Under the pieces are notes generated by a model, which was not told the origin of the DNA, did not search any database, and was given only the letters and a program-made list of their open reading frames with translations. The position numbers and the translations under genes are program-made. Of a stretch of 64,000 bases of DNA, positions 1 to 64,000 are shown piece by piece. Source of the DNA: Limimaricola soesokkakensis (lineage in GTDB: Bacteria > Pseudomonadota > Alphaproteobacteria > Rhodobacterales > Rhodobacteraceae); assembly GCF_900172345.1 (NCBI RefSeq), contig NZ_FWFY01000001.1, positions 62,001 through 126,000 on the forward strand, in the 5' to 3' direction. Each line of letters opens with the position of its first letter. The first letter of the stretch is position 1.

Positions 1-1281
1 GTCGCCATGGGCGCCGCCCGCCGGCACCTCCTCGCCGAACTTGGAGCGGCAGAACTTGGTGACGCGGCTGACGAAGTTGCCGAGCACGTCGGCGAGATCC
101 TTGTTGACCGATTGCTGGAAGTTCTCCCAGGTGAACTCGGCATCCGAGCTTTCGGGCGCGTGGCTCAGCAGCCACCAGCGCCAGTAGTCGGCGGGCAGCA
201 CCTCCAGCGCCTGATCCATGAACACGCCGCGCCCGCGCGAGGTCGAGAACTGGCCGCCATCATAGTTCAGGTAGTTGAACGACTTGATGTAATCGACGAG
301 CTTCCACGGCTCGCCCGAGCCGAGGATGGTCGCCGGGAAGGACAGGGTGTGGAACGGCACGTTGTCCTTGCCCATGAACTGGGTATAGCGCACGTCGTCG
401 GCGCCCTTGTCGGTGCGCCACCAGCGCTCCCAATCCTCGCCCTTGCCCGCATCGACCCATTCCTGGGCGCAGGCGATGTATTCGATCGGCGCGTCGAACC
501 AGACGTAGAAGACCTTGCCCTCCATGCCCGGCCACTCGGCGTCGCCCTTCCGGACCGGGATGCCCCAGTCGAGATCGCGGGTGATGCCGCGATCCTGCAG
601 ACCGTCGCCGTCATTGAGCCACTTGCGGGCGATCGAGGTGGTCAGCACCGGCCAGTCGGTCTTGGAATCTATCCAGTCCGACAGCTCGCCGCGCATCTTC
701 GACTGGCGCAGGTAGAGGTGCTTGGTCTCGCGCGGCTCCAGATCGGTTGAGCCCGAGATCACCGAGCGCGGCTCGATCAGGTCGATGGGGTCAAGCTGCT
801 TGGTGCAGTTGTCGCACTGGTCGCCGCGCGCGCTCTCGAAGCCGCAATTGGGGCAGGTGCCCTCGATGTAGCGGTCGGGCAGGTAGCGGCCGTCGGCCTT
901 GGAGTAGATCTGGGTTTCGACCCGCTCCTCGATCAGCCCTGCCTCGTCGAGACGCGCGGCGAAGGCCTGGGTCAGACGATGGTTCTGCGGGCTGGACGAG
1001 CGGCCGAAATGGTCGAAGGAGAGCCGGAAACCGCGCGCGATCTCGGCCTGCGTCTCGTGCATTTCGGCGCAGTATTCGGCCACCGGCTTGCCGGCCTTGG
1101 CGGCGGCCAGCTCGGCGGGGGTGCCGTGCTCGTCGGTGGCGCAGAGGAACAGCACCTCGTGACCGCGCCCGCGCTGGTAGCGGGCGAAGAGGTCGGCGGG
1201 AAGCTGGCTGCCGACCAGGTTGCCCAGATGCTTGATCCCGTTGATGTAGGGGATGGCCGAGGTGATGAGATGCCGTGCCAT
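1..1281 (-). CDS. metG: Methionyl-tRNA synthetase (C-terminal part beyond window)
   Basis: Class I aminoacyl-tRNA synthetase that charges tRNA-Met in the cytoplasm. The reading frame starts at the ATG at 1281 and is still open at base 1, so 427 residues are visible and the C-terminal anticodon-binding part lies outside. Visible marks are the N-terminal HIGH-like signature (HLGN, shortly after AIPYING), a zinc knuckle with paired cysteines (CPNC and CDNC), the tryptophan-rich catalytic core, and a KMSKS-like loop reading QFSTSRG. It is divergent from the aldo-keto reductase gene across about 160 bases in which I recognise no clear promoter. Identification is firm; only the far end is unknown. 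Confidence 0.97.
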
Positions 1282-1443
1282 GCTGTGCTGCCGTCCTTCG
1301 ATGCGTCCGGGGCCCCATGTAGCGATCCCGCCCGCCCAAGGCCAGTGCGGCCTTGAACGCTTGCCCACCGGCCCAAGCCGCCCTACCTCTGCGCCTCGCG
1401 GACCGGGCGCATGTGGCCCGGCAGGACGACAGGAAGGCCCCAT

Positions 1444-2484
1444 ATGAAGAAGATCCCACTCGGCCGTAGCGGCATCGAGGTCAGCGAATGGTGCTTGGGC
1501 ACCATGACCTATGGCAGCCAGACCCCCGAGGACGACGCGCATCGCCAGCTCGACATGGCGCTCGATGCCGGGATCGATTTCCTCGACGCGGCCGAGATGT
1601 ACCCGGTGAATCCGGTAAAGGCCGAGACAGTGGGCCGCACCGAGGAATTCATCGGCAACTGGATCGAGAAGAGCGGCAAGCGCGGCGCCTACAAGATCGC
1701 CACAAAGGCCGCCGGCCCCAACCCGGGCTGGGCCCGCGACGGCAAGGGCTATGATGGCGGCAATCTGCGCGAGATCGTCGAGGGCTCGCTGCGGCGGCTC
1801 AAGACGGATGTGATCGATCTCTACCAGCTGCACTGGCCCGAGCGCGGCCACTACCATTTCCGTCGCTACTGGTCCTACGATCCCTCGGATCAGAACGCCG
1901 AGCGGACGCTTGCGCATATGGACGAGGTGCTCGGAACGCTGAAGGCGCTGGTGGCCGAGGGCAAGATCCGCGCATTCGGCCTGTCGAACGAGACCGCTTG
2001 GGGCACAACCCGCTGGATCGATCGCGCCGAGGCCATGGACGGACCGCGCGTCGTCTCCGTGCAGAATGAATATTCGCTGCTGTCGCGGCTCTACGACACC
2101 GACATGGCGGAGATGGCGGTGAACGAGGGGGTGCTGCTGCTGGCCTATTCGCCGCTGGCCTGCGGGTATCTGACCGGCAAGTATCAGAACGGCGTGCCCG
2201 AGGGTTCGCGGCTGGCGATCAATGGTGATCTCGGCGGTCGCAAGACAGACCGGGTGATCGCGGCGACGCAGGCCTATCTCGACATCGCCGCGCGCCATGG
2301 GCTCGACCCGGTGCACATGGCGTTGGCTTGGCAGCGTACGCGGCCTTTCCCGGTCTGCCCGATCTTCGGCGCGACCAACACGGATCAGCTCGAACGCATT
2401 CTCGCGGGGCGCGAGGTGGTGCTGTCGGACGAGGTGGTGGCCGAGATCGACGCTGCCCACAAGCAGCACCCGCTGCCCTATTGA
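1444..2484 (+). CDS. tas: Tas-type NADP(H)-dependent aldo/keto reductase
   Basis: Predicted cytoplasmic oxidoreductase of 346 residues in the aldo/keto reductase superfamily, closest in remembered sequence to E. coli Tas. It has the N-terminal [19 protein letters not shown]-type opening. The tetrad is visible: Asp and Tyr in the [10 protein letters not shown] segment, Lys in KIATKA, His in YQLHWP. The C-terminal GATNTDQL segment fits the cofactor-binding region. The start at 1444 gives the standard N-terminus; an in-frame start at 1411 only adds an atypical extension. It leads a plus-strand run with the lipocalin-like lipoprotein and carnitine dehydrogenase genes. The physiological substrate cannot be told from sequence. 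Confidence 0.88.
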
Positions 2485-2545
2485 ACCGAGATCCCCGCCC
2501 GGCGCAGCCATGCCCGGGCGTCCCCTGCGACCCGAGGAGGGCACC

Positions 2546-3076
2546 GTGACCGTCACTATCCCATCGCGGATCCGCCTTGCGCCCAAGCGGGCGCTCGCGG
2601 CATTGCTGTTGCTCTCGGCCTGCGGCGCGGCGGAGCCGCCGGTGCCAACGCCGGTGTTCCGGACCGTGGGCACGCCGATCGCCTCGAGCCTGCGCGGCAG
2701 CGCCTCCGATCTGAACGGGGACTGGATCGTCGCCGCCGCCTATCCCGGCGGGCCGGTCGCACCCGGCGACCGGGTGACGCTGCGCCTCGACGCCTCGGGC
2801 GGCGGGGTCGCGCGGATTGCCGGGGCAGGCGAGGCAAGGCTCGTTCCGGTGACGGCAGAGGGGCGCGGTCGCTTCGATATCGGCGGCGAGCCTTGGTGGC
2901 TGCTCTGGACCGATGATGATTTCCGCACCGCGGTGATCGGCGCGCCGGGCGGCGAATATGGCTGGATCATGGATCGCCCCGGTCAGGCCGGGGCCGATCG
3001 GGCGCGGGCGGCCCGCGAAATGCTGGACTTCAACGGCTATGACACCGATGCTCTGAAGACCGCACGGGAGGGCTGA
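2546..3076 (+). CDS. Lipocalin-like outer-membrane lipoprotein
   Basis: Predicted 176-residue lipoprotein. A GTG start at 2546 is chosen because GAGGAGG lies just upstream and it places a signal peptide ending in a lipobox (LLLLSAC) near residue 25. The mature part looks like a lipocalin of the Blc type: an early DLNGDW segment and a late YGWIMDRPG segment followed by a helix. Blc-type lipocalins bind fatty acids or lysophospholipids at the outer membrane; the ligand here is unknown. The next gene starts three bases after the stop, so the two are almost certainly co-transcribed, which suggests a link to acyl or carnitine compounds (inference). Confidence 0.72.
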
Positions 3077-3079
3077 ACC

Positions 3080-4579
3080 ATGGCGGCATCCGGGGCCAGA
3101 ACGGCGGCGATCATTGGCGGCGGGGTGATCGGCGGCGGCTGGGCCGCCCGCTTCGCGCTGATGGGCTGGAACGTGCGTATCCACGACACCGACCGCGATG
3201 CCGAACGCCGCATCAACGAGGTGATCGATCGCGCCCGTGCCGCGATGCCCGGACTGTGGGACGTGGCGCTGCCCGATGAGGGCAGGATCAGCTTTCACGA
3301 CGACCTCGCCGAGGCGGTCGAAGGCGCCGAATGGATCCAGGAAAGCGTGCCCGAGCGGCTCGATCTCAAGCACGAGATCTATGCGGCGATCCAAGGCGCC
3401 TGTACCGAGGCCGCAATCATCGGCTCCTCGACCTCGGGCTTTCGCCCCTCGGAACTGGCAGAGGGGGCGACGCGGCCAGGCCAGATCGTCGTGGCGCACC
3501 CGTTCAACCCGGTCTACCTGATTCCTCTGGTCGAAGTCGTCACCGGACCCGGCACCGGCACGGCGCGGATTGACCGAATCCGCTCGACGCTGCGCGACAT
3601 CGGCGCGCATCCCCTGTTCCTGCGCCGGGAGATCGACGCGCATATCGCCGACCGGCTGCTCGAGGCGGTCTGGCGCGAGGCGCTGTGGCTGGTCTCGGAC
3701 GGGGTCGCCGACACCGCGGAAATCGACGACGCGATCCGCTACGGCTTCGGTCTGCGCTGGGCGCAGATGGGGCTGTTCGAGACCTACCGCATCGCCGGCG
3801 GCGAGGCGGGGATGCGGCAGTTCCTGACCCAGTTCGGCCCGGCGCTGAAATGGCCCTGGAGCAAGCTTACCGACGTGCCGGAACTGACCGACGAGCTGGT
3901 CGAGACGATCGCCAGCCAGTCCGACGCGCAATCCGGCCGCCGCTCCATCGCGGAGCTGGAGCGCATTCGTGATGCCAATCTCGTGGCGATCCTGCGCGGG
4001 CTCAAGGCCCGCGACTGGGGCGCGGGGCGGCTTTTGAACGCGGCCGAACGCCGGATCGGCGGCGCCCCCCGGAGCCTCGACGCGCTGTCGCTCACCTCGC
4101 CGCTGCCCACCGGCGCGCGCGCGGTGCCGCTCGACTGGAGCGACCAGAACGGTCACATGACCGAGCATCGCTACCTGCAGGCCTTTGGCGACGCGACCGA
4201 TCGGTTCTTGGCGCTGGTGGGCTGCGATGACGATTACATCGCCTGCGGCCACAGCTACTTCACGGCCGAGACCCATATCCGGCATCTCGCAGAGGTCCGC
4301 GCGGGAGCCCGGATCGAGATCGACACGCGGCTCCTTCTGGCTGAAGGCCGCAGGCTGCGGATCTTCCACCGGATGTGGGAAGACTCGCGGCTGGTGGCGA
4401 CCGGGGAGCACATGCTGGTGCATGTCGACCTCGAAAGCCGCCGGGCGGTGATGCCGCCGCCGGAGCTTCAGGACAAGTTGGCGCGTGTTGCCAAGGCGCA
4501 TGCCCATCTGCCCGAGCCGGAGGGCGCAGGCGCCGCTGTGGGCCGCCCGCCCGAACGCCAGCCCGATCCGCAGGAGTGA
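3080..4579 (+). CDS. Carnitine 3-dehydrogenase fused to a hot-dog thioesterase
   Basis: A 499-residue two-domain enzyme. Residues about 8-320 are a 3-hydroxyacyl-CoA-dehydrogenase-like NAD enzyme: a Rossmann GGGVIGGG loop near the N-terminus, the HPFNP segment, and a C-terminal helical domain. This matches L-carnitine 3-dehydrogenase, which oxidises carnitine to 3-dehydrocarnitine. Residues about 335-480 form a 4-hydroxybenzoyl-CoA-type hot-dog thioesterase containing DQNGHM, as in betainyl-CoA thioesterases of carnitine catabolism. This fusion is known in Rhizobiales and Rhodobacterales. The expected partner, a beta-keto-acid cleavage enzyme that produces betainyl-CoA, is not in the window. 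The tail after about residue 480 is Pro/Glu-rich and probably disordered. Confidence 0.85.
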   Translation: MAASGARTAAIIGGGVIGGGWAARFALMGWNVRIHDTDRDAERRINEVIDRARAAMPGLWDVALPDEGRISFHDDLAEAVEGAEWIQESVPERLDLKHEIYAAIQGACTEAAIIGSSTSGFRPSELAEGATRPGQIVVAHPFNPVYLIPLVEVVTGPGTGTARIDRIRSTLRDIGAHPLFLRREIDAHIADRLLEAVWREALWLVSDGVADTAEIDDAIRYGFGLRWAQMGLFETYRIAGGEAGMRQFLTQFGPALKWPWSKLTDVPELTDELVETIASQSDAQSGRRSIAELERIRDANLVAILRGLKARDWGAGRLLNAAERRIGGAPRSLDALSLTSPLPTGARAVPLDWSDQNGHMTEHRYLQAFGDATDRFLALVGCDDDYIACGHSYFTAETHIRHLAEVRAGARIEIDTRLLLAEGRRLRIFHRMWEDSRLVATGEHMLVHVDLESRRAVMPPPELQDKLARVAKAHAHLPEPEGAGAAVGRPPERQPDPQE

Positions 4580-4592
4580 GCCGCCGGGCTCA
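4577..4592. terminator. Hairpin holding both stop codons of a convergent gene pair
   Basis: TGAGCC-GCCG-GGCTCA: a 6-bp perfect stem with a 4-base loop. The first TGA is the stop of the carnitine dehydrogenase gene and the last TCA is the reverse-strand stop of the Nudix gene. It has no T-run, so termination activity is uncertain. A similar arrangement occurs at 12745-12760. Confidence 0.45.
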
Positions 4593-5243
4593 GCCGCGCA
4601 TCGCGCGCGCCTCCATCGTGCCGTGAAAAAACGGTACCGGGCGGCGGGCATCGGGATCGTCGAGCCGGGCCTGCAACTCGCGCAGCGCCAGCTTGGTGAT
4701 ATCGGGCAGGTCAAGCGCGTCGATGCGCGCAAGCGGCACCCAGTGCAGATGTGCCAACTCGTCCTCGGCGCCCGAGAAATCATCGGGATCGCTTGCCAGC
4801 GCCGAGGCGGGGGCAAGAAAGAACCGCGCATCGAAGCGGCGCGACTGCCCCGGCGGCGTCACCGCGCGAAACATCGGCAAGAGCGGTGCGGCGTCGGGCC
4901 GGTGCCCCGAGCGGGCGAAGCCGCGCCAGCCCGGCGGCGCGTCCGGCCAGTCGCCGGGCCGACCGAGGATTTGCCCGGTTTCCTCCCAAAGCTCGCGGAT
5001 CGCGCAGGCTGCGAGCGCACTGGCCATCGGCCCCAGCTCCGCCTCGTGCTCGGGGCCAAGCGGGGCGTCCAGTGGCACGCGGGCGTCGACCGGGTCGAGC
5101 GCGCCGCCGGGAAACACGTATTTCGATGGCATGAAGGCCGCCCCCGCGCCGCGTCGGCCCATCAGCACCGTCGGGCCCTCGGCCATGTGACGCAGCAGGA
5201 TGATCGTCGCCGCGTCGCGCGGTGCCGCCGCGACGCTACGCAT
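4590..5243 (-). CDS. Nudix hydrolase
   Basis: A 217-residue Nudix-fold hydrolase, expected to cleave a nucleoside diphosphate linked to another moiety with Mg2+. The Nudix box is recognisable: a glycine-containing helix entry followed by RELWEETG. A KYVFPGG strand precedes it, as in the NUDT8/NUDT19-like group. ATG 5243 is preferred to an in-frame start at 5282 because it overlaps the upstream DUF983 stop by one base (TGATG), a common translational coupling in this window. It is convergent with the carnitine dehydrogenase gene. The substrate cannot be predicted; NUDT19-like relatives act on CoA compounds, which would suit the neighbourhood (weak inference). Confidence 0.85.
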   Translation of the reverse strand: MRSVAAAPRDAATIILLRHMAEGPTVLMGRRGAGAAFMPSKYVFPGGALDPVDARVPLDAPLGPEHEAELGPMASALAACAIRELWEETGQILGRPGDWPDAPPGWRGFARSGHRPDAAPLLPMFRAVTPPGQSRRFDARFFLAPASALASDPDDFSGAEDELAHLHWVPLARIDALDLPDITKLALRELQARLDDPDARRPVPFFHGTMEARAMRG

Positions 5244-5644
5244 CAATGCGCCTTGCCGAAGCCGTGCATGCGCCGCGCCCACTGGATGCCGACCACGACC
5301 CCCTTGAGGCGCGGCAACAGATAGAGCGACAGCGCCACGGCGACCACGGTCAGCACCGTCGCCATCACCAGAGGCTCGGGGCGAAACCGGGTGAAGCCGA
5401 CATGGATCACCGGCGCAAGCAGGTGACCGACGATCAGGATGGTGAGATAGGCGGGGCCGTCATCGGCGCGGTGGTGGCACAACTCCTCGCGGCAGACCGG
5501 GCAACGGTCGACCACCTTGAGATAACCCTGAAACAGCCCCCCTTCGCCGCAGTTCGGGCAACGTTTGCGAAAGCCGCGCAGAAGCGCGGGCCGCGTCGGT
5601 CGGTCCTCGGTCTCTGCATCCGGCTGGGGGGGGTGCTCGCTCAT
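5243..5644 (-). CDS. DUF983 membrane protein with zinc-ribbon N-terminus
   Basis: A 133-residue protein of the DUF983 family, function unknown. The N-terminal cytoplasmic part carries two CxxC pairs (CPNC and CPVC) expected to bind one zinc, followed by two hydrophobic helices (around YLTILIVGHLL and VMATVLTVVAVAL) and a short basic tail. The ATG at 5644 is preceded by GAGGAG at good spacing; an in-frame start at 5680 lacks one. The stop overlaps the start of the Nudix gene (TGATG), so the pair is translated together. Confidence 0.85.
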   Translation of the reverse strand: MSEHPPQPDAETEDRPTRPALLRGFRKRCPNCGEGGLFQGYLKVVDRCPVCREELCHHRADDGPAYLTILIVGHLLAPVIHVGFTRFRPEPLVMATVLTVVAVALSLYLLPRLKGVVVGIQWARRMHGFGKAH

Positions 5645-5766
5645 CCGCGGCTCCTCGGGAGGTGGCGTCTTGCTCCTCACATGAGTGCTTCGAGAGCATT
5701 TTGAAAGACCATGTACCGGGGTTGCGTCGCCATGCCGCGCGGCAGACCAGTCCTAAATCACGCGCG

Positions 5767-5797
5767 AGAGCCCGCCGCGTGATGTGCGGCGGGCTCT
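5767..5797 (-). terminator. Strong hairpin downstream of the fasciclin gene
   Basis: A 12-bp perfect stem (core GAGCCCGCCGC) with the 7-base loop GTGATGT, about 45 bases beyond the stop of the minus-strand fasciclin gene. No T-run follows on that strand, so it may be a weak intrinsic terminator or a transcript-stabilising hairpin. The rest of the 5645-5841 gap holds nothing I recognise. Confidence 0.6.
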
Positions 5798-5841
5798 TTG
5801 ACCGGAATGAAAAAGCCGATCCCGGCGCGCTTCTGGGGGGG

Positions 5842-6414
5842 TTACTCGACGGCGGGGAGCAACACGGTATCGATCACGTGGATCACGCCGTTCGACTGCT
5901 TGACGTCGGCGATGGTGACGCTGGCGGTGCGGTCCTGGCCATCGGTGATCATGATGGTGCCGTCGTCGCCTTCGCTGACGGTGAAGGTGCAGCCGCCGAC
6001 GGTCTCGACCTCGTGCATGCCGCCATCATCCGCGATCATGCCGGAGATCGCGTCCGACATCGCGTTCGCCGCCACGACGTGGCAGGTGAGGATCTCGGTC
6101 AGCCGGTCCTTGTTCTCGGGCAGGAGCAGCTCTTCGACCGCGCCCTCGGGCAGCGCCTCGAAGGCGGCATTGGTCGGCGCGAAGACGGTGAAGGGGCCTT
6201 CGCCCGAAAGCGTCTCCACCAGATCGGCGGCCTGCACGGCCGCGACGAGCGTTGTGTGGTCGGCCGAGTTCACCGCGTTCTCGACGATGTTCATCTCCGG
6301 GAACATGGCGGCGCCGCCGACCATCGGGTTGCCGGTTTCGGCGTGGGTCTCGGCCAGAGCCATAGTCGAGGTGAAGGCAAGGGCGGTGCCGGTGAGAATG
6401 GCCTTGAGGTTCAT
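5842..6414 (-). CDS. Secreted fasciclin (FAS1) domain protein
   Basis: A 190-residue exported protein with one FAS1 domain. A signal peptide (about residues 1-22, ending ALA-ET) precedes the fold. Diagnostic FAS1 segments are FTVFAPTNAAF (the H1 box), a central LTCHVVAA-like YH-type segment, and the C-terminal NGVIHVIDTVLLP (H2 box). Bacterial FAS1 proteins are generally cell-surface adhesion or matrix proteins, and a role in attachment is inferred only. The start at 6414 has an AGGGAGA ribosome-binding site; the longer in-frame option at 6582 has a basic, non-signal-like N-terminus. Confidence 0.92.
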   Translation of the reverse strand: MNLKAILTGTALAFTSTMALAETHAETGNPMVGGAAMFPEMNIVENAVNSADHTTLVAAVQAADLVETLSGEGPFTVFAPTNAAFEALPEGAVEELLLPENKDRLTEILTCHVVAANAMSDAISGMIADDGGMHEVETVGGCTFTVSEGDDGTIMITDGQDRTASVTIADVKQSNGVIHVIDTVLLPAVE

Positions 6415-6508
6415 GATGTCGTCTCCCTGACGGTTCGGGGGGCGTGTTTGCCCCCTCGTGACGCCAGCAGACACGGCGGCGCGGCGATGCCGGTTGCAAC
6501 GCCTGACA

Positions 6509-7216
6509 TCACGCTTGCGTGATCGCTCCCGCATCGAGCCAGGCGGGAAGAGCGCCGATATCGTCGAACACCAGATCCGCATGCGGGGCCAGCGCGTCGC
6601 GCGGCGCCAGCCCGGTCAGGACCGCCACCGCCACCATCCCGGCGGCGCGGGCGGCCTGCAGATCGTGCAGGCTGTCGCCGATCATCGCGCAGGTGCCGGG
6701 CGCCGCGCCCAGCGCCTCGGCGCAGGCGAGCAGCTGGCCGGGGCCCGGTTTGAAACCGAAGCCGCTATCGGCCCCGGCGACGAAGCCGAACGTCGCGGCC
6801 AGGCCGGCGGCGCAGATATGCGCACGGGCGGGCGCCTCGGAATCATTGGTCACCAGTCCCAGCGCCACGCCGCGCGCCGCCAGTTCGGCGAAGAGCGGCG
6901 CGAGCGGCACCGCCGGGACCTGCGGTGCCTCCGCAGCCCTCGCGTTCATCCGCGCGATCAGGGCCTGTCGGTCGCAGCCCAGAAGATGCGGCAGCATCGC
7001 ATCGGCGATCTCGGCGGTGGTCGAGGCGATGACGATGCTGTCGGGTGCAAAGCGCCCGGTCTCGAGGTCATAGCCCAGCGCCGCAGCGATCGCCGCCATT
7101 CGGACCGGGTCGCCCTCGGCCTCGGCCTCGATCAGCCCGCGCGACCAGCCGCCCCAAGTGGCATGGAAGTCGAACAGCGTGCCGTCCTTGTCGAAGATCA
7201 GCGCGGTGGGGTTCAT
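6509..7216 (-). CDS. HAD-family hydrolase, phosphoglycolate-phosphatase-like
   Basis: A 235-residue haloacid-dehalogenase-superfamily phosphatase. All four HAD motifs are visible: FDKDGTL (catalytic Asp pair), VTND, a lysine in FGFKPGPGQ, and MIGDSLHDL. The cap between motifs I and II is the alpha-helical type used by phosphoglycolate phosphatases (Gph), so removal of 2-phosphoglycolate or a similar small phosphate ester is plausible, not proven. Its start overlaps the stop of the DUF3572 gene by four bases (ATGA), giving a coupled two-gene operon. Confidence 0.88.
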   Translation of the reverse strand: MNPTALIFDKDGTLFDFHATWGGWSRGLIEAEAEGDPVRMAAIAAALGYDLETGRFAPDSIVIASTTAEIADAMLPHLLGCDRQALIARMNARAAEAPQVPAVPLAPLFAELAARGVALGLVTNDSEAPARAHICAAGLAATFGFVAGADSGFGFKPGPGQLLACAEALGAAPGTCAMIGDSLHDLQAARAAGMVAVAVLTGLAPRDALAPHADLVFDDIGALPAWLDAGAITQA

Positions 7217-7491
7217 GTCCAGTTCATCCGCGACGGCCCCGCCAGCACCAGCATGGCGGTATGCGGCTCGTCATAGTCATACCCGGCGCCGTCGCAGAAG
7301 CTCGTGACCCAGGCGTCGTCCATGGTCAGGAACTCCAGCACCGAGGCCTGAAAGGAGGGTTCGGCCGCACGGTTGCGCAGATCCTCCGCCGCGGCACCGG
7401 TCGAGCCGAGAAAGACCGGCCACAACTCGTCATTGGCCGCGAGCCAGCCCAGCGCTCCCAACGCGATCACCTCGGCACGTTCCCGCTTCAT
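7213..7491 (-). CDS. DUF3572 protein
   Basis: A 92-residue small acidic protein of the alphaproteobacterial DUF3572 family, function unknown. It has a helical first half (ALGALGWLAANDELW) and a conserved-looking FLTMDDAWVTSFC segment. In many alphaproteobacteria this family is encoded beside pleD, as here (divergent, across about 90 bases), so an association with the cell-cycle/c-di-GMP locus is traditional but unexplained. The intergenic sequence includes an AT-rich stretch around 7520-7542 that could hold both promoters, although I cannot assign boxes. Confidence 0.8.
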   Translation of the reverse strand: MKRERAEVIALGALGWLAANDELWPVFLGSTGAAAEDLRNRAAEPSFQASVLEFLTMDDAWVTSFCDGAGYDYDEPHTAMLVLAGPSRMNWT

Positions 7492-7585
7492 GGTTTTCCT
7501 CCGAAGGTATTGGCAGGGTTTTGTTAACTAATATTCCCGACCCTGTGACCGGGAGCGGGCGAAGGGCCCGAACAAGGACATGCTC

Positions 7586-8971
7586 ATGTCGGGTCGTATC
7601 CTGATCGTCGATGGAATCGCAACGCAAAGGGGCGCGCATGACGCGCTTCTCGCGGCTGCGGGCTTCGAGTGCCTGCATTGCCGGGATGCGGGGGCGGCGC
7701 TCGCCCGGCTTCCTGATCCCGGCATCGACCTGCTGTTTCTGCCGCTGGACGATGTCGCCGATCCCGCTGCGGCCAGTGGCTTGCTCGAGCGGCTCCGCGC
7801 CGGCCCGGCGACGGCGCGCCTGCCCGTGGTCGTGACCGGGCGCTGGCCCGATCCGGCGTGCAGGTTGGCGCTGCTGCGCGCGGGCGCCGACGAGGTGGCC
7901 GAGGCGCCGATGCAGGTGGCGCTGCTGCAGGCCCGGATCCGCAACCTGATGCGCGCCCGCGATACCGAGGGCGAACTATCGCGCCGGGCCGCCACCCATC
8001 AGGCGCTGGGCTTTTGCGAGGCCGCGGCGGGGTTCACGCCCCGCCAGAAGGTCGCCGTCATCACGCCCCGGGCCGAGATTGGAACGGCCGCGCGCCTTGG
8101 CCTGAGGGGGCCGGCGCGCCGCATCGCACCGCAACAGAGCTTTGCGGCGGAGGCAGGACAGGAGGATCTTTACGTGATCGATGGCGCGGCCTTGCGCGCC
8201 GAAGGGCAGCCGTCGCGCGAGCTGTTTCGCATCGTCGCGGAGCTGCGCAGCCGATCGGCTACCCGCCGCGCCGCGCAACTCGTGATGCTGCCGGAGCCGG
8301 GGCGCGAGGCGGCCATGCTGCTCGATCTGGGGGCGGATGATGTCGTGCCGGCCGGGGTGCTGCCCGAGGAGATCGCGTTCCGGGCCGCGCGCCTGCTGGC
8401 CCGGAAGGCGTTGGCCGACCGGCTGCGCGCGACGGAGCGGCAGGGGTTGGAGGCCGCGCTGACGGACGAGCTGACGGGGCTGTGGAACCGGCGTTATGCG
8501 CTGCCGCATCTGGCGCGGCTGATCGACGAGGCACGGAAGCGGCGGCGACCCATCGCGGTGATGCTGCTCGACATCGATCATTTCAAGATGGTGAACGACC
8601 GCCATGGTCATGCGGCGGGGGACAGGGTGCTGGCGCAGGTCGCCCGGCGCCTGCGCGACGGGCTGCGGCCCGCCGACCTGCTGGCGCGGATCGGCGGAGA
8701 GGAGTTCCTCGTGGCGATGCCCGAGACCAGCCTCGAACAGGCCCGCGGCGCCGCCGAGCGGCTGTGCCTGAAAATCCGCAACCAGCCCTTCGTCCTGTCC
8801 GGAGAGGGGTTGCCTTGCGAGGTCACCGTTTCGGTGGGCGTGGCGACGGGGCCGTGCCACAGCGCCCCGGCGACAGAGGCCGAAACGCTGATGCGCCACG
8901 CCGATGCGGCGCTCTACGCGGCCAAGCAGACCGGGCGAAACCGCGTCACGGTTAGCCCGAGCGCGGCCTAG
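7586..8971 (+). CDS. PleD-like diguanylate cyclase with degenerate receivers
   Basis: A 461-residue protein: receiver-like domain (about 4-122), a second degenerate receiver-like domain (about 155-275) and a GGDEF domain (about 290-458). The cyclase half looks active: GGEEF at 370-374, DIDHFKMVND in the metal/substrate strand, and an RPAD I-site exactly five residues before GGEEF for product inhibition. Receiver 1 is not a normal phospho-acceptor. The acidic pair of PleD is D9-G10 here, the phosphorylated Asp position is Leu52, and the conserved Lys before Pro108 is Ala. ATG 7586 is preferred over 7580 because AAGGA sits eight bases upstream. It converges on znuA, with overlapping stops. Confidence 0.85.
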   Translation: MSGRILIVDGIATQRGAHDALLAAAGFECLHCRDAGAALARLPDPGIDLLFLPLDDVADPAAASGLLERLRAGPATARLPVVVTGRWPDPACRLALLRAGADEVAEAPMQVALLQARIRNLMRARDTEGELSRRAATHQALGFCEAAAGFTPRQKVAVITPRAEIGTAARLGLRGPARRIAPQQSFAAEAGQEDLYVIDGAALRAEGQPSRELFRIVAELRSRSATRRAAQLVMLPEPGREAAMLLDLGADDVVPAGVLPEEIAFRAARLLARKALADRLRATERQGLEAALTDELTGLWNRRYALPHLARLIDEARKRRRPIAVMLLDIDHFKMVNDRHGHAAGDRVLAQVARRLRDGLRPADLLARIGGEEFLVAMPETSLEQARGAAERLCLKIRNQPFVLSGEGLPCEVTVSVGVATGPCHSAPATEAETLMRHADAALYAAKQTGRNRVTVSPSAA

Positions 8972-10023
8972 CCGAGGCAGCTTTCGAAGGCTGCGGCCAG
9001 ATCCTCGATCAGCGCCGGATAGAGATCGGGGCCGGGCTCAAGCCGCAGCCCGTCGGGATCGGCCATGGCCGTCTTGGCCTGCGTGTTCTCGCGCAGCAGC
9101 GCCACGAGATCCGGCGGAGTCTCGGGATCGGTCAGGATGCAGGTGATGCTCCCGGCCTCGATCATCTCGCGCAGCGCCGCGAGCCTGGCCGGCCCCGGAG
9201 CCGAGGCGTCCGACAACGATACCGCCCCCGTTGCCGGCAGGCCAAAGCGACGCTCGAAATACTGGTAGGCGTCGTGTGGAACCAGGTAGGGCAGTCCGGA
9301 CAGCGAAGCCAGCCGCTCGGAGATGTCCGCGCTAAGATCGGCATCCGCGGCGATCGCGGCGGCGGCATTGTCGCGGTAGAGCGTGGCATTCTCCGGATTG
9401 ATCTCGGCCAGCGCCTCGGCCAGCCGCGTCATCCAGGCCGCCGCTACCTGCGGGTCGAGCCAGGCATGCGGGTCCGTGTCGCCTCCGGCATGCTCGTCCG
9501 TCTGCGTCATCTCGTCGTCAGGCGGGTGGTCGTCGCCGTGGTCGTCCTGCGGGACTTCCGCGTGATCGGCATACTCGCTGGCCTCTCCATGCCCTTCGGT
9601 TTCCTCGTGCTCGCCAGCATCATGATCGTCGTCATGCGCCGCGTCTCCACGACCATGCGCGGTTTCGAAGGCCGGGTCCTCGCGCAGCGGCAGCCGCTCC
9701 CAGCCGTCGCTGTCGAGCATGGCCAGCGTTTCGGCTTCGGGCGCCAGGGCCGCGAGGCTTTCGGCCAGCCAAGGCACGAGCGCCGGACCTGTCCAGACCA
9801 CCATGTCCGCCTGCGACAGGTGCCGCGCATCCGAGGGGCGCAGCGCCGCATCATGGGGCGAGACGCCCGGCGGCAGCAACAGTTCGGGCGTACCGGCGCC
9901 CGCCATGACCCGTGCCACGAGGCTGTGCAGTGGCGCGGTGTCGACCACCACGCTCGGCGTCTCGGCAAGTGCAGGAGAGGTGACAAGGGCGAAGGCGGCG
10001 GCGACGGGGAGGGTGGGGCGCAT
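8968..10023 (-). CDS. znuA: Zinc ABC transporter substrate-binding protein ZnuA
   Basis: Periplasmic zinc-capture protein of ZnuABC, 351 residues with a signal peptide ending ALA near residue 20. Metal ligands expected for the family are visible: His57 in SPHD, His186 in DPHAWLD, and a later VPHDAYQYFERR segment. Between about residues 123 and 185 lies the long acidic, histidine-rich loop typical of zinc (rather than manganese) binders, here unusually rich in Asp as well as His. ATG 10023 has AAGAGG upstream; the ATG at 10041 has no ribosome-binding site. It is divergent from zur across a Zur box 41 bases away, so zinc repression is expected. Confidence 0.95.
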   Translation of the reverse strand: MRPTLPVAAAFALVTSPALAETPSVVVDTAPLHSLVARVMAGAGTPELLLPPGVSPHDAALRPSDARHLSQADMVVWTGPALVPWLAESLAALAPEAETLAMLDSDGWERLPLREDPAFETAHGRGDAAHDDDHDAGEHEETEGHGEASEYADHAEVPQDDHGDDHPPDDEMTQTDEHAGGDTDPHAWLDPQVAAAWMTRLAEALAEINPENATLYRDNAAAAIAADADLSADISERLASLSGLPYLVPHDAYQYFERRFGLPATGAVSLSDASAPGPARLAALREMIEAGSITCILTDPETPPDLVALLRENTQAKTAMADPDGLRLEPGPDLYPALIEDLAAAFESCLG

Positions 10024-10063
10024 CGGGAACCTCTTGTGCATCCGGTACTTGGAAGCTATGCGC

Positions 10064-10082
10064 TATGTTATAACGTAACATA
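10064..10082. promoter_or_regulatory. Zur box between znuA and zur-znuCB
   Basis: A 19-base near-perfect palindrome with arms TATGTTA and TAACATA around a 5-base centre TAACG, in the middle of the 95-bp divergent interval. It matches the known Zur operator pattern (ATGTTATAACAT-like). A single site 41 bases from the znuA start and 36 from zur would allow one Zur dimer pair to repress both directions, including zur autoregulation. A smaller symmetric sequence (TTATC-GG-GATAA, 10096-10107) lies just before the zur ribosome-binding site. Confidence 0.88.
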
Positions 10083-10118
10083 TGGTCAAGACCCGTTATC
10101 GGGATAAAGGAGGCGGTC

Positions 10119-10589
10119 ATGGACGGACCCGGTTTCGCATGCGGCGATCACGCTGCCTGCATCCGCGGCGCGCTCGGTGCCGCCGAAGCGCGCTGTGCCG
10201 CGGATGGCGCACGGCTGACCCCGCTGCGTCGTCGCGTGCTCGAGATCCTGCTGGAGGGGCATTCGGCGATGGGTGCCTACGATGTGCTGGCACGGCTCGA
10301 TGCCGAGGGGTTGGGCTCGAAGCCCCCCGTGGCCTACCGGGCATTGGGCTTTCTGGTGGATCACGGGCTCGCCCACAGGATCGAGCGGCTCTCGGCCTAT
10401 GTTGCCTGCGCCCGCCCCGGGACCACGCATGCGCCCGCCTTCCTGATTTGTCGCGGCTGCGGTGCGGTGGCCGAAACCCAAGGGGCGGAGGGCCTGTCCC
10501 GGCCGGCCGCCGAGGCAGGTTTCGTGATCGAGCAGACCGTGATCGAGGCCGAAGGTCTGTGCCCCGCCTGCCAGGGCCCCGCGACATGA
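10119..10589 (+). CDS. zur: Zinc uptake regulator Zur (Fur family)
   Basis: A 156-residue Fur-family repressor that binds DNA when loaded with zinc. The N-terminal winged helix contains LTPLRRRVLEILL and PPVAYRALGFLVDHGL (recognition-helix region). The C-terminal part holds structural-zinc cysteines (CRGCG and CPAC) and a short His-containing regulatory segment. AAAGGAGG precedes the ATG. It is the first gene of zur-znuC-znuB: its stop overlaps the znuC start by four bases. The context makes Zur, rather than Fur or Irr, the secure choice. Confidence 0.95.
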   Translation: MDGPGFACGDHAACIRGALGAAEARCAADGARLTPLRRRVLEILLEGHSAMGAYDVLARLDAEGLGSKPPVAYRALGFLVDHGLAHRIERLSAYVACARPGTTHAPAFLICRGCGAVAETQGAEGLSRPAAEAGFVIEQTVIEAEGLCPACQGPAT

Positions 10590-11347
10590 CCCCGTTGATC
10601 GAGGCGAAGGGGCTGGAGTTCGGACCGAAGGCCGCGCCGGTGCTGCGCGACGTGTCGCTCCGGGTCGATCCGGGCGAGATCGTCACGCTAGTGGGGCCGA
10701 ACGGCTCGGGCAAGAGCACGCTGCTGCGATTGATGATCGGCGCGCTGGCGCCCCGCCGCGGCACGGTGCGCCGCGCGCGGGGTCTGCGCATCGGCTACGT
10801 GCCGCAGAGCCTCGTGCTCGACCCGTCTTTGCCGATCACGGTGCGGCGCTTTCTCGACTTGCCGCACCGGGTGGGCGATGCCGAGGCCGAGGCGGCGCTG
10901 GCGCAGTCCGGCGCGGACGGAATCGCGCACAAGCAGATGGCCGCGCTGTCGGGCGGTCAGTTCCAGCGCGTGCTTCTGGCGCGCGCGGTGCTGAACCAGC
11001 CGCAATTGTTGATCCTCGACGAGCCGACACAGGGCCTCGACCAGCCGGGGCAGGCGGCTTTCTACCGCCGGATCGCGGCGCTGCGCCGGGAAATGGGCTG
11101 CGCGGTATTGATGGTCAGCCACGAGTTGCACGTGGTGATGTCGGCCTCCGACCGCGTGATCTGTCTCAACGGCCATGTCTGCTGCGAAGGCACGCCCGAG
11201 GTGGTCTCGGCCGCGCCCGCCTATCGCGAGTTGTTCGGCACCGGCACCGGTGGCCAGCTGGCGCTCTATCGCCATGAGCACGACCACGCCCATGAGGGCG
11301 GTGGCGCCGCGCATCATCATCACCACCATCATCACGCCGAGGGCTGA
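10586..11347 (+). CDS. znuC: Zinc ABC transporter ATP-binding protein ZnuC
   Basis: A 253-residue ATPase subunit of the ZnuABC zinc importer. Walker A GPNGSGKST at 37-45, signature LSGGQ at 121-125, Walker B LLILDEP at 141-147 and the H-loop SHE near 179 are intact. The start overlaps the zur stop (ATGA). The C-terminus is unusual: after the ATPase core comes RHEHDHAHEGGGAA, then eight consecutive histidines at 243-250. The codons are mixed CAT/CAC, so this is a natural metal-binding tail rather than an artefact. It might buffer or sense cytosolic zinc at the transporter (inference). Confidence 0.95.
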   Translation: MTPLIEAKGLEFGPKAAPVLRDVSLRVDPGEIVTLVGPNGSGKSTLLRLMIGALAPRRGTVRRARGLRIGYVPQSLVLDPSLPITVRRFLDLPHRVGDAEAEAALAQSGADGIAHKQMAALSGGQFQRVLLARAVLNQPQLLILDEPTQGLDQPGQAAFYRRIAALRREMGCAVLMVSHELHVVMSASDRVICLNGHVCCEGTPEVVSAAPAYRELFGTGTGGQLALYRHEHDHAHEGGGAAHHHHHHHHAEG

Positions 11348-11348
11348 C

Positions 11349-12146
11349 ATGCTCGACGACTTCATGATCCGCGCGGGGCTCGCCGCGCTGGGCACCGCAT
11401 TGGCCGCGGGTCCGCTCGGCTGCTTCGTGGTCTGGCGCCGCATGGCCTATTTCGGGGACGCCACGAGCCATGCGGCGATCCTCGGCGTCGCGCTGGCGCT
11501 GGGGCAGGGTCTGGCGGTGTTTCCCGGGGTGCTCGGCACGGCGCTGGCGATGGCGCTGGCGGTGCATGCGCTGTCGGGGCGCGGCCTCGCGCATGACACG
11601 GTGCTGGGGGTGCTGTCGCATGGCGCGCTGGCCGCAGGGCTCGTCGCCGTGGCCCTGACCGGGGGTGTGCGCGTCGATCTGGAGCTATACCTCTTCGGCG
11701 ACGTCCTCACGGTGACGCGCGGCGACCTCGCCTGGATCTGGGGCGGAGCCGCGCTGGTGGTGGGTGTGCTGGTCTGGCGCTGGCGACGTTTGCTCACGGC
11801 AACGCTCTCGCCCGACCTGGCCCATGCCTCCGGCATTGCCCCTCGGCGCGAGGCGCTGGTCCTGACCTTGCTCCTCTCTGCCGTGGTGGCGGTGGCGATC
11901 AAGGTGGTGGGCGCGTTGCTGATCACCGCGCTCCTGGTGATCCCGGCCGCGGCTGCGCGTGGCGCCGCGCGCACGCCCGAGACCATGGCTCTCTTGGCGC
12001 TCGCGGCTGCGGCGGTCTCGGCGCTGGGCGGAGTTCAGGTCGCGCTGTGGCTCGATACCCCGGTCGGCCCTTCGATCGTCTGCGTTGCCGTGATGCTCTT
12101 TGCCGGCAGCCTGCCGCTCAGGGTGCTCGGGGCTGCGCGCGGATGA
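11349..12146 (+). CDS. znuB: Zinc ABC transporter permease ZnuB
   Basis: A 265-residue inner-membrane permease of the ABC-3 family with seven to eight strongly hydrophobic helices, beginning with the LGCFVVWRRMAYFGD segment conserved in ZnuB proteins, and a late VVGALLITALLVIPAA helix. It starts two bases after the znuC stop, completing the zur-znuC-znuB operon. The 90 bases downstream contain an imperfect GGCGGG/CCCGCC hairpin around 12155-12180 before the next gene. Confidence 0.95.
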   Translation: MLDDFMIRAGLAALGTALAAGPLGCFVVWRRMAYFGDATSHAAILGVALALGQGLAVFPGVLGTALAMALAVHALSGRGLAHDTVLGVLSHGALAAGLVAVALTGGVRVDLELYLFGDVLTVTRGDLAWIWGGAALVVGVLVWRWRRLLTATLSPDLAHASGIAPRREALVLTLLLSAVVAVAIKVVGALLITALLVIPAAAARGAARTPETMALLALAAAAVSALGGVQVALWLDTPVGPSIVCVAVMLFAGSLPLRVLGAARG

Positions 12147-12236
12147 TTGCCGGGCGGGTAGGTGAAAAACCGGCCCGCCTTGCCCTTGCCACAATCGATC
12201 TGCGACCTAGCGCGAAAACGTGTCTGAGGAGAGCAG

Positions 12237-12749
12237 ATGAAACGATACATTCTGGCCGCGGCCTTGGCCGCGCTGCCCACGCTTGGCTTTGCGCCCGAGA
12301 TCACCGGGTTTTCAGCCAGCACCGCCAGCGCAGCATCGAGTGGCTGCGCGCTTCCCGCCGAGGTGAATGCCAAGGCGACACGGATCGCTTCCGGCCTCAA
12401 CGCCTTCCGCGCCTCTCAGGGGCTCGGCCGGGTCACCCATGACCGGGACCTGTCCAAGGCCGCGCAGGTGCAGGCCTGCGATCTCGCCCGCACTGGGCAA
12501 TTCGGGCATCGCGGCAGCGACGGCTCCGATCATCGCGTGCGGCTCGAACGCACCGGCTACTGTGCCGGTGTCAGCGCCGAGAACCTGGCCTGGGGCTATC
12601 CGCGGGCGAGTCAGATCATCACCGGCTGGCAGGGCTCGCCCGGCCACCGTCAGGTGATGGAACTCGACCGCGCGCGCGAGTTCGGCGTCGGCATCGCCCA
12701 AGGTGCGAAGGGCCCGGTCTGGGTGCTGGTGATGGCGCAGCCCTGCTGA
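12237..12749 (+). CDS. Secreted CAP-domain (SCP/PR-1-like) protein
   Basis: A 170-residue exported protein: signal peptide (about 1-33), then a CAP domain. Family segments seen are LNAFRASQGLGRV at the start, an FGHRGSDGSDHRVRL cavity segment, ENLAWGY (CAP signature region), and GWQGSPGHRQVM with the cavity histidine. A C-terminal Cys may pair with an internal Cys. Bacterial CAP proteins are cell-envelope proteins of mostly unknown activity. The ATG has GAGGAG upstream. It is convergent with dtd, the two stops lying within one small hairpin. Confidence 0.88.
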   Translation: MKRYILAAALAALPTLGFAPEITGFSASTASAASSGCALPAEVNAKATRIASGLNAFRASQGLGRVTHDRDLSKAAQVQACDLARTGQFGHRGSDGSDHRVRLERTGYCAGVSAENLAWGYPRASQIITGWQGSPGHRQVMELDRAREFGVGIAQGAKGPVWVLVMAQPC

Positions 12750-12760
12750 GACGGCTCAGC
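12745..12760. terminator. Hairpin over convergent stop codons
   Basis: GCTGAG-ACGG-CTCAGC: a 6-bp perfect stem and 4-base loop. It contains the stop of the CAP-domain gene (TGA 12747-12749) and the reverse-strand stop of dtd (12756-12758). There is no T-run, so activity is uncertain. Confidence 0.4.
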
Positions 12761-13199
12761 CGGTGATTTCCAGTGGAATGGTCACCGGCCCGTCATTGAC
12801 CAGAGCCACCTTCATGTCGGCGCCGAAGCGCCCGGTCTCGACCGGCACCCCGAGCGCCGCCAGCTCCTCGGCGAAGGCGGCATAGAGCCGTTCGCCGATC
12901 TCCGGCGGCGCGGCCGTGGAAAAGCCGGGCCGGTTACCGGTGCGCGTGTCGGCGGCCAGGGTGAACTGGCTCACCACCAGCGCGCCGCCCCCGGTGTCGA
13001 GCAGCGAGCGGTTCATCCGCCCCGCCTCGTCGCGAAAGATCCTGAGCTTGGCGATCTTGGCCGCCAGCTTGGCGGGCAGGGCGTCGCCGTCGCCCTGCAT
13101 CGCGCAGACCAAGACCAGCAGCCCCGGACCGCAGCGGCCGATCACCTCGCCATCGACGCTGACGCTGGCTTCCGAGACGCGCTGGACCAGTGCCTTCAA
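12756..13199 (-). CDS. dtd: D-aminoacyl-tRNA deacylase
   Basis: A 147-residue homodimeric proofreading enzyme that hydrolyses D-amino acids wrongly attached to tRNA. The sequence is a textbook Dtd: [17 protein letters not shown] at the start, [12 protein letters not shown] (catalytic SQFTL motif), and the Gly/Pro motif region [11 protein letters not shown] near the middle. The start codon is TTG at 13199, the only start that gives the conserved N-terminus; it overlaps the stop of the upstream kinase gene as TTGA. Initiation probably depends on ribosomes terminating on the kinase gene. Confidence 0.93.
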
Positions 13200-14110
13200 A
13201 GCTCGTGATCCCAGGGCGGGTTGGCGCCGGGGCGGCTGACGGTGACCGCTGCGGCGCGGGCGCCGAGGCTCAGCGCGTCGCGAATCTCGTCCTCGTCGAG
13301 CGTCGCGACATCGGCCTTGTTGAGCAGACCGGCGCGGTGCAGGCTCGCCAGCACGCCCGCGTTGAAGGTGTCGCCCGCGCCGACCGTGTCGGCCACCTGC
13401 ACCTTGGGCGCGGCAGCGCTGACGACGTGCTCGGCGGTATAGCCGGTCGCGCCTTTCGAACCTTCGGTGATGCAGACGAGCTTCGGCCCCTTGGCCAGCA
13501 TCTGGCGCGCGAGATCGGCGGTATCGCCTGCGCCTTCGAGCCAATGCAGATCCTCGTCCGAAACCTTCACGATGTCGGCGCGCGCGATCATCCGCTCGAT
13601 CCGGGCGCGGTAGGCGGCCTCGTCGCGGATGAAGCTCGGGCGGATATTGGGATCGAGCATAGTGACGCGGGTGGCGCTTTCGCGCGCCTGCAACGCCTCG
13701 TAGGCCGTGGCGCAGGGCTCCACCATCAGCGAGATGCCCCCGAAGAACAGCGCCTCGGCGCCGGGCTCGGGCAGGTCGTCCTCGGTCAGCATCCGGCCGG
13801 CGGTGTTCTCGTCGTAGAAGCTGTAGCTGGCGTGCCCGTCGGTCAGCTTGACGAAGGCCAGCGTGGTCGGGCGGTCGGAGATATGCGCGGGAAAGCTGTC
13901 GACCTTCGAGGCTTCGAGCGTCTGGCGCAGGATGTCGCCGAACATGTCCGAGGAGATCCCCGAGAAGAAACCGGCGGGCGCGCCGAGGCGACCGAGCGCG
14001 ATGGCGGTGTTGAAGACCGCGCCACCCGCATAGGGGGCGAAGGCGGTCTCGCCCGCCTCGGTGCGGCGGGGCAGCATGTCGATCAGGGCTTCGCCGCAGG
14101 CGAGGATCAT
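13196..14110 (-). CDS. PfkB-family sugar kinase, probable fructokinase
   Basis: A 304-residue ribokinase-fold kinase. Hallmarks: N-terminal [13 protein letters not shown], the substrate-binding [15 protein letters not shown] loop (PfkB signature 1), and [12 protein letters not shown] near residue 255 (signature 2, with the catalytic Asp and anion hole). Overall it resembles bacterial fructokinases (ScrK/Frk), but ribokinase or another sugar kinase cannot be excluded. ATG 14110 has GGAAGGAAA upstream. It sits 76 bases after the zinc-ribbon operon and is coupled to dtd by a four-base overlap. Confidence 0.86.
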
Positions 14111-14186
14111 CGGGTTTCCTTCCGGATCTTGGGGCTTCTCGATCGGCGCGGACAATGCCGCCCGACGCCGGGTCATGCAAGCGCGC

Positions 14187-15311
14187 TCACTGGTTGAGAT
14201 AGCCCAAAGCGGCGAGAATCGCCGCCAGGACCAGCGCCGCGAGTACCGCCAGCGCGATCTTCCACTTGGAATAAGGCCGCGCGCCCTGAACCTTGCCGGA
14301 TCGGGCGTTGACCACGAAGGCGTAGCTCTGGCCGCGATAGCGATAGGCGGCGGTCCAGACCGGCAGCAGCACGTGCTTGAAGGTCACGTCCGAGACGCGC
14401 GTTTCCAGTGCCTCGATCCGCTGCTGGTCGCCGCCGATGTCGCGGCGCACGTCCGAGCGGATTACCTCATCCATGATCCGGCGCGCCTCCTCATAGGCGG
14501 CGTCGAGCTCGACCTGATAACCCTCGGCCATGAAGCCCGCCACGTATTCCGGCCGGTAGGGGGTGAGCGCCGGCAGATCCCAGGGGCCGAGCGCGTCGGT
14601 ATGCACCTTGGGCAGCGATTTCGAGCCGAGCACGAGGATGTCGTCGAAGAACCGCGCGACCCGGCCGCGCACGCGCCGCCAGCGAATGCGCGGCTCGCTC
14701 ACCTGCGTGGGCTTGCCGTCGCGCATCACGGTGCGGGTGACGTAGTAGGTGTCGCCGCGCTGGCCGCGATACTCGCTCCGGGTCTGCGCGTCGAAGGTCC
14801 AGAACGGCACGTAGATGCCGTTCATCCGCCGCCCCTTGCGCGCGTATGCCTTCAGCCCGTTCGGCGCGAACCACAGGCTGCCGAGCCAGACCGTCAGCGC
14901 CTCGTGGGCGCGCGCCTCGTCGATTTCGAAGGGCAGGAGCGCACGCGGCTTGATGTGGCGGTGGGTGCCGGTATCGGCGACCACGGCCGTGTCGCAATAG
15001 GGACAGCGCGTGGCATGGGTGCCGGGCGCGAATTCCACTTGCGCGCCGCAATTGGGGCAGGAGGCGGTGCGCGTCTCCTCGATTTCGGACACCGGCACGT
15101 CGCCGCGCCGCGCGCTTTCGAAGTCGATCTCACGGGTGGCGTCCGGATCACGCAGCGACGCGATCGCCTCGCGGTGGCCGCAATGGGTGCAGGCCAGTTC
15201 GGTCGTGCCGGGGGCGAAATGCATGTCGCTGCCGCAGACCGGGCAGGGAAAGCGGTGCTCCTCGACCACGCCGCCGGAGGCGGTACGGGACAGGTTCGGA
15301 AGATCACTCAC
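14187..15311 (-). CDS. Double zinc-ribbon membrane protein of the TelA/SPFH operon
   Basis: A 374-residue protein of the group often annotated as TFIIB-type zinc-ribbon or primosomal-N'-like. Two treble-clef or ribbon modules lie at the N-terminus: CPVC with CTHC (about 23-46) and CPNC with CPYC (about 84-105). A long soluble domain (about 115-350) follows, with conserved aromatics such as YVPFWTFDAQT and a LPVWTAAYRYRGQSY segment. One C-terminal transmembrane helix (about 353-372) ends the chain. The start is GTG 15311, 22 bases after the SPFH gene stop. Last gene of a six-gene operon. Its biochemical role is unknown; zinc-dependent sensing or assembly at the membrane is an inference. Confidence 0.8.
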   Translation of the reverse strand: MSDLPNLSRTASGGVVEEHRFPCPVCGSDMHFAPGTTELACTHCGHREAIASLRDPDATREIDFESARRGDVPVSEIEETRTASCPNCGAQVEFAPGTHATRCPYCDTAVVADTGTHRHIKPRALLPFEIDEARAHEALTVWLGSLWFAPNGLKAYARKGRRMNGIYVPFWTFDAQTRSEYRGQRGDTYYVTRTVMRDGKPTQVSEPRIRWRRVRGRVARFFDDILVLGSKSLPKVHTDALGPWDLPALTPYRPEYVAGFMAEGYQVELDAAYEEARRIMDEVIRSDVRRDIGGDQQRIEALETRVSDVTFKHVLLPVWTAAYRYRGQSYAFVVNARSGKVQGARPYSKWKIALAVLAALVLAAILAALGYLNQ

Positions 15312-15333
15312 GCGGGACGGCTCACGGGGTGGC

Positions 15334-16449
15334 TCATGGGGCGGGCGGCGGGGGCGGTGGCATCACGGTAAAGAGCTGCGCCAGCTCGTCGACATCCTCG
15401 GCGCGCTTCCAGCCATCCTGCCCGGCGGTCCAGACGAAGGTGTCGCGGGTGAAGCCGCCCTCGGTCACCATCCGCCCGAGCCGCGCCTTCGAGAAGGGAC
15501 CCGAGGTCTGCCCGTCCTTGGCGAGGTGCCAGACATGCTCGGCCGGCGGGGGAGGCGGCGGCGCGGCCTGGGGTTGCTGCTGTGGCGCCTGCGCTCCCGG
15601 CATCGGCCCCCATGGGCCCTGACCCGCGATCATGCCCATGCCAAAGCCCATGCCCGCGCCCATGGTGCCCGACGGGTTGGCGGCGGCGGTGGTCATCGCC
15701 TCGGCCGCGGAATACTGGCCGAACCGGCCCAGATCGCCGACGATGCCCATCGAGGTCCGCTTGTCGAGCGCGCGCTCCACCGCCTCCGGCAGCGAGATGT
15801 TTTCGACGTAGAATTCGGGTATCTCCAGCCCGTACTGGGCGATTACCGGGGCGATAGCGTCACGGACGACCTTTCCGAGATCGCCGGTATTGGCCGCCAT
15901 GTCGAGCACCGGGATACCCGAACCCGCGAGCACGCGGCTCGCCTCCTGCACCACGATGTTGCGGATCTGGTAGGAGATCTCCGAGGTGGTGAACTCGCCA
16001 TCCGTGCCAACGATCTCGCGCAGGAACAGGGCCGGGTCCTTGACCCGCATCGCGTAGGAGCCGAAGGCGCGCAGCCGCACCGGCCCGAACTCCGGATCGC
16101 GGCACATCACCGGGTTCTTGGTGCCCCATTTCTGGTTGGTGATGCGAGTGGTGTTGACGAAGTAGACCTCGGATTTGAACGGTGACCGGAACCCGTGGTC
16201 CCAGTGCTGTAGCGAGGTCATGATCGGCATGTTGTTGGTCTCGAGCATGTAGAGACCGGGTTTGAACACGTCGGCGAGCTGGCCCTCATGCACGAAGACC
16301 GCAGCCTGACCCTCGCGTACCGTCAGCTTGGCGCCGTATTTGATCTCGTGGCCCTCGCGCTCGAAGCGCCAGACCATGGTGTCGCGGCTGTCATCGGTCC
16401 AGTGGATGACATCGATGAACTGGCCGGAGAGGAAATCGAGAATGCCCAT
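15334..16449 (-). CDS. SPFH-domain protein with C-terminal GYF_2 domain (YdjI-type)
   Basis: A 371-residue protein of the group sometimes called virion core protein (B. subtilis YdjI-like). An SPFH/band-7-like domain occupies about 20-225 (VREGQAAVFVHEG entry and a FYVENISLPEAVERALDKR end). A Gly/Met/Pro-rich linker follows (about 245-305), then a GYF_2 module (about 308-360; WHLAKDGQTSGPFS and GWKRAEDV). It has no clear transmembrane helix, so membrane association may rely on partners. GYF_2 modules are usually found in membrane-linked proteins and bind proline-rich peptides; the protein itself carries two proline runs. Fifth gene of the operon. Confidence 0.85.
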   Translation of the reverse strand: MGILDFLSGQFIDVIHWTDDSRDTMVWRFEREGHEIKYGAKLTVREGQAAVFVHEGQLADVFKPGLYMLETNNMPIMTSLQHWDHGFRSPFKSEVYFVNTTRITNQKWGTKNPVMCRDPEFGPVRLRAFGSYAMRVKDPALFLREIVGTDGEFTTSEISYQIRNIVVQEASRVLAGSGIPVLDMAANTGDLGKVVRDAIAPVIAQYGLEIPEFYVENISLPEAVERALDKRTSMGIVGDLGRFGQYSAAEAMTTAAANPSGTMGAGMGFGMGMIAGQGPWGPMPGAQAPQQQPQAAPPPPPPAEHVWHLAKDGQTSGPFSKARLGRMVTEGGFTRDTFVWTAGQDGWKRAEDVDELAQLFTVMPPPPPPAP

Positions 16450-16470
16450 GGGTCGTCTCCCGTGTTGCGA

Positions 16471-17472
16471 TCAGGCGTTGCCGCCCAGCAGTTCCGCCGC
16501 GATCTCGCGCGCGATCGGCGCGGCCTCGACGGCGCTCATCCCGGGCTTGAGCCGCCGGTCGTAGAGCATTTTCAGAAGCAGCTCGTCATGCCGTGTCAGC
16601 AGGCCGAACTCCTCGTCGTCGTTGAAGATCGAGGGCCGCGCTTGCGGGCTGTCATTGGCAAGCCCCATGCCCTGCGCCAGCTCCTCGTGGATGCAGGCGA
16701 GGCGCAGCATGTCCGGGTGCTCGCCCCGGATCAGCGCCACGGCGCGACTGTAGGTGTTGCCGCCATCGCCGGAGAAGGCGATGACGAGGCACAGCGTCGA
16801 GCGCGGCGGGTTGAGGAATGCCCGCACCGAGCTTTCGGCGATCCCCGGCACCATCCGGCGCAGCCGCTCCTCATAGCCCCGGCGGTCGTCCTCGTTCAGG
16901 ATCAGTACCGAGAAATTGCCCTCCCCCGCGGTCTGCGAGATCGGCACGCCGGTGAGCCGCGACAGACGCGCGGCATAGGCCGCCACGGCGTTGCGGTCGC
17001 GCACCCGCTGCTTGGCCGGGACGGTGTCGCCGAACTGCACATCCATGCGGATCGGGCTTTCCCAGCGCCGCAGACGGCTCATCGTCGCCTCGGCGCGAAG
17101 GTCGGGGCCGTCGGCCACGTATTCGTCGAACAGCGCGATGCGGATGAAGTTGCGCGCCAGCATCGTGTCGGTGAAGGGCGTGTCGGGTCCGCCGCCATCG
17201 CCGCGCAGCAGCCCCTGGGTGACCAGGTCGGCCTGAAGCTTGGCATAGTGCTGGCTCAGCGCCTGGCTGGTGGCCGAGCGAACCGGGTCGGGGGTGTTGG
17301 CCGGACGCGCGGGCGGCGGCGCGGCGACGGTGGGCGCGCTGGCGGCCGGCAGCTTGGCCACCGGCTGGTTGCGCGGCGGCGTCACCGGCACGAGTTCGAC
17401 CTCGGGCGCGCAACTCGCCACGAACGCAAGGGCCATGACCCCGTAGACCAGCCTGACCGACCGCACGACCAT
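16471..17472 (-). CDS. DUF2927 lipoprotein
   Basis: A 333-residue predicted lipoprotein: a basic N-terminus, hydrophobic helix and lipobox FVASC with Cys21, then a Pro/Ala linker, then a DUF2927 domain (about 125-300). The domain shows the family's RRWESPIRMDVQFG start and the CIHEELAQGMGLANDSP segment, whose HEExxQ character recalls degenerate zinc metallopeptidases; catalysis is unproven. It lies eight bases after telA and 21 before the SPFH gene, so it belongs to the same transcript. Its likely location is the periplasmic face of a membrane, giving the otherwise cytoplasmic or membrane system an envelope component. Confidence 0.8.
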   Translation of the reverse strand: MVVRSVRLVYGVMALAFVASCAPEVELVPVTPPRNQPVAKLPAASAPTVAAPPPARPANTPDPVRSATSQALSQHYAKLQADLVTQGLLRGDGGGPDTPFTDTMLARNFIRIALFDEYVADGPDLRAEATMSRLRRWESPIRMDVQFGDTVPAKQRVRDRNAVAAYAARLSRLTGVPISQTAGEGNFSVLILNEDDRRGYEERLRRMVPGIAESSVRAFLNPPRSTLCLVIAFSGDGGNTYSRAVALIRGEHPDMLRLACIHEELAQGMGLANDSPQARPSIFNDDEEFGLLTRHDELLLKMLYDRRLKPGMSAVEAAPIAREIAAELLGGNA

Positions 17473-17480
17473 TCCTCGTC

Positions 17481-18653
17481 CTACCCGCGCGCGCCCGCAC
17501 CGGTCGCGGCCCGGCCCCGCGCGGCACCCAGAGCCGATTTCAGCTCGCTCTCCATCCGCCGCAGCTCGGCCTCGGCCTCGGCGCGGCGGCGCTTGCCCTC
17601 ATCGGCGATGTTCAGGCTCTCGTCGATCGTGGCGATCAGGTCGGCATTGGCCGCCTTCACCGCCTCGATGTCGAACACGCCGCGCTCCATCTCGGTGCGG
17701 ATCGCCTTGTTGGCCGATCGCAGGTTCTCGGCGTTTGAGCGCAGCAGGTCGTTCGTCAGATCGTTGGCCTCGCGCACCGCGCCTGCCGCCGCCGCGCCGC
17801 GCTGGATCGTCACCGCCTGCGCGAGCTGCGTCTCCCATAGCGGCACGGTGTTCACCAAGGTCGAGTTGATCTTGGTGACGAGCGACTTGTCGTTCTCCTG
17901 CACCAGCCGGATCGAGGGCAGCGACTGCATCGTCACCTGCCGGGTGAGCTTCAGATCATGCACCCGGCGCTCCAGATCGTCGCGCGCGGCGCGCATGTCG
18001 CGCAGCTCCTGCGCCGCCATCACCTGCGCCTCCTCCGAGGCGGCTTCCATTCGGGCCTGCTGCGCAGGGATCTCCTTGTCGTCGATCTCCTTCAGCCGTG
18101 CCTCGCCGGCGGCGATGTAGAGCGCCAGCTCGTCGTAGAAGGCCAGTGTCTTGTCATAGAGCACGTCGAGGCTCTCGATGTCCTTCATCAGCGCATGCTC
18201 ATGGCGCAGCAGCTCGTCGGTGATCCGGTCGATCTGGCCCTGCACCTCGCGGTAGCGCTCGGTGAACTTGGCCAGCGGCTTGGCCCGGCCCATCAGCTTG
18301 TCCCAGAGCGAGCGCTTGCGGTTCGGGTCGAGCTCGCCCACGTCGAAGCCGCGGATCGTGGCGACGATGTCGCGCAGGCTGTCGCCCGCCGGACCCACAT
18401 CCTTGTTCTGCACCCCGGCCAGCATCGACTGGCTGATCTGCTGCAACTCGGCCTGCGCGCCGGAGCCGAAGCGCACGATGGAATTGGTGTCGCCCAGATC
18501 GATCTCGGTCATCCGGCGGCGGATCTCGGCGCTCTGTTCCGGCGCCGCCTGCTCCAGCGTCAGCTCGCCGCTCGGTTCGGGCAGGCGGCTCTGGTTCAGC
18601 GTCTCGATCTCGGCCAGGCGGGCTGCGGCCGCGTCGCGGGTCTTGTCGGACAT
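17481..18653 (-). CDS. telA: TelA-family toxic anion resistance protein
   Basis: A 390-residue, highly charged, mostly helical protein of the TelA family. Recognisable stretches include DVGELDPN with KRSLWDKLMGR, then long coiled-coil-prone helices (about 90-370) with the family's IPLWETQL-like segment reading NTVPLWETQLAQAV. TelA proteins were first linked to tellurite and antimicrobial resistance; the molecular role is unknown. The start is ambiguous: ATG 18653 overlaps the xpaC stop as TGATG, while GTG 18656, one codon upstream, is nearer to AAGGG. XpaC and TelA genes are frequent neighbours in bacteria, so the pair supports both identifications. Confidence 0.9.
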   Translation of the reverse strand: MSDKTRDAAAARLAEIETLNQSRLPEPSGELTLEQAAPEQSAEIRRRMTEIDLGDTNSIVRFGSGAQAELQQISQSMLAGVQNKDVGPAGDSLRDIVATIRGFDVGELDPNRKRSLWDKLMGRAKPLAKFTERYREVQGQIDRITDELLRHEHALMKDIESLDVLYDKTLAFYDELALYIAAGEARLKEIDDKEIPAQQARMEAASEEAQVMAAQELRDMRAARDDLERRVHDLKLTRQVTMQSLPSIRLVQENDKSLVTKINSTLVNTVPLWETQLAQAVTIQRGAAAAGAVREANDLTNDLLRSNAENLRSANKAIRTEMERGVFDIEAVKAANADLIATIDESLNIADEGKRRRAEAEAELRRMESELKSALGAARGRAATGAGARG

Positions 18654-19549
18654 CACTCGTTCCCTTCTTCAGACTTCGCCACAACGCCTTCGCGCGCCAG
18701 CCGGTCCCGCAATACCCGGATCTCGATATCCATGTCGGTCCGGTCCGAGAGCAGCATCGTCTCGGTCCGGGCCGCGAAGTTGCGGTCGAGATCCGTCAGG
18801 AGCGATTCATACTCGGCCCGGGCGGCGCTGTCGCGGTTGCGGGACCAGAGATCGGCAAATTTCACCGAAGCATCGCGCGCGCCCATCAGATAGACGCCAA
18901 GATAGCGCCGCGCCTGCGTCAGGTCGCGCGGATCGCGCTCCACGGTGCGGATCATCTCCCGCGCCCGGGCCTGAAAGGCGGCGACGCGCTCGTCGAGGCG
19001 GCGGTCACGCAGACCAGCGATCGCCTCGCGCATCTGCGCGAGATAGCTCTCGGCCTCGTCGACCACCTTCGCCACGCGGTCCTGCTGGTGATCGTCGACG
19101 CCCTCGATGCGCTTGTCGGACAGGGGGTCGATGCCGAAGGCCGCGACATGCAGCCCCGCGGCGGCGATGCCATAGAGCGCCGCGCCGATCACCCCGCCAT
19201 CGCCGGACCAGGCCGCCAGAGCCACGCCGACGCCGGTCAGCGCCGAGGCCATCATCTTGCGCGGCCAGGCGGGGCGGCGGGCGACCGGGCGGGCGCGCCA
19301 CTCGGCCTCGGCGCGCAGCCCGTCGCGCAGCAGGAACGCGGCCGCGGTAAGCACGCCCGCGCCGAGCAGCCCCGCGACCAGCCCGGCCGGCCCGGCGCCG
19401 AGCGAAAACAGCGCCAGCAGGGCCGGGGGCACGAAGAGCAGGTTCACCCGCGCGCCCGCCGGATCGACGCGCGCGGTATCGCGCGGATCGGGGGCGGCGG
19501 GGCCGCCCTGCTGTCCGGGGCTGTAGCGCCCGCCGAAGCGCCGCGCCAT
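18653..19549 (-). CDS. xpaC: XpaC-family membrane protein
   Basis: A 298-residue protein of the XpaC family (named after a B. subtilis gene affecting 5-bromo-4-chloroindolyl phosphate hydrolysis). The N-terminal 35 residues are Pro/Gly-rich. Hydrophobic segments at about 36-75 and 95-140 suggest two hairpin-like membrane regions, and the C-terminal half (about 145-290) is a charged helical domain with conserved-looking YLAQMREAIAGL and a coiled-coil tail. The start overlaps the stop of the small membrane protein gene (TGATG) and its stop overlaps the telA start, so three genes are translationally chained. Confidence 0.84.
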   Translation of the reverse strand: MARRFGGRYSPGQQGGPAAPDPRDTARVDPAGARVNLLFVPPALLALFSLGAGPAGLVAGLLGAGVLTAAAFLLRDGLRAEAEWRARPVARRPAWPRKMMASALTGVGVALAAWSGDGGVIGAALYGIAAAGLHVAAFGIDPLSDKRIEGVDDHQQDRVAKVVDEAESYLAQMREAIAGLRDRRLDERVAAFQARAREMIRTVERDPRDLTQARRYLGVYLMGARDASVKFADLWSRNRDSAARAEYESLLTDLDRNFAARTETMLLSDRTDMDIEIRVLRDRLAREGVVAKSEEGNE

Positions 19550-19761
19550 CAGCCGGCCCCCAGAAGGCCGGTGGCGGTGCCGGCCATCAAGGCCAGCAGC
19601 ACGAGATAGGCGATGGTACGGAACGGCGCGGGCATGGCGTCCTCCTGTGTGGCTGGCAACGCCGCGCGGCGCTGCGACATGCCGCGCAGCACCGCGAGGA
19701 ATTGCGCCCCGGCAAAGACCAGCGCGGAGGCGACAAGGAGCAACAGAATCAATCGCGTCAT
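19549..19761 (-). CDS. Small two-helix membrane protein leading the XpaC-TelA operon
   Basis: A 70-residue protein with two predicted transmembrane helices (about 3-24 and 47-67) joined by a short polar loop with RRAALPATQEDAMP. I do not recognise a family. It is the first gene of the six-gene run and its stop overlaps the xpaC start by one base, which argues that it is a real component. The upstream 66 bases to the rluB stop are the only room for the operon promoter unless transcription reads through from rluB. Confidence 0.62.
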   Translation of the reverse strand: MTRLILLLLVASALVFAGAQFLAVLRGMSQRRAALPATQEDAMPAPFRTIAYLVLLALMAGTATGLLGAG

Positions 19762-19827
19762 GGCCGGGCGGTCCCTTGACTAGGCACTTTGATAATAGGG
19801 GGTGCCGCGCGGCTTTTCGAGGGGCGC

Positions 19828-20892
19828 TCAGCGTTTGGGAGGCTTGATGCCCCGGTTGTCTCCCGGTCCACCGCGCGTCGGGCGGTCGGTTTTCGGCCCG
19901 GACCTATCGCCCTTTGGGCTGGGCCGCTGGTTTCCGGGGCCAAGGCGGTCGCCGCCGCCCGAGGCTTTTGCCCCGAACACGCGGCCGGTGCCGCCGGGCC
20001 GCTTGGCCGCGTCGGGCGCGGTCCCCTTGGCCGAGCCCGATCGCTTGGCCTCGCTCGCCTGCTTGCGCGCGCCGCCGGGCCCCTTGGGGCCGCCGCCGCG
20101 GAGGCCGGGTTTGGCACCGGTGCTGCCATCGGGGCGGCGGCGCTGCACCTTGGGGCCATCGCTTTCGCCGAGTTGCTCGCGCAGCACCTTGGGACGGATT
20201 TCTTCGACCTCGCCGGGCTCGAGATTGCCGATCTGGAACGGGCCGTAGCTGATCCGGATCAGCCGGTTCACCGTCACGTCCAGCGCCGCCATGGCGCGGC
20301 GGATCTCGCGGTTCTTGCCCTCGCGCAGCCCGATCGTCAGCCAGGCGTTTGCGCCCTGCTGGCGGTCGAAGGTCACCTGCATCGGCTGGTAGTCGACGCC
20401 TTCGACCGAGATGCCCTTGCGCAGCCGGTCGAGCTTTTCCTCGCTGACCGAACCGTTGATCCGTACCCGGTAGCGGCGCAGCCAGCCGGTCGAGGGCAGC
20501 TCCAGCCGCCGCTTCAGTTCGCCGTCATTGGTCAGCAGCAACAACCCCTCGGAGTTGAGGTCGAGCCGGCCCACGCTCATCACGCGCGGCATGTCTTCGG
20601 GCAGATCGTCGAAGACGGTCTTGCGGCCCTTCTCGTCCGAGGCGCTGGTCACCAGCCCGGCGGGTTTGTGATAGAGCCAGAGCCGCGCCGGTTCGGGCGC
20701 GGCCAATGGCGCGCCGTCGACGGTGATGCGGTCCGTCGCGGTGACGTTCAGCGCCGGGCTGAAGATCCGCTCGCCGTTCACCTTGACGCGGCCGTCCTCG
20801 ATCATGCGCTCCGCCTCGCGCCGCGAGGCAACGCCTGCGCGGGAGAGAACCTTGGCGATCCGGTCGCCCTCGGGGGTGTCGTTCTTGTCCAT
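19828..20892 (-). CDS. rluB: rRNA pseudouridine synthase (RsuA/RluB family)
   Basis: A 354-residue enzyme. An N-terminal S4 RNA-binding domain (about 10-70: RIAKVLSRAGVASRREAERMI) is followed by the pseudouridine synthase domain (about 75-240) containing MSVGRLDLNSEGLLLLTND with the catalytic Asp in the GRLD motif, and KNREIRRAM near its end. This group includes RluB (23S U2605) and RsuA (16S U516); RluB is the usual assignment for the long alphaproteobacterial form. The last ~110 residues are a basic, Gly/Pro/Lys/Arg-rich low-complexity tail, probably a nonspecific RNA-binding extension. ATG 20892 gives the standard N-terminus although its ribosome-binding site is weak. Confidence 0.88.
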   Translation of the reverse strand: MDKNDTPEGDRIAKVLSRAGVASRREAERMIEDGRVKVNGERIFSPALNVTATDRITVDGAPLAAPEPARLWLYHKPAGLVTSASDEKGRKTVFDDLPEDMPRVMSVGRLDLNSEGLLLLTNDGELKRRLELPSTGWLRRYRVRINGSVSEEKLDRLRKGISVEGVDYQPMQVTFDRQQGANAWLTIGLREGKNREIRRAMAALDVTVNRLIRISYGPFQIGNLEPGEVEEIRPKVLREQLGESDGPKVQRRRPDGSTGAKPGLRGGGPKGPGGARKQASEAKRSGSAKGTAPDAAKRPGGTGRVFGAKASGGGDRLGPGNQRPSPKGDRSGPKTDRPTRGGPGDNRGIKPPKR

Positions 20893-20956
20893 CTTCCCGC
20901 CATACCCGCTTGCGCGGTCCCTTGCCAGCGCCGCGCGTGCCGGGGCATCAGGGCGC

Positions 20957-21412
20957 ATGAGGTTTCACTCGCACATGGATCTGGCGCTGGCCGAGGCGCG
21001 CGCCGCCGCCACGCGCGGCGAAGTGCCCGTAGGCGCGGTGGTGGCGGATGCCTCGGGCGCGGTGATCGCACGCGCCGGCAACCGGACCCGCGAGCTGTGC
21101 GACCCCACGGCCCATGCCGAAATGCTGGCGATCCGCGCCGCCTGCGTGGCGCTGGGCTCCGAGCGGCTCACGGGTTGCGCGCTCTGGGTGACGCTGGAGC
21201 CGTGCCCGATGTGCGCCGCCGCCATCTCCTTCGCCCGCATCGCAAGACTGCATTACGGCGCGGCGGACCCCAAGTCGGGCGGCGTCGCGCAAGGGGCGCG
21301 GGTGTTCGCGCATCCGCAATGCCACCACCGGCCTGAGATTTTCGATGGCATCGCGGAGGCGGAGGCCGAGGCGTTGCTGACCCGGTTCTTCGCGGGGCTT
21401 CGCAAGGGGTGA
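20957..21412 (+). CDS. tadA: tRNA-specific adenosine deaminase
   Basis: A 151-residue zinc deaminase that converts A34 to inosine in tRNA-Arg(ACG). Zinc and catalytic residues are visible: HAE with His53 and Glu55, and PCPMC with Cys83 and Cys86. The fold begins MDLALAEARAAATRGEVPVGAVV, shortened here to its recognisable core. It is divergent from rluB with the two starts only about 65 bases apart. The start at 20957 is chosen for the usual N-terminus. Downstream is one copy of the TGCGTATTT motif. Confidence 0.94.
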   Translation: MRFHSHMDLALAEARAAATRGEVPVGAVVADASGAVIARAGNRTRELCDPTAHAEMLAIRAACVALGSERLTGCALWVTLEPCPMCAAAISFARIARLHYGAADPKSGGVAQGARVFAHPQCHHRPEIFDGIAEAEAEALLTRFFAGLRKG

Positions 21413-21441
21413 GCCGAGTGCGCGGGGGCGATGTGGCGCCA

Positions 21442-21461
21442 TGCGTATTTTCGGAAAGATG
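21442..21461 (+). repeat. TGCGTATTT intergenic motif, copy A
   Basis: TGCGTATTTTCGGAAAGATG, about 30 bases after the tadA stop and in the same orientation as tadA. Related copies follow the genes ending at 36414 (+), 36533 (-) and 59141 (+). Function unknown; it may be a 3'-end processing or transcript-end signal. Confidence 0.5.
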
Positions 21462-21547
21462 AACCTGGGGGGCGGGGCGGAAGAATTGATCGATCACCTG
21501 TGGGGCGGGTTCTGGACTTGGCGGCGGCCCGGCCCGATATTGTGGCC

Positions 21548-23515
21548 ATGAGTCTACCTCCCGGTTTCCTCGACGAATTGCGCACGCGTCTCAGCCTCGG
21601 CCAGGTGGTCGGGCGCAAGGTCGCGTGGGACATGAAGAAGTCGAACCAGGGCAAGGGCGACTTCTGGGCGCCATGTCCGTTCCACCAGGAAAAATCGGCG
21701 AGCTTTCACGTCGATGACCGCAAGGGCTTCTACTACTGCTTCGGCTGCCACGCGAAGGGCGACGCGATCTCCTTCGTGCGCGAGACCGAGAATGTCGACT
21801 TCATCGACGCGGTGAAAATCCTCGCCGCTGAGGCGGGCCTGCCGATGCCCGAGCGTGACCCGCAGGCGCAGAAGAAGGCGGATCGCCGTTCCGAGCTGGT
21901 CGAGGTGATGGAGCAGGCGGTGCAATGGTTCCGCATGCAGCTCAAGACCAACGCCGCAAGCGCCGCGCGCGACTACCTTGCCGGGCGCGGCCTCGATCCG
22001 GAAGCGCAGGCGCGCTGGGAGCTGGGTTTTGCCCCCGACGACCGCGCCGCGCTGACCCGGGCACTCAAGGGCAAGGGTATTGCCGAGGAGATGATCGTCG
22101 CGGCCGGTCTCGCGGCGAAACCCGAGGGCGGTGGCGCGATTTACGACCGGTTCCGGGGGCGCATCATCTTCCCGATCCGCGACGGGCGCGGCCGCGCCAT
22201 CGCGCTGGGCGGGCGGGCGATGGATCCGAACGCACGCGCGAAATACCTCAACTCGCCGGAGACCGAGCTCTTCGACAAAGGCCGCAACCTCTACAATCTC
22301 GCGCCCGCGCGCGAGGCCGCCGGCAAGGGGGCGCCGCTCGTGGTGGCCGAGGGCTACATGGACGTGATCGCTCTGTCCGAGGCCGGGTTGAAGGCGGCGG
22401 TGGCGCCGCTGGGCACCGCCGTTACCGAGAGCCAGCTGCAGTTGATGTGGCGCGTCCATCCCGAGCCGGTGATCGCGCTCGACGGCGACGCGGCCGGTTT
22501 GCGCGCCGCGCGGCGGGTCATCGATCTGGCGCTGCCGCTGATCGGCGCGGGACACGGCCTGCGATTCGCGCTGATGCCGGAGGGGCTCGACCCCGACGAC
22601 CTGATCCGCGCCAAGGGCGCGGGCGCCATGCGCGAGATCGTGTCGAACGCGCAGCCGATGGTGCAGTTGCTGTGGCGGCGCGAAACCGAGGGGCATGATT
22701 TCGACAGCCCCGAACGGCGCGCCGCTCTCGACAAGCGGCTGCGCGACGCGGTGGCGCTGATCCGCGATCCCGACCTGCGCGGCCATTACGAGCAGGAACT
22801 GAAGCGGCTGAAATGGGAGCTGTTCAACCCGCGCCGCCAGAACGGTCCGACCCGGATCGACCGGGGTGGCAAGGGCGGCTTTTTCAAGCCGGGCCAACTG
22901 CCGTTGGCGCCCAGCCCCTCGGCGCGCGCCTCGATGCTCGCGACCGGCGGCGCAGTCGAGGATCATCTGCGCGAAGCGGTGATCCTCGCGACGCTGATCG
23001 CGACGCCGCAGGTACTGCACGAGTTCGAACCGGCGCTGGAGCGGATGGAATGCCGCGATCCCGACCACGCCGCGCTGGTGCATGGCATACTTGCCTGCCA
23101 CCACGAGACCGATCTGCGCGGCGCGCTCGAGGCACGGCTCGGCGCGGAGGCTCTTGAAACCCTGTTCGCACAACGCCATGTGGCGATCAGCCCGGCGGTC
23201 CGGAAGCCCGGCGACCCCGAACTCGCGCGCATGTGCCTGGCCGAGGAACTGGCCAAGCTCGATGCGAGGCGCGGCCATGCGAGGGAACTCGCGGAGGCGG
23301 TCGAGGATCTGTCCGGGCTCAGTGACGAAGGGCTTACCTGGCGATTGTCACGCGCCGCCGAGGCACTCGACCGCGCCGGACGGGGCGATGGGGAGGATAC
23401 GACCGAATACGAGTACGGGACCAACGGCGCACCGATGCGGCGCGACGAAAGGTCCGAACTCGACGCGCTTCTGGGAACCATTGCCTTCGGCAAGGCAGGC
23501 CCAAAGGGCAGCTGA
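21548..23515 (+). CDS. dnaG: DNA primase
   Basis: A 655-residue replication primase that synthesises RNA primers at the fork. The N-terminal CHC2 zinc finger has Cys43, His46, Cys64 and Cys67 (CPFH and CFGC). The catalytic RNA polymerase/Toprim core spans about 120-440, with VVAEGYMDVIAL supplying the Glu and VIALDGDAAG the DxD metal site. The remainder is the DnaB-interacting C-terminal domain. ATG 21548 is used because it yields MSLPPGF directly before the primase fold; the frame is open further upstream (to 21431) without family-like sequence. It precedes rpoD, the remnant of the macromolecular synthesis operon order. Confidence 0.96.
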   Translation: MSLPPGFLDELRTRLSLGQVVGRKVAWDMKKSNQGKGDFWAPCPFHQEKSASFHVDDRKGFYYCFGCHAKGDAISFVRETENVDFIDAVKILAAEAGLPMPERDPQAQKKADRRSELVEVMEQAVQWFRMQLKTNAASAARDYLAGRGLDPEAQARWELGFAPDDRAALTRALKGKGIAEEMIVAAGLAAKPEGGGAIYDRFRGRIIFPIRDGRGRAIALGGRAMDPNARAKYLNSPETELFDKGRNLYNLAPAREAAGKGAPLVVAEGYMDVIALSEAGLKAAVAPLGTAVTESQLQLMWRVHPEPVIALDGDAAGLRAARRVIDLALPLIGAGHGLRFALMPEGLDPDDLIRAKGAGAMREIVSNAQPMVQLLWRRETEGHDFDSPERRAALDKRLRDAVALIRDPDLRGHYEQELKRLKWELFNPRRQNGPTRIDRGGKGGFFKPGQLPLAPSPSARASMLATGGAVEDHLREAVILATLIATPQVLHEFEPALERMECRDPDHAALVHGILACHHETDLRGALEARLGAEALETLFAQRHVAISPAVRKPGDPELARMCLAEELAKLDARRGHARELAEAVEDLSGLSDEGLTWRLSRAAEALDRAGRGDGEDTTEYEYGTNGAPMRRDERSELDALLGTIAFGKAGPKGS

Positions 23516-23609
23516 ATAGCAGCCCGTCGCATCCGATTCGGCGACGGACGTTGCGCATACATCAAAGAATCGGGCGCAGGGTGGTTGCGAATCGCGACCC
23601 TTGAGGGTT

Positions 23610-23628
23610 GATTCGGACAGTCCGAATC
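23610..23628. promoter_or_regulatory. Perfect 19-base palindrome upstream of rpoD
   Basis: GATTCGGAC-A-GTCCGAATC: nine-base arms around a single base, 46 bases before the rpoD start. The one-base centre does not suit an RNA hairpin but suits a dimeric DNA-binding protein. A TTGAGG element at 23601-23606 partly overlaps and could be a -35 with GAATCA (23624-23629) 17 bases on, so the palindrome may cover the core promoter. A second hairpin, CCGTCGC-N10-GCGACGG, sits at 23524-23547 just after dnaG. Confidence 0.45.
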
Positions 23629-23673
23629 ACTGCCCGGCGCTGGACAGGACGTTCACCGAACGAGGAGCCCTTC

Positions 23674-25665
<1,992 letters not shown>

Positions 25666-25687
25666 GTTCGTTCGGTTAGGTTCAGAT

Positions 25688-25716
25688 CGGCGGCGGGACA
25701 TCCCGCCGCCGTTTTT
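25688..25716 (+). terminator. Rho-independent terminator of rpoD
   Basis: An 11-bp perfect GC-rich stem (CGGCGGCGGGA with its complement), a minimal loop, and five T residues, 22 bases after the rpoD stop. Confidence 0.92.
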
Positions 25717-25790
25717 CGTATCTGCAACGCCGGGTTGACGGATCAGGGTCGAACCGTGAACATCGGCGCAGTTCCAGCAAGGATGCCCTC

Positions 25791-27338
25791 ATGCCCTCCG
25801 ATCCCCTCAGCCTCGTTGCCCTGGCCACTGCCCTCGTTCTGCTGATTTCCCTCGCAGTGACTATCACCGCCCTGAGAGGCGCGCGATCCACGCTTGCTGG
25901 GCTGCGCGGAGAGATGGAGGCGGGGCGGCGCGACGCCGACGAGATCCGCGGCCAGGCCGAGGGGCAGCGCACCCGGCTTGAGGAGCGCGAGCGCGAGCTG
26001 GCCGCGCTCAAGGACGAGCTGACGGCGGCGCGGCGCGCCCAGTTCGAGACCGAGGCGGCGCATGGCGAAACCCGCGCCGCCAAGGCGGCGCTGGAGGAGG
26101 CCAAGCGGGGGCTGGAACAGGCGCGCGACGACCTGAAAGGGCAGCTCTCGGGCATCACCGCCGAGATGCGCGAGCTGCAGGAGCGTCACGCGCAGCTGCA
26201 GTCCGACCATGCGACGCTGCAGGCCCGGAGCGCCGGCGAGATCGAGGCCGCAGAGACGCGCATCAAGGAACTCAAGGAGCTGCGGGAAGAGATGTCGCGC
26301 CGCTTCGAGGAACTGGCGACGAAAACCCTGCGCCAGACCGGGGAGGATTTCTCCAAAGCCAACACCCGGACGCTCACCGAACTGCTGACCCCGTTCCGCG
26401 ATCACGTCTCGCGCTTCGAGTCCGAGCTGCGGCAGGTTCATGGCAAGGCCGACGAGGAGCGCGCGCGGCTGGGTAAGCAGATCGAGATGCTGACCACCCA
26501 GTCCGAGACGATCCGCTCCGAGGCCGCCGCCCTCACTCGCGCGCTCAAGGGCGACAAGCAGAAGCAGGGCGCTTGGGGCGAGATGATCCTCGAACGCATC
26601 CTCGAAAGCTCGGGGCTGGAGCGCGACACCCATTATGTCGTGCAGGAGAGCCGCACCGACGAGCAGGGCGCGCGCTGGCGCCCCGACGTGGTAGTGAAGA
26701 TGCCGCGTGGCAAGAGCCTCGTGATCGACAGCAAGGTGAGCCTCGTGGCCTATGAGGCTGCCGTCAACGCCGAGACCGAGGAAGAGCGGGCACGGCACCT
26801 GCGCGAGCACGTGGCCTCCGTGCGCCGCCACATCGATCAGCTCGCTGCCAAGGGCTATCACGCGATGGAGGAGGGCTCGGTCGACTACGTGCTGATGTTC
26901 ATGCCGATCGAGGGTGCGCTCTCGGCGGCACTGGCCGAAAGCGGCGACCTGACCGCCTATGCGGTGTCCAAGGGGGTAGGAGTGATGACCCCCTCGACGT
27001 TGATGGTGACGCTGCGCACCGTCGATCATATCTGGACCGTCGAGCGGCGCGAGAGCAATGCCGAGGCGATCGCCGACCGGGCGGGCAAGCTCTACGACAA
27101 AGTCGCGAACTTCGTCGGCAACATGCAGCAGGTGGGCCGTGCCCTCGAACAGGCCAGCAAGGCGCATGGCGATGCGATGGGGCAGCTTTCGACCGGCAAT
27201 GGCAACGTGCTGCGGCAGATCGAAATGCTGAAATCCATGGGCGCGCGCACCCAGAAGAGCCTCGGCGTCGCATTCGACGGGGCCGATGAGGATGATCCGG
27301 CGCCGCGCGCCATCGGCGTGCAGGAGCCCGCCGAGTAG
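25791..27338 (+). CDS. rmuC: DNA recombination protein RmuC
   Basis: A 515-residue membrane-anchored protein of the RmuC family, which limits recombination at inverted repeats and is predicted to be a nuclease. There is one N-terminal transmembrane helix (about 5-27), then a long coiled coil (about 35-190). The conserved RmuC domain (about 195-460) carries the KGDKQKQGAWGE start, then RPDVVVKMP and LVIDSKVSLVAYE, where the last holds the Asp and Lys of a PD-(D/E)xK-like site. It is monocistronic: a terminator lies upstream and a 118-base gap without recognisable signals lies downstream. Confidence 0.95.
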   Translation: MPSDPLSLVALATALVLLISLAVTITALRGARSTLAGLRGEMEAGRRDADEIRGQAEGQRTRLEERERELAALKDELTAARRAQFETEAAHGETRAAKAALEEAKRGLEQARDDLKGQLSGITAEMRELQERHAQLQSDHATLQARSAGEIEAAETRIKELKELREEMSRRFEELATKTLRQTGEDFSKANTRTLTELLTPFRDHVSRFESELRQVHGKADEERARLGKQIEMLTTQSETIRSEAAALTRALKGDKQKQGAWGEMILERILESSGLERDTHYVVQESRTDEQGARWRPDVVVKMPRGKSLVIDSKVSLVAYEAAVNAETEEERARHLREHVASVRRHIDQLAAKGYHAMEEGSVDYVLMFMPIEGALSAALAESGDLTAYAVSKGVGVMTPSTLMVTLRTVDHIWTVERRESNAEAIADRAGKLYDKVANFVGNMQQVGRALEQASKAHGDAMGQLSTGNGNVLRQIEMLKSMGARTQKSLGVAFDGADEDDPAPRAIGVQEPAE

Positions 27339-27456
27339 CCTCTCGATGGGCGAGTGTTGCTGCTCGGACACTGGCCTCCAAGGTCATGTGAACTAGTTCG
27401 AAACCTTCTCCATGTTCCGGTGTTGGTCAGGCAGGATCGAGACGGGAGACACCGCC

Positions 27457-27714
27457 ATGAACAAGCTGATCGCCATCGCCTTTGCCGCCGCCATCACCAT
27501 GCCGCTGATGGGCGTCGCCCCGATCTTGTCCTCGGCCGCGGGCTTTGCCGACGTGACCGAGCCGGCCGCGCGCTATGACCTCGACGGCTCGATCGAGATC
27601 CCCGTAACTGCCGCCGAACTCGCGGATTGCCGGGCGACGCTGGAGCAGGTCTTCGTCGGCGCCGAGGGCGGTGCCGCCGGCAGCCCCTCGGTGCGCTGCG
27701 TCGTCATCGGCTGA
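27457..27714 (+). CDS. Small secreted hypothetical protein
   Basis: An 85-residue protein with a signal peptide (about 1-28) and a mature part of roughly 55 residues containing two cysteines (in LADCRATL and VRCVVIG) that could form a disulfide. No family is recognised. ATG 27457 sits after GGGAGA at suitable spacing. It ends with TGA, then one GCC codon, then the TTG used as start for the yjbQ gene in the same reading frame, so the two are closely linked in translation. Confidence 0.6.
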   Translation: MNKLIAIAFAAAITMPLMGVAPILSSAAGFADVTEPAARYDLDGSIEIPVTAAELADCRATLEQVFVGAEGGAAGSPSVRCVVIG

Positions 27715-27717
27715 GCC

Positions 27718-28134
27718 TTGAACACGAGCTTCGTTATCGAGACCCGGGGCCCGGGGCTGACCGAGTTCACCCGGCAGGTGGCCGACTGGATCGCGCAGGA
27801 CGCGCCGAACGAGGCGCTCCTGACGCTTTTCGTGCGGCACACCTCCTGTTCCCTGCTGATTCAGGAGAACGCCGATCCCGAGGTACGGACGGATCTGGCC
27901 GCTTTCTTCCACCGCCTCGTGCCGCCTTCGGACGATCCGTCGATGGGCTATCTCACCCATACCTATGAGGGGCCTGACGACATGCCGGGCCACATCAAGG
28001 CGGCGCTCCTGCCCACGAGTTTGCAGATCCCGGTGATCGGCGGGCGCATGGCGCTTGGGACGTGGCAGGGGATCTATCTGTTCGAGCATCGCTCACGCCC
28101 GCATCGTCGTGAGGTCGTGGCACTGCTGCGCTGA
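27718..28134 (+). CDS. yjbQ: YjbQ-family protein (UPF0047)
   Basis: A 138-residue protein of the YjbQ/UPF0047 family; members have been reported to show weak thiamine-phosphate synthase activity, but the true role is unsettled. The conserved features are LFVRHTSCSLLIQENADP, HTYEGPDDMPGHIKAALL, and the C-terminal GTWQGIYLFEHR, with their clustered His residues. The start is TTG 27718, the only candidate giving the family N-terminus; no Shine-Dalgarno sequence is evident, so coupling to the preceding stop is likely. Confidence 0.9.
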   Translation: MNTSFVIETRGPGLTEFTRQVADWIAQDAPNEALLTLFVRHTSCSLLIQENADPEVRTDLAAFFHRLVPPSDDPSMGYLTHTYEGPDDMPGHIKAALLPTSLQIPVIGGRMALGTWQGIYLFEHRSRPHRREVVALLR

Positions 28135-28248
28135 AGCGGCCCGCGTCATATGGTGGGTCCGCCGCGACCCCTACCCAATCCTTGGGCGTCCCCCTATACT
28201 GGCTGTGGACCACGGGCACAGGCCCCCAAGAGACGATGAGGATCCCGG

Positions 28249-28713
28249 ATGCGCTGCCCGTTTTGCGGAAATGTCGACACGCAGGTCAAGGATTCCCGCC
28301 CGGCCGAGGATCACGCAGCGATCCGCCGTCGGCGGTTCTGCCCCTCCTGCGGCGGTCGCTTCACCACCTATGAGCGGGTGCAGCTACGCGACCTCGTGGT
28401 GATCAAGTCGAATGGCCGCCGCGAGGAGTTCGACCGCGACAAGCTCGAGCGCTCGATCCGCATCGCGTTGCAAAAGCGCCCTGTGGAGCCCGAGCGCATG
28501 GACCAGATGATCTCGGGCATCGTGCGACGGCTCGAAAGCCTCGGCGACACCGACATCCCGTCTTCCAAGATCGGTGAAATCGTCATGGAGTCGCTCGCGC
28601 GGATCGACACCGTGGCCTATGTGCGTTTTGCCAGTGTCTACATGAACTTCCAGGCCGTGGGCGATTTCGACAAGTTCATGTCCGAGCTTCGCCCCAACCC
28701 GGCTGAGAAGTGA
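28249..28713 (+). CDS. nrdR: Transcriptional repressor NrdR
   Basis: A 154-residue regulator of ribonucleotide reductase genes. The N-terminal zinc ribbon has Cys3, Cys6, Cys31 and Cys34 (CPFC and CPSC), with the [18 protein letters not shown] signature. An ATP-cone domain fills about 49-139 ([17 protein letters not shown]). It senses dATP/ATP and binds NrdR boxes elsewhere in the genome. It leads nrdR-ribD, with stop and start overlapping as GTGA; nrdR upstream of riboflavin genes is a conserved bacterial order. Confidence 0.97.
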
Positions 28714-29804
28714 GCCGCGCGCTCGACTGCCGCTTCATGGCGCTAGCGCTGTCGCTGGGACGGCGCGGGCTGGGCCGGGTCTGGCCCAACCCCAATGTCG
28801 GCTGCGTGATTGTCCGCGACGGCCGCATACTCGGCCGCGGCCGCACCGCGGATGGTGGTCGGCCCCACGCCGAAACGCAGGCGCTGGCGCAGGCCAGTAC
28901 AGCGGCGCGCGGGGCCACGGCCTATGTCACGCTGGAGCCCTGCGCCCATCACGGCCAAACGCCGCCCTGCGCCGATGCGCTGGTCGCCGCCGGGGTGGCG
29001 CGGGTGGTCGTCGCCGCGCAGGACCCTGATCCGCGCGTCGCCGGGCGGGGCATCGAACGGCTGCGGGCGGCGGGGATCGCGGTCGAGACCGGGCTGATGG
29101 AGGGCGAGGCGCGCCGCGATCTTGCGGGCTTCCTGAACCGGGTGGAGCGCGGCCGCCCCTTCGTGACGCTGAAGCTCGCCACCAGCCTCGACGGGCGCAT
29201 CGCCACCGGGACCGGCGAAAGCCGCTGGATCACCGGGCCCGAGGCTCGGGCCCGGGTTCACATGATGCGCGCGCGGCACGACGCGGTGATGGTCGGTGGC
29301 GGCACCGCTCGGGCCGACGATCCGATGCTCAACGTGCGCGGCCTCGGTATCGATCGGCAGCCGGTGCGGGTGGTGCTGTCGCGGCGTCTGGATCTGCCGC
29401 TGGACGGGGCGCTGGCGCGCAGCGCGCGCGAGGTGCCGCTCTGGCTCTGCCACGGCCCCGAGGCCGATGCGGCGCCGTGGAGGGCGCTGGGGGCCGAAAG
29501 CCTGAGCTGCCCTATCTCCGCGGGCCAGCTCGATCCCGCCGCCGTGCTGCAGGCGCTGGGGGCGGCCGGGCTGACACGGGTGTTCTGCGAAGGCGGTGCC
29601 GGCCTCGCGGCCTCGCTTCTAGGGGCAGGGCTGGTGGACGAGCTGGTGCTGTTCACCGCCGGCTGCGCGATCGGGGCCGAAGGGACGCCGGCCCTTTCTG
29701 CCATGGGGATCGGCGCTCTGGCCGAGGCGCCGCGGCTGCGGCTCGCAGGCCAGGACCGCGTGGGCGGCGACGTGATGAGCGTCTGGCGCGCGAGCGGCGG
29801 CTGA
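28710..29804 (+). CDS. ribD: Bifunctional riboflavin biosynthesis deaminase/reductase
   Basis: A 364-residue enzyme for two successive steps after GTP cyclohydrolase II. The N-terminal deaminase (about 1-145) has the PHAETQAL zinc His/Glu and the [11 protein letters not shown] zinc cysteines. The C-terminal 5-amino-6-(5-phosphoribosylamino)uracil reductase (about 150-360) has [19 protein letters not shown] and a [18 protein letters not shown]-binding segment. The start is GTG 28710, overlapping the nrdR stop. A terminator-like hairpin follows, so ribE (35270) is not in the same transcript here; the capsule genes separate them. Confidence 0.96.
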
Positions 29805-29812
29805 TACGACAA

Positions 29813-29834
29813 CAGCCGCCCCGAAGGGCGGCTG
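29813..29834. terminator. Terminator-like hairpin between ribD and the EF-hand gene
   Basis: A 9-bp perfect stem (CAGCCGCCC with its complement) and the tetraloop CGAA, nine bases after the ribD stop. It lies between convergent genes and could act on both, although neither side has a T-run. Confidence 0.6.
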
Positions 29835-29857
29835 CGACGCGTAGGCTCGAATGACGA

Positions 29858-30340
29858 TCAGTTGCCGTCGGTCTCGTCCGCCTCGTCATCGTCGATCGCG
29901 TTCTCTTCGAGATTGCCGAACTCGTCATCCGAGCCGTTGCCCTCATCTTCGTCGACATCGCCCATGGGCTGCTCGGTCTCGCCGAACTCGTCTTCTTCGA
30001 TCACGTCCTCGTCGTCGTCATTGTCGCGATCATTGCCGGCCCGGCCCCGTTCGAGGATATCGTCGACATCGGATGGCACCTCGTCGGTATCTTCCGAGCC
30101 GACACGGGCCTCGTTGCGGGCCTTGATCTCCTGCGGCGTCAGCTGGCCGTCGCCATCGAGGTCATAGCGCAGCAGCGTCAGGCCGACCTCGCCGAAGGCG
30201 TCGGTGAGCTCCGTTTCGCTGAGATAGCCATCCCCGTCGACGTCGACCATTCCGAAGGTCGCCTCCTGCGCCTGCACGCCGGTCGCGGCGAGGCCGCCCG
30301 CAAGGGTGATGGCGGTGAGGCTCTTGGTCGTGAAGGTCAT
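29858..30340 (-). CDS. Exported EF-hand protein with very acidic tail
   Basis: A 160-residue protein: signal peptide (about 1-25, ending VQA-QE), then two canonical EF-hand loops, DVDGDGYLSETE (about 33-44) and DLDGDGQLTPQE (about 60-71). The remaining ~85 residues are dominated by Asp and Glu with few hydrophobics, so the tail is probably disordered and a low-affinity Ca2+ binder. Role unknown. It lies beside capsule-export genes on the same strand, 141 bases after kpsC, which hints at a surface or matrix function (inference). Confidence 0.82.
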   Translation of the reverse strand: MTFTTKSLTAITLAGGLAATGVQAQEATFGMVDVDGDGYLSETELTDAFGEVGLTLLRYDLDGDGQLTPQEIKARNEARVGSEDTDEVPSDVDDILERGRAGNDRDNDDDEDVIEEDEFGETEQPMGDVDEDEGNGSDDEFGNLEENAIDDDEADETDGN

Positions 30341-30451
30341 GCGATGTCCTTTCCGTCTGTCGTTCGGCGACCCGTTACGGGGCCGGGCCGGCGGTGGGGC
30401 CGGCGCTTCGCGGGGGCAACGGCGCGCCGCATCGCATGTTCCATGGAGCCG

Positions 30452-30483
30452 GAGCCATTCGGTGGCATCCTGCCGAACGGCTC
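30452..30483 (-). terminator. Possible hairpin at the end of the capsule operon
   Basis: An imperfect stem (GAGCCATTCGG against CCGAACGGCTC, one mismatch) with a ~10-base loop, overlapping the kpsC stop. The 30341-30481 interval otherwise shows GC-rich sequence without a clear promoter for the EF-hand gene. Confidence 0.3.
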
Positions 30484-32482
30484 AACGGCGCCAGAGCGGT
30501 GCAGCCGTGGCAAAGAGACCTTGCAGTTTCGCGAGGGCTCGTAGCCCGGGACGGCGAGGGGCAAGGCCCGCGGCCAGCCGTTCCAGCGCGAGCTCCGGCG
30601 GGCAGGGTCGGCCGCTAAGCGGATCGAAATAGCGCGGCCAGCCGATCAGCGCCGCATGGGCGAGCGCCGTGATGTCGGGCCGCGCCATGCGACGGGGACA
30701 GGGCGGGCCGAGGTCACGGGTCAGCCCCCAGCCCGCGTAGAACGGCGTGCCGAGGCAGGTCACCTTCACGCCACGCAGCAGCGCCTCGAAGCCGGTGCCC
30801 GAGGTGATCGTCCAGACCTCGTCCGCCACGGCCAGCGCGGCAAGGATGTCGGTGTCGGCCAGCACCACGTCGGCAAGTCGCTCCGCATCCGGCACGGCGC
30901 CGGGCCGTAGCCCCGCCTCGACGTCGGGATGCGGCTTATAGAGGATCAGGGCGTCGGGATGCGCGGCCCGGACCGCTTCGAGCAGGGCGCGATTGGTCCT
31001 GACCTGCGCCGCGCCGAGACGGATCGCCGCGTCGTCCTCGACTTGCCCCGGCACCAGGATGCGGTGGCCGGTCGGCAGCTCGGGCAGCGCCACTCCGGCG
31101 AGGTTGTATTTCGACAGGCCAGTGGCGATCAGACGCTCCACCAGCCGCGATGCGCGGCGCCGCGCATGATCCGGCAGGGCAGGCGAGGCGGCGATCAGCC
31201 TCTCGAGCCGGCTTTCCCGCCTCGGGTCGTAATGCAGGCCGAGATCGTCGAGCGCGAGGCTCGCCGGTGGCACCAGCGCCGCGCCAAGGCCCTTCGAGCG
31301 CAGGAAGCCGTCTTCGATGCGCACCGCGCCTTCCGGTGCCTCGCGGTCGCCCCAGACCATCAGCCGGCGCCCACTGCGCTCTGCGCGGCGAGCGGCACGG
31401 GCAGGGGGATCGGCGAAGATCACCGGCCGGACGGTGCCGAAGCCCGCCTGCAGGTGCCGCCGCTTCCATAGCCGCATGTCCGTTGCCACCCATCCGGCCC
31501 GGTCCTCGCGCCAGGCGCGGGTTTCTGCCTCGATGGCGTCGAGCGCTTCCTCGAAGCTGCAGGCCCGGTCGCGAAGTGGGTCGTGCCAATGTGGATAGAG
31601 GATCATCGCGGCGGCAAAGAGCTGGGCGCGGGTAAGCCGCCTCTGCCGGCGCCAGACCGGGTCGCGATCCTCGCTGAGCGACCAGCCGGCATAGAAGGGC
31701 TGACCGTGCACCACCGGGCGATGCCCGGCGAGGATCGCCTCGAAGCCCATCTGCGAGGAAAAGACATGCACCGCGATCGCACCGTCGAGCAGCCGCCATG
31801 GCGAAACCGGTGCATCGCAAAACGACATGCCGGGGCCGAGATCGTCTGGCCGGAAATGCCCGGCCCGGAATCCCTGCTGGGTCTCGGGATGGGTCTTGAT
31901 GACGATCCGGGCGCCGGGATGCGCCTCGCGCGCCTCGAACAGCATTTCGAGAAACCGGTTGCGGTCGCCGCGGCTGGCGCGCACCGCGGCATCCCCCGCG
32001 GTCTGGTCAATCACCAGCACGTATCCCGGTTCGGGCACCGGGGTTTCGGGGTCGAAGCCCGTGTACTTCGACAATTCGGCCTCGCGCAGCCGGGCGATGC
32101 CGTCGCGTGCCCGATCAAGCAGCGCCGTGTCGTCAAGCGGATGGGTGGCGAGCAGGCTCTCGAGGTCCGAGACCGTGCCTGCGTCGAAATGCGCACCGCC
32201 GTGATCGATCAGCAGTCCCAGCGGAGGGCCCCCGGCGCGGCCTGGTCGGACCGAGCGCAAGAAGGCGTCCTCGATCCGCAGGAGCTGCGCACCGCGCCGC
32301 TGGGCCAAGGCTTCGCCGCGCCATGCGGTCGGGCTCTGACCCCAGACACCGACGAGGTCCCCGGCATTCGGCAGGCCGGGCCGCGGCGCGTAGCCGGCGG
32401 CGCGCAGGCGCCGGCGCATCGGCCGCCGCAGCAGCCCGCCATTGCAGACGAAGAGCGGGCGCGGTCCCGGCGCGCCGCTCAA
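30482..32482 (-). CDS. kpsC: Capsular polysaccharide beta-Kdo transferase KpsC
   Basis: A 666-residue cytoplasmic protein built of two homologous halves, as in KpsC, the dual glycosyltransferase that adds the poly-Kdo linker to the lipid anchor of exported capsules. Each half has an IED(A/G)FLRS segment (near residues 70 and 395), a SKY segment, a (V/I)(I/L)xKPHP- or KTHP-like strand, an FxxxxGFEA(I/L)L loop and a G(Q/T)PFYAGW motif. E. coli KpsC is of similar length. The start is TTG 32482, two bases after the wza-like stop; no better start is seen. It is the last gene of kpsS-wza-kpsC. Confidence 0.92.
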   Translation of the reverse strand: MSGAPGPRPLFVCNGGLLRRPMRRRLRAAGYAPRPGLPNAGDLVGVWGQSPTAWRGEALAQRRGAQLLRIEDAFLRSVRPGRAGGPPLGLLIDHGGAHFDAGTVSDLESLLATHPLDDTALLDRARDGIARLREAELSKYTGFDPETPVPEPGYVLVIDQTAGDAAVRASRGDRNRFLEMLFEAREAHPGARIVIKTHPETQQGFRAGHFRPDDLGPGMSFCDAPVSPWRLLDGAIAVHVFSSQMGFEAILAGHRPVVHGQPFYAGWSLSEDRDPVWRRQRRLTRAQLFAAAMILYPHWHDPLRDRACSFEEALDAIEAETRAWREDRAGWVATDMRLWKRRHLQAGFGTVRPVIFADPPARAARRAERSGRRLMVWGDREAPEGAVRIEDGFLRSKGLGAALVPPASLALDDLGLHYDPRRESRLERLIAASPALPDHARRRASRLVERLIATGLSKYNLAGVALPELPTGHRILVPGQVEDDAAIRLGAAQVRTNRALLEAVRAAHPDALILYKPHPDVEAGLRPGAVPDAERLADVVLADTDILAALAVADEVWTITSGTGFEALLRGVKVTCLGTPFYAGWGLTRDLGPPCPRRMARPDITALAHAALIGWPRYFDPLSGRPCPPELALERLAAGLAPRRPGLRALAKLQGLFATAAPLWRR

Positions 32483-32484
32483 GG

Positions 32485-33618
32485 TCAGTTCACGGCGCTG
32501 ACGGCTTCGCGGCTCGAGGTCAGCGTGCCGGTCAGCCCGCCAATCACCCGGCCGAACTCGACGATCGGCGCCTCGGTGACATAGACCGTGTCATCGTCGC
32601 GGATCGCGAAGTCGCGGGCCATGAACATGCCGTTGGGCTTGGTCAAATCGAGCACGTAGACCACGCGCTGCGTGCCGACGAGATCGGGAATGCCGGTAAT
32701 CTGGCTGGCGATCACCGCCGGCTCGTTGCGGAACACGAAGACGCCGGTGGGATCGGCCAGCGTAGGGTTGAGGCCGCCGACCCGGGCAATCGCCTCGATC
32801 GCCGAAATGTTGCGACCCTCGAATGGCACGAGATCCTGCGTGCCGGTGGCGCCCAGCGCCGTGAAATCGCGGGTGTCGGCTTCGACGAGGATGCGGTCGC
32901 CTGCGCGCAGCGCGATGTCGGCGCGCGGGTGCTCGTAAAGGTCCTGGAACCAGACCTCGCCGGTCGTAGAGCCGCGCGTCACAGTGACCTGCGCCACTTC
33001 GGGGCGCACCGTGACGCCGCCCGCCGAGGCCAGCATCGCCGAGAGCGTGCGGGTCGGGCGTTCGATGGGGTAGACGCCCTGCGCGCCGACATCGCCCACC
33101 ACCGAGACGGTCGAGCCGTCACCGGCGAGGCGGCGCACCTGTACCTGCGGATCGGGCGTCTGCGCCTCGAGCTTTTCGCTGATGATCCGGCGGATCGCCT
33201 CGGGCGTGTTGCCCGCCGCGCGGATCCGGCCGGCATAGGGCACGAAGATGAAGCCCGAGCCGTCGACCTGCACCTCTTCGAGCACGGTGGCGTTCTGGCC
33301 CGTCGGCACCAGAAGCCCGTCATCGACGTTTTCCCAGATCGTCAGCCCGAGCACGTCGCCGGGCTGGATCGTGTCGGAGCCCAGCAGCCCGGCACTTTCG
33401 AAGGCGGCGGCAAAGCCCAGCGCCGGGGTGACGCCGGCGATCCGGTTCACCCGGTCGTCCACCGCCACCACGAAGGCGTCGCCCTCGCGCAGCACCGAGC
33501 CCGCGAAGATCTCGCGCTTGTTGGGGCCGGAGCGCGGGGTGAGCCCGCAGCCGGCGACGAGGGCGAGCGCGGCCGCAAGGGCCGCGCCGCGTGCGAGGCG
33601 GTGGGTAAGGGGTGTCAC
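32485..33618 (-). CDS. wza: Outer-membrane polysaccharide export lipoprotein (Wza/KpsD-like)
   Basis: A 377-residue lipoprotein expected to form the outer-membrane channel or periplasmic conduit for capsule export. GTG 33618 has GAGGAG upstream and places a signal peptide ending in LVAGC at about residue 25. The mature part has the Poly_export domain (about 80-180: LGLTIWENVDD, VDGSGFIFVPYAGRI) followed by two SLBB-like repeats (VVGDVGAQGVYPI and a LGATGTQDLVPF segment). Wza versus KpsD cannot be decided from this; its KpsC/KpsS partners suit an ABC-transporter-dependent capsule. The kpsM/T/E genes are not in the window. Confidence 0.88.
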   Translation of the reverse strand: MTPLTHRLARGAALAAALALVAGCGLTPRSGPNKREIFAGSVLREGDAFVVAVDDRVNRIAGVTPALGFAAAFESAGLLGSDTIQPGDVLGLTIWENVDDGLLVPTGQNATVLEEVQVDGSGFIFVPYAGRIRAAGNTPEAIRRIISEKLEAQTPDPQVQVRRLAGDGSTVSVVGDVGAQGVYPIERPTRTLSAMLASAGGVTVRPEVAQVTVTRGSTTGEVWFQDLYEHPRADIALRAGDRILVEADTRDFTALGATGTQDLVPFEGRNISAIEAIARVGGLNPTLADPTGVFVFRNEPAVIASQITGIPDLVGTQRVVYVLDLTKPNGMFMARDFAIRDDDTVYVTEAPIVEFGRVIGGLTGTLTSSREAVSAVN

Positions 33619-33717
33619 TGCGCGGTCTCCTCGACCTGTTCCTGTCTGCCTGCGGCCCCTCGCCGGGACCGGTCTGCCTGCGACCCGTTGTGGCCCGGGC
33701 CTGCCATTGTAATTGTT

Positions 33718-33783
33718 GGGCAGAATCTGCCCGTTGCGGGCAAGGCTAGCGCGCGACATGGGCCATGACCAGTTGTCGCGCGC
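33718..33783. promoter_or_regulatory. Symmetric elements in the kpsS-wza gap
   Basis: Within the 217-base gap inside the capsule gene run lie a perfect palindrome GGGCAGA-A-TCTGCCC (33718-33732) and, 16 bases further, a perfect 10-bp inverted repeat GCGCGCGACA/TGTCGCGCGC (33749-33758 and 33774-33783) with a 15-base loop. The large repeat follows the kpsS stop by about 50 bases and could attenuate or end that transcript. The palindrome is operator-like and lies 100 bases before wza. Promoter boxes are not assignable. Confidence 0.45.
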
Positions 33784-33835
33784 CGGCGACAGGGAGCATC
33801 CATAGGCGGTGTGGCCTGCGAGACGCGCCTGACGG

Positions 33836-35134
33836 TCAGGGCAAAGCGCGCAGCGGCTGACGCGGTGCGGCGCGTCCCGCGCGCAGCGCGTCATAGGGGT
33901 CCTCGGCAGCGAGCATCATGTCGGCCACCTGCCGCAACAGCCGCCTGCGCCCGCCCGATGAGTAGAAGCCGCCCGAGACCTGGCTCGTCTCCAGCAGGAA
34001 ACGTCGGTAGTCTCGATAAGCCCGTCGGTCCGGGCGTACCGGCTGTGCGAAGAACTCGGCCAGTGGCTGGGTCGAGGCGAGGTCGGGCTTGGAGTAGACC
34101 GCACGGCCGAAGGCCTTGAGCGGGATGCCGCGCCACAGCACCTGCTGTGCGGCCGTGGAGTTGACCGTGACGGCGGTGCGTGCTGCGTCCAGAAGCCGTG
34201 CCAGCTTGCCGCCGCGCAGGTAGTGAACCCGTCCGTCGACCCCGTGAACACGGGCGAGATCGCGGATGATCCGCCTGAGCGGGGCTCGGCCGTTCTCAAG
34301 CGGATGCGCCTTGAAGACGAGGTGATGGTGACGCGGCGCGCCCTTGGCAAAGCCCTCGATCACCAGTTCGAGGAACTCGGACATCCGGGTGAAGGGCGAA
34401 TGCGCGCGAAAGCTGGCATCGTGTTCGAGCTGCAGCAGCGCAAGGTGATAGGGGTAGCCGCCATGCCGGATCCGCGCCGTCGCGAGGATCCGGTCGAGCG
34501 CGAGGAAGGGCATCAGCAGCAGCCGCGTCGTGTAGAGCCGCGCTTCGGTCGCGAGCGGCAGCTCGCGATGCGCGCGAAATCCCGCATAGGCGTGATTCCG
34601 AAACAGCACGAACCAGTGGTAGAGCGCGCCGTAGAACACGTGCTGACGCATGTCGCCCCAATGGGCTGGCGCCTCCGTGATCTCGGGGTCCGAGCGCTCC
34701 AGCGCCTCGCGCATCTCGTCTATGCCGATCTCCATCAGCCGCGAATGGCCGTTGGTGCCTCCGCGCTCGTAGGTGACCCACCAAGGGCGCAGATAGCCCT
34801 CTTCGAAGACGTGCACGGTCAGCCCGCGCGCCCGCGCCGCCGCAACGGCGGCGGCATGGACCGGCCGCGTGTCGCCATACAGCACGATGTCGGTGATGCC
34901 GTGTTCTTCGACCAGCGCCTCGAAGGCGTCGGGCCAGTCATCGGCATTGCCGCGATAGGGGATGTAGCTGGCTCGATCGTGCCAGAAGGCCGCGTCGCCG
35001 GCGTTGAAGCCGACACGCCAAGTCGTGGCACCGGCCGCGCGCAGCATCCGGGCAAGCCTGTGAAAGAAGGGTCCGTGCGGGCCCTGCAGGAACAAGAAGC
35101 GTCTCTTGGCGGGATCGGTCATGTTGCGGACCAT
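33836..35134 (-). CDS. kpsS: Capsular polysaccharide Kdo transferase KpsS
   Basis: A 432-residue protein related to one half of KpsC. KpsS adds the first beta-Kdo to lysophosphatidylglycerol in ABC-dependent capsule export. Segments seen: RRFLFLQGPHGPFF at the N-terminus, VFEEGYLRPWWVTYE, a LVFKAHPLENG strand, and VNSTAAQQVLWRGIPLKAFG corresponding to the SGTGFEAL loop of KpsC. The start is uncertain: ATG 35134 has AGGGA at a long spacing; ATG 35122 also fits the family but lacks a ribosome-binding site. It is divergent from ribE. First gene of the capsule set in the window. Confidence 0.9.
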   Translation of the reverse strand: MVRNMTDPAKRRFLFLQGPHGPFFHRLARMLRAAGATTWRVGFNAGDAAFWHDRASYIPYRGNADDWPDAFEALVEEHGITDIVLYGDTRPVHAAAVAAARARGLTVHVFEEGYLRPWWVTYERGGTNGHSRLMEIGIDEMREALERSDPEITEAPAHWGDMRQHVFYGALYHWFVLFRNHAYAGFRAHRELPLATEARLYTTRLLLMPFLALDRILATARIRHGGYPYHLALLQLEHDASFRAHSPFTRMSEFLELVIEGFAKGAPRHHHLVFKAHPLENGRAPLRRIIRDLARVHGVDGRVHYLRGGKLARLLDAARTAVTVNSTAAQQVLWRGIPLKAFGRAVYSKPDLASTQPLAEFFAQPVRPDRRAYRDYRRFLLETSQVSGGFYSSGGRRRLLRQVADMMLAAEDPYDALRAGRAAPRQPLRALP

Positions 35135-35269
35135 GTTGACGGACGATCCCTTTCGTTTCGCATTGGCTCCGGGCCGTTTTATGGCGTCGGGATGACGTGT
35201 GAAAGTGCCCACCCTTGTGCGCATCCCGCGGCGGTTCTAGGTCTTGGGGCGCAAGACAGGAGCGCGCCC

Positions 35270-35875
35270 ATGTTCACAGGCATCATCACCGACGTCGGAG
35301 AGGTTCTCGACGTGGTGCAGGAGGGCGACCTGCGCGCCCGCATTGCCACGTCCTACGATCCCGAGACCATCGATATCGGCGCCTCGATCGCCTGCGACGG
35401 CGTTTGTCTCACCGTCGTCGCGCTGGGCCGCGAGCCGCGCAACTGGTTCGACGTGCAAATCTCGGCCGAGACGGTCGGCCTGACCAATATCGGCCGCAAC
35501 GGCTGGCACAAGGGCAAGCGGATCAATCTCGAGCGCGCGCTCAAGGTCGGCGACGAATTGGGCGGGCATATCGTGTCGGGCCATGTGGACGGCGTGGCCG
35601 AGGTAGTGTCGACCCGCGACGAGGGCGACAGCCTGAGGGTGCGTTTTCGCGCGCCCGAGGCGCTGGCCAAGTTCATCGCCCCTAAGGGCTCGGTCGCGCT
35701 CAACGGCACCTCGCTCACTGTCAACGAGGTCGAAGGCACGGAGTTCGGCGTCAACCTGATCCCGCATACCCGCGAGGTGACGAATTGGGGCGAGATCGCC
35801 CAAGGCCAGTTCATCAATCTCGAAATCGACACCATGGCGCGCTACGTGGCGCGGCTGCGTGACTGGGACGCATGA
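35270..35875 (+). CDS. ribE: Riboflavin synthase, alpha chain
   Basis: A 201-residue enzyme that dismutates two 6,7-dimethyl-8-ribityllumazine molecules to riboflavin. It starts MFTGII as in nearly all homologues, with two tandem lumazine-binding domains (about 1-95 and 96-195). GGHIVSGHVDG opens domain 2, and SVALNGTSLTVNEV and a VNLIPHTREVTN segment complete it. AGGAG precedes the ATG. No FMN riboswitch is visible in the 135-base upstream interval. Its stop overlaps the start of an unknown gene (ATGA). Lumazine synthase (ribH) and ribBA are absent from the window. Confidence 0.96.
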   Translation: MFTGIITDVGEVLDVVQEGDLRARIATSYDPETIDIGASIACDGVCLTVVALGREPRNWFDVQISAETVGLTNIGRNGWHKGKRINLERALKVGDELGGHIVSGHVDGVAEVVSTRDEGDSLRVRFRAPEALAKFIAPKGSVALNGTSLTVNEVEGTEFGVNLIPHTREVTNWGEIAQGQFINLEIDTMARYVARLRDWDA

Positions 35876-36414
35876 GCCTCGGTCACAATGGCGGCCCGTC
35901 GTTGGAGCCGGGCGAGGGCTGGCGCCGCCACGCCTGGGCCCGGGCCCGCCGCGAATTGCTGCCCACCCTTCCGGTCGAGGTTGTAAGGCTGCGGGTGAAA
36001 CGCGCCGCGGCGCTCGGTCTCGACTATCGCAGCTACGCCTCGGTGCGGGCGGCGACGGGGCACGACCTGATCGGCTTCCTGTTTTCGTCGAATGCGCTGC
36101 GGCTGCTGCGGCCGGGGGATGCCATGCCGCAGGAGCGGTGCGTCAAGCTGGCCAGCCTGGCGGCGCGCCGGGTCGCGGCGGTGCATCCGCCACTCGATCC
36201 GGAGCGCGTGCGGGTCTCGGCTCCGCTCGATGTTGCCGGGCGTGCGCCGGGGCTCTCAGAGGGCTGGCGTGCCACCGGCGACCGATTGCGCGCCATGCTC
36301 GACGGGCCTGCCGATCGGTTCCTCGTGGTTGGAGACACCGCGCTCGAACGCGACTGGGCCGAGGCGGCGCGGGCGGCGGGCTTCATGGAGGCCGAGAGGT
36401 ACTTCGGGGGCTGA
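35872..36414 (+). CDS. Hypothetical protein overlapping ribE
   Basis: A 180-residue soluble, Ala/Arg-rich protein with no signal peptide or membrane segment. It opens MSLGHNGGPSLEPGEGW, a peptide I associate with conserved alphaproteobacterial hypotheticals, and continues as a basic helical region with LGLDYRSYASVRAATGHDLIGFLFSSNALR. The C-terminal third contains FLVVGDTALERDWAEAARAAGF. Four-base overlap (ATGA) with ribE means its translation is tied to riboflavin synthase. Function unknown. Confidence 0.72.
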   Translation: MSLGHNGGPSLEPGEGWRRHAWARARRELLPTLPVEVVRLRVKRAAALGLDYRSYASVRAATGHDLIGFLFSSNALRLLRPGDAMPQERCVKLASLAARRVAAVHPPLDPERVRVSAPLDVAGRAPGLSEGWRATGDRLRAMLDGPADRFLVVGDTALERDWAEAARAAGFMEAERYFGG

Positions 36415-36444
36415 AGGCCCTCTGCATGGCCAAGGGCGTGTCCT

Positions 36445-36502
36445 GCGTATTTAAGGAACAAAGTTGCCGAATGCGCTTGGCAACTTTGTTCCCTAAATAC
36501 GC
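36445..36502. repeat. 24-bp inverted repeat between convergent genes; TGCGTATTT motif copies B
   Basis: Arms at 36445-36468 and 36479-36502 match at 23 of 24 positions around a 10-base loop. Both arms begin, on their own strand, with GCGTATTTA and then a GGAACAAAGTTGCC stretch. Each arm is a copy of the motif also seen at 21442 and 59177, and each lies about 30 bases downstream of a stop codon (36414 on plus, 36533 on minus). The structure can fold from either transcript and probably serves as a bidirectional transcript end. Confidence 0.85.
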
Positions 36503-36532
36503 GTATCCTGCCTCGTCCGACCGGTGCCGCCC

Positions 36533-37906
36533 TCAGCAATTGGGCAGGTTCACGGCCAGTCCCCCTTGCGAGGTTTCCTTGTACTTGTCGCTCATGTCGC
36601 GGCCGGTCTGGCGCATCGTCTCGATCGCGACGTCGAGCGGCACCAGATGCGCGCCATCACCCCTGAGCGCGAGGCTCGCCGCCGCCACCGCCTTGACCGC
36701 GCCCATGCCATTGCGCTCGATGCAGGGCACCTGAACGAGGCCGGCCACGGGGTCGCAGGTCATGCCCAGATGATGTTCGAGCGCGATCTCTGCGGCGTTC
36801 TCGACCTGCGCGGGTGTGCCGCCCAACACCGCGGCCAGCCCTGCGGCGGCCATCGCGGCGGCCGAGCCCACCTCGGCCTGACAGCCGCATTCGGCGCCCG
36901 AAATCGAAGCGTTCTCCTTGATCAGCCCGCCGATGGCAGCGGCGGTGAGCAGGAATTCCGGCACCCGTTCGCGGCTGGCGCCGGGCACGTGGTCGAGCCA
37001 GTAGCGCATCACCGCCGGCACTACCCCCGCGGCACCGTTGGTGGGCGCTGTCACCACCTGCCCGCCGGCGGCGTTCTCCTCGTTCACGGCCATCGCGTAG
37101 GCCGAGATCCAGTCGGTCACGAGATGCGGCGCGGCCATGTTGCCGCCGCGTTCGGCGCGCAGCGAGGCGTGGATCGCCGCCGCGCGGCGGCGTACGCCGA
37201 GGCCACCGGGAAGCGTGCCCTCGGCCTCGAGCCCGCGGTCGATGCAATCGGACATGACGCGCCAGATCATGCGGATGTCACCGTCGAGATCGGTGCGGGG
37301 ACGCCGCACGCGTTCGTTGGCCCGTTTCATCGCGGCGATCGACCGCCCGCTCTCCGCCGCCATGCGCAGCATCTCCTTGGCGCTGGCAAAAGGGTAGGGC
37401 ACGGCCGGGCCGTGATCGGGGGCGGGGCCGGCCGCCAGCTCCTCGGCGGTGCGCACGAAGCCGCCGCCGATCGAGTAGTAGGTCTGCTCGACCACCACGT
37501 CGCCTTGAGCGTCGTGGCCCCGGAGCACCAGCCCGTTGGCATGTGCCGGCAGCGGCGGGCCGTAATCGAAGACCAGATCGCTGCTCGGGTCGAAGCGAAG
37601 CGGTTCCAGCCCCGCGGGATGCAGCGTCCTCTCCGTCCGAAGCCGGGCCAGTTCGGCCTCCGCCGCCTCGGCGTCATATCCCGCCACGGTGATACCAGCG
37701 AGGCCCAGCATCACCGCCCGGTCGGTGGCGTGCCCCGCCCCGGTGAAGGCGAGCGATCCGTGCAGCCGGGCCGACACGCCCGCCACCTTGAAGGGCTGCG
37801 CGCGCAGATGGTCGAGAAATCGCGCGGCCGCGACCATCGGGCCGATGGTATGCGATGATGACGGGCCGATGCCGATCTTGAAGATGTCGAAGACGGAGAG
37901 AAACAT
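36533..37906 (-). CDS. sdaA: L-serine ammonia-lyase (iron-sulfur)
   Basis: A 457-residue single-chain L-serine dehydratase that deaminates serine to pyruvate with an oxygen-sensitive [4Fe-4S] cluster. The N-terminal beta domain has [12 protein letters not shown]. The alpha domain has the [14 protein letters not shown] segment and the cluster region: [11 protein letters not shown] and [18 protein letters not shown] supply the conserved cysteines. The length matches E. coli SdaA (454). The start overlaps the GST gene stop by one base (TGATG). Transcription ends at the large inverted repeat at 36445-36502. Confidence 0.96.
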
Positions 37907-38607
37907 CAGGTTGCGTGTCCTTCGGGTGGGCGCGGCGGTCGCGGATCGGTGAAGGGGCGGGCGCCCAGACCCTCGGCCTGGATCGCCGCCGTGACCGAGG
38001 CGCGGGCCTCGAAGCGCTCCACTGCCGCTCGCAGAGTAGGCCAGCGCGTCAGTTCGAACCAGCCGGTGCCGCTTTCGGGGTAGAGGGCGCACCAGCGCAG
38101 CATGGGCGCGAGGTAGCAGTCCAGCGCCGAGGGCTGCGCCGCCCCGAGCCAGCCACCGAGCGCCGGTGCCGCGGCCTCGAGCCTGTCGAGCATGCCCAGC
38201 GTGCGCTGCGCCGTGCGTTCGTGCAGCGCGAAGACCATCTCGGGTGCGATATGCTCGCCACCATAGAACAGCATCCTGAGCGCCGGGTGCAGCGTGTTCG
38301 ACAGCCAGAACAGCCAAGCCAGCGCCATCCCTCTCTCGGACGCATCGGGGGCGGGCATCAGCGCCACGCGCTCGCGATGCCGGTCCGCCAACCACAGCAG
38401 GATCGCCGCGGTCTCGAAGATTGGCCCATCTTCGGTTTCGAGCACCGGGATCATGGCATGTGGGTTGAGCGCGAGATAAGCGGGCGTGCGCTGGCCCTGC
38501 GCGCGCCGGTCCACCAGCGCAGTGGAGTAAACGAGGCCCAGTTCCTCGAGCGCGAGCCGCACGCAGAGCGAGGCATTGTCGGGTGCGTAATGCAGTCGCA
38601 GTGTCAT
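37906..38607 (-). CDS. Glutathione S-transferase family protein
   Basis: A 233-residue cytosolic GST-fold protein. The N-terminal thioredoxin-like domain (about 1-80) has LRLHYAPDNASLCVRLALEELG, with Ser/Cys at the catalytic N-terminus of helix 1, the NPHAMIPVLETEDG cis-Pro strand and ETAAILLWLAD. The helical C-terminal domain is about 90-215. Substrate unknown. ATG 38607 has AGAGGATG upstream. Co-operonic with sdaA (one-base overlap). Confidence 0.9.
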   Translation of the reverse strand: MTLRLHYAPDNASLCVRLALEELGLVYSTALVDRRAQGQRTPAYLALNPHAMIPVLETEDGPIFETAAILLWLADRHRERVALMPAPDASERGMALAWLFWLSNTLHPALRMLFYGGEHIAPEMVFALHERTAQRTLGMLDRLEAAAPALGGWLGAAQPSALDCYLAPMLRWCALYPESGTGWFELTRWPTLRAAVERFEARASVTAAIQAEGLGARPFTDPRPPRPPEGHAT

Positions 38608-38772
38608 GGGCTCATCCTCTGAGGCGCGGGCCGGGGCCGCTGCTCCTGATGCGACCATTCGCACGCGATCCGCGCAAGACCCGATCCGACGGCACCCGAA
38701 CAGGGTCGATTGCCCCTCGCAGGCGCCGGGCATCTTTCCTATAACCGGGGCGGACCCGCGAGGAGGCGCAGC

Positions 38773-39558
38773 ATGGCCAAAGACCTGTCACCCGTTGAAA
38801 AGGCGAAGTTCGTCGCTGCCAAGCAGGCGAGCCGTCTCGTCGAAAGCGGTATGCGCGTGGGCCTTGGCACCGGCTCCACCGCGGAATGGCTGGTGCGCTG
38901 CCTGGGCGAGATGGTGCGCGACGAGGGGCTCGACATCCGCGCGGTGCCGACCTCGCACCGCACCGCCGATCTGGCGCGCGAACTCGGGATTGAGGTGGTG
39001 ACGCTGGAAGAGGCGGGCTGGCTCGACCTGACCATCGACGGTGCCGACGAGGTCGATGACGAGCTGAACCTGATCAAGGGCGGTGGTGCTGCGCTGCTGC
39101 ACGAGAAGATCGTGGCGACGGCCTCGGACCGGATGGTCGTCATCGCCGACGCGACAAAGCGGGTCGAGACGCTCGGGGCGTTCCCGTTGCCGGTGGAGAT
39201 CATCCCCTTCGGCTGGCAGGCCACCAAGGTGCTGGTCGAGGAGACGCTGGTCGGGCTCGACGTGCTGGGCCGCGAGGTGGCGCTGCGGATGAAGGACGGC
39301 CAGCCGGTGCGCACCGACGAGGGCAACCACATCCTCGATCTGCACCTCAACCGCATCGGCAATGCGCGCCAGCTCGGCCTCGCGCTCAACCAGATCGCGG
39401 GGGTGGTCGAGAACGGCCTGTTCGTCGATATCTGCGACGCGGTGGTGATCGGCCATGGCGATGGCCGGGTCGAGAGCTACGATCTGCATGGCGACGCGCA
39501 GGAGACGCATTTCGATTTTCTCGCCCCCGACAACATCTTCACAGACATTTCCGATTAG
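38773..39558 (+). CDS. rpiA: Ribose-5-phosphate isomerase A
   Basis: A 261-residue enzyme of the pentose phosphate pathway that interconverts ribose-5-phosphate and ribulose-5-phosphate. It shows VGLGTGSTAEW (phosphate loop), DGADEVDDELNLIKGGG with the active-site Asp pair, and LLHEKIVA just after. AGGAGG precedes the ATG. Glutathione reductase starts 13 bases after its stop; pairing an NADPH-pathway enzyme with an NADPH consumer makes sense but is probably incidental. Confidence 0.97.
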   Translation: MAKDLSPVEKAKFVAAKQASRLVESGMRVGLGTGSTAEWLVRCLGEMVRDEGLDIRAVPTSHRTADLARELGIEVVTLEEAGWLDLTIDGADEVDDELNLIKGGGAALLHEKIVATASDRMVVIADATKRVETLGAFPLPVEIIPFGWQATKVLVEETLVGLDVLGREVALRMKDGQPVRTDEGNHILDLHLNRIGNARQLGLALNQIAGVVENGLFVDICDAVVIGHGDGRVESYDLHGDAQETHFDFLAPDNIFTDISD

Positions 39559-39571
39559 GACTGACCGACTT

Positions 39572-41014
39572 ATGGCATTCGACTATGATCTCTTCGTGAT
39601 CGGCGGCGGCTCGGGCGGGGTACGCGCCGCGCGCACCGCCGCTGCTACCGGCGCAACCGTGGCGCTGGCCGAGGAGAGCCGCATGGGCGGCACCTGTGTG
39701 ATCCGCGGCTGCGTGCCGAAGAAGCTCATGGTCTATGCCTCCGGCTATGGCGAGGTGCTTGACGAGGCGCGCGCCTATGGCTGGGAGATCGGTGAGGGCC
39801 GTTTTGACTGGCGCCCCTTCCGCGAGAAGCTGCATACCGAGCTGGACCGGCTCGAAGGCGTATATCGCCGCCTGCTCGACGGCTCCGGGGTCGAGATGTT
39901 CGACGCCCGCGCCAAGATCGCCGATCCGCACACGGTCGAGCTGGCCGATGGCACCCGCAAGACCGCGAAGCACATCCTCGTGGCAACTGGGGGCCACCCG
40001 GTGCGGCCCGACATGAAGAACGCGCATCTGGGCATGGTCTCGGACGACATCTTCGATCTCGAGACGCTGCCGAAATCGATCCTGATCGTCGGCGGCGGCT
40101 ACATTGCCTGCGAATTCGCCTGCATTCTGCACGGTCTCGGCGTGAAGGTGACGCAATTCTATCGCGGTGCGCAGATCCTGCGCGGCTTCGACGACGAGGC
40201 GCGCGGCCTGATCGCGGATTCGATGCGCGAGCGCGGCATCGATCTGCATCTGGGCACCAACGTGGTCGAGATGTGTCCCGAGGCCGAGGCGGGCGATCCG
40301 GTGCATCATGGCGGCACCGGCTCCGATGCGGCGGGCGTCGACGGCACGCCCGAGGCGGCGCTCGGCACCAAGGGACCGGTCTGGGTCAAGGCGACCAATG
40401 GCGATGAGCGGGTCTATGACGCGGTGCTCTTCGCCACCGGCCGGCGGCCCAACACCGACGGCCTCGGGCTCGAGGAGGCGGGCGTGACCCTCGCGCGGGG
40501 CGGCGCCATCGAGGTCGACGAGTACAGCCAGACCGGCTGCCCCTCGATCTATGCGATCGGCGACGTCACCGACCGGGTGAACCTCACCCCGGTGGCGATC
40601 CGCGAGGGGATGCAGTTCGTCGAAACCGTGTTCAAGGGCAACCCGACCCCGGTGGATCACGCGCTGATCCCCTCGGCGGTGTTCACCCAGCCCGAGCTGG
40701 GCACCATCGGCCTGACCGAGGAGGCAGCGCGCGAGATCGAGCCGGTCGAGGTCTACTGCTCGTCGTTCAAGCCGATGCAGTCGGCCTTCGCCGGCTCGGC
40801 CGACCGGGTGCTGATGAAGCTCGTGGTGTCGATCGAGACCCGCAAGATCCTGGGCTGTCACATCGTCGCACCCGAGGCGGGCGAGCTGATCCAACTCGCG
40901 GGCATCGCGGTCAAGATGGGCGCCACGAAAGAGGATTTCGACCGGACCGTGGCGGTGCATCCGACCATGGCCGAGGAAATCGTCACCATGCGCGAGCCGG
41001 TGCGGCGTTCTTGA
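39572..41014 (+). CDS. gor: Glutathione-disulfide reductase
   Basis: A 480-residue FAD-dependent pyridine nucleotide-disulfide oxidoreductase. FAD-binding GGGSGG is at about 11-16 and the redox-active pair is in GTCVIRGCVPKK (about 41-52). The NADPH domain has IVGGGYIACEFACIL, FATGRRPN follows, and a second FAD contact is IYAIGDVTDR. The C-terminal interface has AVHPTMAEE with the catalytic His/Glu. The CVIRGCVPKK disulfide loop is characteristic of bacterial glutathione reductase, not lipoamide dehydrogenase. Follows rpiA in an operon. Confidence 0.96.
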   Translation: MAFDYDLFVIGGGSGGVRAARTAAATGATVALAEESRMGGTCVIRGCVPKKLMVYASGYGEVLDEARAYGWEIGEGRFDWRPFREKLHTELDRLEGVYRRLLDGSGVEMFDARAKIADPHTVELADGTRKTAKHILVATGGHPVRPDMKNAHLGMVSDDIFDLETLPKSILIVGGGYIACEFACILHGLGVKVTQFYRGAQILRGFDDEARGLIADSMRERGIDLHLGTNVVEMCPEAEAGDPVHHGGTGSDAAGVDGTPEAALGTKGPVWVKATNGDERVYDAVLFATGRRPNTDGLGLEEAGVTLARGGAIEVDEYSQTGCPSIYAIGDVTDRVNLTPVAIREGMQFVETVFKGNPTPVDHALIPSAVFTQPELGTIGLTEEAAREIEPVEVYCSSFKPMQSAFAGSADRVLMKLVVSIETRKILGCHIVAPEAGELIQLAGIAVKMGATKEDFDRTVAVHPTMAEEIVTMREPVRRS

Positions 41015-41094
41015 ATACTGGGCGTTTGCCCACACATGCAAAGCGTGCCGGGTGAAACCGGCGCGGGGGAAACCAACAGGGGAACAGAGGCTTC

Positions 41095-42285
41095 ATGGCT
41101 GGAAATAACGGCGGCCCTTGGGGTGGCGGCGGCGGCGGGCGCGGACCCGGCGGCGGGGATGACGACAAGCGGCCCAGTGGCCCGCAGCGGCCGCGCCGGC
41201 CCGGCGAGAGCCCGCAGATCGACGAATTGATGAACAAGGGCCGCGAGCAGCTGCGCGTGCTGATGGGCGGCGGCGGTCGCGGCACCGGGTCTGGCGGCAA
41301 TGGCGGACCGGGCTTCCACATGTCGCGCGGCACGGTTGGCCTGATCGCCGCGGGCGCGCTGGTGCTGTGGGGCGTGATGTCCTTCTACACGGTGCGGCCC
41401 GAAGAGCAGTCGGTCGAGCTGTTCCTGGGCTCCTACTCCTCCACCGGCAGCCCCGGTCTGAACTTTGCGCCCTGGCCGCTGGTCACGCACGAGGTGGTCA
41501 ACGTCACCTCCGAGCGGACCGAGAATATCGGCATCGGTCGCGACAATGACGGGCTGATGCTGACCACCGACGCCAATATCGTCGACATCGGTTTCCAGGT
41601 GGTCTGGAACGTGTCCGACCCGGCCAAGTTCCTGTTTAACATCCGCGACCCGCAGCTCACCGTGCAGGCGGTGTCGGAATCCGTGATGCGCGAGATCATC
41701 GCCGCCTCGAACCTCGCGCCGATCCTCAACCGTGATCGCGGCCTGATCGCCGACACCGCGATGGAGTCGATCCAGGCGACGCTCGACGCCTATGAGAGCG
41801 GCATCAACATCGTCCGGGTCAACCTCGATCGCGCCGACCCGCCGTCGGAGGTGATCGACGCGTTCCGCGACGTGCAGGCCGCCGAGCAGGAGCGCGACCG
41901 TCTGCAGCGTCAGGCCGACGCCTATGCCAACCGGGTACTCGCCGAGGCGCGCGGTGAAGCCGCGCAGACCATCGAGCAAGCCGAAGGCTACCGCGCCCAG
42001 ACCATCAACGACGCGCTGGGTCAGGCGAGCCGCTTCTCGGCGGTGCAGGACGAATACGCGCAGGCCCCCCAGGTCACCCGCCGCCGCCTTTATCTCGAGT
42101 CGATGGAGCGGATGCTGGGCGACGTCGACAAGATGGTGCTCGATCCCTCGATCACCGGTGGCCAGAACGGCGGCACCGGCATCGTGCCGTTCCTGCCGCT
42201 GAACGAGCTGGGCCGCAGCTCGAACAGCCAGTCACAGCAGGGGGGCGCCGCGGCCTCCAACGCCACGAACGGGCAGGGGAACTGA
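41095..42285 (+). CDS. hflK: FtsH protease modulator HflK
   Basis: A 396-residue inner-membrane SPFH protein that, with HflC, forms a large cage around FtsH. The N-terminal cytoplasmic part (about 1-80) is Gly-rich and low-complexity, as usual for HflK, then one transmembrane helix (about 82-100: VGLIAAGALVLWGVM). The periplasmic band-7 domain follows (about 105-320), with a helical region of EARGEAAQTIEQAEGY type. hflC starts two bases after its stop. Confidence 0.96.
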   Translation: MAGNNGGPWGGGGGGRGPGGGDDDKRPSGPQRPRRPGESPQIDELMNKGREQLRVLMGGGGRGTGSGGNGGPGFHMSRGTVGLIAAGALVLWGVMSFYTVRPEEQSVELFLGSYSSTGSPGLNFAPWPLVTHEVVNVTSERTENIGIGRDNDGLMLTTDANIVDIGFQVVWNVSDPAKFLFNIRDPQLTVQAVSESVMREIIAASNLAPILNRDRGLIADTAMESIQATLDAYESGINIVRVNLDRADPPSEVIDAFRDVQAAEQERDRLQRQADAYANRVLAEARGEAAQTIEQAEGYRAQTINDALGQASRFSAVQDEYAQAPQVTRRRLYLESMERMLGDVDKMVLDPSITGGQNGGTGIVPFLPLNELGRSSNSQSQQGGAAASNATNGQGN

Positions 42286-42286
42286 G

Positions 42287-43441
42287 ATGAAGAAGACCGC
42301 AATCCTGCTTCCCGCCGTCGTCATCGCCGTCGCCGTCGGCCTGTCCTCGATCTACGTCGTGGACGAGCGCGAGAAGGCGCTGGTGCTTCAGTTCGGCCAG
42401 ATCCGCCAGGTCAAGGAGGAGCCCGGCCTCGGGCTCAAGATCCCGCTGATCCAGGAGGTTGTGACTTATGACGACCGGATCCTGTCGCTCGACACCGAGA
42501 CCATCGAGGTCACGCCCTCGGACGACCGGCGTCTCGTGGTCGATGCCTTCGCGCGCTACCGCATTAGTGATGTGGTGCAGTTCCGCCAGGCCGTCGGCGT
42601 CGGCGGCGTGCGCGCCGCCGAGGATCGGCTCAGCTCGATCCTCAACGCGCAGATCCGCGAGGTGCTCGGCGCCGATCAGGTGACTTCGGACACCATCCTG
42701 TCCTCGGACCGGCGTGAGCTGATGAACCGGATCCGCGAGCAGGCGCAGCGCTCAGCACAGGGCCTCGGGATCGACGTGGTCGACGTGCGGCTCAAGCAGA
42801 CCAACCTGCCGAGCCAGAACCTCGATGCGACTTTCGCCCGGATGCGCGCCGAGCGCGAACGCGAGGCAGCCGACGAGATCGCCCGTGGTAACGAGGCGGC
42901 GCAGCGCGTGCGCGCGCTGGCCGACCGGACAGTTATCGAGACCATGTCCGAGGCCGAGCGCGAGGCTCAGGTGACCCGAGGCGAAGCCGACGCCGAGGCC
43001 AATGCCATCTTCGCCGGCGCCTACGGCGCAGACCCCGAGTTCTTCGACTTCTATCGCTCGCTTCAGGCGTATGAGCGTGCGTTGAAAGGCTCCAACTCGA
43101 CGATGGTGATGACCCCGGACAGCGCTTTCTTCGACTACCTCTATAACGACGACCTGCCCGAGGGGGTGACGCCCGCACCCGCGCGGGCGCGTGGCCCGCT
43201 CGATGGCGGCGCCGAGGAGGAGACGGCCTCGGGCGAGGCGGATGCCGGCGTGATCCGGCTCGACAGCCTGCAGGTCCGCCAGGGCGAGGACGGCACCGTG
43301 ACCTTCTCGACCCAGGAGGGAGAGATCGACGCGCAAGCCGAAGCCGACGCCGCGGCCGAGGGTCAGGCGGAGGCGCTGACGCCGCGGGTGACGCTGCCCG
43401 AGGACGACGCGGACGCCGGCGCCGGGGTGGCGACGCAGTGA
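42287..43441 (+). CDS. hflC: FtsH protease modulator HflC with acidic C-terminal extension
   Basis: A 384-residue partner of HflK. A transmembrane helix (about 5-24) is followed by VVDEREKALVLQFGQI, the band-7 domain, and MVMTPDSAFFDYLYND where E. coli HflC (334 residues) ends. About 85 further residues, rich in Asp, Glu, Ala and Gly, follow; they are unlike the canonical protein and presumably lie in the periplasm at the top of the HflKC cage. The stop overlaps the DUF2065 gene (GTGA). Confidence 0.94.
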   Translation: MKKTAILLPAVVIAVAVGLSSIYVVDEREKALVLQFGQIRQVKEEPGLGLKIPLIQEVVTYDDRILSLDTETIEVTPSDDRRLVVDAFARYRISDVVQFRQAVGVGGVRAAEDRLSSILNAQIREVLGADQVTSDTILSSDRRELMNRIREQAQRSAQGLGIDVVDVRLKQTNLPSQNLDATFARMRAEREREAADEIARGNEAAQRVRALADRTVIETMSEAEREAQVTRGEADAEANAIFAGAYGADPEFFDFYRSLQAYERALKGSNSTMVMTPDSAFFDYLYNDDLPEGVTPAPARARGPLDGGAEEETASGEADAGVIRLDSLQVRQGEDGTVTFSTQEGEIDAQAEADAAAEGQAEALTPRVTLPEDDADAGAGVATQ

Positions 43442-43632
43442 CGCCGATCCTGCTGGGCCTCGGCCTGGTGCTCGTGATTGAGGGGCTGGCCTGGGCGCTG
43501 GCCCCTTCGCTCGTTCTCAGGATGCTCGAGACGCTGCGCGATATGCCGCCCGAGCAGCGCCGCCTGGCGGGTCTGGTGGCGCTGGCGCTCGGCGTGGCGC
43601 TGTTGTGGATGGCGCGCCTGACCACGCTCTGA
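43438..43632 (+). CDS. DUF2065 (YjeT-like) small membrane protein
   Basis: A 64-residue protein with two transmembrane helices (about 2-23 and 42-60) and the DUF2065 pattern: IEGLAWALAP and a RRLAGLVALALGVALLW end. Function unknown. The start is GTG 43438, overlapping the hflC stop by four bases. Its conserved place between hflKC and degP suggests a link to membrane-protein quality control. Confidence 0.88.
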   Translation: MTPILLGLGLVLVIEGLAWALAPSLVLRMLETLRDMPPEQRRLAGLVALALGVALLWMARLTTL

Positions 43633-43788
43633 TCCGCATCCGTTCATGTTACAACCCGTCACACCGCTTTGACGCGTTGCGACCCGGGCTTGAGTTGCAC
43701 CGAAGTGGCCTTACGTTGATGGTCTGCGCCGACCGGAGCGGCTCGATGCATCGCGCTCCGAAGCACAGGACGAAACAGGAGTGTGCCC

Positions 43789-45312
43789 GTGAACGCTAAG
43801 ACCAATTCCACGTCCCTCGTCACCCCCGTCCGCGCCGTTTCGGTGCTGGCCTTGGGCGCCGCGCTGGGGCTGGGCCAAGTGGCCCCGCTCGCCGCGCAGG
43901 ACACTGCCGTGACGCCGGAGACAGAGGCTCAGACGATGGCCGATGCGCCCGATGCGACGCGGCCGCTCACCTTCGCCGATCTCGCCGAGCAGGTGAGCCC
44001 GGCGGTGGTCAACATCACCACCTCGACCATGGTTTCGGCCCCGGCCGGACCGCAGGGCATCGTGCCCGAGGGCTCGCCCTTCGAGGAGTTCTTCCGCGAC
44101 TTCCAGAATCGCGGTGACAGCGCGCCGCGCCGCTCCTCGGCACTGGGCTCGGGCTTCGTCATCTCTGCCGATGGCTACGTGGTCACCAATAACCACGTCA
44201 TCGACGGCGCCGACGAGATCAATATCGAGTTCTTCTCCGGCAAGACGCTCAAGGCCGAGGTGGTAGGCACCGATGCCTCCACCGACATCGCGCTGCTGAA
44301 GGTCGAGGGCGAGGATCTGCCCTATGTCGAGTTCGGTGACAGCACCGGCCAAGGCGCTCGTGTCGGCGACTGGGTGATGGCGATGGGCAACCCGTTGGGA
44401 CAGGGCTTCTCGGTCTCGGCCGGTATCGTCTCGGCCCGTGGCCGGGCGCTCTCGGGCACCTATGACGACTACATCCAGACCGACGCCGCGATCAACCGCG
44501 GCAACTCGGGCGGCCCGCTGTTCAACATGTCGGGCGAGGTGATCGGCGTGAACACCGCGATCCTGTCACCCAACGGCGGCTCGATCGGCATCGGCTTCGC
44601 GATGTCCTCGGACGTGGTGACCGAGGTGGTGGGGCAGTTGCAGGAATTCGGCGAGACCCGGCGCGGCTGGCTCGGCGTGCGGATCCAGGACGTCACGCCC
44701 GACATGGTCGAGGCGATCGAGGGGCTGGAAGGCGCCGCCGGCGCGCTGGTCACCGACGTGCCCGAGGGTCCGGCGATGGAGGCTGGCATGGAAGCCGGCG
44801 ACGTGATCGTCAGCTTCGACGGCAACGAGGTGCCCGATACGCGCGACCTCGTGCGCATGGTCGGCCGCGCCCCGGTGGGCGAGGAGGTGCCGGTGACGGT
44901 GCTGCGCGATGGCGAAATGGTCGAGCTCGCCGTGACGCTGGGCCGTCGCGAGGACGCCGAAAGCGCGGTGCCCGCCTCGGCGCAGGGGTCGGGCGAGGGT
45001 GCCGAGACCGAGATGTTCGGGCTCAGCCTGTCCGAGCTGACGCCGGAACTGCGCCAGCAGCTCGATCTGGCCGAGGACGCGGAAGGCCTAGTGGTGACCG
45101 ATGTGGACCCGGCTTCGGACGCCGCCGAAAAGGGCGTCGCGGCGGGTGACGTGATCACCGAGGCCGGGCAGCAGCCCGTCGCCTCCGTGGCCGATTTCGA
45201 GGCCCGCGTCGAAGAGGCCCGCGAGGCCGGCCGCAAGTCGCTGCTGCTCTTGGTGCGGCGCGCCGGTGATCCGCGCTTCGTGGCGCTGGGGCTGGAAGAC
45301 ACGGCGGAGTGA
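43789..45312 (+). CDS. degP: Periplasmic Do-family serine protease (DegP/HtrA)
   Basis: A 507-residue exported protease-chaperone. A signal peptide ends near residue 37 (LAAQ). The trypsin-like domain carries the triad His136 (TNNHVIDG), Asp166 (ASTDIALLKV) and Ser240 (RGNSGGPLF). PDZ1 is about 285-375 and PDZ2 about 400-500. GTG 43789 is preferred because AGGAG lies exactly seven bases upstream; GTG 43783 would overlap that spacing. The 156-base upstream interval suggests its own promoter; CTTGAG at 43689 with TACGTT about 17 bases on is a weak candidate. Confidence 0.94.
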   Translation: MNAKTNSTSLVTPVRAVSVLALGAALGLGQVAPLAAQDTAVTPETEAQTMADAPDATRPLTFADLAEQVSPAVVNITTSTMVSAPAGPQGIVPEGSPFEEFFRDFQNRGDSAPRRSSALGSGFVISADGYVVTNNHVIDGADEINIEFFSGKTLKAEVVGTDASTDIALLKVEGEDLPYVEFGDSTGQGARVGDWVMAMGNPLGQGFSVSAGIVSARGRALSGTYDDYIQTDAAINRGNSGGPLFNMSGEVIGVNTAILSPNGGSIGIGFAMSSDVVTEVVGQLQEFGETRRGWLGVRIQDVTPDMVEAIEGLEGAAGALVTDVPEGPAMEAGMEAGDVIVSFDGNEVPDTRDLVRMVGRAPVGEEVPVTVLRDGEMVELAVTLGRREDAESAVPASAQGSGEGAETEMFGLSLSELTPELRQQLDLAEDAEGLVVTDVDPASDAAEKGVAAGDVITEAGQQPVASVADFEARVEEAREAGRKSLLLLVRRAGDPRFVALGLEDTAE

Positions 45313-45338
45313 TCCGCAGAGGGTCCGTTCGGACCGGG

Positions 45339-45365
45339 AAGGGCGCCTTCGGGCGCCCTTTTTTT
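45339..45365 (+). terminator. Rho-independent terminator of degP
   Basis: A stem GGGCGCC extended by two A-T pairs to 9 bp, the stable TTCG tetraloop, then a run of seven T residues. Located 26 bases after the degP stop. Confidence 0.95.
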
Positions 45366-45369
45366 GGCC

Positions 45370-45855
45370 CTAGCGGCGGTTCATGATGTCCAGCTGTTCG
45401 GGCGTCAGCGGCGCGATGCCGAGGCGCTGCGCGGAGGCCAGCGACAGCACTGGGCTGTCCGGCCCGCCGCTGCCGCGCTGGAACCCCTGCACGGCGTCGA
45501 GCGTCGCCCTGTCGAGCTGCCCGGTCACCGGGCCGGGATGAAAGCCGCGCGTCACCAGCGCGCGCTGCAAGGTCTCGACGAAAGCGGGCGTGAACTCGGG
45601 TGGACAGAGCGTCTCGAACAGCACTTCGCGCCGCTCGCGCAGGATCTGTTGGCGGGTGACGCTGCGATAGCGTGCGGGACCCTCGCCGGGCTCGCGTTGC
45701 TGCTCACGCACGGTCTCGATCACCGCGGGGGTGATGTCGCGCCCGTAACAGCGCCCGCCGGCGCCGGTCTCGATCTCGGCTGCCATGAAGGCGGGCACCT
45801 GCGGCGCTGCGGGGGCGCAGGCCGCGAGGGGCACAAGAAGCAGAAGTCGGAACAT
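45370..45855 (-). CDS. Peptidoglycan-binding-domain lipoprotein
   Basis: A 161-residue lipoprotein: a short hydrophobic signal with lipobox PLAAC (Cys13), a mature region with two cysteines, and a C-terminal PG_binding_1-like fold (about 92-145: FVETLQRALVTRGFHPGPVTGQLDRATLDAVQGFQ-type pattern). It would anchor in a membrane and contact peptidoglycan; no catalytic domain is present. It converges on degP, separated by the degP terminator. The 190 bases upstream, to the ferredoxin gene, contain no further gene that I can support. Confidence 0.82.
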   Translation of the reverse strand: MFRLLLLVPLAACAPAAPQVPAFMAAEIETGAGGRCYGRDITPAVIETVREQQREPGEGPARYRSVTRQQILRERREVLFETLCPPEFTPAFVETLQRALVTRGFHPGPVTGQLDRATLDAVQGFQRGSGGPDSPVLSLASAQRLGIAPLTPEQLDIMNRR

Positions 45856-46012
45856 CGGGCACCGGCGGTCGTTACCCGCCCGAACCTAGACGTCCGCGCC
45901 CGGCGCCGGAAGCCTTGGCGGATCACATGGGCGCCGCGTGGCACGGCGGACGCAGCAGCTCCGCGAAGAGCGCGGCATCCGGGTACTGGCGGCGCCGCGG
46001 CGGCTCGCCTAG

Positions 46013-46368
<356 letters not shown>

Positions 46369-46369
<1 letters not shown>

Positions 46370-47064
46370 TGCGCGCGGCCCTGCTGACATGGCTCCTTGC
46401 CGGGCCGGCCATGGCACAGGGCCAAGGCCTCATCGAGGCGCGGTTCACCGAGCCGACCACGCGCTACGCGCATGGTGTCTTCGGCGAAACCGAGGAATGG
46501 GGCGCGCTCGAGATGATGACCGAAACCGGCGAGACCCGACTGATCCGGCTGCCCGATTCCCGTGTCTTCGAGGACACCGCGCCGCGGCTGGCCGATGTCG
46601 ATGGCGATGGCGCGATGGAGGCCGTGGTGGTCGAGACGGATGCGGCGCAGGGCGCGCGGCTCTCCGTCTACGGCCCCGACGGGCTGATCGCCGCGACGCC
46701 CTATATCGGTACATCTCATCGCTGGCTGGCGCCGCTGCCGCCTGTCGATCTGGACGGCGACGGGCATATCGAGCTGGCCTATGTCGATCGGCCGCATCTG
46801 GCCCGGGTGCTGCGGGTCTGGCGGCTACGGGACGGCGTGCTGGAACAGGTCGCGGCGCTGGAAGGGCTGACCAATCACCGCTTCGGCGCGCCGGACATCT
46901 CGGGCGGTGTGCGCGATTGCGGGGAGGGGCCGGAACTCGTGCTTGCCGATGCGTCATGGCGTCGGATCATGGCGGTACGGCTCGTGGAGGACACGCTGTC
47001 GGCGCGCGATATCGGGCCGCTGGAAGAGGCCGGTTTCGCCCCCGCCCTTGACTGCGCAGGTTAA
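46369..47064 (+). CDS. Exported FG-GAP/VCBS-repeat protein
   Basis: A 231-residue protein with a short signal peptide (about 1-16, AMA-QG) and beta-propeller-like repeats. Two calcium-binding FG-GAP-type motifs are seen: ADVDGDGAMEAVVVE (about 74-88) and VDLDGDGHIELAYVD (about 124-138). A Cys near residue 184 and one near the C-terminus may pair. Function unknown. The start overlaps the ferredoxin stop (TGATG), and the stop overlaps that of convergent cobS by sharing TTAA. Confidence 0.82.
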
Positions 47065-47771
47065 ACCAGAGCCGCCAGCACCAGAAGCGCCGCCATTTCG
47101 GCCAATTGCTGGGTGCCACCGAGAATGTCACCAGTCTGGCCGCCGATCTTGGCGCGCGCAATGGCGGTGCCGCTCAGAGCCGCCAACGCCACCGCCGGGG
47201 CCAGTAGTAGAAGGCTCCATCCAGCCAGCGGCAGCACGATGAGAGCCGCGACGCCACAGGCCATCGCCGTGGCCCGGCCGCTGGGCCGCCCAGCGAGCCG
47301 CGCCAGCCCATCCTTGCGGGCATGCGGCAGTCGCGCCATCGGCCAGACCATCGCCGCCCGGCTCAGTACGGCAGCGATTACCAGCCCCCAGGGCCCCGCC
47401 GACACCAGCGCCGACCAGCGGATCAGCAGGCTTGTTCCGATCGCCAGCACGCCATAGCTGCCGACGCGACTGTCGCGCATGATCTCGAGCCGACCAGCCC
47501 GCTCGAAGCCGCCCCAGAGCCCATCGGCGCTGTCGGCGAGACCGTCTTCGTGCAGCGCCCCGGTCAGCAGGATCTGCCCGAAGAGCGCCAGTGCCGCCGC
47601 CGGGCCGGGCGGTAGCCCCAGCGCCAGCGCGACCCAGAAGCTCAAACCCGCGATGGCGCCGACCGCCAGCCCCGCCACCGGAAAGGCCCAGACACCTTCC
47701 GGCTGTACCGGCGCCGGGCCGACGGGCAGGCGGGTCAGCAGGCCGAAGGCCGCGCGGATTGGCTGGAGCAT
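47061..47771 (-). CDS. cobS: Adenosylcobinamide-GDP ribazoletransferase (cobalamin synthase)
   Basis: A 236-residue polytopic inner-membrane enzyme that joins adenosylcobinamide-GDP to alpha-ribazole (or its phosphate) in the last steps of B12 synthesis. It starts [17 protein letters not shown]. The conserved acidic segments [18 protein letters not shown] and [11 protein letters not shown] (Mg2+/substrate site) are intact, with about six hydrophobic helices. Divergent from cobT, whose product supplies alpha-ribazole phosphate; the 70-base interval should carry both promoters, but no B12 riboswitch is visible. Confidence 0.96.
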
Positions 47772-47841
47772 CTGGGCCTCTTTTCAAGTCGTGCCCTCTA
47801 GGGTTAGGCAGGCCGGAGCCGCGATGCAACGAGGACGCCGC

Positions 47842-48855
47842 ATGACTGCCCCCTTTACCGATCTCGCAGGTCTGCGTGCCCTGCTGCAGGAGCTTCCTGC
47901 CCCCGATGCCGCGGCGCAGGCCGATGCGGCCGCCCGCAACGCGCAATTGACCAAGCCGATGGGCTCACTTGGGCGGCTCGAGGAACTGGCGCTGTGGTAT
48001 GCAGGCTGGCGCGGCACCTCGCGACCGCGATTGGCACGACCGCAGGTGGCGATCTTCGCGGGCAATCACGGGGTGGTGGCGCGCGGCGTCTCGGCTTTTC
48101 CGGCAGAGGTCACCGCGCAGATGGTCGGTAATTTCGAGGCCGGCGGCGCGGCGGTGAACCAGCTGGCCCGGGCGTTCGGCGCCACAATGACCGTGCACCC
48201 CTTGGATCTCGACCGGCCCACGGGTGATTTCGTCACCGAACCGGCGATGAGCGAGGCTGATCTTCTCGCGGCGATGGCCGCGGGCTGGAGGGCGGTGGAC
48301 CCCGAGGCGGACCTTCTGGTCGCGGGCGAGATGGGCATCGGCAATACCTGCGCCGCCTCGGCCATCGCGCTGGCGCTCGAAGGCGGCGAGGCGCGCGACT
48401 GGACCGGACGCGGCACCGGCGTCGACGATGCCGGTCTCGCCCGCAAGGCCGAGGCGGTGGCGCAGGGCGCGGCGCGGATCGTCGGAGAAAGCGATCCTCT
48501 GCAGGTGCTGCGCCAGCTTGGCGGGCGCGAGATCGCGGCGATGGCGGGGGCGATCCTCGCGGCCCGGCATCACCGCATCCCGGTGATCCTCGACGGCTTC
48601 ATCTGCTGCTCCGCCGCGCTGGTGCTGCACCGCGCCGCCCCCGGCGCGCTCGATCATGCGGTTGCCGGCCACCAAGGCGCGGAGAGCGGCCATGCGCGGC
48701 TGCTCGAAGCTCTGGGCAAGGCGCCGCTGCTGTCGCTGGGGTTGCGCCTCGGGGAGGGGTCGGGCGGCACGCTGGCGATCGGCGTGCTGCGCGGTGCTTT
48801 GGCCTGCCTGTCGGGCATGGCGACCTTTGCCGAGGCGGGCGTCAGCGACGGCTGA
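47842..48855 (+). CDS. cobT: Nicotinate-nucleotide-dimethylbenzimidazole phosphoribosyltransferase
   Basis: A 337-residue enzyme that activates the lower ligand of cobalamin: nicotinate mononucleotide plus dimethylbenzimidazole gives alpha-ribazole phosphate. Family landmarks: [45 protein letters not shown] and [14 protein letters not shown], ending in [14 protein letters not shown] with the catalytic Glu region. The length is standard. Convergent with the Kef-type antiporter gene, only 14 bases apart. Confidence 0.97.
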
Positions 48856-48869
48856 GGCCCGCCCGTGCC

Positions 48870-50801
48870 CTAGCCGCGATCCTTGCTGCGATAGCCCACC
48901 GCACTGACGCCTTCGAGCGGCTCGGTTTCGGTGGCATCGCCCTGCGGGTGCAGCCGCTCGAGGATCGATGTCTCGAGATCCTTGTTCAGCTCGCGCGCGC
49001 GCTTCACGTATTCGGGGTTCTGCGACACCGGCACGCCGGGTTTCCACAGCTGTGCCAGCTCGCGGACCACGGCGCGGTCCTGCTGGTAGAAGGCCATCTC
49101 CAGTTCCGAGGCCTCGAACTGCGACAGGCCGATATTCTCGAGCACGTAGCGCCCGGCCCGCAGGCTCGAATCGAACATCTCGCGGACGATGTCGTTCGCC
49201 CCGGCCTGGAACAGCTGGTAGACATGCTCGCGGTCATAGGCGCGCGCCACGATGTGCAGGTCGGGCCGCATCGCACGGGCATGACGCACCAGCTTGAGCG
49301 CGGCGTGGCGGTCGTCGAGCGCCACCACCAGCACCTTGGCGGTCTCCAGCCCCGCGGCATGCAGGATGTCGGGCCGGGTCGGATCGCCAAAGAAACCGCC
49401 GAAGCCGAAACGGCGCATCGTGTCGATCATCTCCATGTCGTGGTCGAGCACCACCGTGTCGAAGCCCGCGCCCTGCACCAGACGGCTCACCACCTGGCCG
49501 AAGCGGCCGATCCCGGCGATGATGATCGGCGCCTGCCGGTCGATTTCGTCGGGATCTGGGTCTGGGGCCTTTTCGGCGCGCTTGACCAGCTGCTCGTAGA
49601 GGATGAACAGCAGCGGCGTGATCAGCATCGACAGCCCGATCACCAGCCGGATGACACTGGCCTCGCTGGAGGTGAGTACGCCCTGTTGCAGCGAGAAGGA
49701 GGACAGCACGAAGCCGAACTCGCCTGCCTGCGCCAGCGCCAGCGTGAACAGCCAGCCGTCGCGGGTGTGCATCTGCGCGATCCGGGCCAGCAGGTAGAGC
49801 ACCCCGCCCTTGATCGCGATCACCGCGAGCGTCAGCGCCGCGATCCGCATCGGGTTGTCCAGCAGAACGCCGAAATCGATGCCGGCGCCGACGGTGATGA
49901 AGAACAGCCCCAGGAGCAGCCCCTTGAAGGGTTCGAGATCGCTTTCGAGCTCGTGCCGGAACTCGGAGTTGGCGAGCACCACACCGGCGAGAAAGGTACC
50001 CAGCGCGGGCGACAGGCCAACCAGCTCCATCAGGACCGCGATGGAGACCACCATCAGCAGGCCCAGCGCGGTGTAGAGCTCGCGCAGGCGCGCGTGGTGG
50101 ATGTAGCGGAACACCGGCCGCGTCAGGTAGATGCCGGTCAGCACCACCACCGCCACCGCGCCCAGCGTCACCAGCGTCACCGCCCAGCCCGGCAGGTTCT
50201 CGATCAGCGTGCGTGCGGCCTCGACCTCCTTGACGCCCGGCGCGTCGGGGTTCGCCGGCGCCCCGTGCGCGCTGCCGCCGCCATGCCCCGACACCGCGAG
50301 CAGCGGCAGCAGCGCCAGCATCGGGATCACCGCGATGTCCTGCGTCAGCAGCACCGAGAAGACGGAGCGTCCGCCTTGTGCCTGCATCAACCCCTTTTCG
50401 GACAGCGTCTGCAGCACGATGGCGGTGGAGGAGAGCGCGAAGATAAGCCCGGTGGCCAGCGCCACGTTGGCGTCGAGCCCGAGCAGGCTGCCCGCGATGA
50501 ACAGGGCGCCGGTGGTCAGCACGACCTGCACGCCGCCCAGACCGATCAACCGCTGTCTCATGTTCCACAGCGCCCGCGGCTCCAGCTCCAGCCCGATCAG
50601 GAACAGCATCATCACCACGCCGAACTCGGCGAAATGCTGAAGATCCTCGGTTTCCGCACCGACCAGTCCCGTGGCCGGGCCGATGATGATGCCGGCGGCG
50701 AGATAGCCCAGCACTGAGCCGAGGCCGAGACGCGCTGCGAGCGGTACGGCCAGCACCGCTGCACCGAGATAGATCGTGGCTTGAAAGAGAAATCCCTGCA
50801 T
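48870..50801 (-). CDS. kefB: Kef-type K+/H+ antiporter (CPA2 family)
   Basis: A 643-residue protein: a CPA2 exchanger domain with 11-13 hydrophobic helices (about 1-400, with GVVMMLFLIGLELEP, LALAQAGEFGFVLSS and the LSPALGTFLAGVVLANS motif), then a TrkA-N (RCK) nucleotide-binding domain (about 425-545; IIAGIGRFGQVVSRL and a later Asp of the dinucleotide fold), and a charged tail. Such proteins release K+ under electrophile stress, gated by glutathione adducts in KefB/KefC. Which subtype it is cannot be settled by eye; glutathione genes lie elsewhere in this window but are not linked. Confidence 0.88.
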   Translation of the reverse strand: MQGFLFQATIYLGAAVLAVPLAARLGLGSVLGYLAAGIIIGPATGLVGAETEDLQHFAEFGVVMMLFLIGLELEPRALWNMRQRLIGLGGVQVVLTTGALFIAGSLLGLDANVALATGLIFALSSTAIVLQTLSEKGLMQAQGGRSVFSVLLTQDIAVIPMLALLPLLAVSGHGGGSAHGAPANPDAPGVKEVEAARTLIENLPGWAVTLVTLGAVAVVVLTGIYLTRPVFRYIHHARLRELYTALGLLMVVSIAVLMELVGLSPALGTFLAGVVLANSEFRHELESDLEPFKGLLLGLFFITVGAGIDFGVLLDNPMRIAALTLAVIAIKGGVLYLLARIAQMHTRDGWLFTLALAQAGEFGFVLSSFSLQQGVLTSSEASVIRLVIGLSMLITPLLFILYEQLVKRAEKAPDPDPDEIDRQAPIIIAGIGRFGQVVSRLVQGAGFDTVVLDHDMEMIDTMRRFGFGGFFGDPTRPDILHAAGLETAKVLVVALDDRHAALKLVRHARAMRPDLHIVARAYDREHVYQLFQAGANDIVREMFDSSLRAGRYVLENIGLSQFEASELEMAFYQQDRAVVRELAQLWKPGVPVSQNPEYVKRARELNKDLETSILERLHPQGDATETEPLEGVSAVGYRSKDRG

Positions 50802-50872
50802 GATCCAGCTATCGCCGCTGACGCCGCCAAAGGCAACGCGGCGATCGCCGGGGCCGACTCAACCGAGAGGGG

Positions 50873-53794
50873 TCAGTCGGGGATCTTGAGGACCATGGTG
50901 CGGCCGCGCCGGACATAGTTCAGAACGTCGTCGCCGATCGCCGTGACCTTGCCGCCATCGAGGGCGTCTCCGACGCCGACGCGCAGGTAGCGGCCATTCT
51001 CCATGCGGATCAGAGCCCGTCGCGCGCCCGGCTTGCCGTAGACGCCGATGAGATTGATGTCGCGCAGGTTGATGGCATTGTCGCGGGTAGCGGCGCGGGC
51101 GACGCTGCCGGGCACCGGCCCATCCGGAGCGACGGTCGCGTTGGCGACCTGCTGCGGCGCGCTGGCGGTGGTCGAGGCGGCCGCTGCGGGAGCGCGGCTG
51201 CGGCTCTGGGCCACCACGCGGTCGAAGTTGCGCGGCCGAGAATCCGGGCGGCGCGCGGTGGGAACCGCCTGCGGCGTCGCGTTGGCCAGCGGGTCGGGCG
51301 CATCGGCCATCAGCGAGGCCAGCGCGTCGGCGACCGACGCGCGCGCCGGCGGGGAAGGCGTCTCGCCCACGGCCTCGGCCAAAGCGGCTGCCTGGGCGTC
51401 GGTGGCCTCGGTGACCTGGCTTTCGGCATCGGGGGCCAACCCTTCCGGACGAAGCGGCGGACGCGGCCCCTCATAGGCCGCAAGCGGCGGTAGCACCGCA
51501 TCTTCGGGGCGTCTCGTGGGGCGCAGCGCGTCGAGCGCGACTCCGCCGGGCGTCACCCCGGCGGCCTCTGCCTCGTCGGTCTCCAAAGCCTTCGTGCCGG
51601 GCCGGGTCGGCGGCACCACGGGCGGCGCGCCGGGAATCAGCTCCACCCCCTCCGGTCTGGCCGCGGGGGTGGTAGCCGGATCGACGAGCGCGGCGCTGTC
51701 GTCCTCACTCGCCTCGGCTTTGGACGCTTCGCTCTCATCGGCAGGTGTAGCGGCGGGCGGAGCGACCGTGCCGGGCCGGGTCGGCGGCAGGACCTCGGGT
51801 CGTCCCTCGTAGACCACGAGGCCTTGCGGCGTCACCGTTCCCTCGGCGGTGGCGGCGATGAAGCCGCGCGCGTCGCGCTCGAAGACGCTGCCGGCCGGCG
51901 GCGGCACGGCCTGTACCGGCAGCCCACCATCCGGTGCGACGGCGGCGAGACGCAGACCGTCCATGCCGAATTCCGCGACCGCTTCGCTCGTCACCGCGAC
52001 CGGCATGCCGAGCTGCTCCGCGCGTGGCGTCAGGGGCAGGCGGGGCGCCCGCAGCCAGACGCCGGTGGCCGCATAGACGCGTTCGGCCTCGGCCGGGCTC
52101 ACCGCCGCTGCAGGACCGCGATCGGGCGCCGGGTAGTCGTCGTAGTCGGGCACCGGTTCCGGCGCGGGCTGCTCTGGCACCGCGACAGCGGCTTCGGGCT
52201 CCTGCGTGCCCGAAGGCGCTGCTTCGGGTTCGTCGGGCGTGAGCGCTGCGAGATCGGCGCTCGTGTCGCGCAATAGCCCCGCCTGCGGATCATCTTCGGC
52301 GGCGCTCAGCCAGAACCCGAACAGAAGGACCAGAAGCGCGGTGACGATGGCGCCTGCGATCAGGGCGAGGCGGCCCGGCCGCTTGTCGGGCGTCGCGCGG
52401 CGCGCGCCGAACACGGTCATGCGCTCGCGTTCGCTGGCCAGATCGACGCTGCGGCGGCTGCCAGATTCGGCCCGGGGCGCGGTAGCCGGTCGGGGTGCCT
52501 CGGCGGAGGCCTCGGGCGCGACTAACGAGGCGCCGGCGGCAAGGGCGGCGGCTTCGGCGTTCTCCCCGGTTTCTTGGCTTTCACCAGGCGTCGCGGGCGG
52601 CATGGCGGGCATGGCGGCTGGAGGCGCGCCGGGCCGCGGCATCGCCGGCGGCATGATCCGGCGCGCGGCATCGGTGCTTTCATCTGTGCGTGGCGGGGGG
52701 GCCTTGTCGCGGGCGGCGTCACCGCGTGGCGGCAGTGGCGGCGCGGCTGGGGGAGCAGCTGGGCGGGGCGGCTCGCGATGCGCGGGCTCTGCCAGCATGG
52801 CCTCGTCATCGTCGATGCCGCTCTGGTCAGGCATCGGCAGGTCCGGCATCACCGGAGCCCCGGCCTGTGGCAGCGGCTCCGCCGGCCGGGGCGCGGTGGT
52901 GTCCGGGGCAGGGGCCAGCAGCGCCTCGTCCTCGTCTTCCAGATCAGCGGCCGGCGTGACCGGGGCGGGCGAGGTCTGGTCGCGGTCCCGCGATACGCCC
53001 TCGTTCGGCGCCTCAGGCTGCGTGTCCAAGGGTTCAGACCGCGGTGCGGGCATCTCGTCACCCGCCTCGATCTCCGGGGCCGGGGTATCGATCGCAGCCA
53101 TCTCCTCTTCCGACGCATCGGCCTCGGGGCCGGTCCCGACCTCGACGGCATCGGTCGGGGGCTGCGCGGGTATGGGTGCGGGGGGGAGGTCATCCTCGCC
53201 GATCGGCGGTTCCGCGTCGAAGGACGCGTCCGTCACGGCAGAATCCATATCGGTGATTTCCAACGGATCGCCTTGAGCCTCGGACGGCAGTTCGTGCACC
53301 ACGACCTCGTCGCGTGTCACCGTCTCCTTCAGGCCCTCCACCGGACCGAACAGCACCTCGCCCGGGAAACCATCCGACTCCGGCACCGCGGCGAAGGCCA
53401 CCGGCTCCAGCGCGTGCTCCCGCGCAAAGCCTTCGGCCTCTTCCAGCGTCTCGCGCGCTACTGCCGCGACATGGGTGCGCCCGTCCTCGACCACGTAATC
53501 GATGGCTAGTTCGTCCACGGCATAGGGGGTCGTCCCCTCCAGTGCCTTTGCCACCTCGTCGGCACCGAGCACGCCCTCGAGCACGAGGTAGCGGATCTGG
53601 TCGTTGGGAATCAGCAGCTTGGTGCGCAGCCCTTCCGGCGCGCGGGCGAGCGCGGCCGCCCGCAGCCGCGCCAGATCGCCCGCGAGATCCGCGCTGTCGA
53701 GCGGCACCTCGCCGATCCGGGTCCAGCCCGCGGGCGCGCGGTGCAGCAGTCTCAGGCCCTCGAGCGAGAGCGACAGGGCGAAATTGGGTGTCAT
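50873..53794 (-). CDS. Large GspL/PilM-N, GspC/PilP-C-like single-pass protein
   Basis: A 973-residue protein not assigned to a named family. Residues about 1-150 look like the first part of a GspL/PilM actin-like domain: LSLEGLRLLHRA, LLIPNDQIRYLVLE, a YAVDELAIDYVVEDG strand pair, then an ala-rich helix. About 150-470 is an acidic Pro/Ala linker. One transmembrane helix lies at about 474-496 (IAGAIVTALLVLLFGFW). About 500-890 is again Pro/Ala-rich, with repeated PPTRPGT units. The last ~75 residues (INLIGVYGKPGARRALIRM, then GRYLRVGVGDALDGGKV) resemble the GspC/PilP homology region. Topology would be cytoplasmic head, periplasmic tail. No other secretion or pilus gene is nearby. ATG 53794 follows AAGG at eight bases. 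Confidence 0.75.
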   Translation of the reverse strand: MTPNFALSLSLEGLRLLHRAPAGWTRIGEVPLDSADLAGDLARLRAAALARAPEGLRTKLLIPNDQIRYLVLEGVLGADEVAKALEGTTPYAVDELAIDYVVEDGRTHVAAVARETLEEAEGFAREHALEPVAFAAVPESDGFPGEVLFGPVEGLKETVTRDEVVVHELPSEAQGDPLEITDMDSAVTDASFDAEPPIGEDDLPPAPIPAQPPTDAVEVGTGPEADASEEEMAAIDTPAPEIEAGDEMPAPRSEPLDTQPEAPNEGVSRDRDQTSPAPVTPAADLEDEDEALLAPAPDTTAPRPAEPLPQAGAPVMPDLPMPDQSGIDDDEAMLAEPAHREPPRPAAPPAAPPLPPRGDAARDKAPPPRTDESTDAARRIMPPAMPRPGAPPAAMPAMPPATPGESQETGENAEAAALAAGASLVAPEASAEAPRPATAPRAESGSRRSVDLASERERMTVFGARRATPDKRPGRLALIAGAIVTALLVLLFGFWLSAAEDDPQAGLLRDTSADLAALTPDEPEAAPSGTQEPEAAVAVPEQPAPEPVPDYDDYPAPDRGPAAAVSPAEAERVYAATGVWLRAPRLPLTPRAEQLGMPVAVTSEAVAEFGMDGLRLAAVAPDGGLPVQAVPPPAGSVFERDARGFIAATAEGTVTPQGLVVYEGRPEVLPPTRPGTVAPPAATPADESEASKAEASEDDSAALVDPATTPAARPEGVELIPGAPPVVPPTRPGTKALETDEAEAAGVTPGGVALDALRPTRRPEDAVLPPLAAYEGPRPPLRPEGLAPDAESQVTEATDAQAAALAEAVGETPSPPARASVADALASLMADAPDPLANATPQAVPTARRPDSRPRNFDRVVAQSRSRAPAAAASTTASAPQQVANATVAPDGPVPGSVARAATRDNAINLRDINLIGVYGKPGARRALIRMENGRYLRVGVGDALDGGKVTAIGDDVLNYVRRGRTMVLKIPD

Positions 53795-53964
53795 GTGGCA
53801 GGCCTTAGCATCACTGGCAGGGTCCGGGAACGGGCGTGCCAGACCGGCAGCATTTTGCAAGCAGCTTTCCGCGCGCGCAACCCGCCCCCCGGAGGTTGTG
53901 ATCGCACCGCTCTTGCAAGGCGGCGCCCCGGGGCGTTCGATGCCGCCAGATTCAGGAGGATACC

Positions 53965-54669
53965 ATGAAGCAAGCCACGCTTTCCGCCCTCGCGCTCGCT
54001 ATCGGCCTGGCCACGGCTGCCGACGCGCAACCGGTCGAGGTCCCGGCGACGCCGCCCCGTTCCGTGACCGTCACCGGCGAGGGCCATGTCCGCGCCGCCC
54101 CGGAAATGGCCCGGGTGCGGCTCGGGGTCAGCGAGACCGCCGAAACCGCCCGCGCTGCGCTCGACGCGATGAACGCCGCCATGGGGCGGGTGCTCGACCG
54201 GCTGAGCGAGGCCGGAATCGCGCCCGAGAACGTCCAGACCGGCCAGCTCAGTCTTGATCGAGACTATGCGCGGATGCGCGACGGGCAATCGGAGCCCGAG
54301 GGTTTCGTCGCCACGACGCTGGTGGAGTTGCGGGTCACAGATCTCGATTCGCTCGGCACCGTGCTCGACGCCGCGGTGGGCGAGGGGGCGAACCGGCTCG
54401 AGGGGATCGAGTTCATGCTGGCCGACCGGGCTGCGGCGCATGATGACGCGCGCCGCGCTGCCGTGGTCGACGCTCAGGCCCGTGCACGGCTCTATGCCGA
54501 GGCCGCCGGGGTCGAGCTGGGCGAGGTCCTGTCGCTCTCCGAAACGCGGGCCGATTTCGGGCCGCGACCGATGATGGAGATGCGCATGGCCGCCGATGGG
54601 GGCGTGCCGATCGCCCAAGGCGAGGTCGAGGTCTCGGCCGGAGTCAGCATGGTCTACGCGATCGACTGA
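53965..54669 (+). CDS. SIMPL-domain (DUF541) periplasmic protein
   Basis: A 234-residue exported protein with signal peptide (about 1-21, ADA-QP) and one SIMPL/DUF541 domain (about 32-232): SVTVTGEGHVRAAPEMARVRLGV-type opening, GIAPENVQTGQLSLD, and a C-terminal VEVSAGVSMVYAID strand. Related E. coli YggE is linked to oxidative-stress tolerance; the mechanism is unknown. It converges on the DUF421 gene with five bases between stops. Confidence 0.92.
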   Translation: MKQATLSALALAIGLATAADAQPVEVPATPPRSVTVTGEGHVRAAPEMARVRLGVSETAETARAALDAMNAAMGRVLDRLSEAGIAPENVQTGQLSLDRDYARMRDGQSEPEGFVATTLVELRVTDLDSLGTVLDAAVGEGANRLEGIEFMLADRAAAHDDARRAAVVDAQARARLYAEAAGVELGEVLSLSETRADFGPRPMMEMRMAADGGVPIAQGEVEVSAGVSMVYAID

Positions 54670-54674
54670 GCGCA

Positions 54675-55205
54675 TCAGCCGCGACTGGGCAGGTCGGCGC
54701 TGGCGAAATCCGCTGCGCTGCCATCCTGGGGCTTGGGAATCACGCTGAAGGAGCCGTCGCTTTCGAGCACGACGGCGGCGATCTCCTCCGGCGCGGCGCT
54801 GCCATTGTTGCGGATCACCGAGAGCAATTCCTCCTCCGTGACCCGTTCGCGGCGCAGCGCATCGTGCAGGATCTCGCCCTTGTGCATCACCAGCCGCGGC
54901 TCCGAGCGCACTAGCCGGGCGATCCGCCCGGAGCCGACCGAGCTTTTCGCCACGAGATATTGCAGGCCGATCAGCAGCGCGAAGGCGGTGAGCCCTTCGG
55001 CCAGGGCCACGCTTTCGGACAGCAGGATCGTCGCCAGCGTCGAGCCGAGCGCGACCGTCACCACGAGGTCGAAGGCGTTGAGCTTGGCCAGGGTCCGCTT
55101 GCCGGAAATGCGCAGGAACGCCACCAGGCCGGCATAGGCGAGCGTGCCGACGAGGATGGTGCGGATGATCCCGCTCCAATCCTGGAACAACATATTCTCG
55201 ATCAT
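54675..55205 (-). CDS. DUF421 (YetF/YcaP-like) membrane protein
   Basis: A 176-residue protein with three N-terminal transmembrane helices (about 12-32, 45-66 and 68-86; segments ISGKRTLAKLNAFDLVV and VALGSTLATILLS) followed by a soluble DUF421 domain (about 95-165) with LVRSEPRLVMHKGEILHDALRRERVTEEEL. The family is widespread; its role is unclear, sometimes linked to spore or envelope functions. ATG 55205 gives a normal membrane-first topology. It follows the glycosyltransferase-like gene by 22 bases and is probably co-transcribed with it. Confidence 0.9.
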   Translation of the reverse strand: MIENMLFQDWSGIIRTILVGTLAYAGLVAFLRISGKRTLAKLNAFDLVVTVALGSTLATILLSESVALAEGLTAFALLIGLQYLVAKSSVGSGRIARLVRSEPRLVMHKGEILHDALRRERVTEEELLSVIRNNGSAAPEEIAAVVLESDGSFSVIPKPQDGSAADFASADLPSRG

Positions 55206-55227
55206 CGCGTACCCCCTCGGTTCCGTG

Positions 55228-56205
55228 TCACCTCATCCAGAAACCATGGGCACGCAGTATGGTTCGGATTTCCCTTTCCCGGGGGGGCAGAGCGGCGCGG
55301 TCGAACAGCGCCCGAACCTTGGCGCCCCGGCGCTGATAGACCATCCGCCGAATCGGGTCGTGTCGTTTCAAGAGCACCTTGAGACGGTTCGGCGCCGCGA
55401 CACGTTCCAGCGCTTCGACCACCGCGTCTCTTTCGCGCGCATAGAGCAACGGAAAGCTGCGGTAATGGCAGGTGAGCGCACCGTCGAGTCCATCGAGAGC
55501 CGGTCCCGGTCGGCCGCCGCCAAGGCCATGGATCACCAAGGGTAGCGCCACCTGATCGAGCCAAGGATCGAAGGGCTGCGCGGCGATTTCGGCCGGTGGG
55601 TCGTCCCGGATCGCAACCGCGTATTCCAGGAAACGCGCGCCGAAGGCATGGGCATCCGGGCCGCAGAACCAGCCTGCGTTGAAATAGAGATAGCGGGTCC
55701 AGACGCCTTCGGGCCATGACGGGTCGAGCGAGGTTTCGAAATCCAGACCGAAGCGATCGTAGAGAGAGCGCCAGCTCGCCGTGTAGCCGGGCCATTCCGG
55801 GCGCGGCACCGGCCATGTGGCCTCGCGCCGCATCGAGGCCGACGGCGGCAACGTATCGATCGGCAGCGATCCGATCTCGCCCAAGATCAGCGTGTCGCTG
55901 TCGAGGAACAGGAATGGCGCGGCGGGCAGGGCGGCGAGCGCTTCGATCTTGTTGCCATGCGGATAGGCCGCGCCGAAATGTCGGTTCTCGAAGGGCAGAA
56001 TCTCGGCGCCAAGGTCCTGGAGCATCGCCCGGCCGTCATCGGTCATGCGCGGGTTCTCAGACCAGAGCGGACCGGGCTGGGGCTCGGCGACGATGAGGCG
56101 TCCGGCGAAGCCCGGGGCGTGACGGCGCAGCGAGGCGGCGAGAAGCAGCGCCTCGGCCTCGATCCGGCCCGACTGGCCGATGATCACGATGTCGAACTGT
56201 CCCAT
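55228..56205 (-). CDS. Glycosyltransferase-like (GT-A fold) protein
   Basis: A 325-residue soluble protein. The N-terminal half looks like a nucleotide-sugar transferase: FDIVIIGQSGRIEAEALLLAASLRRH, HGNKIEALAALPAAPFLFLDSDTLIL with a DxD-type motif, and a later YLYFNAGWFCGP as in GT8-like enzymes. The C-terminal ~70 residues are basic. I do not recognise a named family, and the acceptor is unknown. ATG 56205 gives a hydrophobic first strand; the frame extends to 56238 with a basic peptide and no ribosome-binding site. It lies next to tRNA-Tyr on the same strand. Confidence 0.65.
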   Translation of the reverse strand: MGQFDIVIIGQSGRIEAEALLLAASLRRHAPGFAGRLIVAEPQPGPLWSENPRMTDDGRAMLQDLGAEILPFENRHFGAAYPHGNKIEALAALPAAPFLFLDSDTLILGEIGSLPIDTLPPSASMRREATWPVPRPEWPGYTASWRSLYDRFGLDFETSLDPSWPEGVWTRYLYFNAGWFCGPDAHAFGARFLEYAVAIRDDPPAEIAAQPFDPWLDQVALPLVIHGLGGGRPGPALDGLDGALTCHYRSFPLLYARERDAVVEALERVAAPNRLKVLLKRHDPIRRMVYQRRGAKVRALFDRAALPPREREIRTILRAHGFWMR

Positions 56206-56307
56206 GCGTGCCCCCGCGCGCGACCGACGAGGACACACGCTCTCGGCGCGACCCTATGGAGGGCTGCGTGACCGGTCAAACCACCATGTCTCGAAAAAAG
56301 GGGGAGA

Positions 56308-56391
56308 TGGTGGGCGACCCTGGAATCGAACCAGGCGTGGGTCTCCCCGGCGGAGTTACAGTCCGCTGCCGCACCTTGCAGCTCGTCGCCC
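56308..56391 (-). tRNA. tRNA-Tyr: tRNA-Tyr (GTA)
   Basis: On the reverse strand a full class II cloverleaf folds: acceptor GGGCGAC/GTCGCCC, D-stem GCTGC/GCAGC, anticodon stem GCGGA/TCCGC with loop CTGTAAC (anticodon GTA), a long variable arm with GGG/CCC, and T-arm CCTGG-TTCGATT-CCAGG. The discriminator A and the CCA end are encoded. The long variable arm is expected for bacterial tRNA-Tyr. Confidence 0.97.
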
Positions 56392-56422
56392 GCAGCCGGG
56401 CCTCGACCCGGTGCGAGAGCGG

Positions 56423-56451
56423 GAATAGGCGCTCGGCCAAGAGGCGTCAAC
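56423..56451 (-). promoter_or_regulatory. Promoter of tRNA-Tyr
   Basis: On the reverse strand GTTGAC (56451-56446) and CTATTC (56428-56423) are separated by exactly 17 bases, 31 bases before the tRNA 5' end. This fits the alphaproteobacterial housekeeping promoter (CTTGAC-N17-CTATAT). Confidence 0.75.
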
Positions 56452-56556
56452 CGGAAAATCCGGCTTCCCCGACGGCGCGGCATGGCGGGGGCTTCGGCTG
56501 GACTTCGCGGGCCCGAGCGCGCAATCAGGCGCAAGCGGAGCACATCGGAGAGCACC

Positions 56557-57348
56557 ATGAAGAAGCCGAAATGGGTGATCGAGAAGGAACAGTCCAAGCG
56601 CGCCTCGGCGGCCGAGACGGTCTGGCTCTTCGGCCTGCACGCGGTACGCGACGCGCTCTTGAACCCGCGCCGCGAGCGGCTGCGGCTGGTCGTGACGCTG
56701 AATGCCCAGGGCAAGCTCGCCGATGCCATCGCGACAAGCGGCATGGAGCCCGAGATCTCGGACCCGCGCAAATTCGCCGCGCCGATCGACGCGGATTCGG
56801 TGCACCAAGGCGCGGCGCTCGAGGTGAAGCCGCTCGATTGGGGGTCGCTCGACGACATCGCGCTGGGCGGTGAGCGGGACGGGCCGCCGCGCCTGCTGCT
56901 GCTCGACCGGGTCACCGATCCGCACAATGTGGGCGCGATCCTGCGCTCGGCCGAAGTGTTCGGCGCCCGCGCCGTGATCGGCGTGCAGCGCCATTCCGCG
57001 CCGGAGACCGGGGCGCTGGCCAAGACCGCCTCGGGCGCGCTGGAGCGTCAGCCCTATCTGCGGGTGCGCAACCTCGCCGACACGATGGGCCGGCTCAAGG
57101 AGATGGGTTACCTGGTGCTAGGGCTCGCGGGCGAGGCCGAGCAAAGCATCGAACGGGCGATAGAGGGCAAGCGCGACCGTCCCGTGGCGCTGGTGCTGGG
57201 GGCCGAGGGGCCTGGGCTCAGGGAACGCACGCGAGAGACCTGCGACGCCTTGGTGCGGATCGACGCGGCGGGCGGTTTCGGCTCGCTCAACGTTTCGAAC
57301 GCTGCTGCTGTCGCGCTCTACGCGGCGCGTGCACAATCGGCGGATTGA
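56557..57348 (+). CDS. rlmB: 23S rRNA 2'-O-ribose methyltransferase RlmB-like (SpoU family)
   Basis: A 263-residue SPOUT methyltransferase, expected to methylate G2251 of 23S rRNA. An N-terminal L30e-like substrate domain (about 22-100, LFGLHAVRDALLN) precedes the knotted catalytic domain (about 110-260). Motif 1 is LLDRVTDPHNVGAILRSAEVFGA, given here only by its ends DRVTDPHN and ILRSAEVFGA; motif 2 is LVLGAEGPGL, and motif 3 is GGFGSLNVSNAAAVALY with the catalytic Asn. ATG 56557 has CGGAG upstream. Divergent from tRNA-Tyr. Confidence 0.92.
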   Translation: MKKPKWVIEKEQSKRASAAETVWLFGLHAVRDALLNPRRERLRLVVTLNAQGKLADAIATSGMEPEISDPRKFAAPIDADSVHQGAALEVKPLDWGSLDDIALGGERDGPPRLLLLDRVTDPHNVGAILRSAEVFGARAVIGVQRHSAPETGALAKTASGALERQPYLRVRNLADTMGRLKEMGYLVLGLAGEAEQSIERAIEGKRDRPVALVLGAEGPGLRERTRETCDALVRIDAAGGFGSLNVSNAAAVALYAARAQSAD

Positions 57349-57369
57349 CCCGCTATGGTTGACGTGGCG

Positions 57370-57513
57370 TTCACATTTTAGGGAAGGTATCTTCGCATGG
57401 AACCATTCGGTGATTAGATGGTTTCATGGGAGCGCGTATCTGGAACATATGCGTTTCATTTCACTGTCCCTCGTTCCACACCTTGAAGCCCGGGCACCGC
57501 CCGGGCTTTTTTT
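57370..57513 (+). ncRNA. Candidate small RNA or long 3' leader between rlmB and hisE
   Basis: The interval between the rlmB stop and the strong terminator at 57487 has no plausible gene but has internal secondary structure: GGAACCAT pairs with ATGGTTTC (57399-57425 region), and GGAAC pairs with GTTTC a little further on. AT content is clearly higher than in flanking genes. A TTGACG at 57359-57364 could be a -35 element, but I cannot find a convincing -10. It could equally be the 3' UTR of rlmB. Confidence 0.28.
57487..57513 (+). terminator. Strong intrinsic terminator before hisE end
   Basis: A 9-bp perfect stem AGCCCGGGC-ACC-GCCCGGGCT followed by a T7 run (57507-57513). It works only for plus-strand transcription, so it ends rlmB or a small RNA; the last bases overlap the hisE stop on the other strand. 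Confidence 0.93.
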
Positions 57514-57820
57514 CATTTGGAACGGGAAGCCTTCTCTGCAATGCCCGAGCAGCCCTCGCGCCGCGACAGCTCGGCCTCGATATCGTCGAGGCTCACATCG
57601 CGCGCGGCACACATCACGAGGAGGTGGTAAAGCGCGTCGGCGGCCTCGGAGGTGAGCTTCTCGCGGTCGCCTTTCACCGCTTCAATGATCGCCTCAACTG
57701 CCTCCTCGCCGAACTTCTCGGCGCATTTCTCCGGGCCCTTGGCCAGGAGCTTCGCGGTCCAGCTGGTTTCGGGGTCGGCACCGCGTCGTGCGAGAATTGT
57801 CGCGGCGAGATCATGCAGGC

Positions 57821-57824
<4 letters not shown>
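57513..57824 (-). CDS. hisE: Phosphoribosyl-ATP diphosphatase
   Basis: A 103-residue enzyme for step 2 of histidine biosynthesis: it removes pyrophosphate from phosphoribosyl-ATP. It is a single-domain HisE (not fused to HisI), with [21 protein letters not shown] as the core and [12 protein letters not shown] as the metal-binding helix. The start overlaps the hisF stop by four bases (ATGA). Last of the minus-strand his genes here. Confidence 0.96.
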
Positions 57825-58582
<758 letters not shown>

Positions 58583-58694
58583 ATGTGGCCCTCCTGCGGT
58601 CGTGGCCCTTCTAGCCTCCAAGCCGCGCCGGGGCCAGTGCCGGAACGGAAGCCCGAGCTTCTCGTTGGGCGGCAGCACAATGGGAGCATTTCAC

Positions 58695-59141
58695 ATGAAA
58701 CGCACGATTCTCGCAGGGCTCGCCGCCGCCACCCTCGCGGCGCCCGCCATCGCCGATACCGAGACCATGCAGGCCACCGGCACCGTCGCCGAGGTGATGG
58801 ACCGTCTCGAGGCCGCCGTCACCGAAGCCGGGGCGACCGTATTCGCGCGCGTCGATCACGGTGCGGGCGCCGAAGAGGCCGGCATGACTTTGGCCGACAG
58901 CCAGCTGCTGATCTTCGGCAACCCGCAGCTTGGGACGCCGGTGATGCAGGAAGACCCGTTGGCCGGGCTCTACCTGCCGCTCAAGATGCTCGCCTATGAT
59001 GACGGGTCGGGGCAGGTCTTCGTGGCCTATGAAGAGCCGGAGGAGACCTTCGACGACCTTCAGGTGGATGATGATCTCGAAGCCATCGAGAAGATGGAAG
59101 ATGCGTTGGAGAAATTCGCCAAGGCCGCGGCCGGTGAATGA
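58695..59141 (+). CDS. Exported DUF302 protein
   Basis: A 148-residue protein with a signal peptide (about 1-19, AIA-DT) and a DUF302 domain (about 28-115): VMDRLEAAVTEAGATVFARVDHGAGAEEAGM-type strand-helix, then QLLIFGNPQLGTPVMQEDP and LPLKMLAYDDGSGQVFVAYEEP. DUF302 folds are heme- or metal-associated in some cases, but the function is unknown. The ending is an acidic helix. ATG 58695 has GGGAG eight bases upstream. It sits alone between hisF and hisA on the opposite strand. Confidence 0.88.
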   Translation: MKRTILAGLAAATLAAPAIADTETMQATGTVAEVMDRLEAAVTEAGATVFARVDHGAGAEEAGMTLADSQLLIFGNPQLGTPVMQEDPLAGLYLPLKMLAYDDGSGQVFVAYEEPEETFDDLQVDDDLEAIEKMEDALEKFAKAAAGE

Positions 59142-59176
59142 CCCGCACCGGCGCACCCATGTCAAGCAGGGCACCA

Positions 59177-59197
59177 TGCGTATTTGAGGAAAAAAGT
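59177..59197 (+). repeat. TGCGTATTT intergenic motif, copy C
   Basis: TGCGTATTTGAGGAAAAAAG then TC, 35 bases after the stop of the DUF302 gene and in its sense direction. Same motif as at 21442 and in both arms at 36445-36502. Confidence 0.5.
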
Positions 59198-59202
59198 CAC
59201 GA

Positions 59203-59232
59203 AGGCGCCGCGCGAGAGATCGGGCGGCGCCT
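59203..59232. terminator. Hairpin between the DUF302 gene and hisA
   Basis: A 9-bp perfect stem (AGGCGCCGC with its complement) and a 12-base loop, directly after motif copy C and eight bases from the hisA stop on the other strand. Likely transcript end for one or both convergent genes. Confidence 0.6.
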
Positions 59233-59239
59233 CTGCGTA

Positions 59240-59962
59240 TCAGGCGTTCAGAAGCTTCAGCGCTTCGCCAAGGTCGATCGCACCGTCATAGAGCGCGCGG
59301 CCCGAGATCGCACCCGCGATCACGCCGGTTGCCTTCAGCGCCTTCAGGTCGTCGAGCGAGGACACGCCGCCCGAGGCGATCACCGGGATCGATACGGCGC
59401 GCGCCAGCGCCTCGGTCGCCGCGACGTTCGGGCCCGCCATCGCGCCGTCGCGGGCGATGTCGGTGTAGATGATCGCGGCCACGCCTGCGTCCTCGAAGCT
59501 CTTCGCGAGGTCGGTGACCATCACGTCGGTCTCCTCGGCCCAGCCGCGCGTGGCGACGCGGCCCTCCCGCGCGTCGAGCCCGACCGCGACCTTGCCCGGA
59601 AACGCCTTCGCCGCCTCGCGCACGAGATCCGGGTTCTCGACGGCCACCGTGCCGAGGATGACGCGGGCGAGGCCCTTGTCGATCCAGGCCTCGATGGTCT
59701 TCATGTCACGGATGCCACCGCCGAGCTGCGCCGGGACGCCGGGGCAGGCCGCGAGGATCGCCTCGACCGCGGCGCCGTTGACCGGCTGCCCCGCGAAGGC
59801 GCCGTTGAGATCCACCAGGTGCAGCCATTCGGTCCCGGCCTCGACGAAGGCGCGCGCCTGCGCGGCAGGGTCGTCGTTGAACACGGTCGCCTTGTCCATC
59901 TCGCCGCGCAGCAAGCGCACGGCCTGTCCGTCCTTGAGGTCGATGGCGGGGTAGAGGATCAT
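59240..59962 (-). CDS. hisA: ProFAR isomerase
   Basis: A 240-residue TIM barrel for the Amadori rearrangement in histidine biosynthesis. [19 protein letters not shown] carries the catalytic Asp8. [43 protein letters not shown] (second catalytic Asp) and [10 protein letters not shown] are present. hisA stands alone: the DUF302 gene lies downstream and the DUF2147 gene lies divergent upstream, so it needs its own promoter in the 131-base interval to 60094. Confidence 0.97.
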
Positions 59963-60093
59963 CGCGCTGTCTCCGGCAGGGTGTTGCGGGCGCCTCGTGG
60001 CATGCAAGCGCGCCGGATGCAACGCCACGTCAGCCTTGCCAGCCCGGATGACCTTCGCGTCAGCTTCGCCGCATGATTGAGGAGGAGACGATC

Positions 60094-60483
60094 ATGAAGA
60101 GACTGGCATGGGCCGCATGCGCGTTCGTGGCACTGGCGGGGGCGGCTTCGGCCGAGCCGCTGCTCGGCACCTGGCGCACCGCGCCGGACGATAACGGCAA
60201 TAGCGGCCTCGTGCAGGTCGCGCCCTGCGGCGCGCAGCTTTGCGGTCAGCTGGTGAAGGCTTTCGGCCCGGGTGGCTCCGAGATCGCCTCGCCGAACCTC
60301 GGGCGCAACATCATCTCCGCCACCGAGCCGGTGGGCGGCGGCGAATATCGCGGCAAGGTCTTCGCGCCCGACAGCGGCAAGACCTACAACTCCAAGCTGG
60401 TGCTCGCGGGCGATCGGCTGTCGGTTTCGGGCTGCGTGCTGGGTTTCTGTCGCGAGGGCGGCGTCTGGCAAAAGCTGCCCTAG
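60094..60483 (+). CDS. Exported DUF2147 protein
   Basis: A 129-residue protein with a signal peptide (about 1-21, ASA-EP) and a compact DUF2147 beta-barrel: LLGTWRTAPDDNGNSGLVQVAPC, LCGQLVKAF, GKTYNSKLVLAGDRLSVSGCVLGFC. Four cysteines in the mature part could form two disulfides. DUF2147 proteins often act as envelope stress or growth-related proteins of unknown mechanism. GGAGGAG precedes the ATG. Plus-strand neighbour of the alpha/beta hydrolase. Confidence 0.9.
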   Translation: MKRLAWAACAFVALAGAASAEPLLGTWRTAPDDNGNSGLVQVAPCGAQLCGQLVKAFGPGGSEIASPNLGRNIISATEPVGGGEYRGKVFAPDSGKTYNSKLVLAGDRLSVSGCVLGFCREGGVWQKLP

Positions 60484-60547
60484 GCGCCGGAACAGCGCGG
60501 GGGGCGTGCCGGTTTTTCTTTCGAAACATACAAGGGAAGGACAGCGC

Positions 60548-61354
60548 ATGCCCCTCGTCACCACCAAGGACCAGACCCAGCTCTACGTGAAGGATTGGGG
60601 TGAAGGCCGCCCCGTCGTCCTGGTTCATGGCTGGCCTCTCAATTCCGACAGCTGGGAGTACCAGGCGGTGCGGCTGGCCGAAGCTGGACACCGCGTCGTG
60701 TCCTATGATCGCCGCGGTTTCGGTCGGTCTGGCCAGCCCTTCCAAGGCTATGATTACGATACCATGGCCGACGACCTCGACACGGTGATCCGCGAACTGG
60801 GCTTGAAGGATGCGGCAATCGTCGGCTTTTCGATGGGCGGCGGCGAGGTCGCGCGCTACATGTCGCGCCACGAGGGGCGCAATATTCGTGCCGCAGGGCT
60901 GATCGCCTCGATCGCGCCGGGAATGTTGAAATCCGACAAGAGCCCCCACGGCGTCACCGCCGACGTGTTCGAAGGCATCAAGAAGGGGCTGCGCAAGGAC
61001 CGGCCCGAGTTCTTGCGCGAGTTCTTCAAGACCTTCTACGGCAACAAGGTCAGCGAGGGTGTGCTGCACTGGTCGCTGATGATGGCGATGCAAGCCAGCC
61101 CCAAGGCCACGCTTGATTGCGTTGATGCCTTTGGCAAGACCGACTTCACCGATGACATGACGGCCTTCAAGGTCCCGACTTTGGTGGTGCACGGGGCCAA
61201 GGACGAAACCGTTCCGATCGACCCCTCGGGCCGTCGTGCGGCCAAGCTCGCGGGCTCCAGCGCCACGCTCAAGGTATACGATGACGCGCCGCACGGGCTC
61301 ACCGCGACCCACGCAGACCGTCTCTACGAAGATCTCGCCGCTTTCCTGAAGTGA
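60548..61354 (+). CDS. Alpha/beta hydrolase (non-heme haloperoxidase-like)
   Basis: A 268-residue alpha/beta hydrolase of the cofactor-free chloroperoxidase/esterase group. VLVHGWPLNSDSWEYQ forms the oxyanion region, YDRRGFGRSGQP follows, GFSMGGGEVARY holds the nucleophilic Ser, the acid is in VVHGAKDETVP, and the catalytic His lies in APHGLTATH. Such enzymes are esterases with perhydrolase side activity; the substrate is unknown. AAGGGAAGGA precedes the ATG. Transcription ends at the hairpin at 61377. Confidence 0.93.
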   Translation: MPLVTTKDQTQLYVKDWGEGRPVVLVHGWPLNSDSWEYQAVRLAEAGHRVVSYDRRGFGRSGQPFQGYDYDTMADDLDTVIRELGLKDAAIVGFSMGGGEVARYMSRHEGRNIRAAGLIASIAPGMLKSDKSPHGVTADVFEGIKKGLRKDRPEFLREFFKTFYGNKVSEGVLHWSLMMAMQASPKATLDCVDAFGKTDFTDDMTAFKVPTLVVHGAKDETVPIDPSGRRAAKLAGSSATLKVYDDAPHGLTATHADRLYEDLAAFLK

Positions 61355-61376
61355 GGCTATTGCTTATGAAACGAGA

Positions 61377-61399
61377 AGGCCCGCGCATCGCGCGGGCCT
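61377..61399. terminator. Bidirectional terminator between the hydrolase gene and hisH
   Basis: A 10-bp perfect stem AGGCCCGCGC-ATC-GCGCGGGCCT, 22 bases after the hydrolase stop and seven before the hisH stop. Pyrimidine-rich T-containing stretches flank both sides, so it may serve both genes. Confidence 0.78.
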
Positions 61400-61406
61400 C
61401 TTGTCG

Positions 61407-62048
61407 TCAGGGCTTCCAGTTCAGGAAATTGGCGATCAGCCTGAGCCCCGCCGCCTGGCTTTTCTCGGGGTGGAACTGCGCGCCGACCACGTTGTCGCGT
61501 CCCACCACCGCCGTCACCGGTCCGCCGTAATCGACATGCGCGAGCAGCGTGTCCGGGTCGCTGGGCCGGAACTGCCAGCTATGCACGAAATAGGCGTGAT
61601 CGCCGGTCGAGATTCCTTCGAGCAGCTTGTGCGGGCGGTCGATCACCAGATCATTCCAGCCCATGTGCGGCACCTTCATCTTCGGGTCCGAGGGTTCGAT
61701 CCGGACGATCTCGCCCGGCACCCAGCCCAGCCCTTCGGTCCGTTCGTATTCATGGCCCACCTCGGCCAGAAGCTGCATGCCGACGCAGATCCCGAGGAAC
61801 GGCCGCCCCTTGATCTCGACCGCCTCGACCAGCGCCTCGCGCAGCCCGGGCTGTGCCGAAAGCGCGTTCCGGCAGTGCGGGAACGCCCCGTCGCCGGGCA
61901 GCACGATCCGGTCGGCGCGGGCCACGTCCTCGGGGCGGGATGTGACGATCACCTCGCCCGCATCGCCCTCGCGCGCCATGCGCTCGAAGGCTTTCTGGGC
62001 CGAATGCAGGTTGCCGCTTTCGTAGTCGATCAGCGCGGTAAGGCTCAT
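61407..62048 (-). CDS. hisH: Imidazole glycerol phosphate synthase, glutamine amidotransferase subunit
   Basis: A 213-residue class I glutaminase that feeds ammonia to His[18 protein letters not shown] opens the fold; the triad is Cys in [10 protein letters not shown] (about 85) and His/Glu in [10 protein letters not shown] (about 193-195). The PHMGWNDL segment is the HisF-facing loop. The start overlaps the hisB stop by four bases (ATGA), giving a coupled hisB-hisH pair. Confidence 0.97.
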
Positions 62049-62632
62049 AGCGCCCCCTTGGTCGAAGGAATCGCGTCCGAGCGGCGAGGGTCAGGCTCTA
62101 CCGCCTCGCGCAGAGCGCGGGCGACGGCCTTGAATGCGGCCTCGGCGACGTGATGCGCGTTGTGGCCATGCAGGCGGTCAATGTGCAGCGTGATGCCGCC
62201 ATGCGTCGCCAGCGCTTGAAAGAATTCCTGCACTAGCTCGGTGTCGAAGCTGCCGATCTTGGAGGCGCGGAAGTCGAGGTTGCAGATCAGGAAGGGCCGC
62301 GCCGACAGGTCGAGCGCGCAGCGCACCTGCGCGTCATCCATCGCGAGATGGCACGAGCCGTAGCGGCGGATGCCGGTCTTGTCGCCTAGCGCCTGCTTCA
62401 GCGCTTGGCCCAGCGCGATGCCGGTATCCTCGACCGTGTGGTGGTCGTCGATATGTAGGTCACCTTCTGCGCGCACCTTTATGTCGATGAGCGCGTGGCG
62501 CGACAGCTGGTCGAGCATGTGATCGAAGAAGCCGACGCCGGTCTTGTTGTCGTAGGCGCCGGTGCCGTCGAGATCGATCTCGACCTCGATCGACGTCTCG
62601 GCGGTGGCGCGGGTGATCTTGGCGGTCCGCAT
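62045..62632 (-). CDS. hisB: Imidazoleglycerol-phosphate dehydratase
   Basis: A 195-residue, monofunctional (dehydratase-only) HisB. The Mn-binding repeats are visible: [13 protein letters not shown] with [11 protein letters not shown]-like [13 protein letters not shown], and [26 protein letters not shown], here noted by the ends LHGHNAHH and [11 protein letters not shown] 62632 is the family start and follows GAGGGA. It lies 89 bases downstream of a tRNA-Gly gene on the same strand, so read-through from the tRNA promoter could contribute to its expression. Confidence 0.97.
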
Positions 62633-62707
62633 GGCATCCCTCGTCTGGTTTCGCCGCACCTATAGGCGGCGAGCGAGGCCGGGCCAAGAGCGCGTTCGGC
62701 GATGTTC

Positions 62708-62822
62708 GGGAGGATCGAAACTGGAGCGGGTGATGAGATTCGAACTCACGACCCTTACCTTGGCAAGGTAATGCTCTACCCCTGAGCTACACCCGCTTCC
62801 GTTTCGTGGGGCGGATGTAGCC
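62708..62822. repeat. Duplicated 115-bp tRNA-Gly block, copy 1
   Basis: Identical, base for base, to 63128-63242. It covers 14 bases after the tRNA 3' end, the whole tRNA gene, and 26 bases upstream including the -10 element. Outside the block the copies still resemble each other (gggtgcaag then purine-rich sequence) but diverge. Confidence 0.95.
62722..62796 (-). tRNA. tRNA-Gly: tRNA-Gly (GCC), copy 1
   Basis: A complete cloverleaf on the reverse strand: acceptor GCGGGTG/CACCCGC, D-arm GCTCAGGGGTAGAGC, anticodon stem TTACC/GGTAA with loop TTGCCAA (anticodon GCC), T-loop TTCGAAT, discriminator T and an encoded CCA. 75 bases. Identical to copy 2 at 63142-63216. Confidence 0.98.
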
Positions 62823-62843
62823 GGAGCCGCGGTAGGGTGCAAG
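62815..62843 (-). promoter_or_regulatory. Promoter of tRNA-Gly copy 1
   Basis: Reverse strand CTTGCA (62843-62838) and CTACAT (62820-62815) with a 17-base spacer, 18 bases before the tRNA 5' end. Copy 2 keeps both hexamers and the spacing although the spacer differs, which supports function. Confidence 0.75.
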
Positions 62844-63127
62844 AGGAGAAGATGAGAAAATCCGGGCGACTTCGCGGAAGTCCCCGACGGCAGGATCCGT
62901 GCTTCGATGGGCCATGACCGCAAACATGATCGGACTGTTCCAGACCCTGTCTCTCGGGGGTGCAACTGGCACTACGTAAAGGGCAGTGCAGGCAGGACGA
63001 CGCGCGCCCAGTACAGGACCCGGTCGCCATGGCATGTGGCAGCCTCGAACGGCATGCCGGGACCCGTTGGCTGCGGGACATGCAAAATGCAGCGCGCCCG
63101 GGCGGGTCGATCTGCCGTCTGCAATTA
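62844..63127. other. Spacer between the two tRNA-Gly genes, no gene seen
   Basis: The gene-free interval from tRNA-Gly copy 1 to copy 2 is 345 bases. Apart from the copy 1 promoter and the edges of the duplicated block, I find no open frame with a start, ribosome-binding site or family resemblance, and no hairpin with a T-run. Its first ~60 bases are a diverged relative of the sequence just upstream of copy 2 (63243 on). Confidence 0.6.
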
Positions 63128-63242
63128 GGGAGGATCGAAACTGGAGCGGGTGATGAGATTCGAACTCACGACCCTTACCTTGGCAAGGTAATGCTCTACC
63201 CCTGAGCTACACCCGCTTCCGTTTCGTGGGGCGGATGTAGCC
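63128..63242. repeat. Duplicated 115-bp tRNA-Gly block, copy 2
   Basis: Exact repeat of 62708-62822 in the same orientation, 420 bases away. Confidence 0.95.
63142..63216 (-). tRNA. tRNA-Gly: tRNA-Gly (GCC), copy 2
   Basis: Identical in every base to the tRNA-Gly at 62722-62796, with the same GCC anticodon and encoded CCA. Confidence 0.98.
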
Positions 63243-63263
63243 AAGGCAGCGGGGGGGTGCAAG
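63235..63263 (-). promoter_or_regulatory. Promoter of tRNA-Gly copy 2
   Basis: Reverse strand CTTGCA (63263-63258) and CTACAT (63240-63235) with a 17-base spacer that includes a run of seven C residues. Same geometry as copy 1, so each tRNA gene can be transcribed independently. Confidence 0.72.
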
Positions 63264-63378
63264 CGGAAAAACGAACGCCCGGCGCGGAAATCTCCGGCAG
63301 GACGTCGCGGTTTCGAAACCCGAGCGTCGGCACGGGCGACCGAAACGGTGGGTCGGGTCGATGCCGGAGGTGTCCGCC

Positions 63379-63771
63379 CTAGCCGGCGAGCCTCGGCTCG
63401 ATCAGGTCCCAACGGTTACCCCACGGGTCCCGAAACACCGCCACCGTGCCGTAGGGCTCGTGGCGCGGCTCCTCCTCGAAGACGATGCCGCCCGCCTTCA
63501 TCCGGGCGGAGTCGCGGGCGAAATCATCGGTTTCGAGAAACAGCCAGACCCTGCCGCCGCCCTGCGCTTCGATCGCGTCCCGCTGTGCGGGTGTCTCAGC
63601 GCGGGCGAGGACGATGCCGGTGCCGCCCGCGGACGGCACCACGCGGACCCAGCGCTTTCCGGCCCCCATCTCCATATCCTCGGCGAGGGTGAAGGCCATG
63701 GGGCCGGTGAAGAAGGCGATCGCCTCGTCGTAATCGGGCACGATGAGGCTGACCGCGCCGAGCCGGGTCAT
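63379..63771 (-). CDS. VOC-family (glyoxalase/bleomycin-resistance fold) protein
   Basis: A 130-residue protein with the paired beta-alpha-beta-beta-beta modules of the vicinal oxygen chelate superfamily: LGAVSLIVPDYDEAIAFFTG opens module 1, RVWLFLETDDFARDSARM opens module 2, and EEEPRHEPYGTVAVFRDPWGNRWDLIEP closes it with the metal-ligand Glu region. Specific activity cannot be assigned. The start overlaps the stop of the pyruvate carboxylase gene by four bases (ATGA), so it is translationally coupled to a biotin enzyme, an arrangement I do not recall as standard. Confidence 0.88.
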   Translation of the reverse strand: MTRLGAVSLIVPDYDEAIAFFTGPMAFTLAEDMEMGAGKRWVRVVPSAGGTGIVLARAETPAQRDAIEAQGGGRVWLFLETDDFARDSARMKAGGIVFEEEPRHEPYGTVAVFRDPWGNRWDLIEPRLAG

Positions 63772-64000
63772 TCGATCTCGACCAGCAGGTCCTTTGCGTC
63801 GATCTGCGCGCCGGGGGTCACATGCACCGCCTTGATGGTGCCGTCGCGCTCGGCATGCAGGCCGGTTTCCATCTTCATCGCCTCGATCGTCAGCAGCATG
63901 TCGCCCTGCTTGACCTTCTGCCCCGCTTGCGCGGCGACGGTCGAGACCACCCCCGGCATCGGTGCACCGACATGGGCGGGGTTGCCGATCTCGGCCTTGG
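63768..64000 (-). CDS. pyc: Pyruvate carboxylase, biotinyl C-terminus (5' part beyond window)
   Basis: Only the last 77 codons are present. They encode a biotin carboxyl-carrier domain: GNPAHVGAPMPGVVSTV, VKQGDMLLTIEAMKMET with the biotinylated Lys in AMKM, and a DLLVEIE end. The HVGAPMPG lead-in is typical of pyruvate carboxylase, though another single-chain biotin carboxylase such as an acyl-CoA carboxylase alpha chain cannot be fully excluded. The frame is open to base 64000. Confidence 0.82.
   Translation of the reverse strand, partial: KAEIGNPAHVGAPMPGVVSTVAAQAGQKVKQGDMLLTIEAMKMETGLHAERDGTIKAVHVTPGAQIDAKDLLVEIE

Follow-up and report, generated by a model that had tools for sequence, protein, structure and literature searches.

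A conserved Rhodobacteraceae gene that fuses a GspL/PilM-like head to a GspC/PilP-like tail, a putative orphan trans-envelope tether

We found that a single gene, kept in nearly all of the Rhodobacteraceae-type genomes examined, which represent a large family of marine and soil bacteria, encodes a chain whose N-terminal end resembles the cytoplasmic domains of GspL and PilM and whose C-terminal end resembles the GspC-HR and PilP domains. We favor the reading, to which we assign a probability of roughly 0.58, that its product is an orphan trans-envelope tether built of type IV filament platform parts and working without that machine. Because the gene is kept even where secretion and pilus machines seem to be missing, its job in the cell envelope is probably an unrecognised one. 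The gene was studied in a window of 64,000 nucleotides from Limimaricola soesokkakensis, which is the whole stretch of DNA that was analysed (positions 62001-126000 of contig C23); its features are collected in Table 1, in the coordinates of the window.

Table 1. Features of the fused gene and its two flanking genes
Feature	Residues	Position	Strand	Basis
Fused gene, 973 aa + stop		50873..53794	-	ORF translation
Predicted cytoplasmic head, GspL/PilM-like half-actin fold	1-155	53330..53794	-	AlphaFold2, Foldseek, VIA, hhalign
Variable acidic Ala/Pro-rich linker, predicted cytoplasmic	~156-470	52385..53329	-	composition, alignment
Transmembrane helix	~476-494	52313..52369	-	hydropathy
Conserved block, predicted periplasmic	556-676	51767..52129	-	alignment A4
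Linker with repeated PxxRP / RPxxRP motif, predicted periplasmic	~670-859	51218..51787	-	motif counts
GspC-HR/PilP-like tail	911-973	50876..51064	-	AlphaFold2, VIA, TIGR03021
SIMPL-domain (PF04402) gene, divergent		53965..54669	+	Pfam E 8.7e-53
CPA2-type cation/proton antiporter, downstream		48870..50801	-	PF00999, PF02254

Of 292 Rhodobacteraceae-type genomes of the order, 291 yielded a relative of the tail and 288 a relative of the head. The four genomes first missed for the head proved on inspection to contain diverged heads; genome-wide profile search recovered only that of G272, and those of G110, G141 and G227 were found only by scanning the tail-bearing ORF with the HMMER filters off. 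The gene is almost always single-copy in these genomes, and its conservation is, as judged by the sequences compared, far above chance. It is not named in the literature found by our search listings, nor in the available portions of papers on R. sphaeroides Tn-seq (PMC5513736) and CenKR (PMC9275681). A catalogue of 29 Rhodobacterales-specific proteins is described in the available portion of Gupta and Mok 2007 (PMC2241609).

One possible function for such a protein is that of an accessory platform component of a Tad pilus or type II secretion system (T2SS), with the head binding the TadA/GspE ATPase and the tail binding the RcpA/GspD secretin, as these domains do in the T2SS according to the excerpted text of PMC6882859. 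The necessary partners are widespread: a PF00482 (GspF/TadB/TadC) protein was found by profile search in 270 of the 292 genomes, so a role with the Tad system or T2SS is conceivable where one is present, and in the 149 genomes that were searched for the other two components, the secretin family PF00263 was matched in 145 and the T2SSE ATPase family PF00437 in 144. The L. soesokkakensis genome itself has separate T2SS-like and Tad-like clusters, with two secretins, two T2SSE ATPases and four PF00482 matches, all located on contig 18 or at 286-292 kb of contig C23. The sequence-only reading had stated that no secretin or secretion ATPase gene is nearby and had proposed a search of the same genome for them; the search located all such genes outside the window, in agreement with that statement.

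Several observations argue against the accessory reading. The T2SS-like cluster of the same genome has its own GspL-like, GspM-like and GspC-like genes, named mainly by reading: the GspL-like protein gave a PilN match below cut-off and aligns to the head profile, while the GspC-like protein, named by reading its sequence, gave no better than E 0.059 against the tail profile. Because this cluster appears to hold both, it is also unlikely that the organism's own T2SS lacks GspL or GspC and uses the fusion protein in its place. The 12 neighbouring ORFs scanned in the window matched no pilus or secretion family and included no pil gene; their matches were to SIMPL, antiporter, cobalamin, protease, rRNA methylase, his and hydrolase genes, or to nothing. 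The gene is, moreover, kept where these machines seem to be missing. PF00482 was absent from 22 of the 292 genomes, and in the 20 of these that were counted by name (five genera) the head was found in all 20 and the tail in 19. Seven PF00482-negative genomes were also searched for secretin and ATPase, and three of them (G022, G055 and G139) lacked matches to PF00263, PF00437 and PF00482 alike while keeping the whole fusion gene, with the proviso that very divergent machine parts could escape the profile searches behind these absence counts. The other four did retain a match, as the accessory reading would have it: to the secretin in G006 and G081, to the ATPase in G054, and to both in G092. 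The secretin, whose N0 domain GspC binds, was unmatched by PF00263 in G022, G054, G055 and G139. Bearing on the partners of the proposed tether rather than on the accessory reading, a search for N0-type proteins with the STN model PF07660 found no match in any of 10 genomes, which is a weak test because the same model misses the GspD of the L. soesokkakensis genome, whose N0 domain is PF21305.

We also compared head scores in two of the apparently machine-less genomes. Since alignments A1 (the head profile) and A2 contain the proteins of G055 and G139 (L097 and L106), profile scores there follow by construction, and single-sequence scores are quoted instead. The head of G055 scored E 4.1e-49, between those of two PF00482-positive members of its genus (G132, 1.9e-52, and G190, 6.8e-42), and the head of G139 scored 3.9e-46. 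These comparisons give no sign of relaxed selection on the head in either genome. Because the fusion protein is kept in genomes without matches to GspF/TadB/TadC and, in three of them, to secretin and ATPase, it cannot simply be assigned to the platform of a T2SS, pilus or Tad system, and we regard the accessory reading as unlikely. The sequence-only reading had proposed that the protein merges two separate platform roles of the T2SS and type IV pilus into one chain, and that it may be the scaffold of a reduced or unknown envelope machine. Its domain identities are supported and their fusion is borne out, whereas the merged platform role is weakened by the separate GspL-like, GspM-like and GspC-like genes of the T2SS-like cluster and by retention of the gene without GspF/TadB/TadC and, in three genomes, without secretin or ATPase. 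What survives of that interpretation is its other half, a possible scaffold of an unknown envelope machine.

A second possibility is that a protein which served a T2SS-like machine in the ancestor of the family has become an envelope-stress sensor or regulator, with the tail sensing the periplasm and the head signaling through a cytosolic binding partner. A chain that crosses the membrane once and is predicted to fold on both sides of it would suit such a role, as would the gene context: in 30 of 40 loci picked by hand out of the 292 genomes, a SIMPL-domain envelope gene is transcribed divergently from the fusion gene, the two sharing a short intergenic region, and its tblastn match starts 157-307 bases from the start of the head. 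With other tblastn settings this count was 29 of 40. A stricter ORF-and-HMM script gave 24 of 40, an undercount that stems partly from over-extended ORFs falling outside its distance rule, and in 80 named loci the same script returned SIMPL as present in 40 and absent in 26, with no listed head ORF in 13 and no room in 1. By these counts the SIMPL linkage is common, not universal, and the SIMPL protein is a possible partner of the fusion protein. Against the sensor reading, SIMPL was not found alongside in 10 of the 40 loci, and a Pfam scan of the fusion protein gave no match to any output domain, DNA-binding and kinase domains included; we consider this reading improbable. On the other side, the antiporter gene was found in 28 of 40 loci and is probably unrelated to the fusion gene. 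Some loci have a gene between the two; by eye these are an HPPD-like gene and an Lrp-like regulator, which we take to be unrelated.

The assignment of the two ends relies on predicted structures, with weaker and consistent support from profile matches. The AlphaFold2 model of the head has a mean pLDDT of 95.7, and its nine best Foldseek matches are all GspL or PilM; VIA superposed it on EpsL/GspL with a Z of 10.9 (rmsd 3.4 over 142 residues) and on PilM with a Z of 10.2. In a comparison of profiles by hhalign, the head matched a three-row GspL alignment (A3) with a probability of 96 and an E of 4.7e-9, a score helped by the fact that two of the three rows had been recovered by the head profile itself. 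The head profile also matched two GspL-like genes in other families, each beside T2SS-like genes, at E about 1e-5, and in a class-wide search its matches outside the family were GspL-like genes only. The GspL model PF05134 gave a weak match in 7 of 39 heads (best E 0.02) and none in the window protein, and searching PDB sequences with the head profile returned only chance-looking matches, the best of which (E 0.012) was a designed repeat protein. An alignment of relatives shows that the conserved head stops at about 155 residues. These results support the placement of residues 1-155 among the GspL/PilM cytoplasmic domains, as the sequence-only reading had proposed for the first ~150 residues.

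The tail model has a pLDDT of 81-95 by ten-residue block. VIA superposed it on the GspC HR domain (3oss_C) with a Z of 10.2 (rmsd 1.5 over 60 residues) and on PilP with a Z of 9.0-9.4, taking the chain letters of 3jc8 to denote PilM and PilP; further down this list, the first unrelated fold comes in at Z 4.6, after a last related one at 6.6, and the absence of a family from VIA lists was never counted as evidence. The five best Foldseek matches were PilP, GspC or GspB, none of which reached E 0.001. At E up to 1, the TIGR03021 pilP_fam model matched 39 of 39 tails and the GspC_delta model 23 of 39, with TIGR03021 scoring 25.5 bits on the whole window protein and 29.1 bits on its tail alone, below its curated cut-off of 34.65. 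The Pfam PilP model matched the window protein at E 0.052, likewise below cut-off, and a PDB sequence search with the tail profile placed PilP and GspC among the top matches, yet at E 0.39-0.63. These data support the placement of the last ~63 residues among the GspC-HR/PilP domains, again as proposed from sequence. The weak sequence matches of the window protein, the tail's Foldseek values and the unconvincing PDB profile searches could be taken to mean that both ends merely have folds common among small domains, so that the resemblances are uninformative as to origin. We find this very improbable, given that the best Foldseek matches all fall in the expected families, that the VIA score of the tail drops outside them, that TIGR03021 and GspC_delta match 39 and 23 of the 39 tails, and that the GspL-like genes picked up by the head profile lie beside T2SS-like ones. 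The two outcomes named beforehand as counting against the sequence-only reading, namely that neither end would resemble these folds and that homologues would lack either domain, were not seen.

One 973-residue protein had been proposed for the span listed in Table 1, and this span is correct, with the minus strand as the coding strand; a plus-strand reading is rejected because of in-frame stops. The ORF could be extended upstream to a TTG at 53860 (995 aa). Because M1 is invariant in all 39 aligned heads, we take the ATG at 53794 as the family start. In 38 of the 40 fetched loci, a single ORF of 744-1515 aa carries both head and tail; in the remaining two (L085 and L116) they lie in different frames, and these two were left unmended and excluded from the 39-row alignments. 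Conservation across genomes and loci rejects the idea that high GC content produced a long ORF by chance. That the fusion is an artefact of gene calling or assembly, as the two split loci and G054, where head and tail are on different ORFs, might suggest, is already contradicted by the uninterrupted ORFs of the other 38 loci, from different genomes, and by those of the deep relatives G110, G141, G227 and G272. The fusion is real and conserved.

Between its two ends the protein has one strong transmembrane segment in each of 39 relatives, as the single central helix proposed earlier requires; seven chains with extra hydropathy windows, which overlap in L092, L118, L121 and L122 and are weak and lie elsewhere in L087, L114 and L115, were all read as having one helix. 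The long acidic linkers are also as proposed, with net charges of -40 for the cytoplasmic and -30 for the periplasmic linker, and both are Ala/Pro-rich; by reading, the cytoplasmic linker shrinks to some 20 residues in the deep relatives L258 and L260. The sequence-only reading was also correct about the PPTRPGT repeats, GVYGKPGARRALIRM and VGVGDALDGGKV. Beyond the helix, residues 556-676 have a mean column identity of 48% in alignment A4, which comprises 29 of the 39 rows, after removal of the ten in which this block aligned poorly. This block had no PDB sequence match, and its Pfam matches were single-member and at chance level. A Pfam scan of the window protein found no GspL/PilN-type periplasmic domain, its only match being the weak one to PilP. 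The spacing RP..RP was observed 91 times in the periplasmic linkers, against 1.1 expected from shuffles (39 related chains, uncorrected for shared ancestry), and was present in 37 of the 39 chains, whereas the cytoplasmic linkers of these chains contained none and the other 50 gene-like ORFs of the window lacked it. From homology and this asymmetry of the motif, we infer that the tail lies outside the cytoplasm.

The protein resembles several known components without coinciding with any of them. With GspL it shares the head fold, a detectable profile similarity and the order of head, linker and single transmembrane helix; it differs in having a head of about 155 residues rather than the 224-238 seen in GspL structures, in the lack of a match to a GspL/PilN-type periplasmic domain, which in GspL is ferredoxin-like and follows the helix, and in its location on another contig than the T2SS-like cluster and its presence where no T2SS family was found. 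Like GspC, it has a single transmembrane helix, a long flexible periplasmic linker and a C-terminal HR domain. Unlike the GspC-like protein of the same genome, which has a short stretch before its helix, it has about 475 residues there, including the folded head, and it differs from GspC also in its RPxxRP repeats and in that some of its hosts lack a detected secretin. Its head and tail folds are those of PilM and PilP of the type IVa pilus; here, however, they form one chain instead of two, the head is less than half the length of PilM, an ATP-binding actin-like protein (351-355 aa in PDB chains), no scanned neighbour is a pil gene, and the tail ends a single-pass protein with a folded N-terminal head and is not that of a lipoprotein such as PilP, which is encoded in a pilMNOPQ operon. 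HR-like envelope proteins among the tail's structure matches include GspB (4wfw) and a Dot/Icm chain of 7muc, which we take to be DotF; to our knowledge, neither has a GspL-like head. Natural PilO-PilP fusions, mentioned in passing and within a pilus system in the excerpted text of PMC3169554, likewise join two platform proteins with the PilP domain last, but the partner there is the GspM-like PilO, whereas here it is a PilM/GspL head encoded by an orphan gene.

How an orphan tether of this kind might work is suggested by its T2SS counterparts. In the excerpts consulted, the GspL head docks the GspE ATPase (PMC6882859), the PulC linker crosses the periplasm, and the GspC HR domain clips onto the secretin (PMC3169554). 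By analogy, the head of the fusion protein would dock a partner in the cytosol, the periplasmic linker would span the periplasm, and the HR tail would clip onto an outer-membrane or periplasmic partner, while the RPxxRP repeats could each bind weakly to the wall or to another periplasmic partner. Such a protein would couple some component of the cytosol or inner membrane to the outer envelope, serving growth, division or integrity and not the export of protein or pili. A bolder version, which we put forward only tentatively, is that the protein belongs to an undescribed core envelope system of the Rhodobacteraceae, in which type IV filament platform modules are reused without filament, ATPase motor or secretin, and in which a tether links a GspL-like dock in the cytosol to an HR clip on the outer side and binds a dedicated periplasmic receptor multivalently through its RPxxRP repeats. 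If this is true, the divergently encoded SIMPL protein would be one candidate receptor for the repeats.

These results indicate that platform domains of secretion and pilus systems can be fused and retained without their defining machine, so in these bacteria a match that looks like PilP, GspC or GspL should not be taken to signal a pilus or T2SS. The RPxxRP array offers a concrete handle for retrieving the partner. The near-universal and nearly always single-copy presence of the gene in Rhodobacteraceae-type genomes points to a core envelope function, and, if the bolder version holds, the family would possess its own device for coupling the inner to the outer membrane, possibly important in growth or division.

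The fused protein is encoded on the minus strand in a 3.9 Mb genome, with the window on contig 23. It has 973 residues counted from ATG, or 995 from an alternative upstream TTG; a plus-strand reading is ruled out by in-frame stops. Searched whole against Pfam, it gave one sub-threshold match, to PilP (E 0.052, residues 864-956), and against NCBIfam it matched pilP_fam (E 2.1e-5; 25.5 bits, under the cut-off of 34.65) and, at chance level, an unrelated enzyme. An alignment of 39 relatives revealed conserved blocks at residues 1-155 (which we call the head), ~455-470, 556-676 and 841-973 (ending in the tail), separated by weakly conserved, Ala/Pro-rich stretches. Every chain has one strong transmembrane segment, directly preceded by block ~455-470, in line with the single central helix proposed by the sequence-only reading. 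Block 556-676 found no match in a PDB sequence search and no credible one in Pfam.

Coordinates of features in the window and at other loci (G, genome, G000 being that of the window; C, contig; L, fetched locus)
Feature	Sequence	Position	Strand	Remark
Fused gene	window	50873-53794	minus	alternative TTG start at 53860
Conserved periplasmic block, residues 556-676	window	51767-52129	minus	pattern like FxxDxRGxVxATPEGTxTPDGxxVFAGxP
tRNA-Tyr	window	56308-56391		by ARAGORN; missing from Rfam scan at gathering threshold, which has both tRNA-Gly genes
tRNA-Gly(gcc)	window	62722-62796		same strand as next, ~345 bases between
tRNA-Gly(gcc)	window	63142-63216		
Small tail-only ORF	L076	7548-7808		
Small tail-only ORF	L075	7585-8022		
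Small tail-only ORFs	L078-L082	about 7000-8200		
T2SS-like cluster	G000:C18 (L154, L159)	397000-428000		

The same reading had assigned a GspL/PilM-like fold to the N-terminal end, and structure comparison agrees. A Foldseek search of the PDB with the AlphaFold2 model of the head (39-row alignment as input; mean pLDDT 95.7, pTM 0.90) ranked GspL cytoplasmic domains or PilM in each of the first nine places, with E between 9e-8 and 5e-5; one of the nine belongs to the pilus-machine model 3jc8 and was taken to be its PilM. An actin-like protein and FtsA came next. In VIA-align, V. cholerae EpsL scored Z 10.9 (rmsd 3.4 across 142 residues) and PilM scored Z 10.2. The head profile aligned over 94 columns with a profile of three GspL-like proteins, one of them encoded by the window genome itself (probability 96, E 4.7e-9), two of the three having themselves been found with the head profile. 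Pfam T2SSL was matched by 7 of the 39 heads and PilM_2 by 2, all weakly. At ~155 residues, the head is shortened relative to GspL structures (224-238).

The tail model is confident across the last ~63 residues. PilP, GspC or GspB fill the first five places of its Foldseek ranking at a probability of 0.99-1.00, with E values between 1.3e-3 and 5.9e-2, none as low as 0.001. In VIA-align it superposed on the GspC HR domain of 3oss with Z 10.2 and an rmsd of 1.5 over 60 residues; the best eleven rows are GspC, PilP, GspB or Dot/Icm chains (one, in a PilQ entry, was read as PilP), and the next score drops to 4.6. At E up to 1, TIGR03021 was matched by 39/39 tails, GspC_delta by 23/39 and type III SctD by 20/39. 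These comparisons support the proposed GspC/PilP-like C-terminal end.

Some other Rhodobacteraceae encode a second, tiny stand-alone protein of roughly 80-120 aa with little beyond the tail domain. Among 8 genomes selected for multiple tail matches, its ORF was recovered in 7 and missed by the script at L077, and it adjoins an SDR-surE group (by eye) in all three loci with neighbours listed (L075, L076, L078). By eye it has neither signal peptide nor transmembrane segment; an HR-like domain in the cytosol would be odd. Single-sequence search found no second tail match in the window genome.

Between head and membrane, the cytoplasmic linker spans 155-536 residues, with a median of 318; for the periplasmic linker the range is 328-748 and the median 394. 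The mean charge of both is acidic. Long periplasmic reach is the constant feature, since the deepest relatives read (L258 and L260) keep a long periplasmic linker despite a cytoplasmic one of only ~20 residues (by eye). Across the 39 periplasmic linkers we counted 91 cases of RP followed by RP four residues on, spread over 37 of the chains, where shuffled linkers predict 1.1, and 171 cases of PxxRP where 19 are expected, although these counts come from kindred chains and are non-independent. A spacing of five never occurs. In the cytoplasmic linkers of the same chains RP..RP was found 0 times against 1.5 expected, a sharp contrast between membrane sides that supports the proposed topology. Representative copies have the form RPxxRPxxLA or PPxRPGT. 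In the window protein, PxxRP is present at six periplasmic sites and once more beside the transmembrane segment; RP..RP is absent from the window's 50 other gene-like ORFs. The pattern suggests a putative multivalent docking site.

We found the gene to be nearly universal in the order, all 292 genomes of which are labelled as one family. Relatives of the tail (last 86 residues as query) occur in 291 genomes and 112/112 genera, and of the head (first 155 residues) in 288 genomes and 110/112 genera. In the sole tail-negative genome, G185, the head lies at most 1.7 kb from a contig start, so that the rest of the gene is probably beyond the contig end. In the four genomes in which single-sequence search missed the head (G110, G141, G227, G272), profile search within the loci recovered a diverged head inside the tail-bearing ORF (E 4e-11 to 4e-9); genome-wide, the profile recovered it in G272 only. 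Head and tail share a single ORF of 744-1515 aa in 38 of 40 loci, each from a different genome, as the proposed fusion entails; in L085 and L116 they lie in differing frames, and in G054 they are split over two ORFs. Across 289 genomes of the class, the head profile matched the five of the fused-gene family and 2 of 284 others, both GspL genes with T2SS-like neighbours (by reading). A named-genome collection yielded at least 510 confirmed relatives; the 80 kept belong, by their titles, to Rhodobacteraceae genera or unnamed bins. Among the matches listed, the closest named head relative is from Limimaricola sp. G21655-S1 (98% identity), which places the host among Limimaricola-type Rhodobacteraceae.

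Does the protein merge platform roles of a type II secretion or type IV pilus machine, as had been suggested? The window genome has two secretins and two T2SSE ATPases. Contig 18 carries a T2SS-like cluster with a secretin bearing a GspD-type N0, GspE and GspF (Pfam) and, by reading, GspL-like, GspM-like and GspC-like proteins and pseudopilins; the second secretin and ATPase, with two GspF-family matches, lie on contig 23 in what looks like a Tad cluster. Beside the contig-18 cluster are an 812-aa protein with a Tat-like start and a cytochrome-oxidase-assembly-like protein (both by eye), a possible secreted substrate group.

Across the order, secretin was matched in 145 and T2SSE ATPase in 144 of 149 genomes, and PF00482 (GspF/TadB/TadC) in 270 of 292. 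Of the 22 PF00482-negative genomes, 20 were identified by id (five genera, mostly genus g7); 20/20 have the head and 19/20 the tail. Seven were also within the 149: G006 and G081 have a secretin match, G054 an ATPase match and G092 both, and G022, G055 and G139 neither. These last three nonetheless encode head and tail in a single ORF. In single-sequence search, the G055 head (E 4.1e-49) falls between those of its PF00482-positive genus mates G132 (1.9e-52) and G190 (6.8e-42); that of G139 scores 3.9e-46, and that of G022 is weaker (1.1e-22), as in the remaining g7 members. The fused gene does not track these components, and a platform role in such machines thus cannot be the sole reason for keeping it. 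The folds stand, but the idea of a merged platform role is weakened; independence from filament machines is our best-supported negative.

Immediately beside the head, a divergent SIMPL-domain gene (PF04402, E 8.7e-53) was present in 30/40 loci, and in six genomes first examined as PF00482-negative (L262-L266, by script, and G139 at L106). Downstream lie a CPA2-type antiporter (28/40) and the cobalamin gene cobT (27/40). SIMPL is the sole neighbour whose link to the envelope is plausible, and adjacency, however conserved, is no proof of shared function.

The anatomy suggests a tether. According to PMC6882859, GspL engages the T2SS ATPase 1:1 through contact between its own cytoplasmic domain and the ATPase's N1E domain, and PulC reaches across the periplasm by a flexible linker, which lets its HR domain clip onto a secretin N0 domain; PMC3169554 documents the GspC-GspD interface. 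In outline, the fused protein resembles a GspC with a GspL head in place of the short cytoplasmic end. By analogy, the head would dock a cytosolic partner, the chain would cross the periplasm and the tail would dock an outer partner, with the RP repeats possibly adding contacts along the way. PilO-PilP fusions are already in print (PMC3169554); our searches of the open-licence literature turned up no report of this family or of any protein fusing a GspL/PilM head to a GspC/PilP tail. The modules are known; what is new to us is their combination, its near-universal distribution and its independence from the machines.
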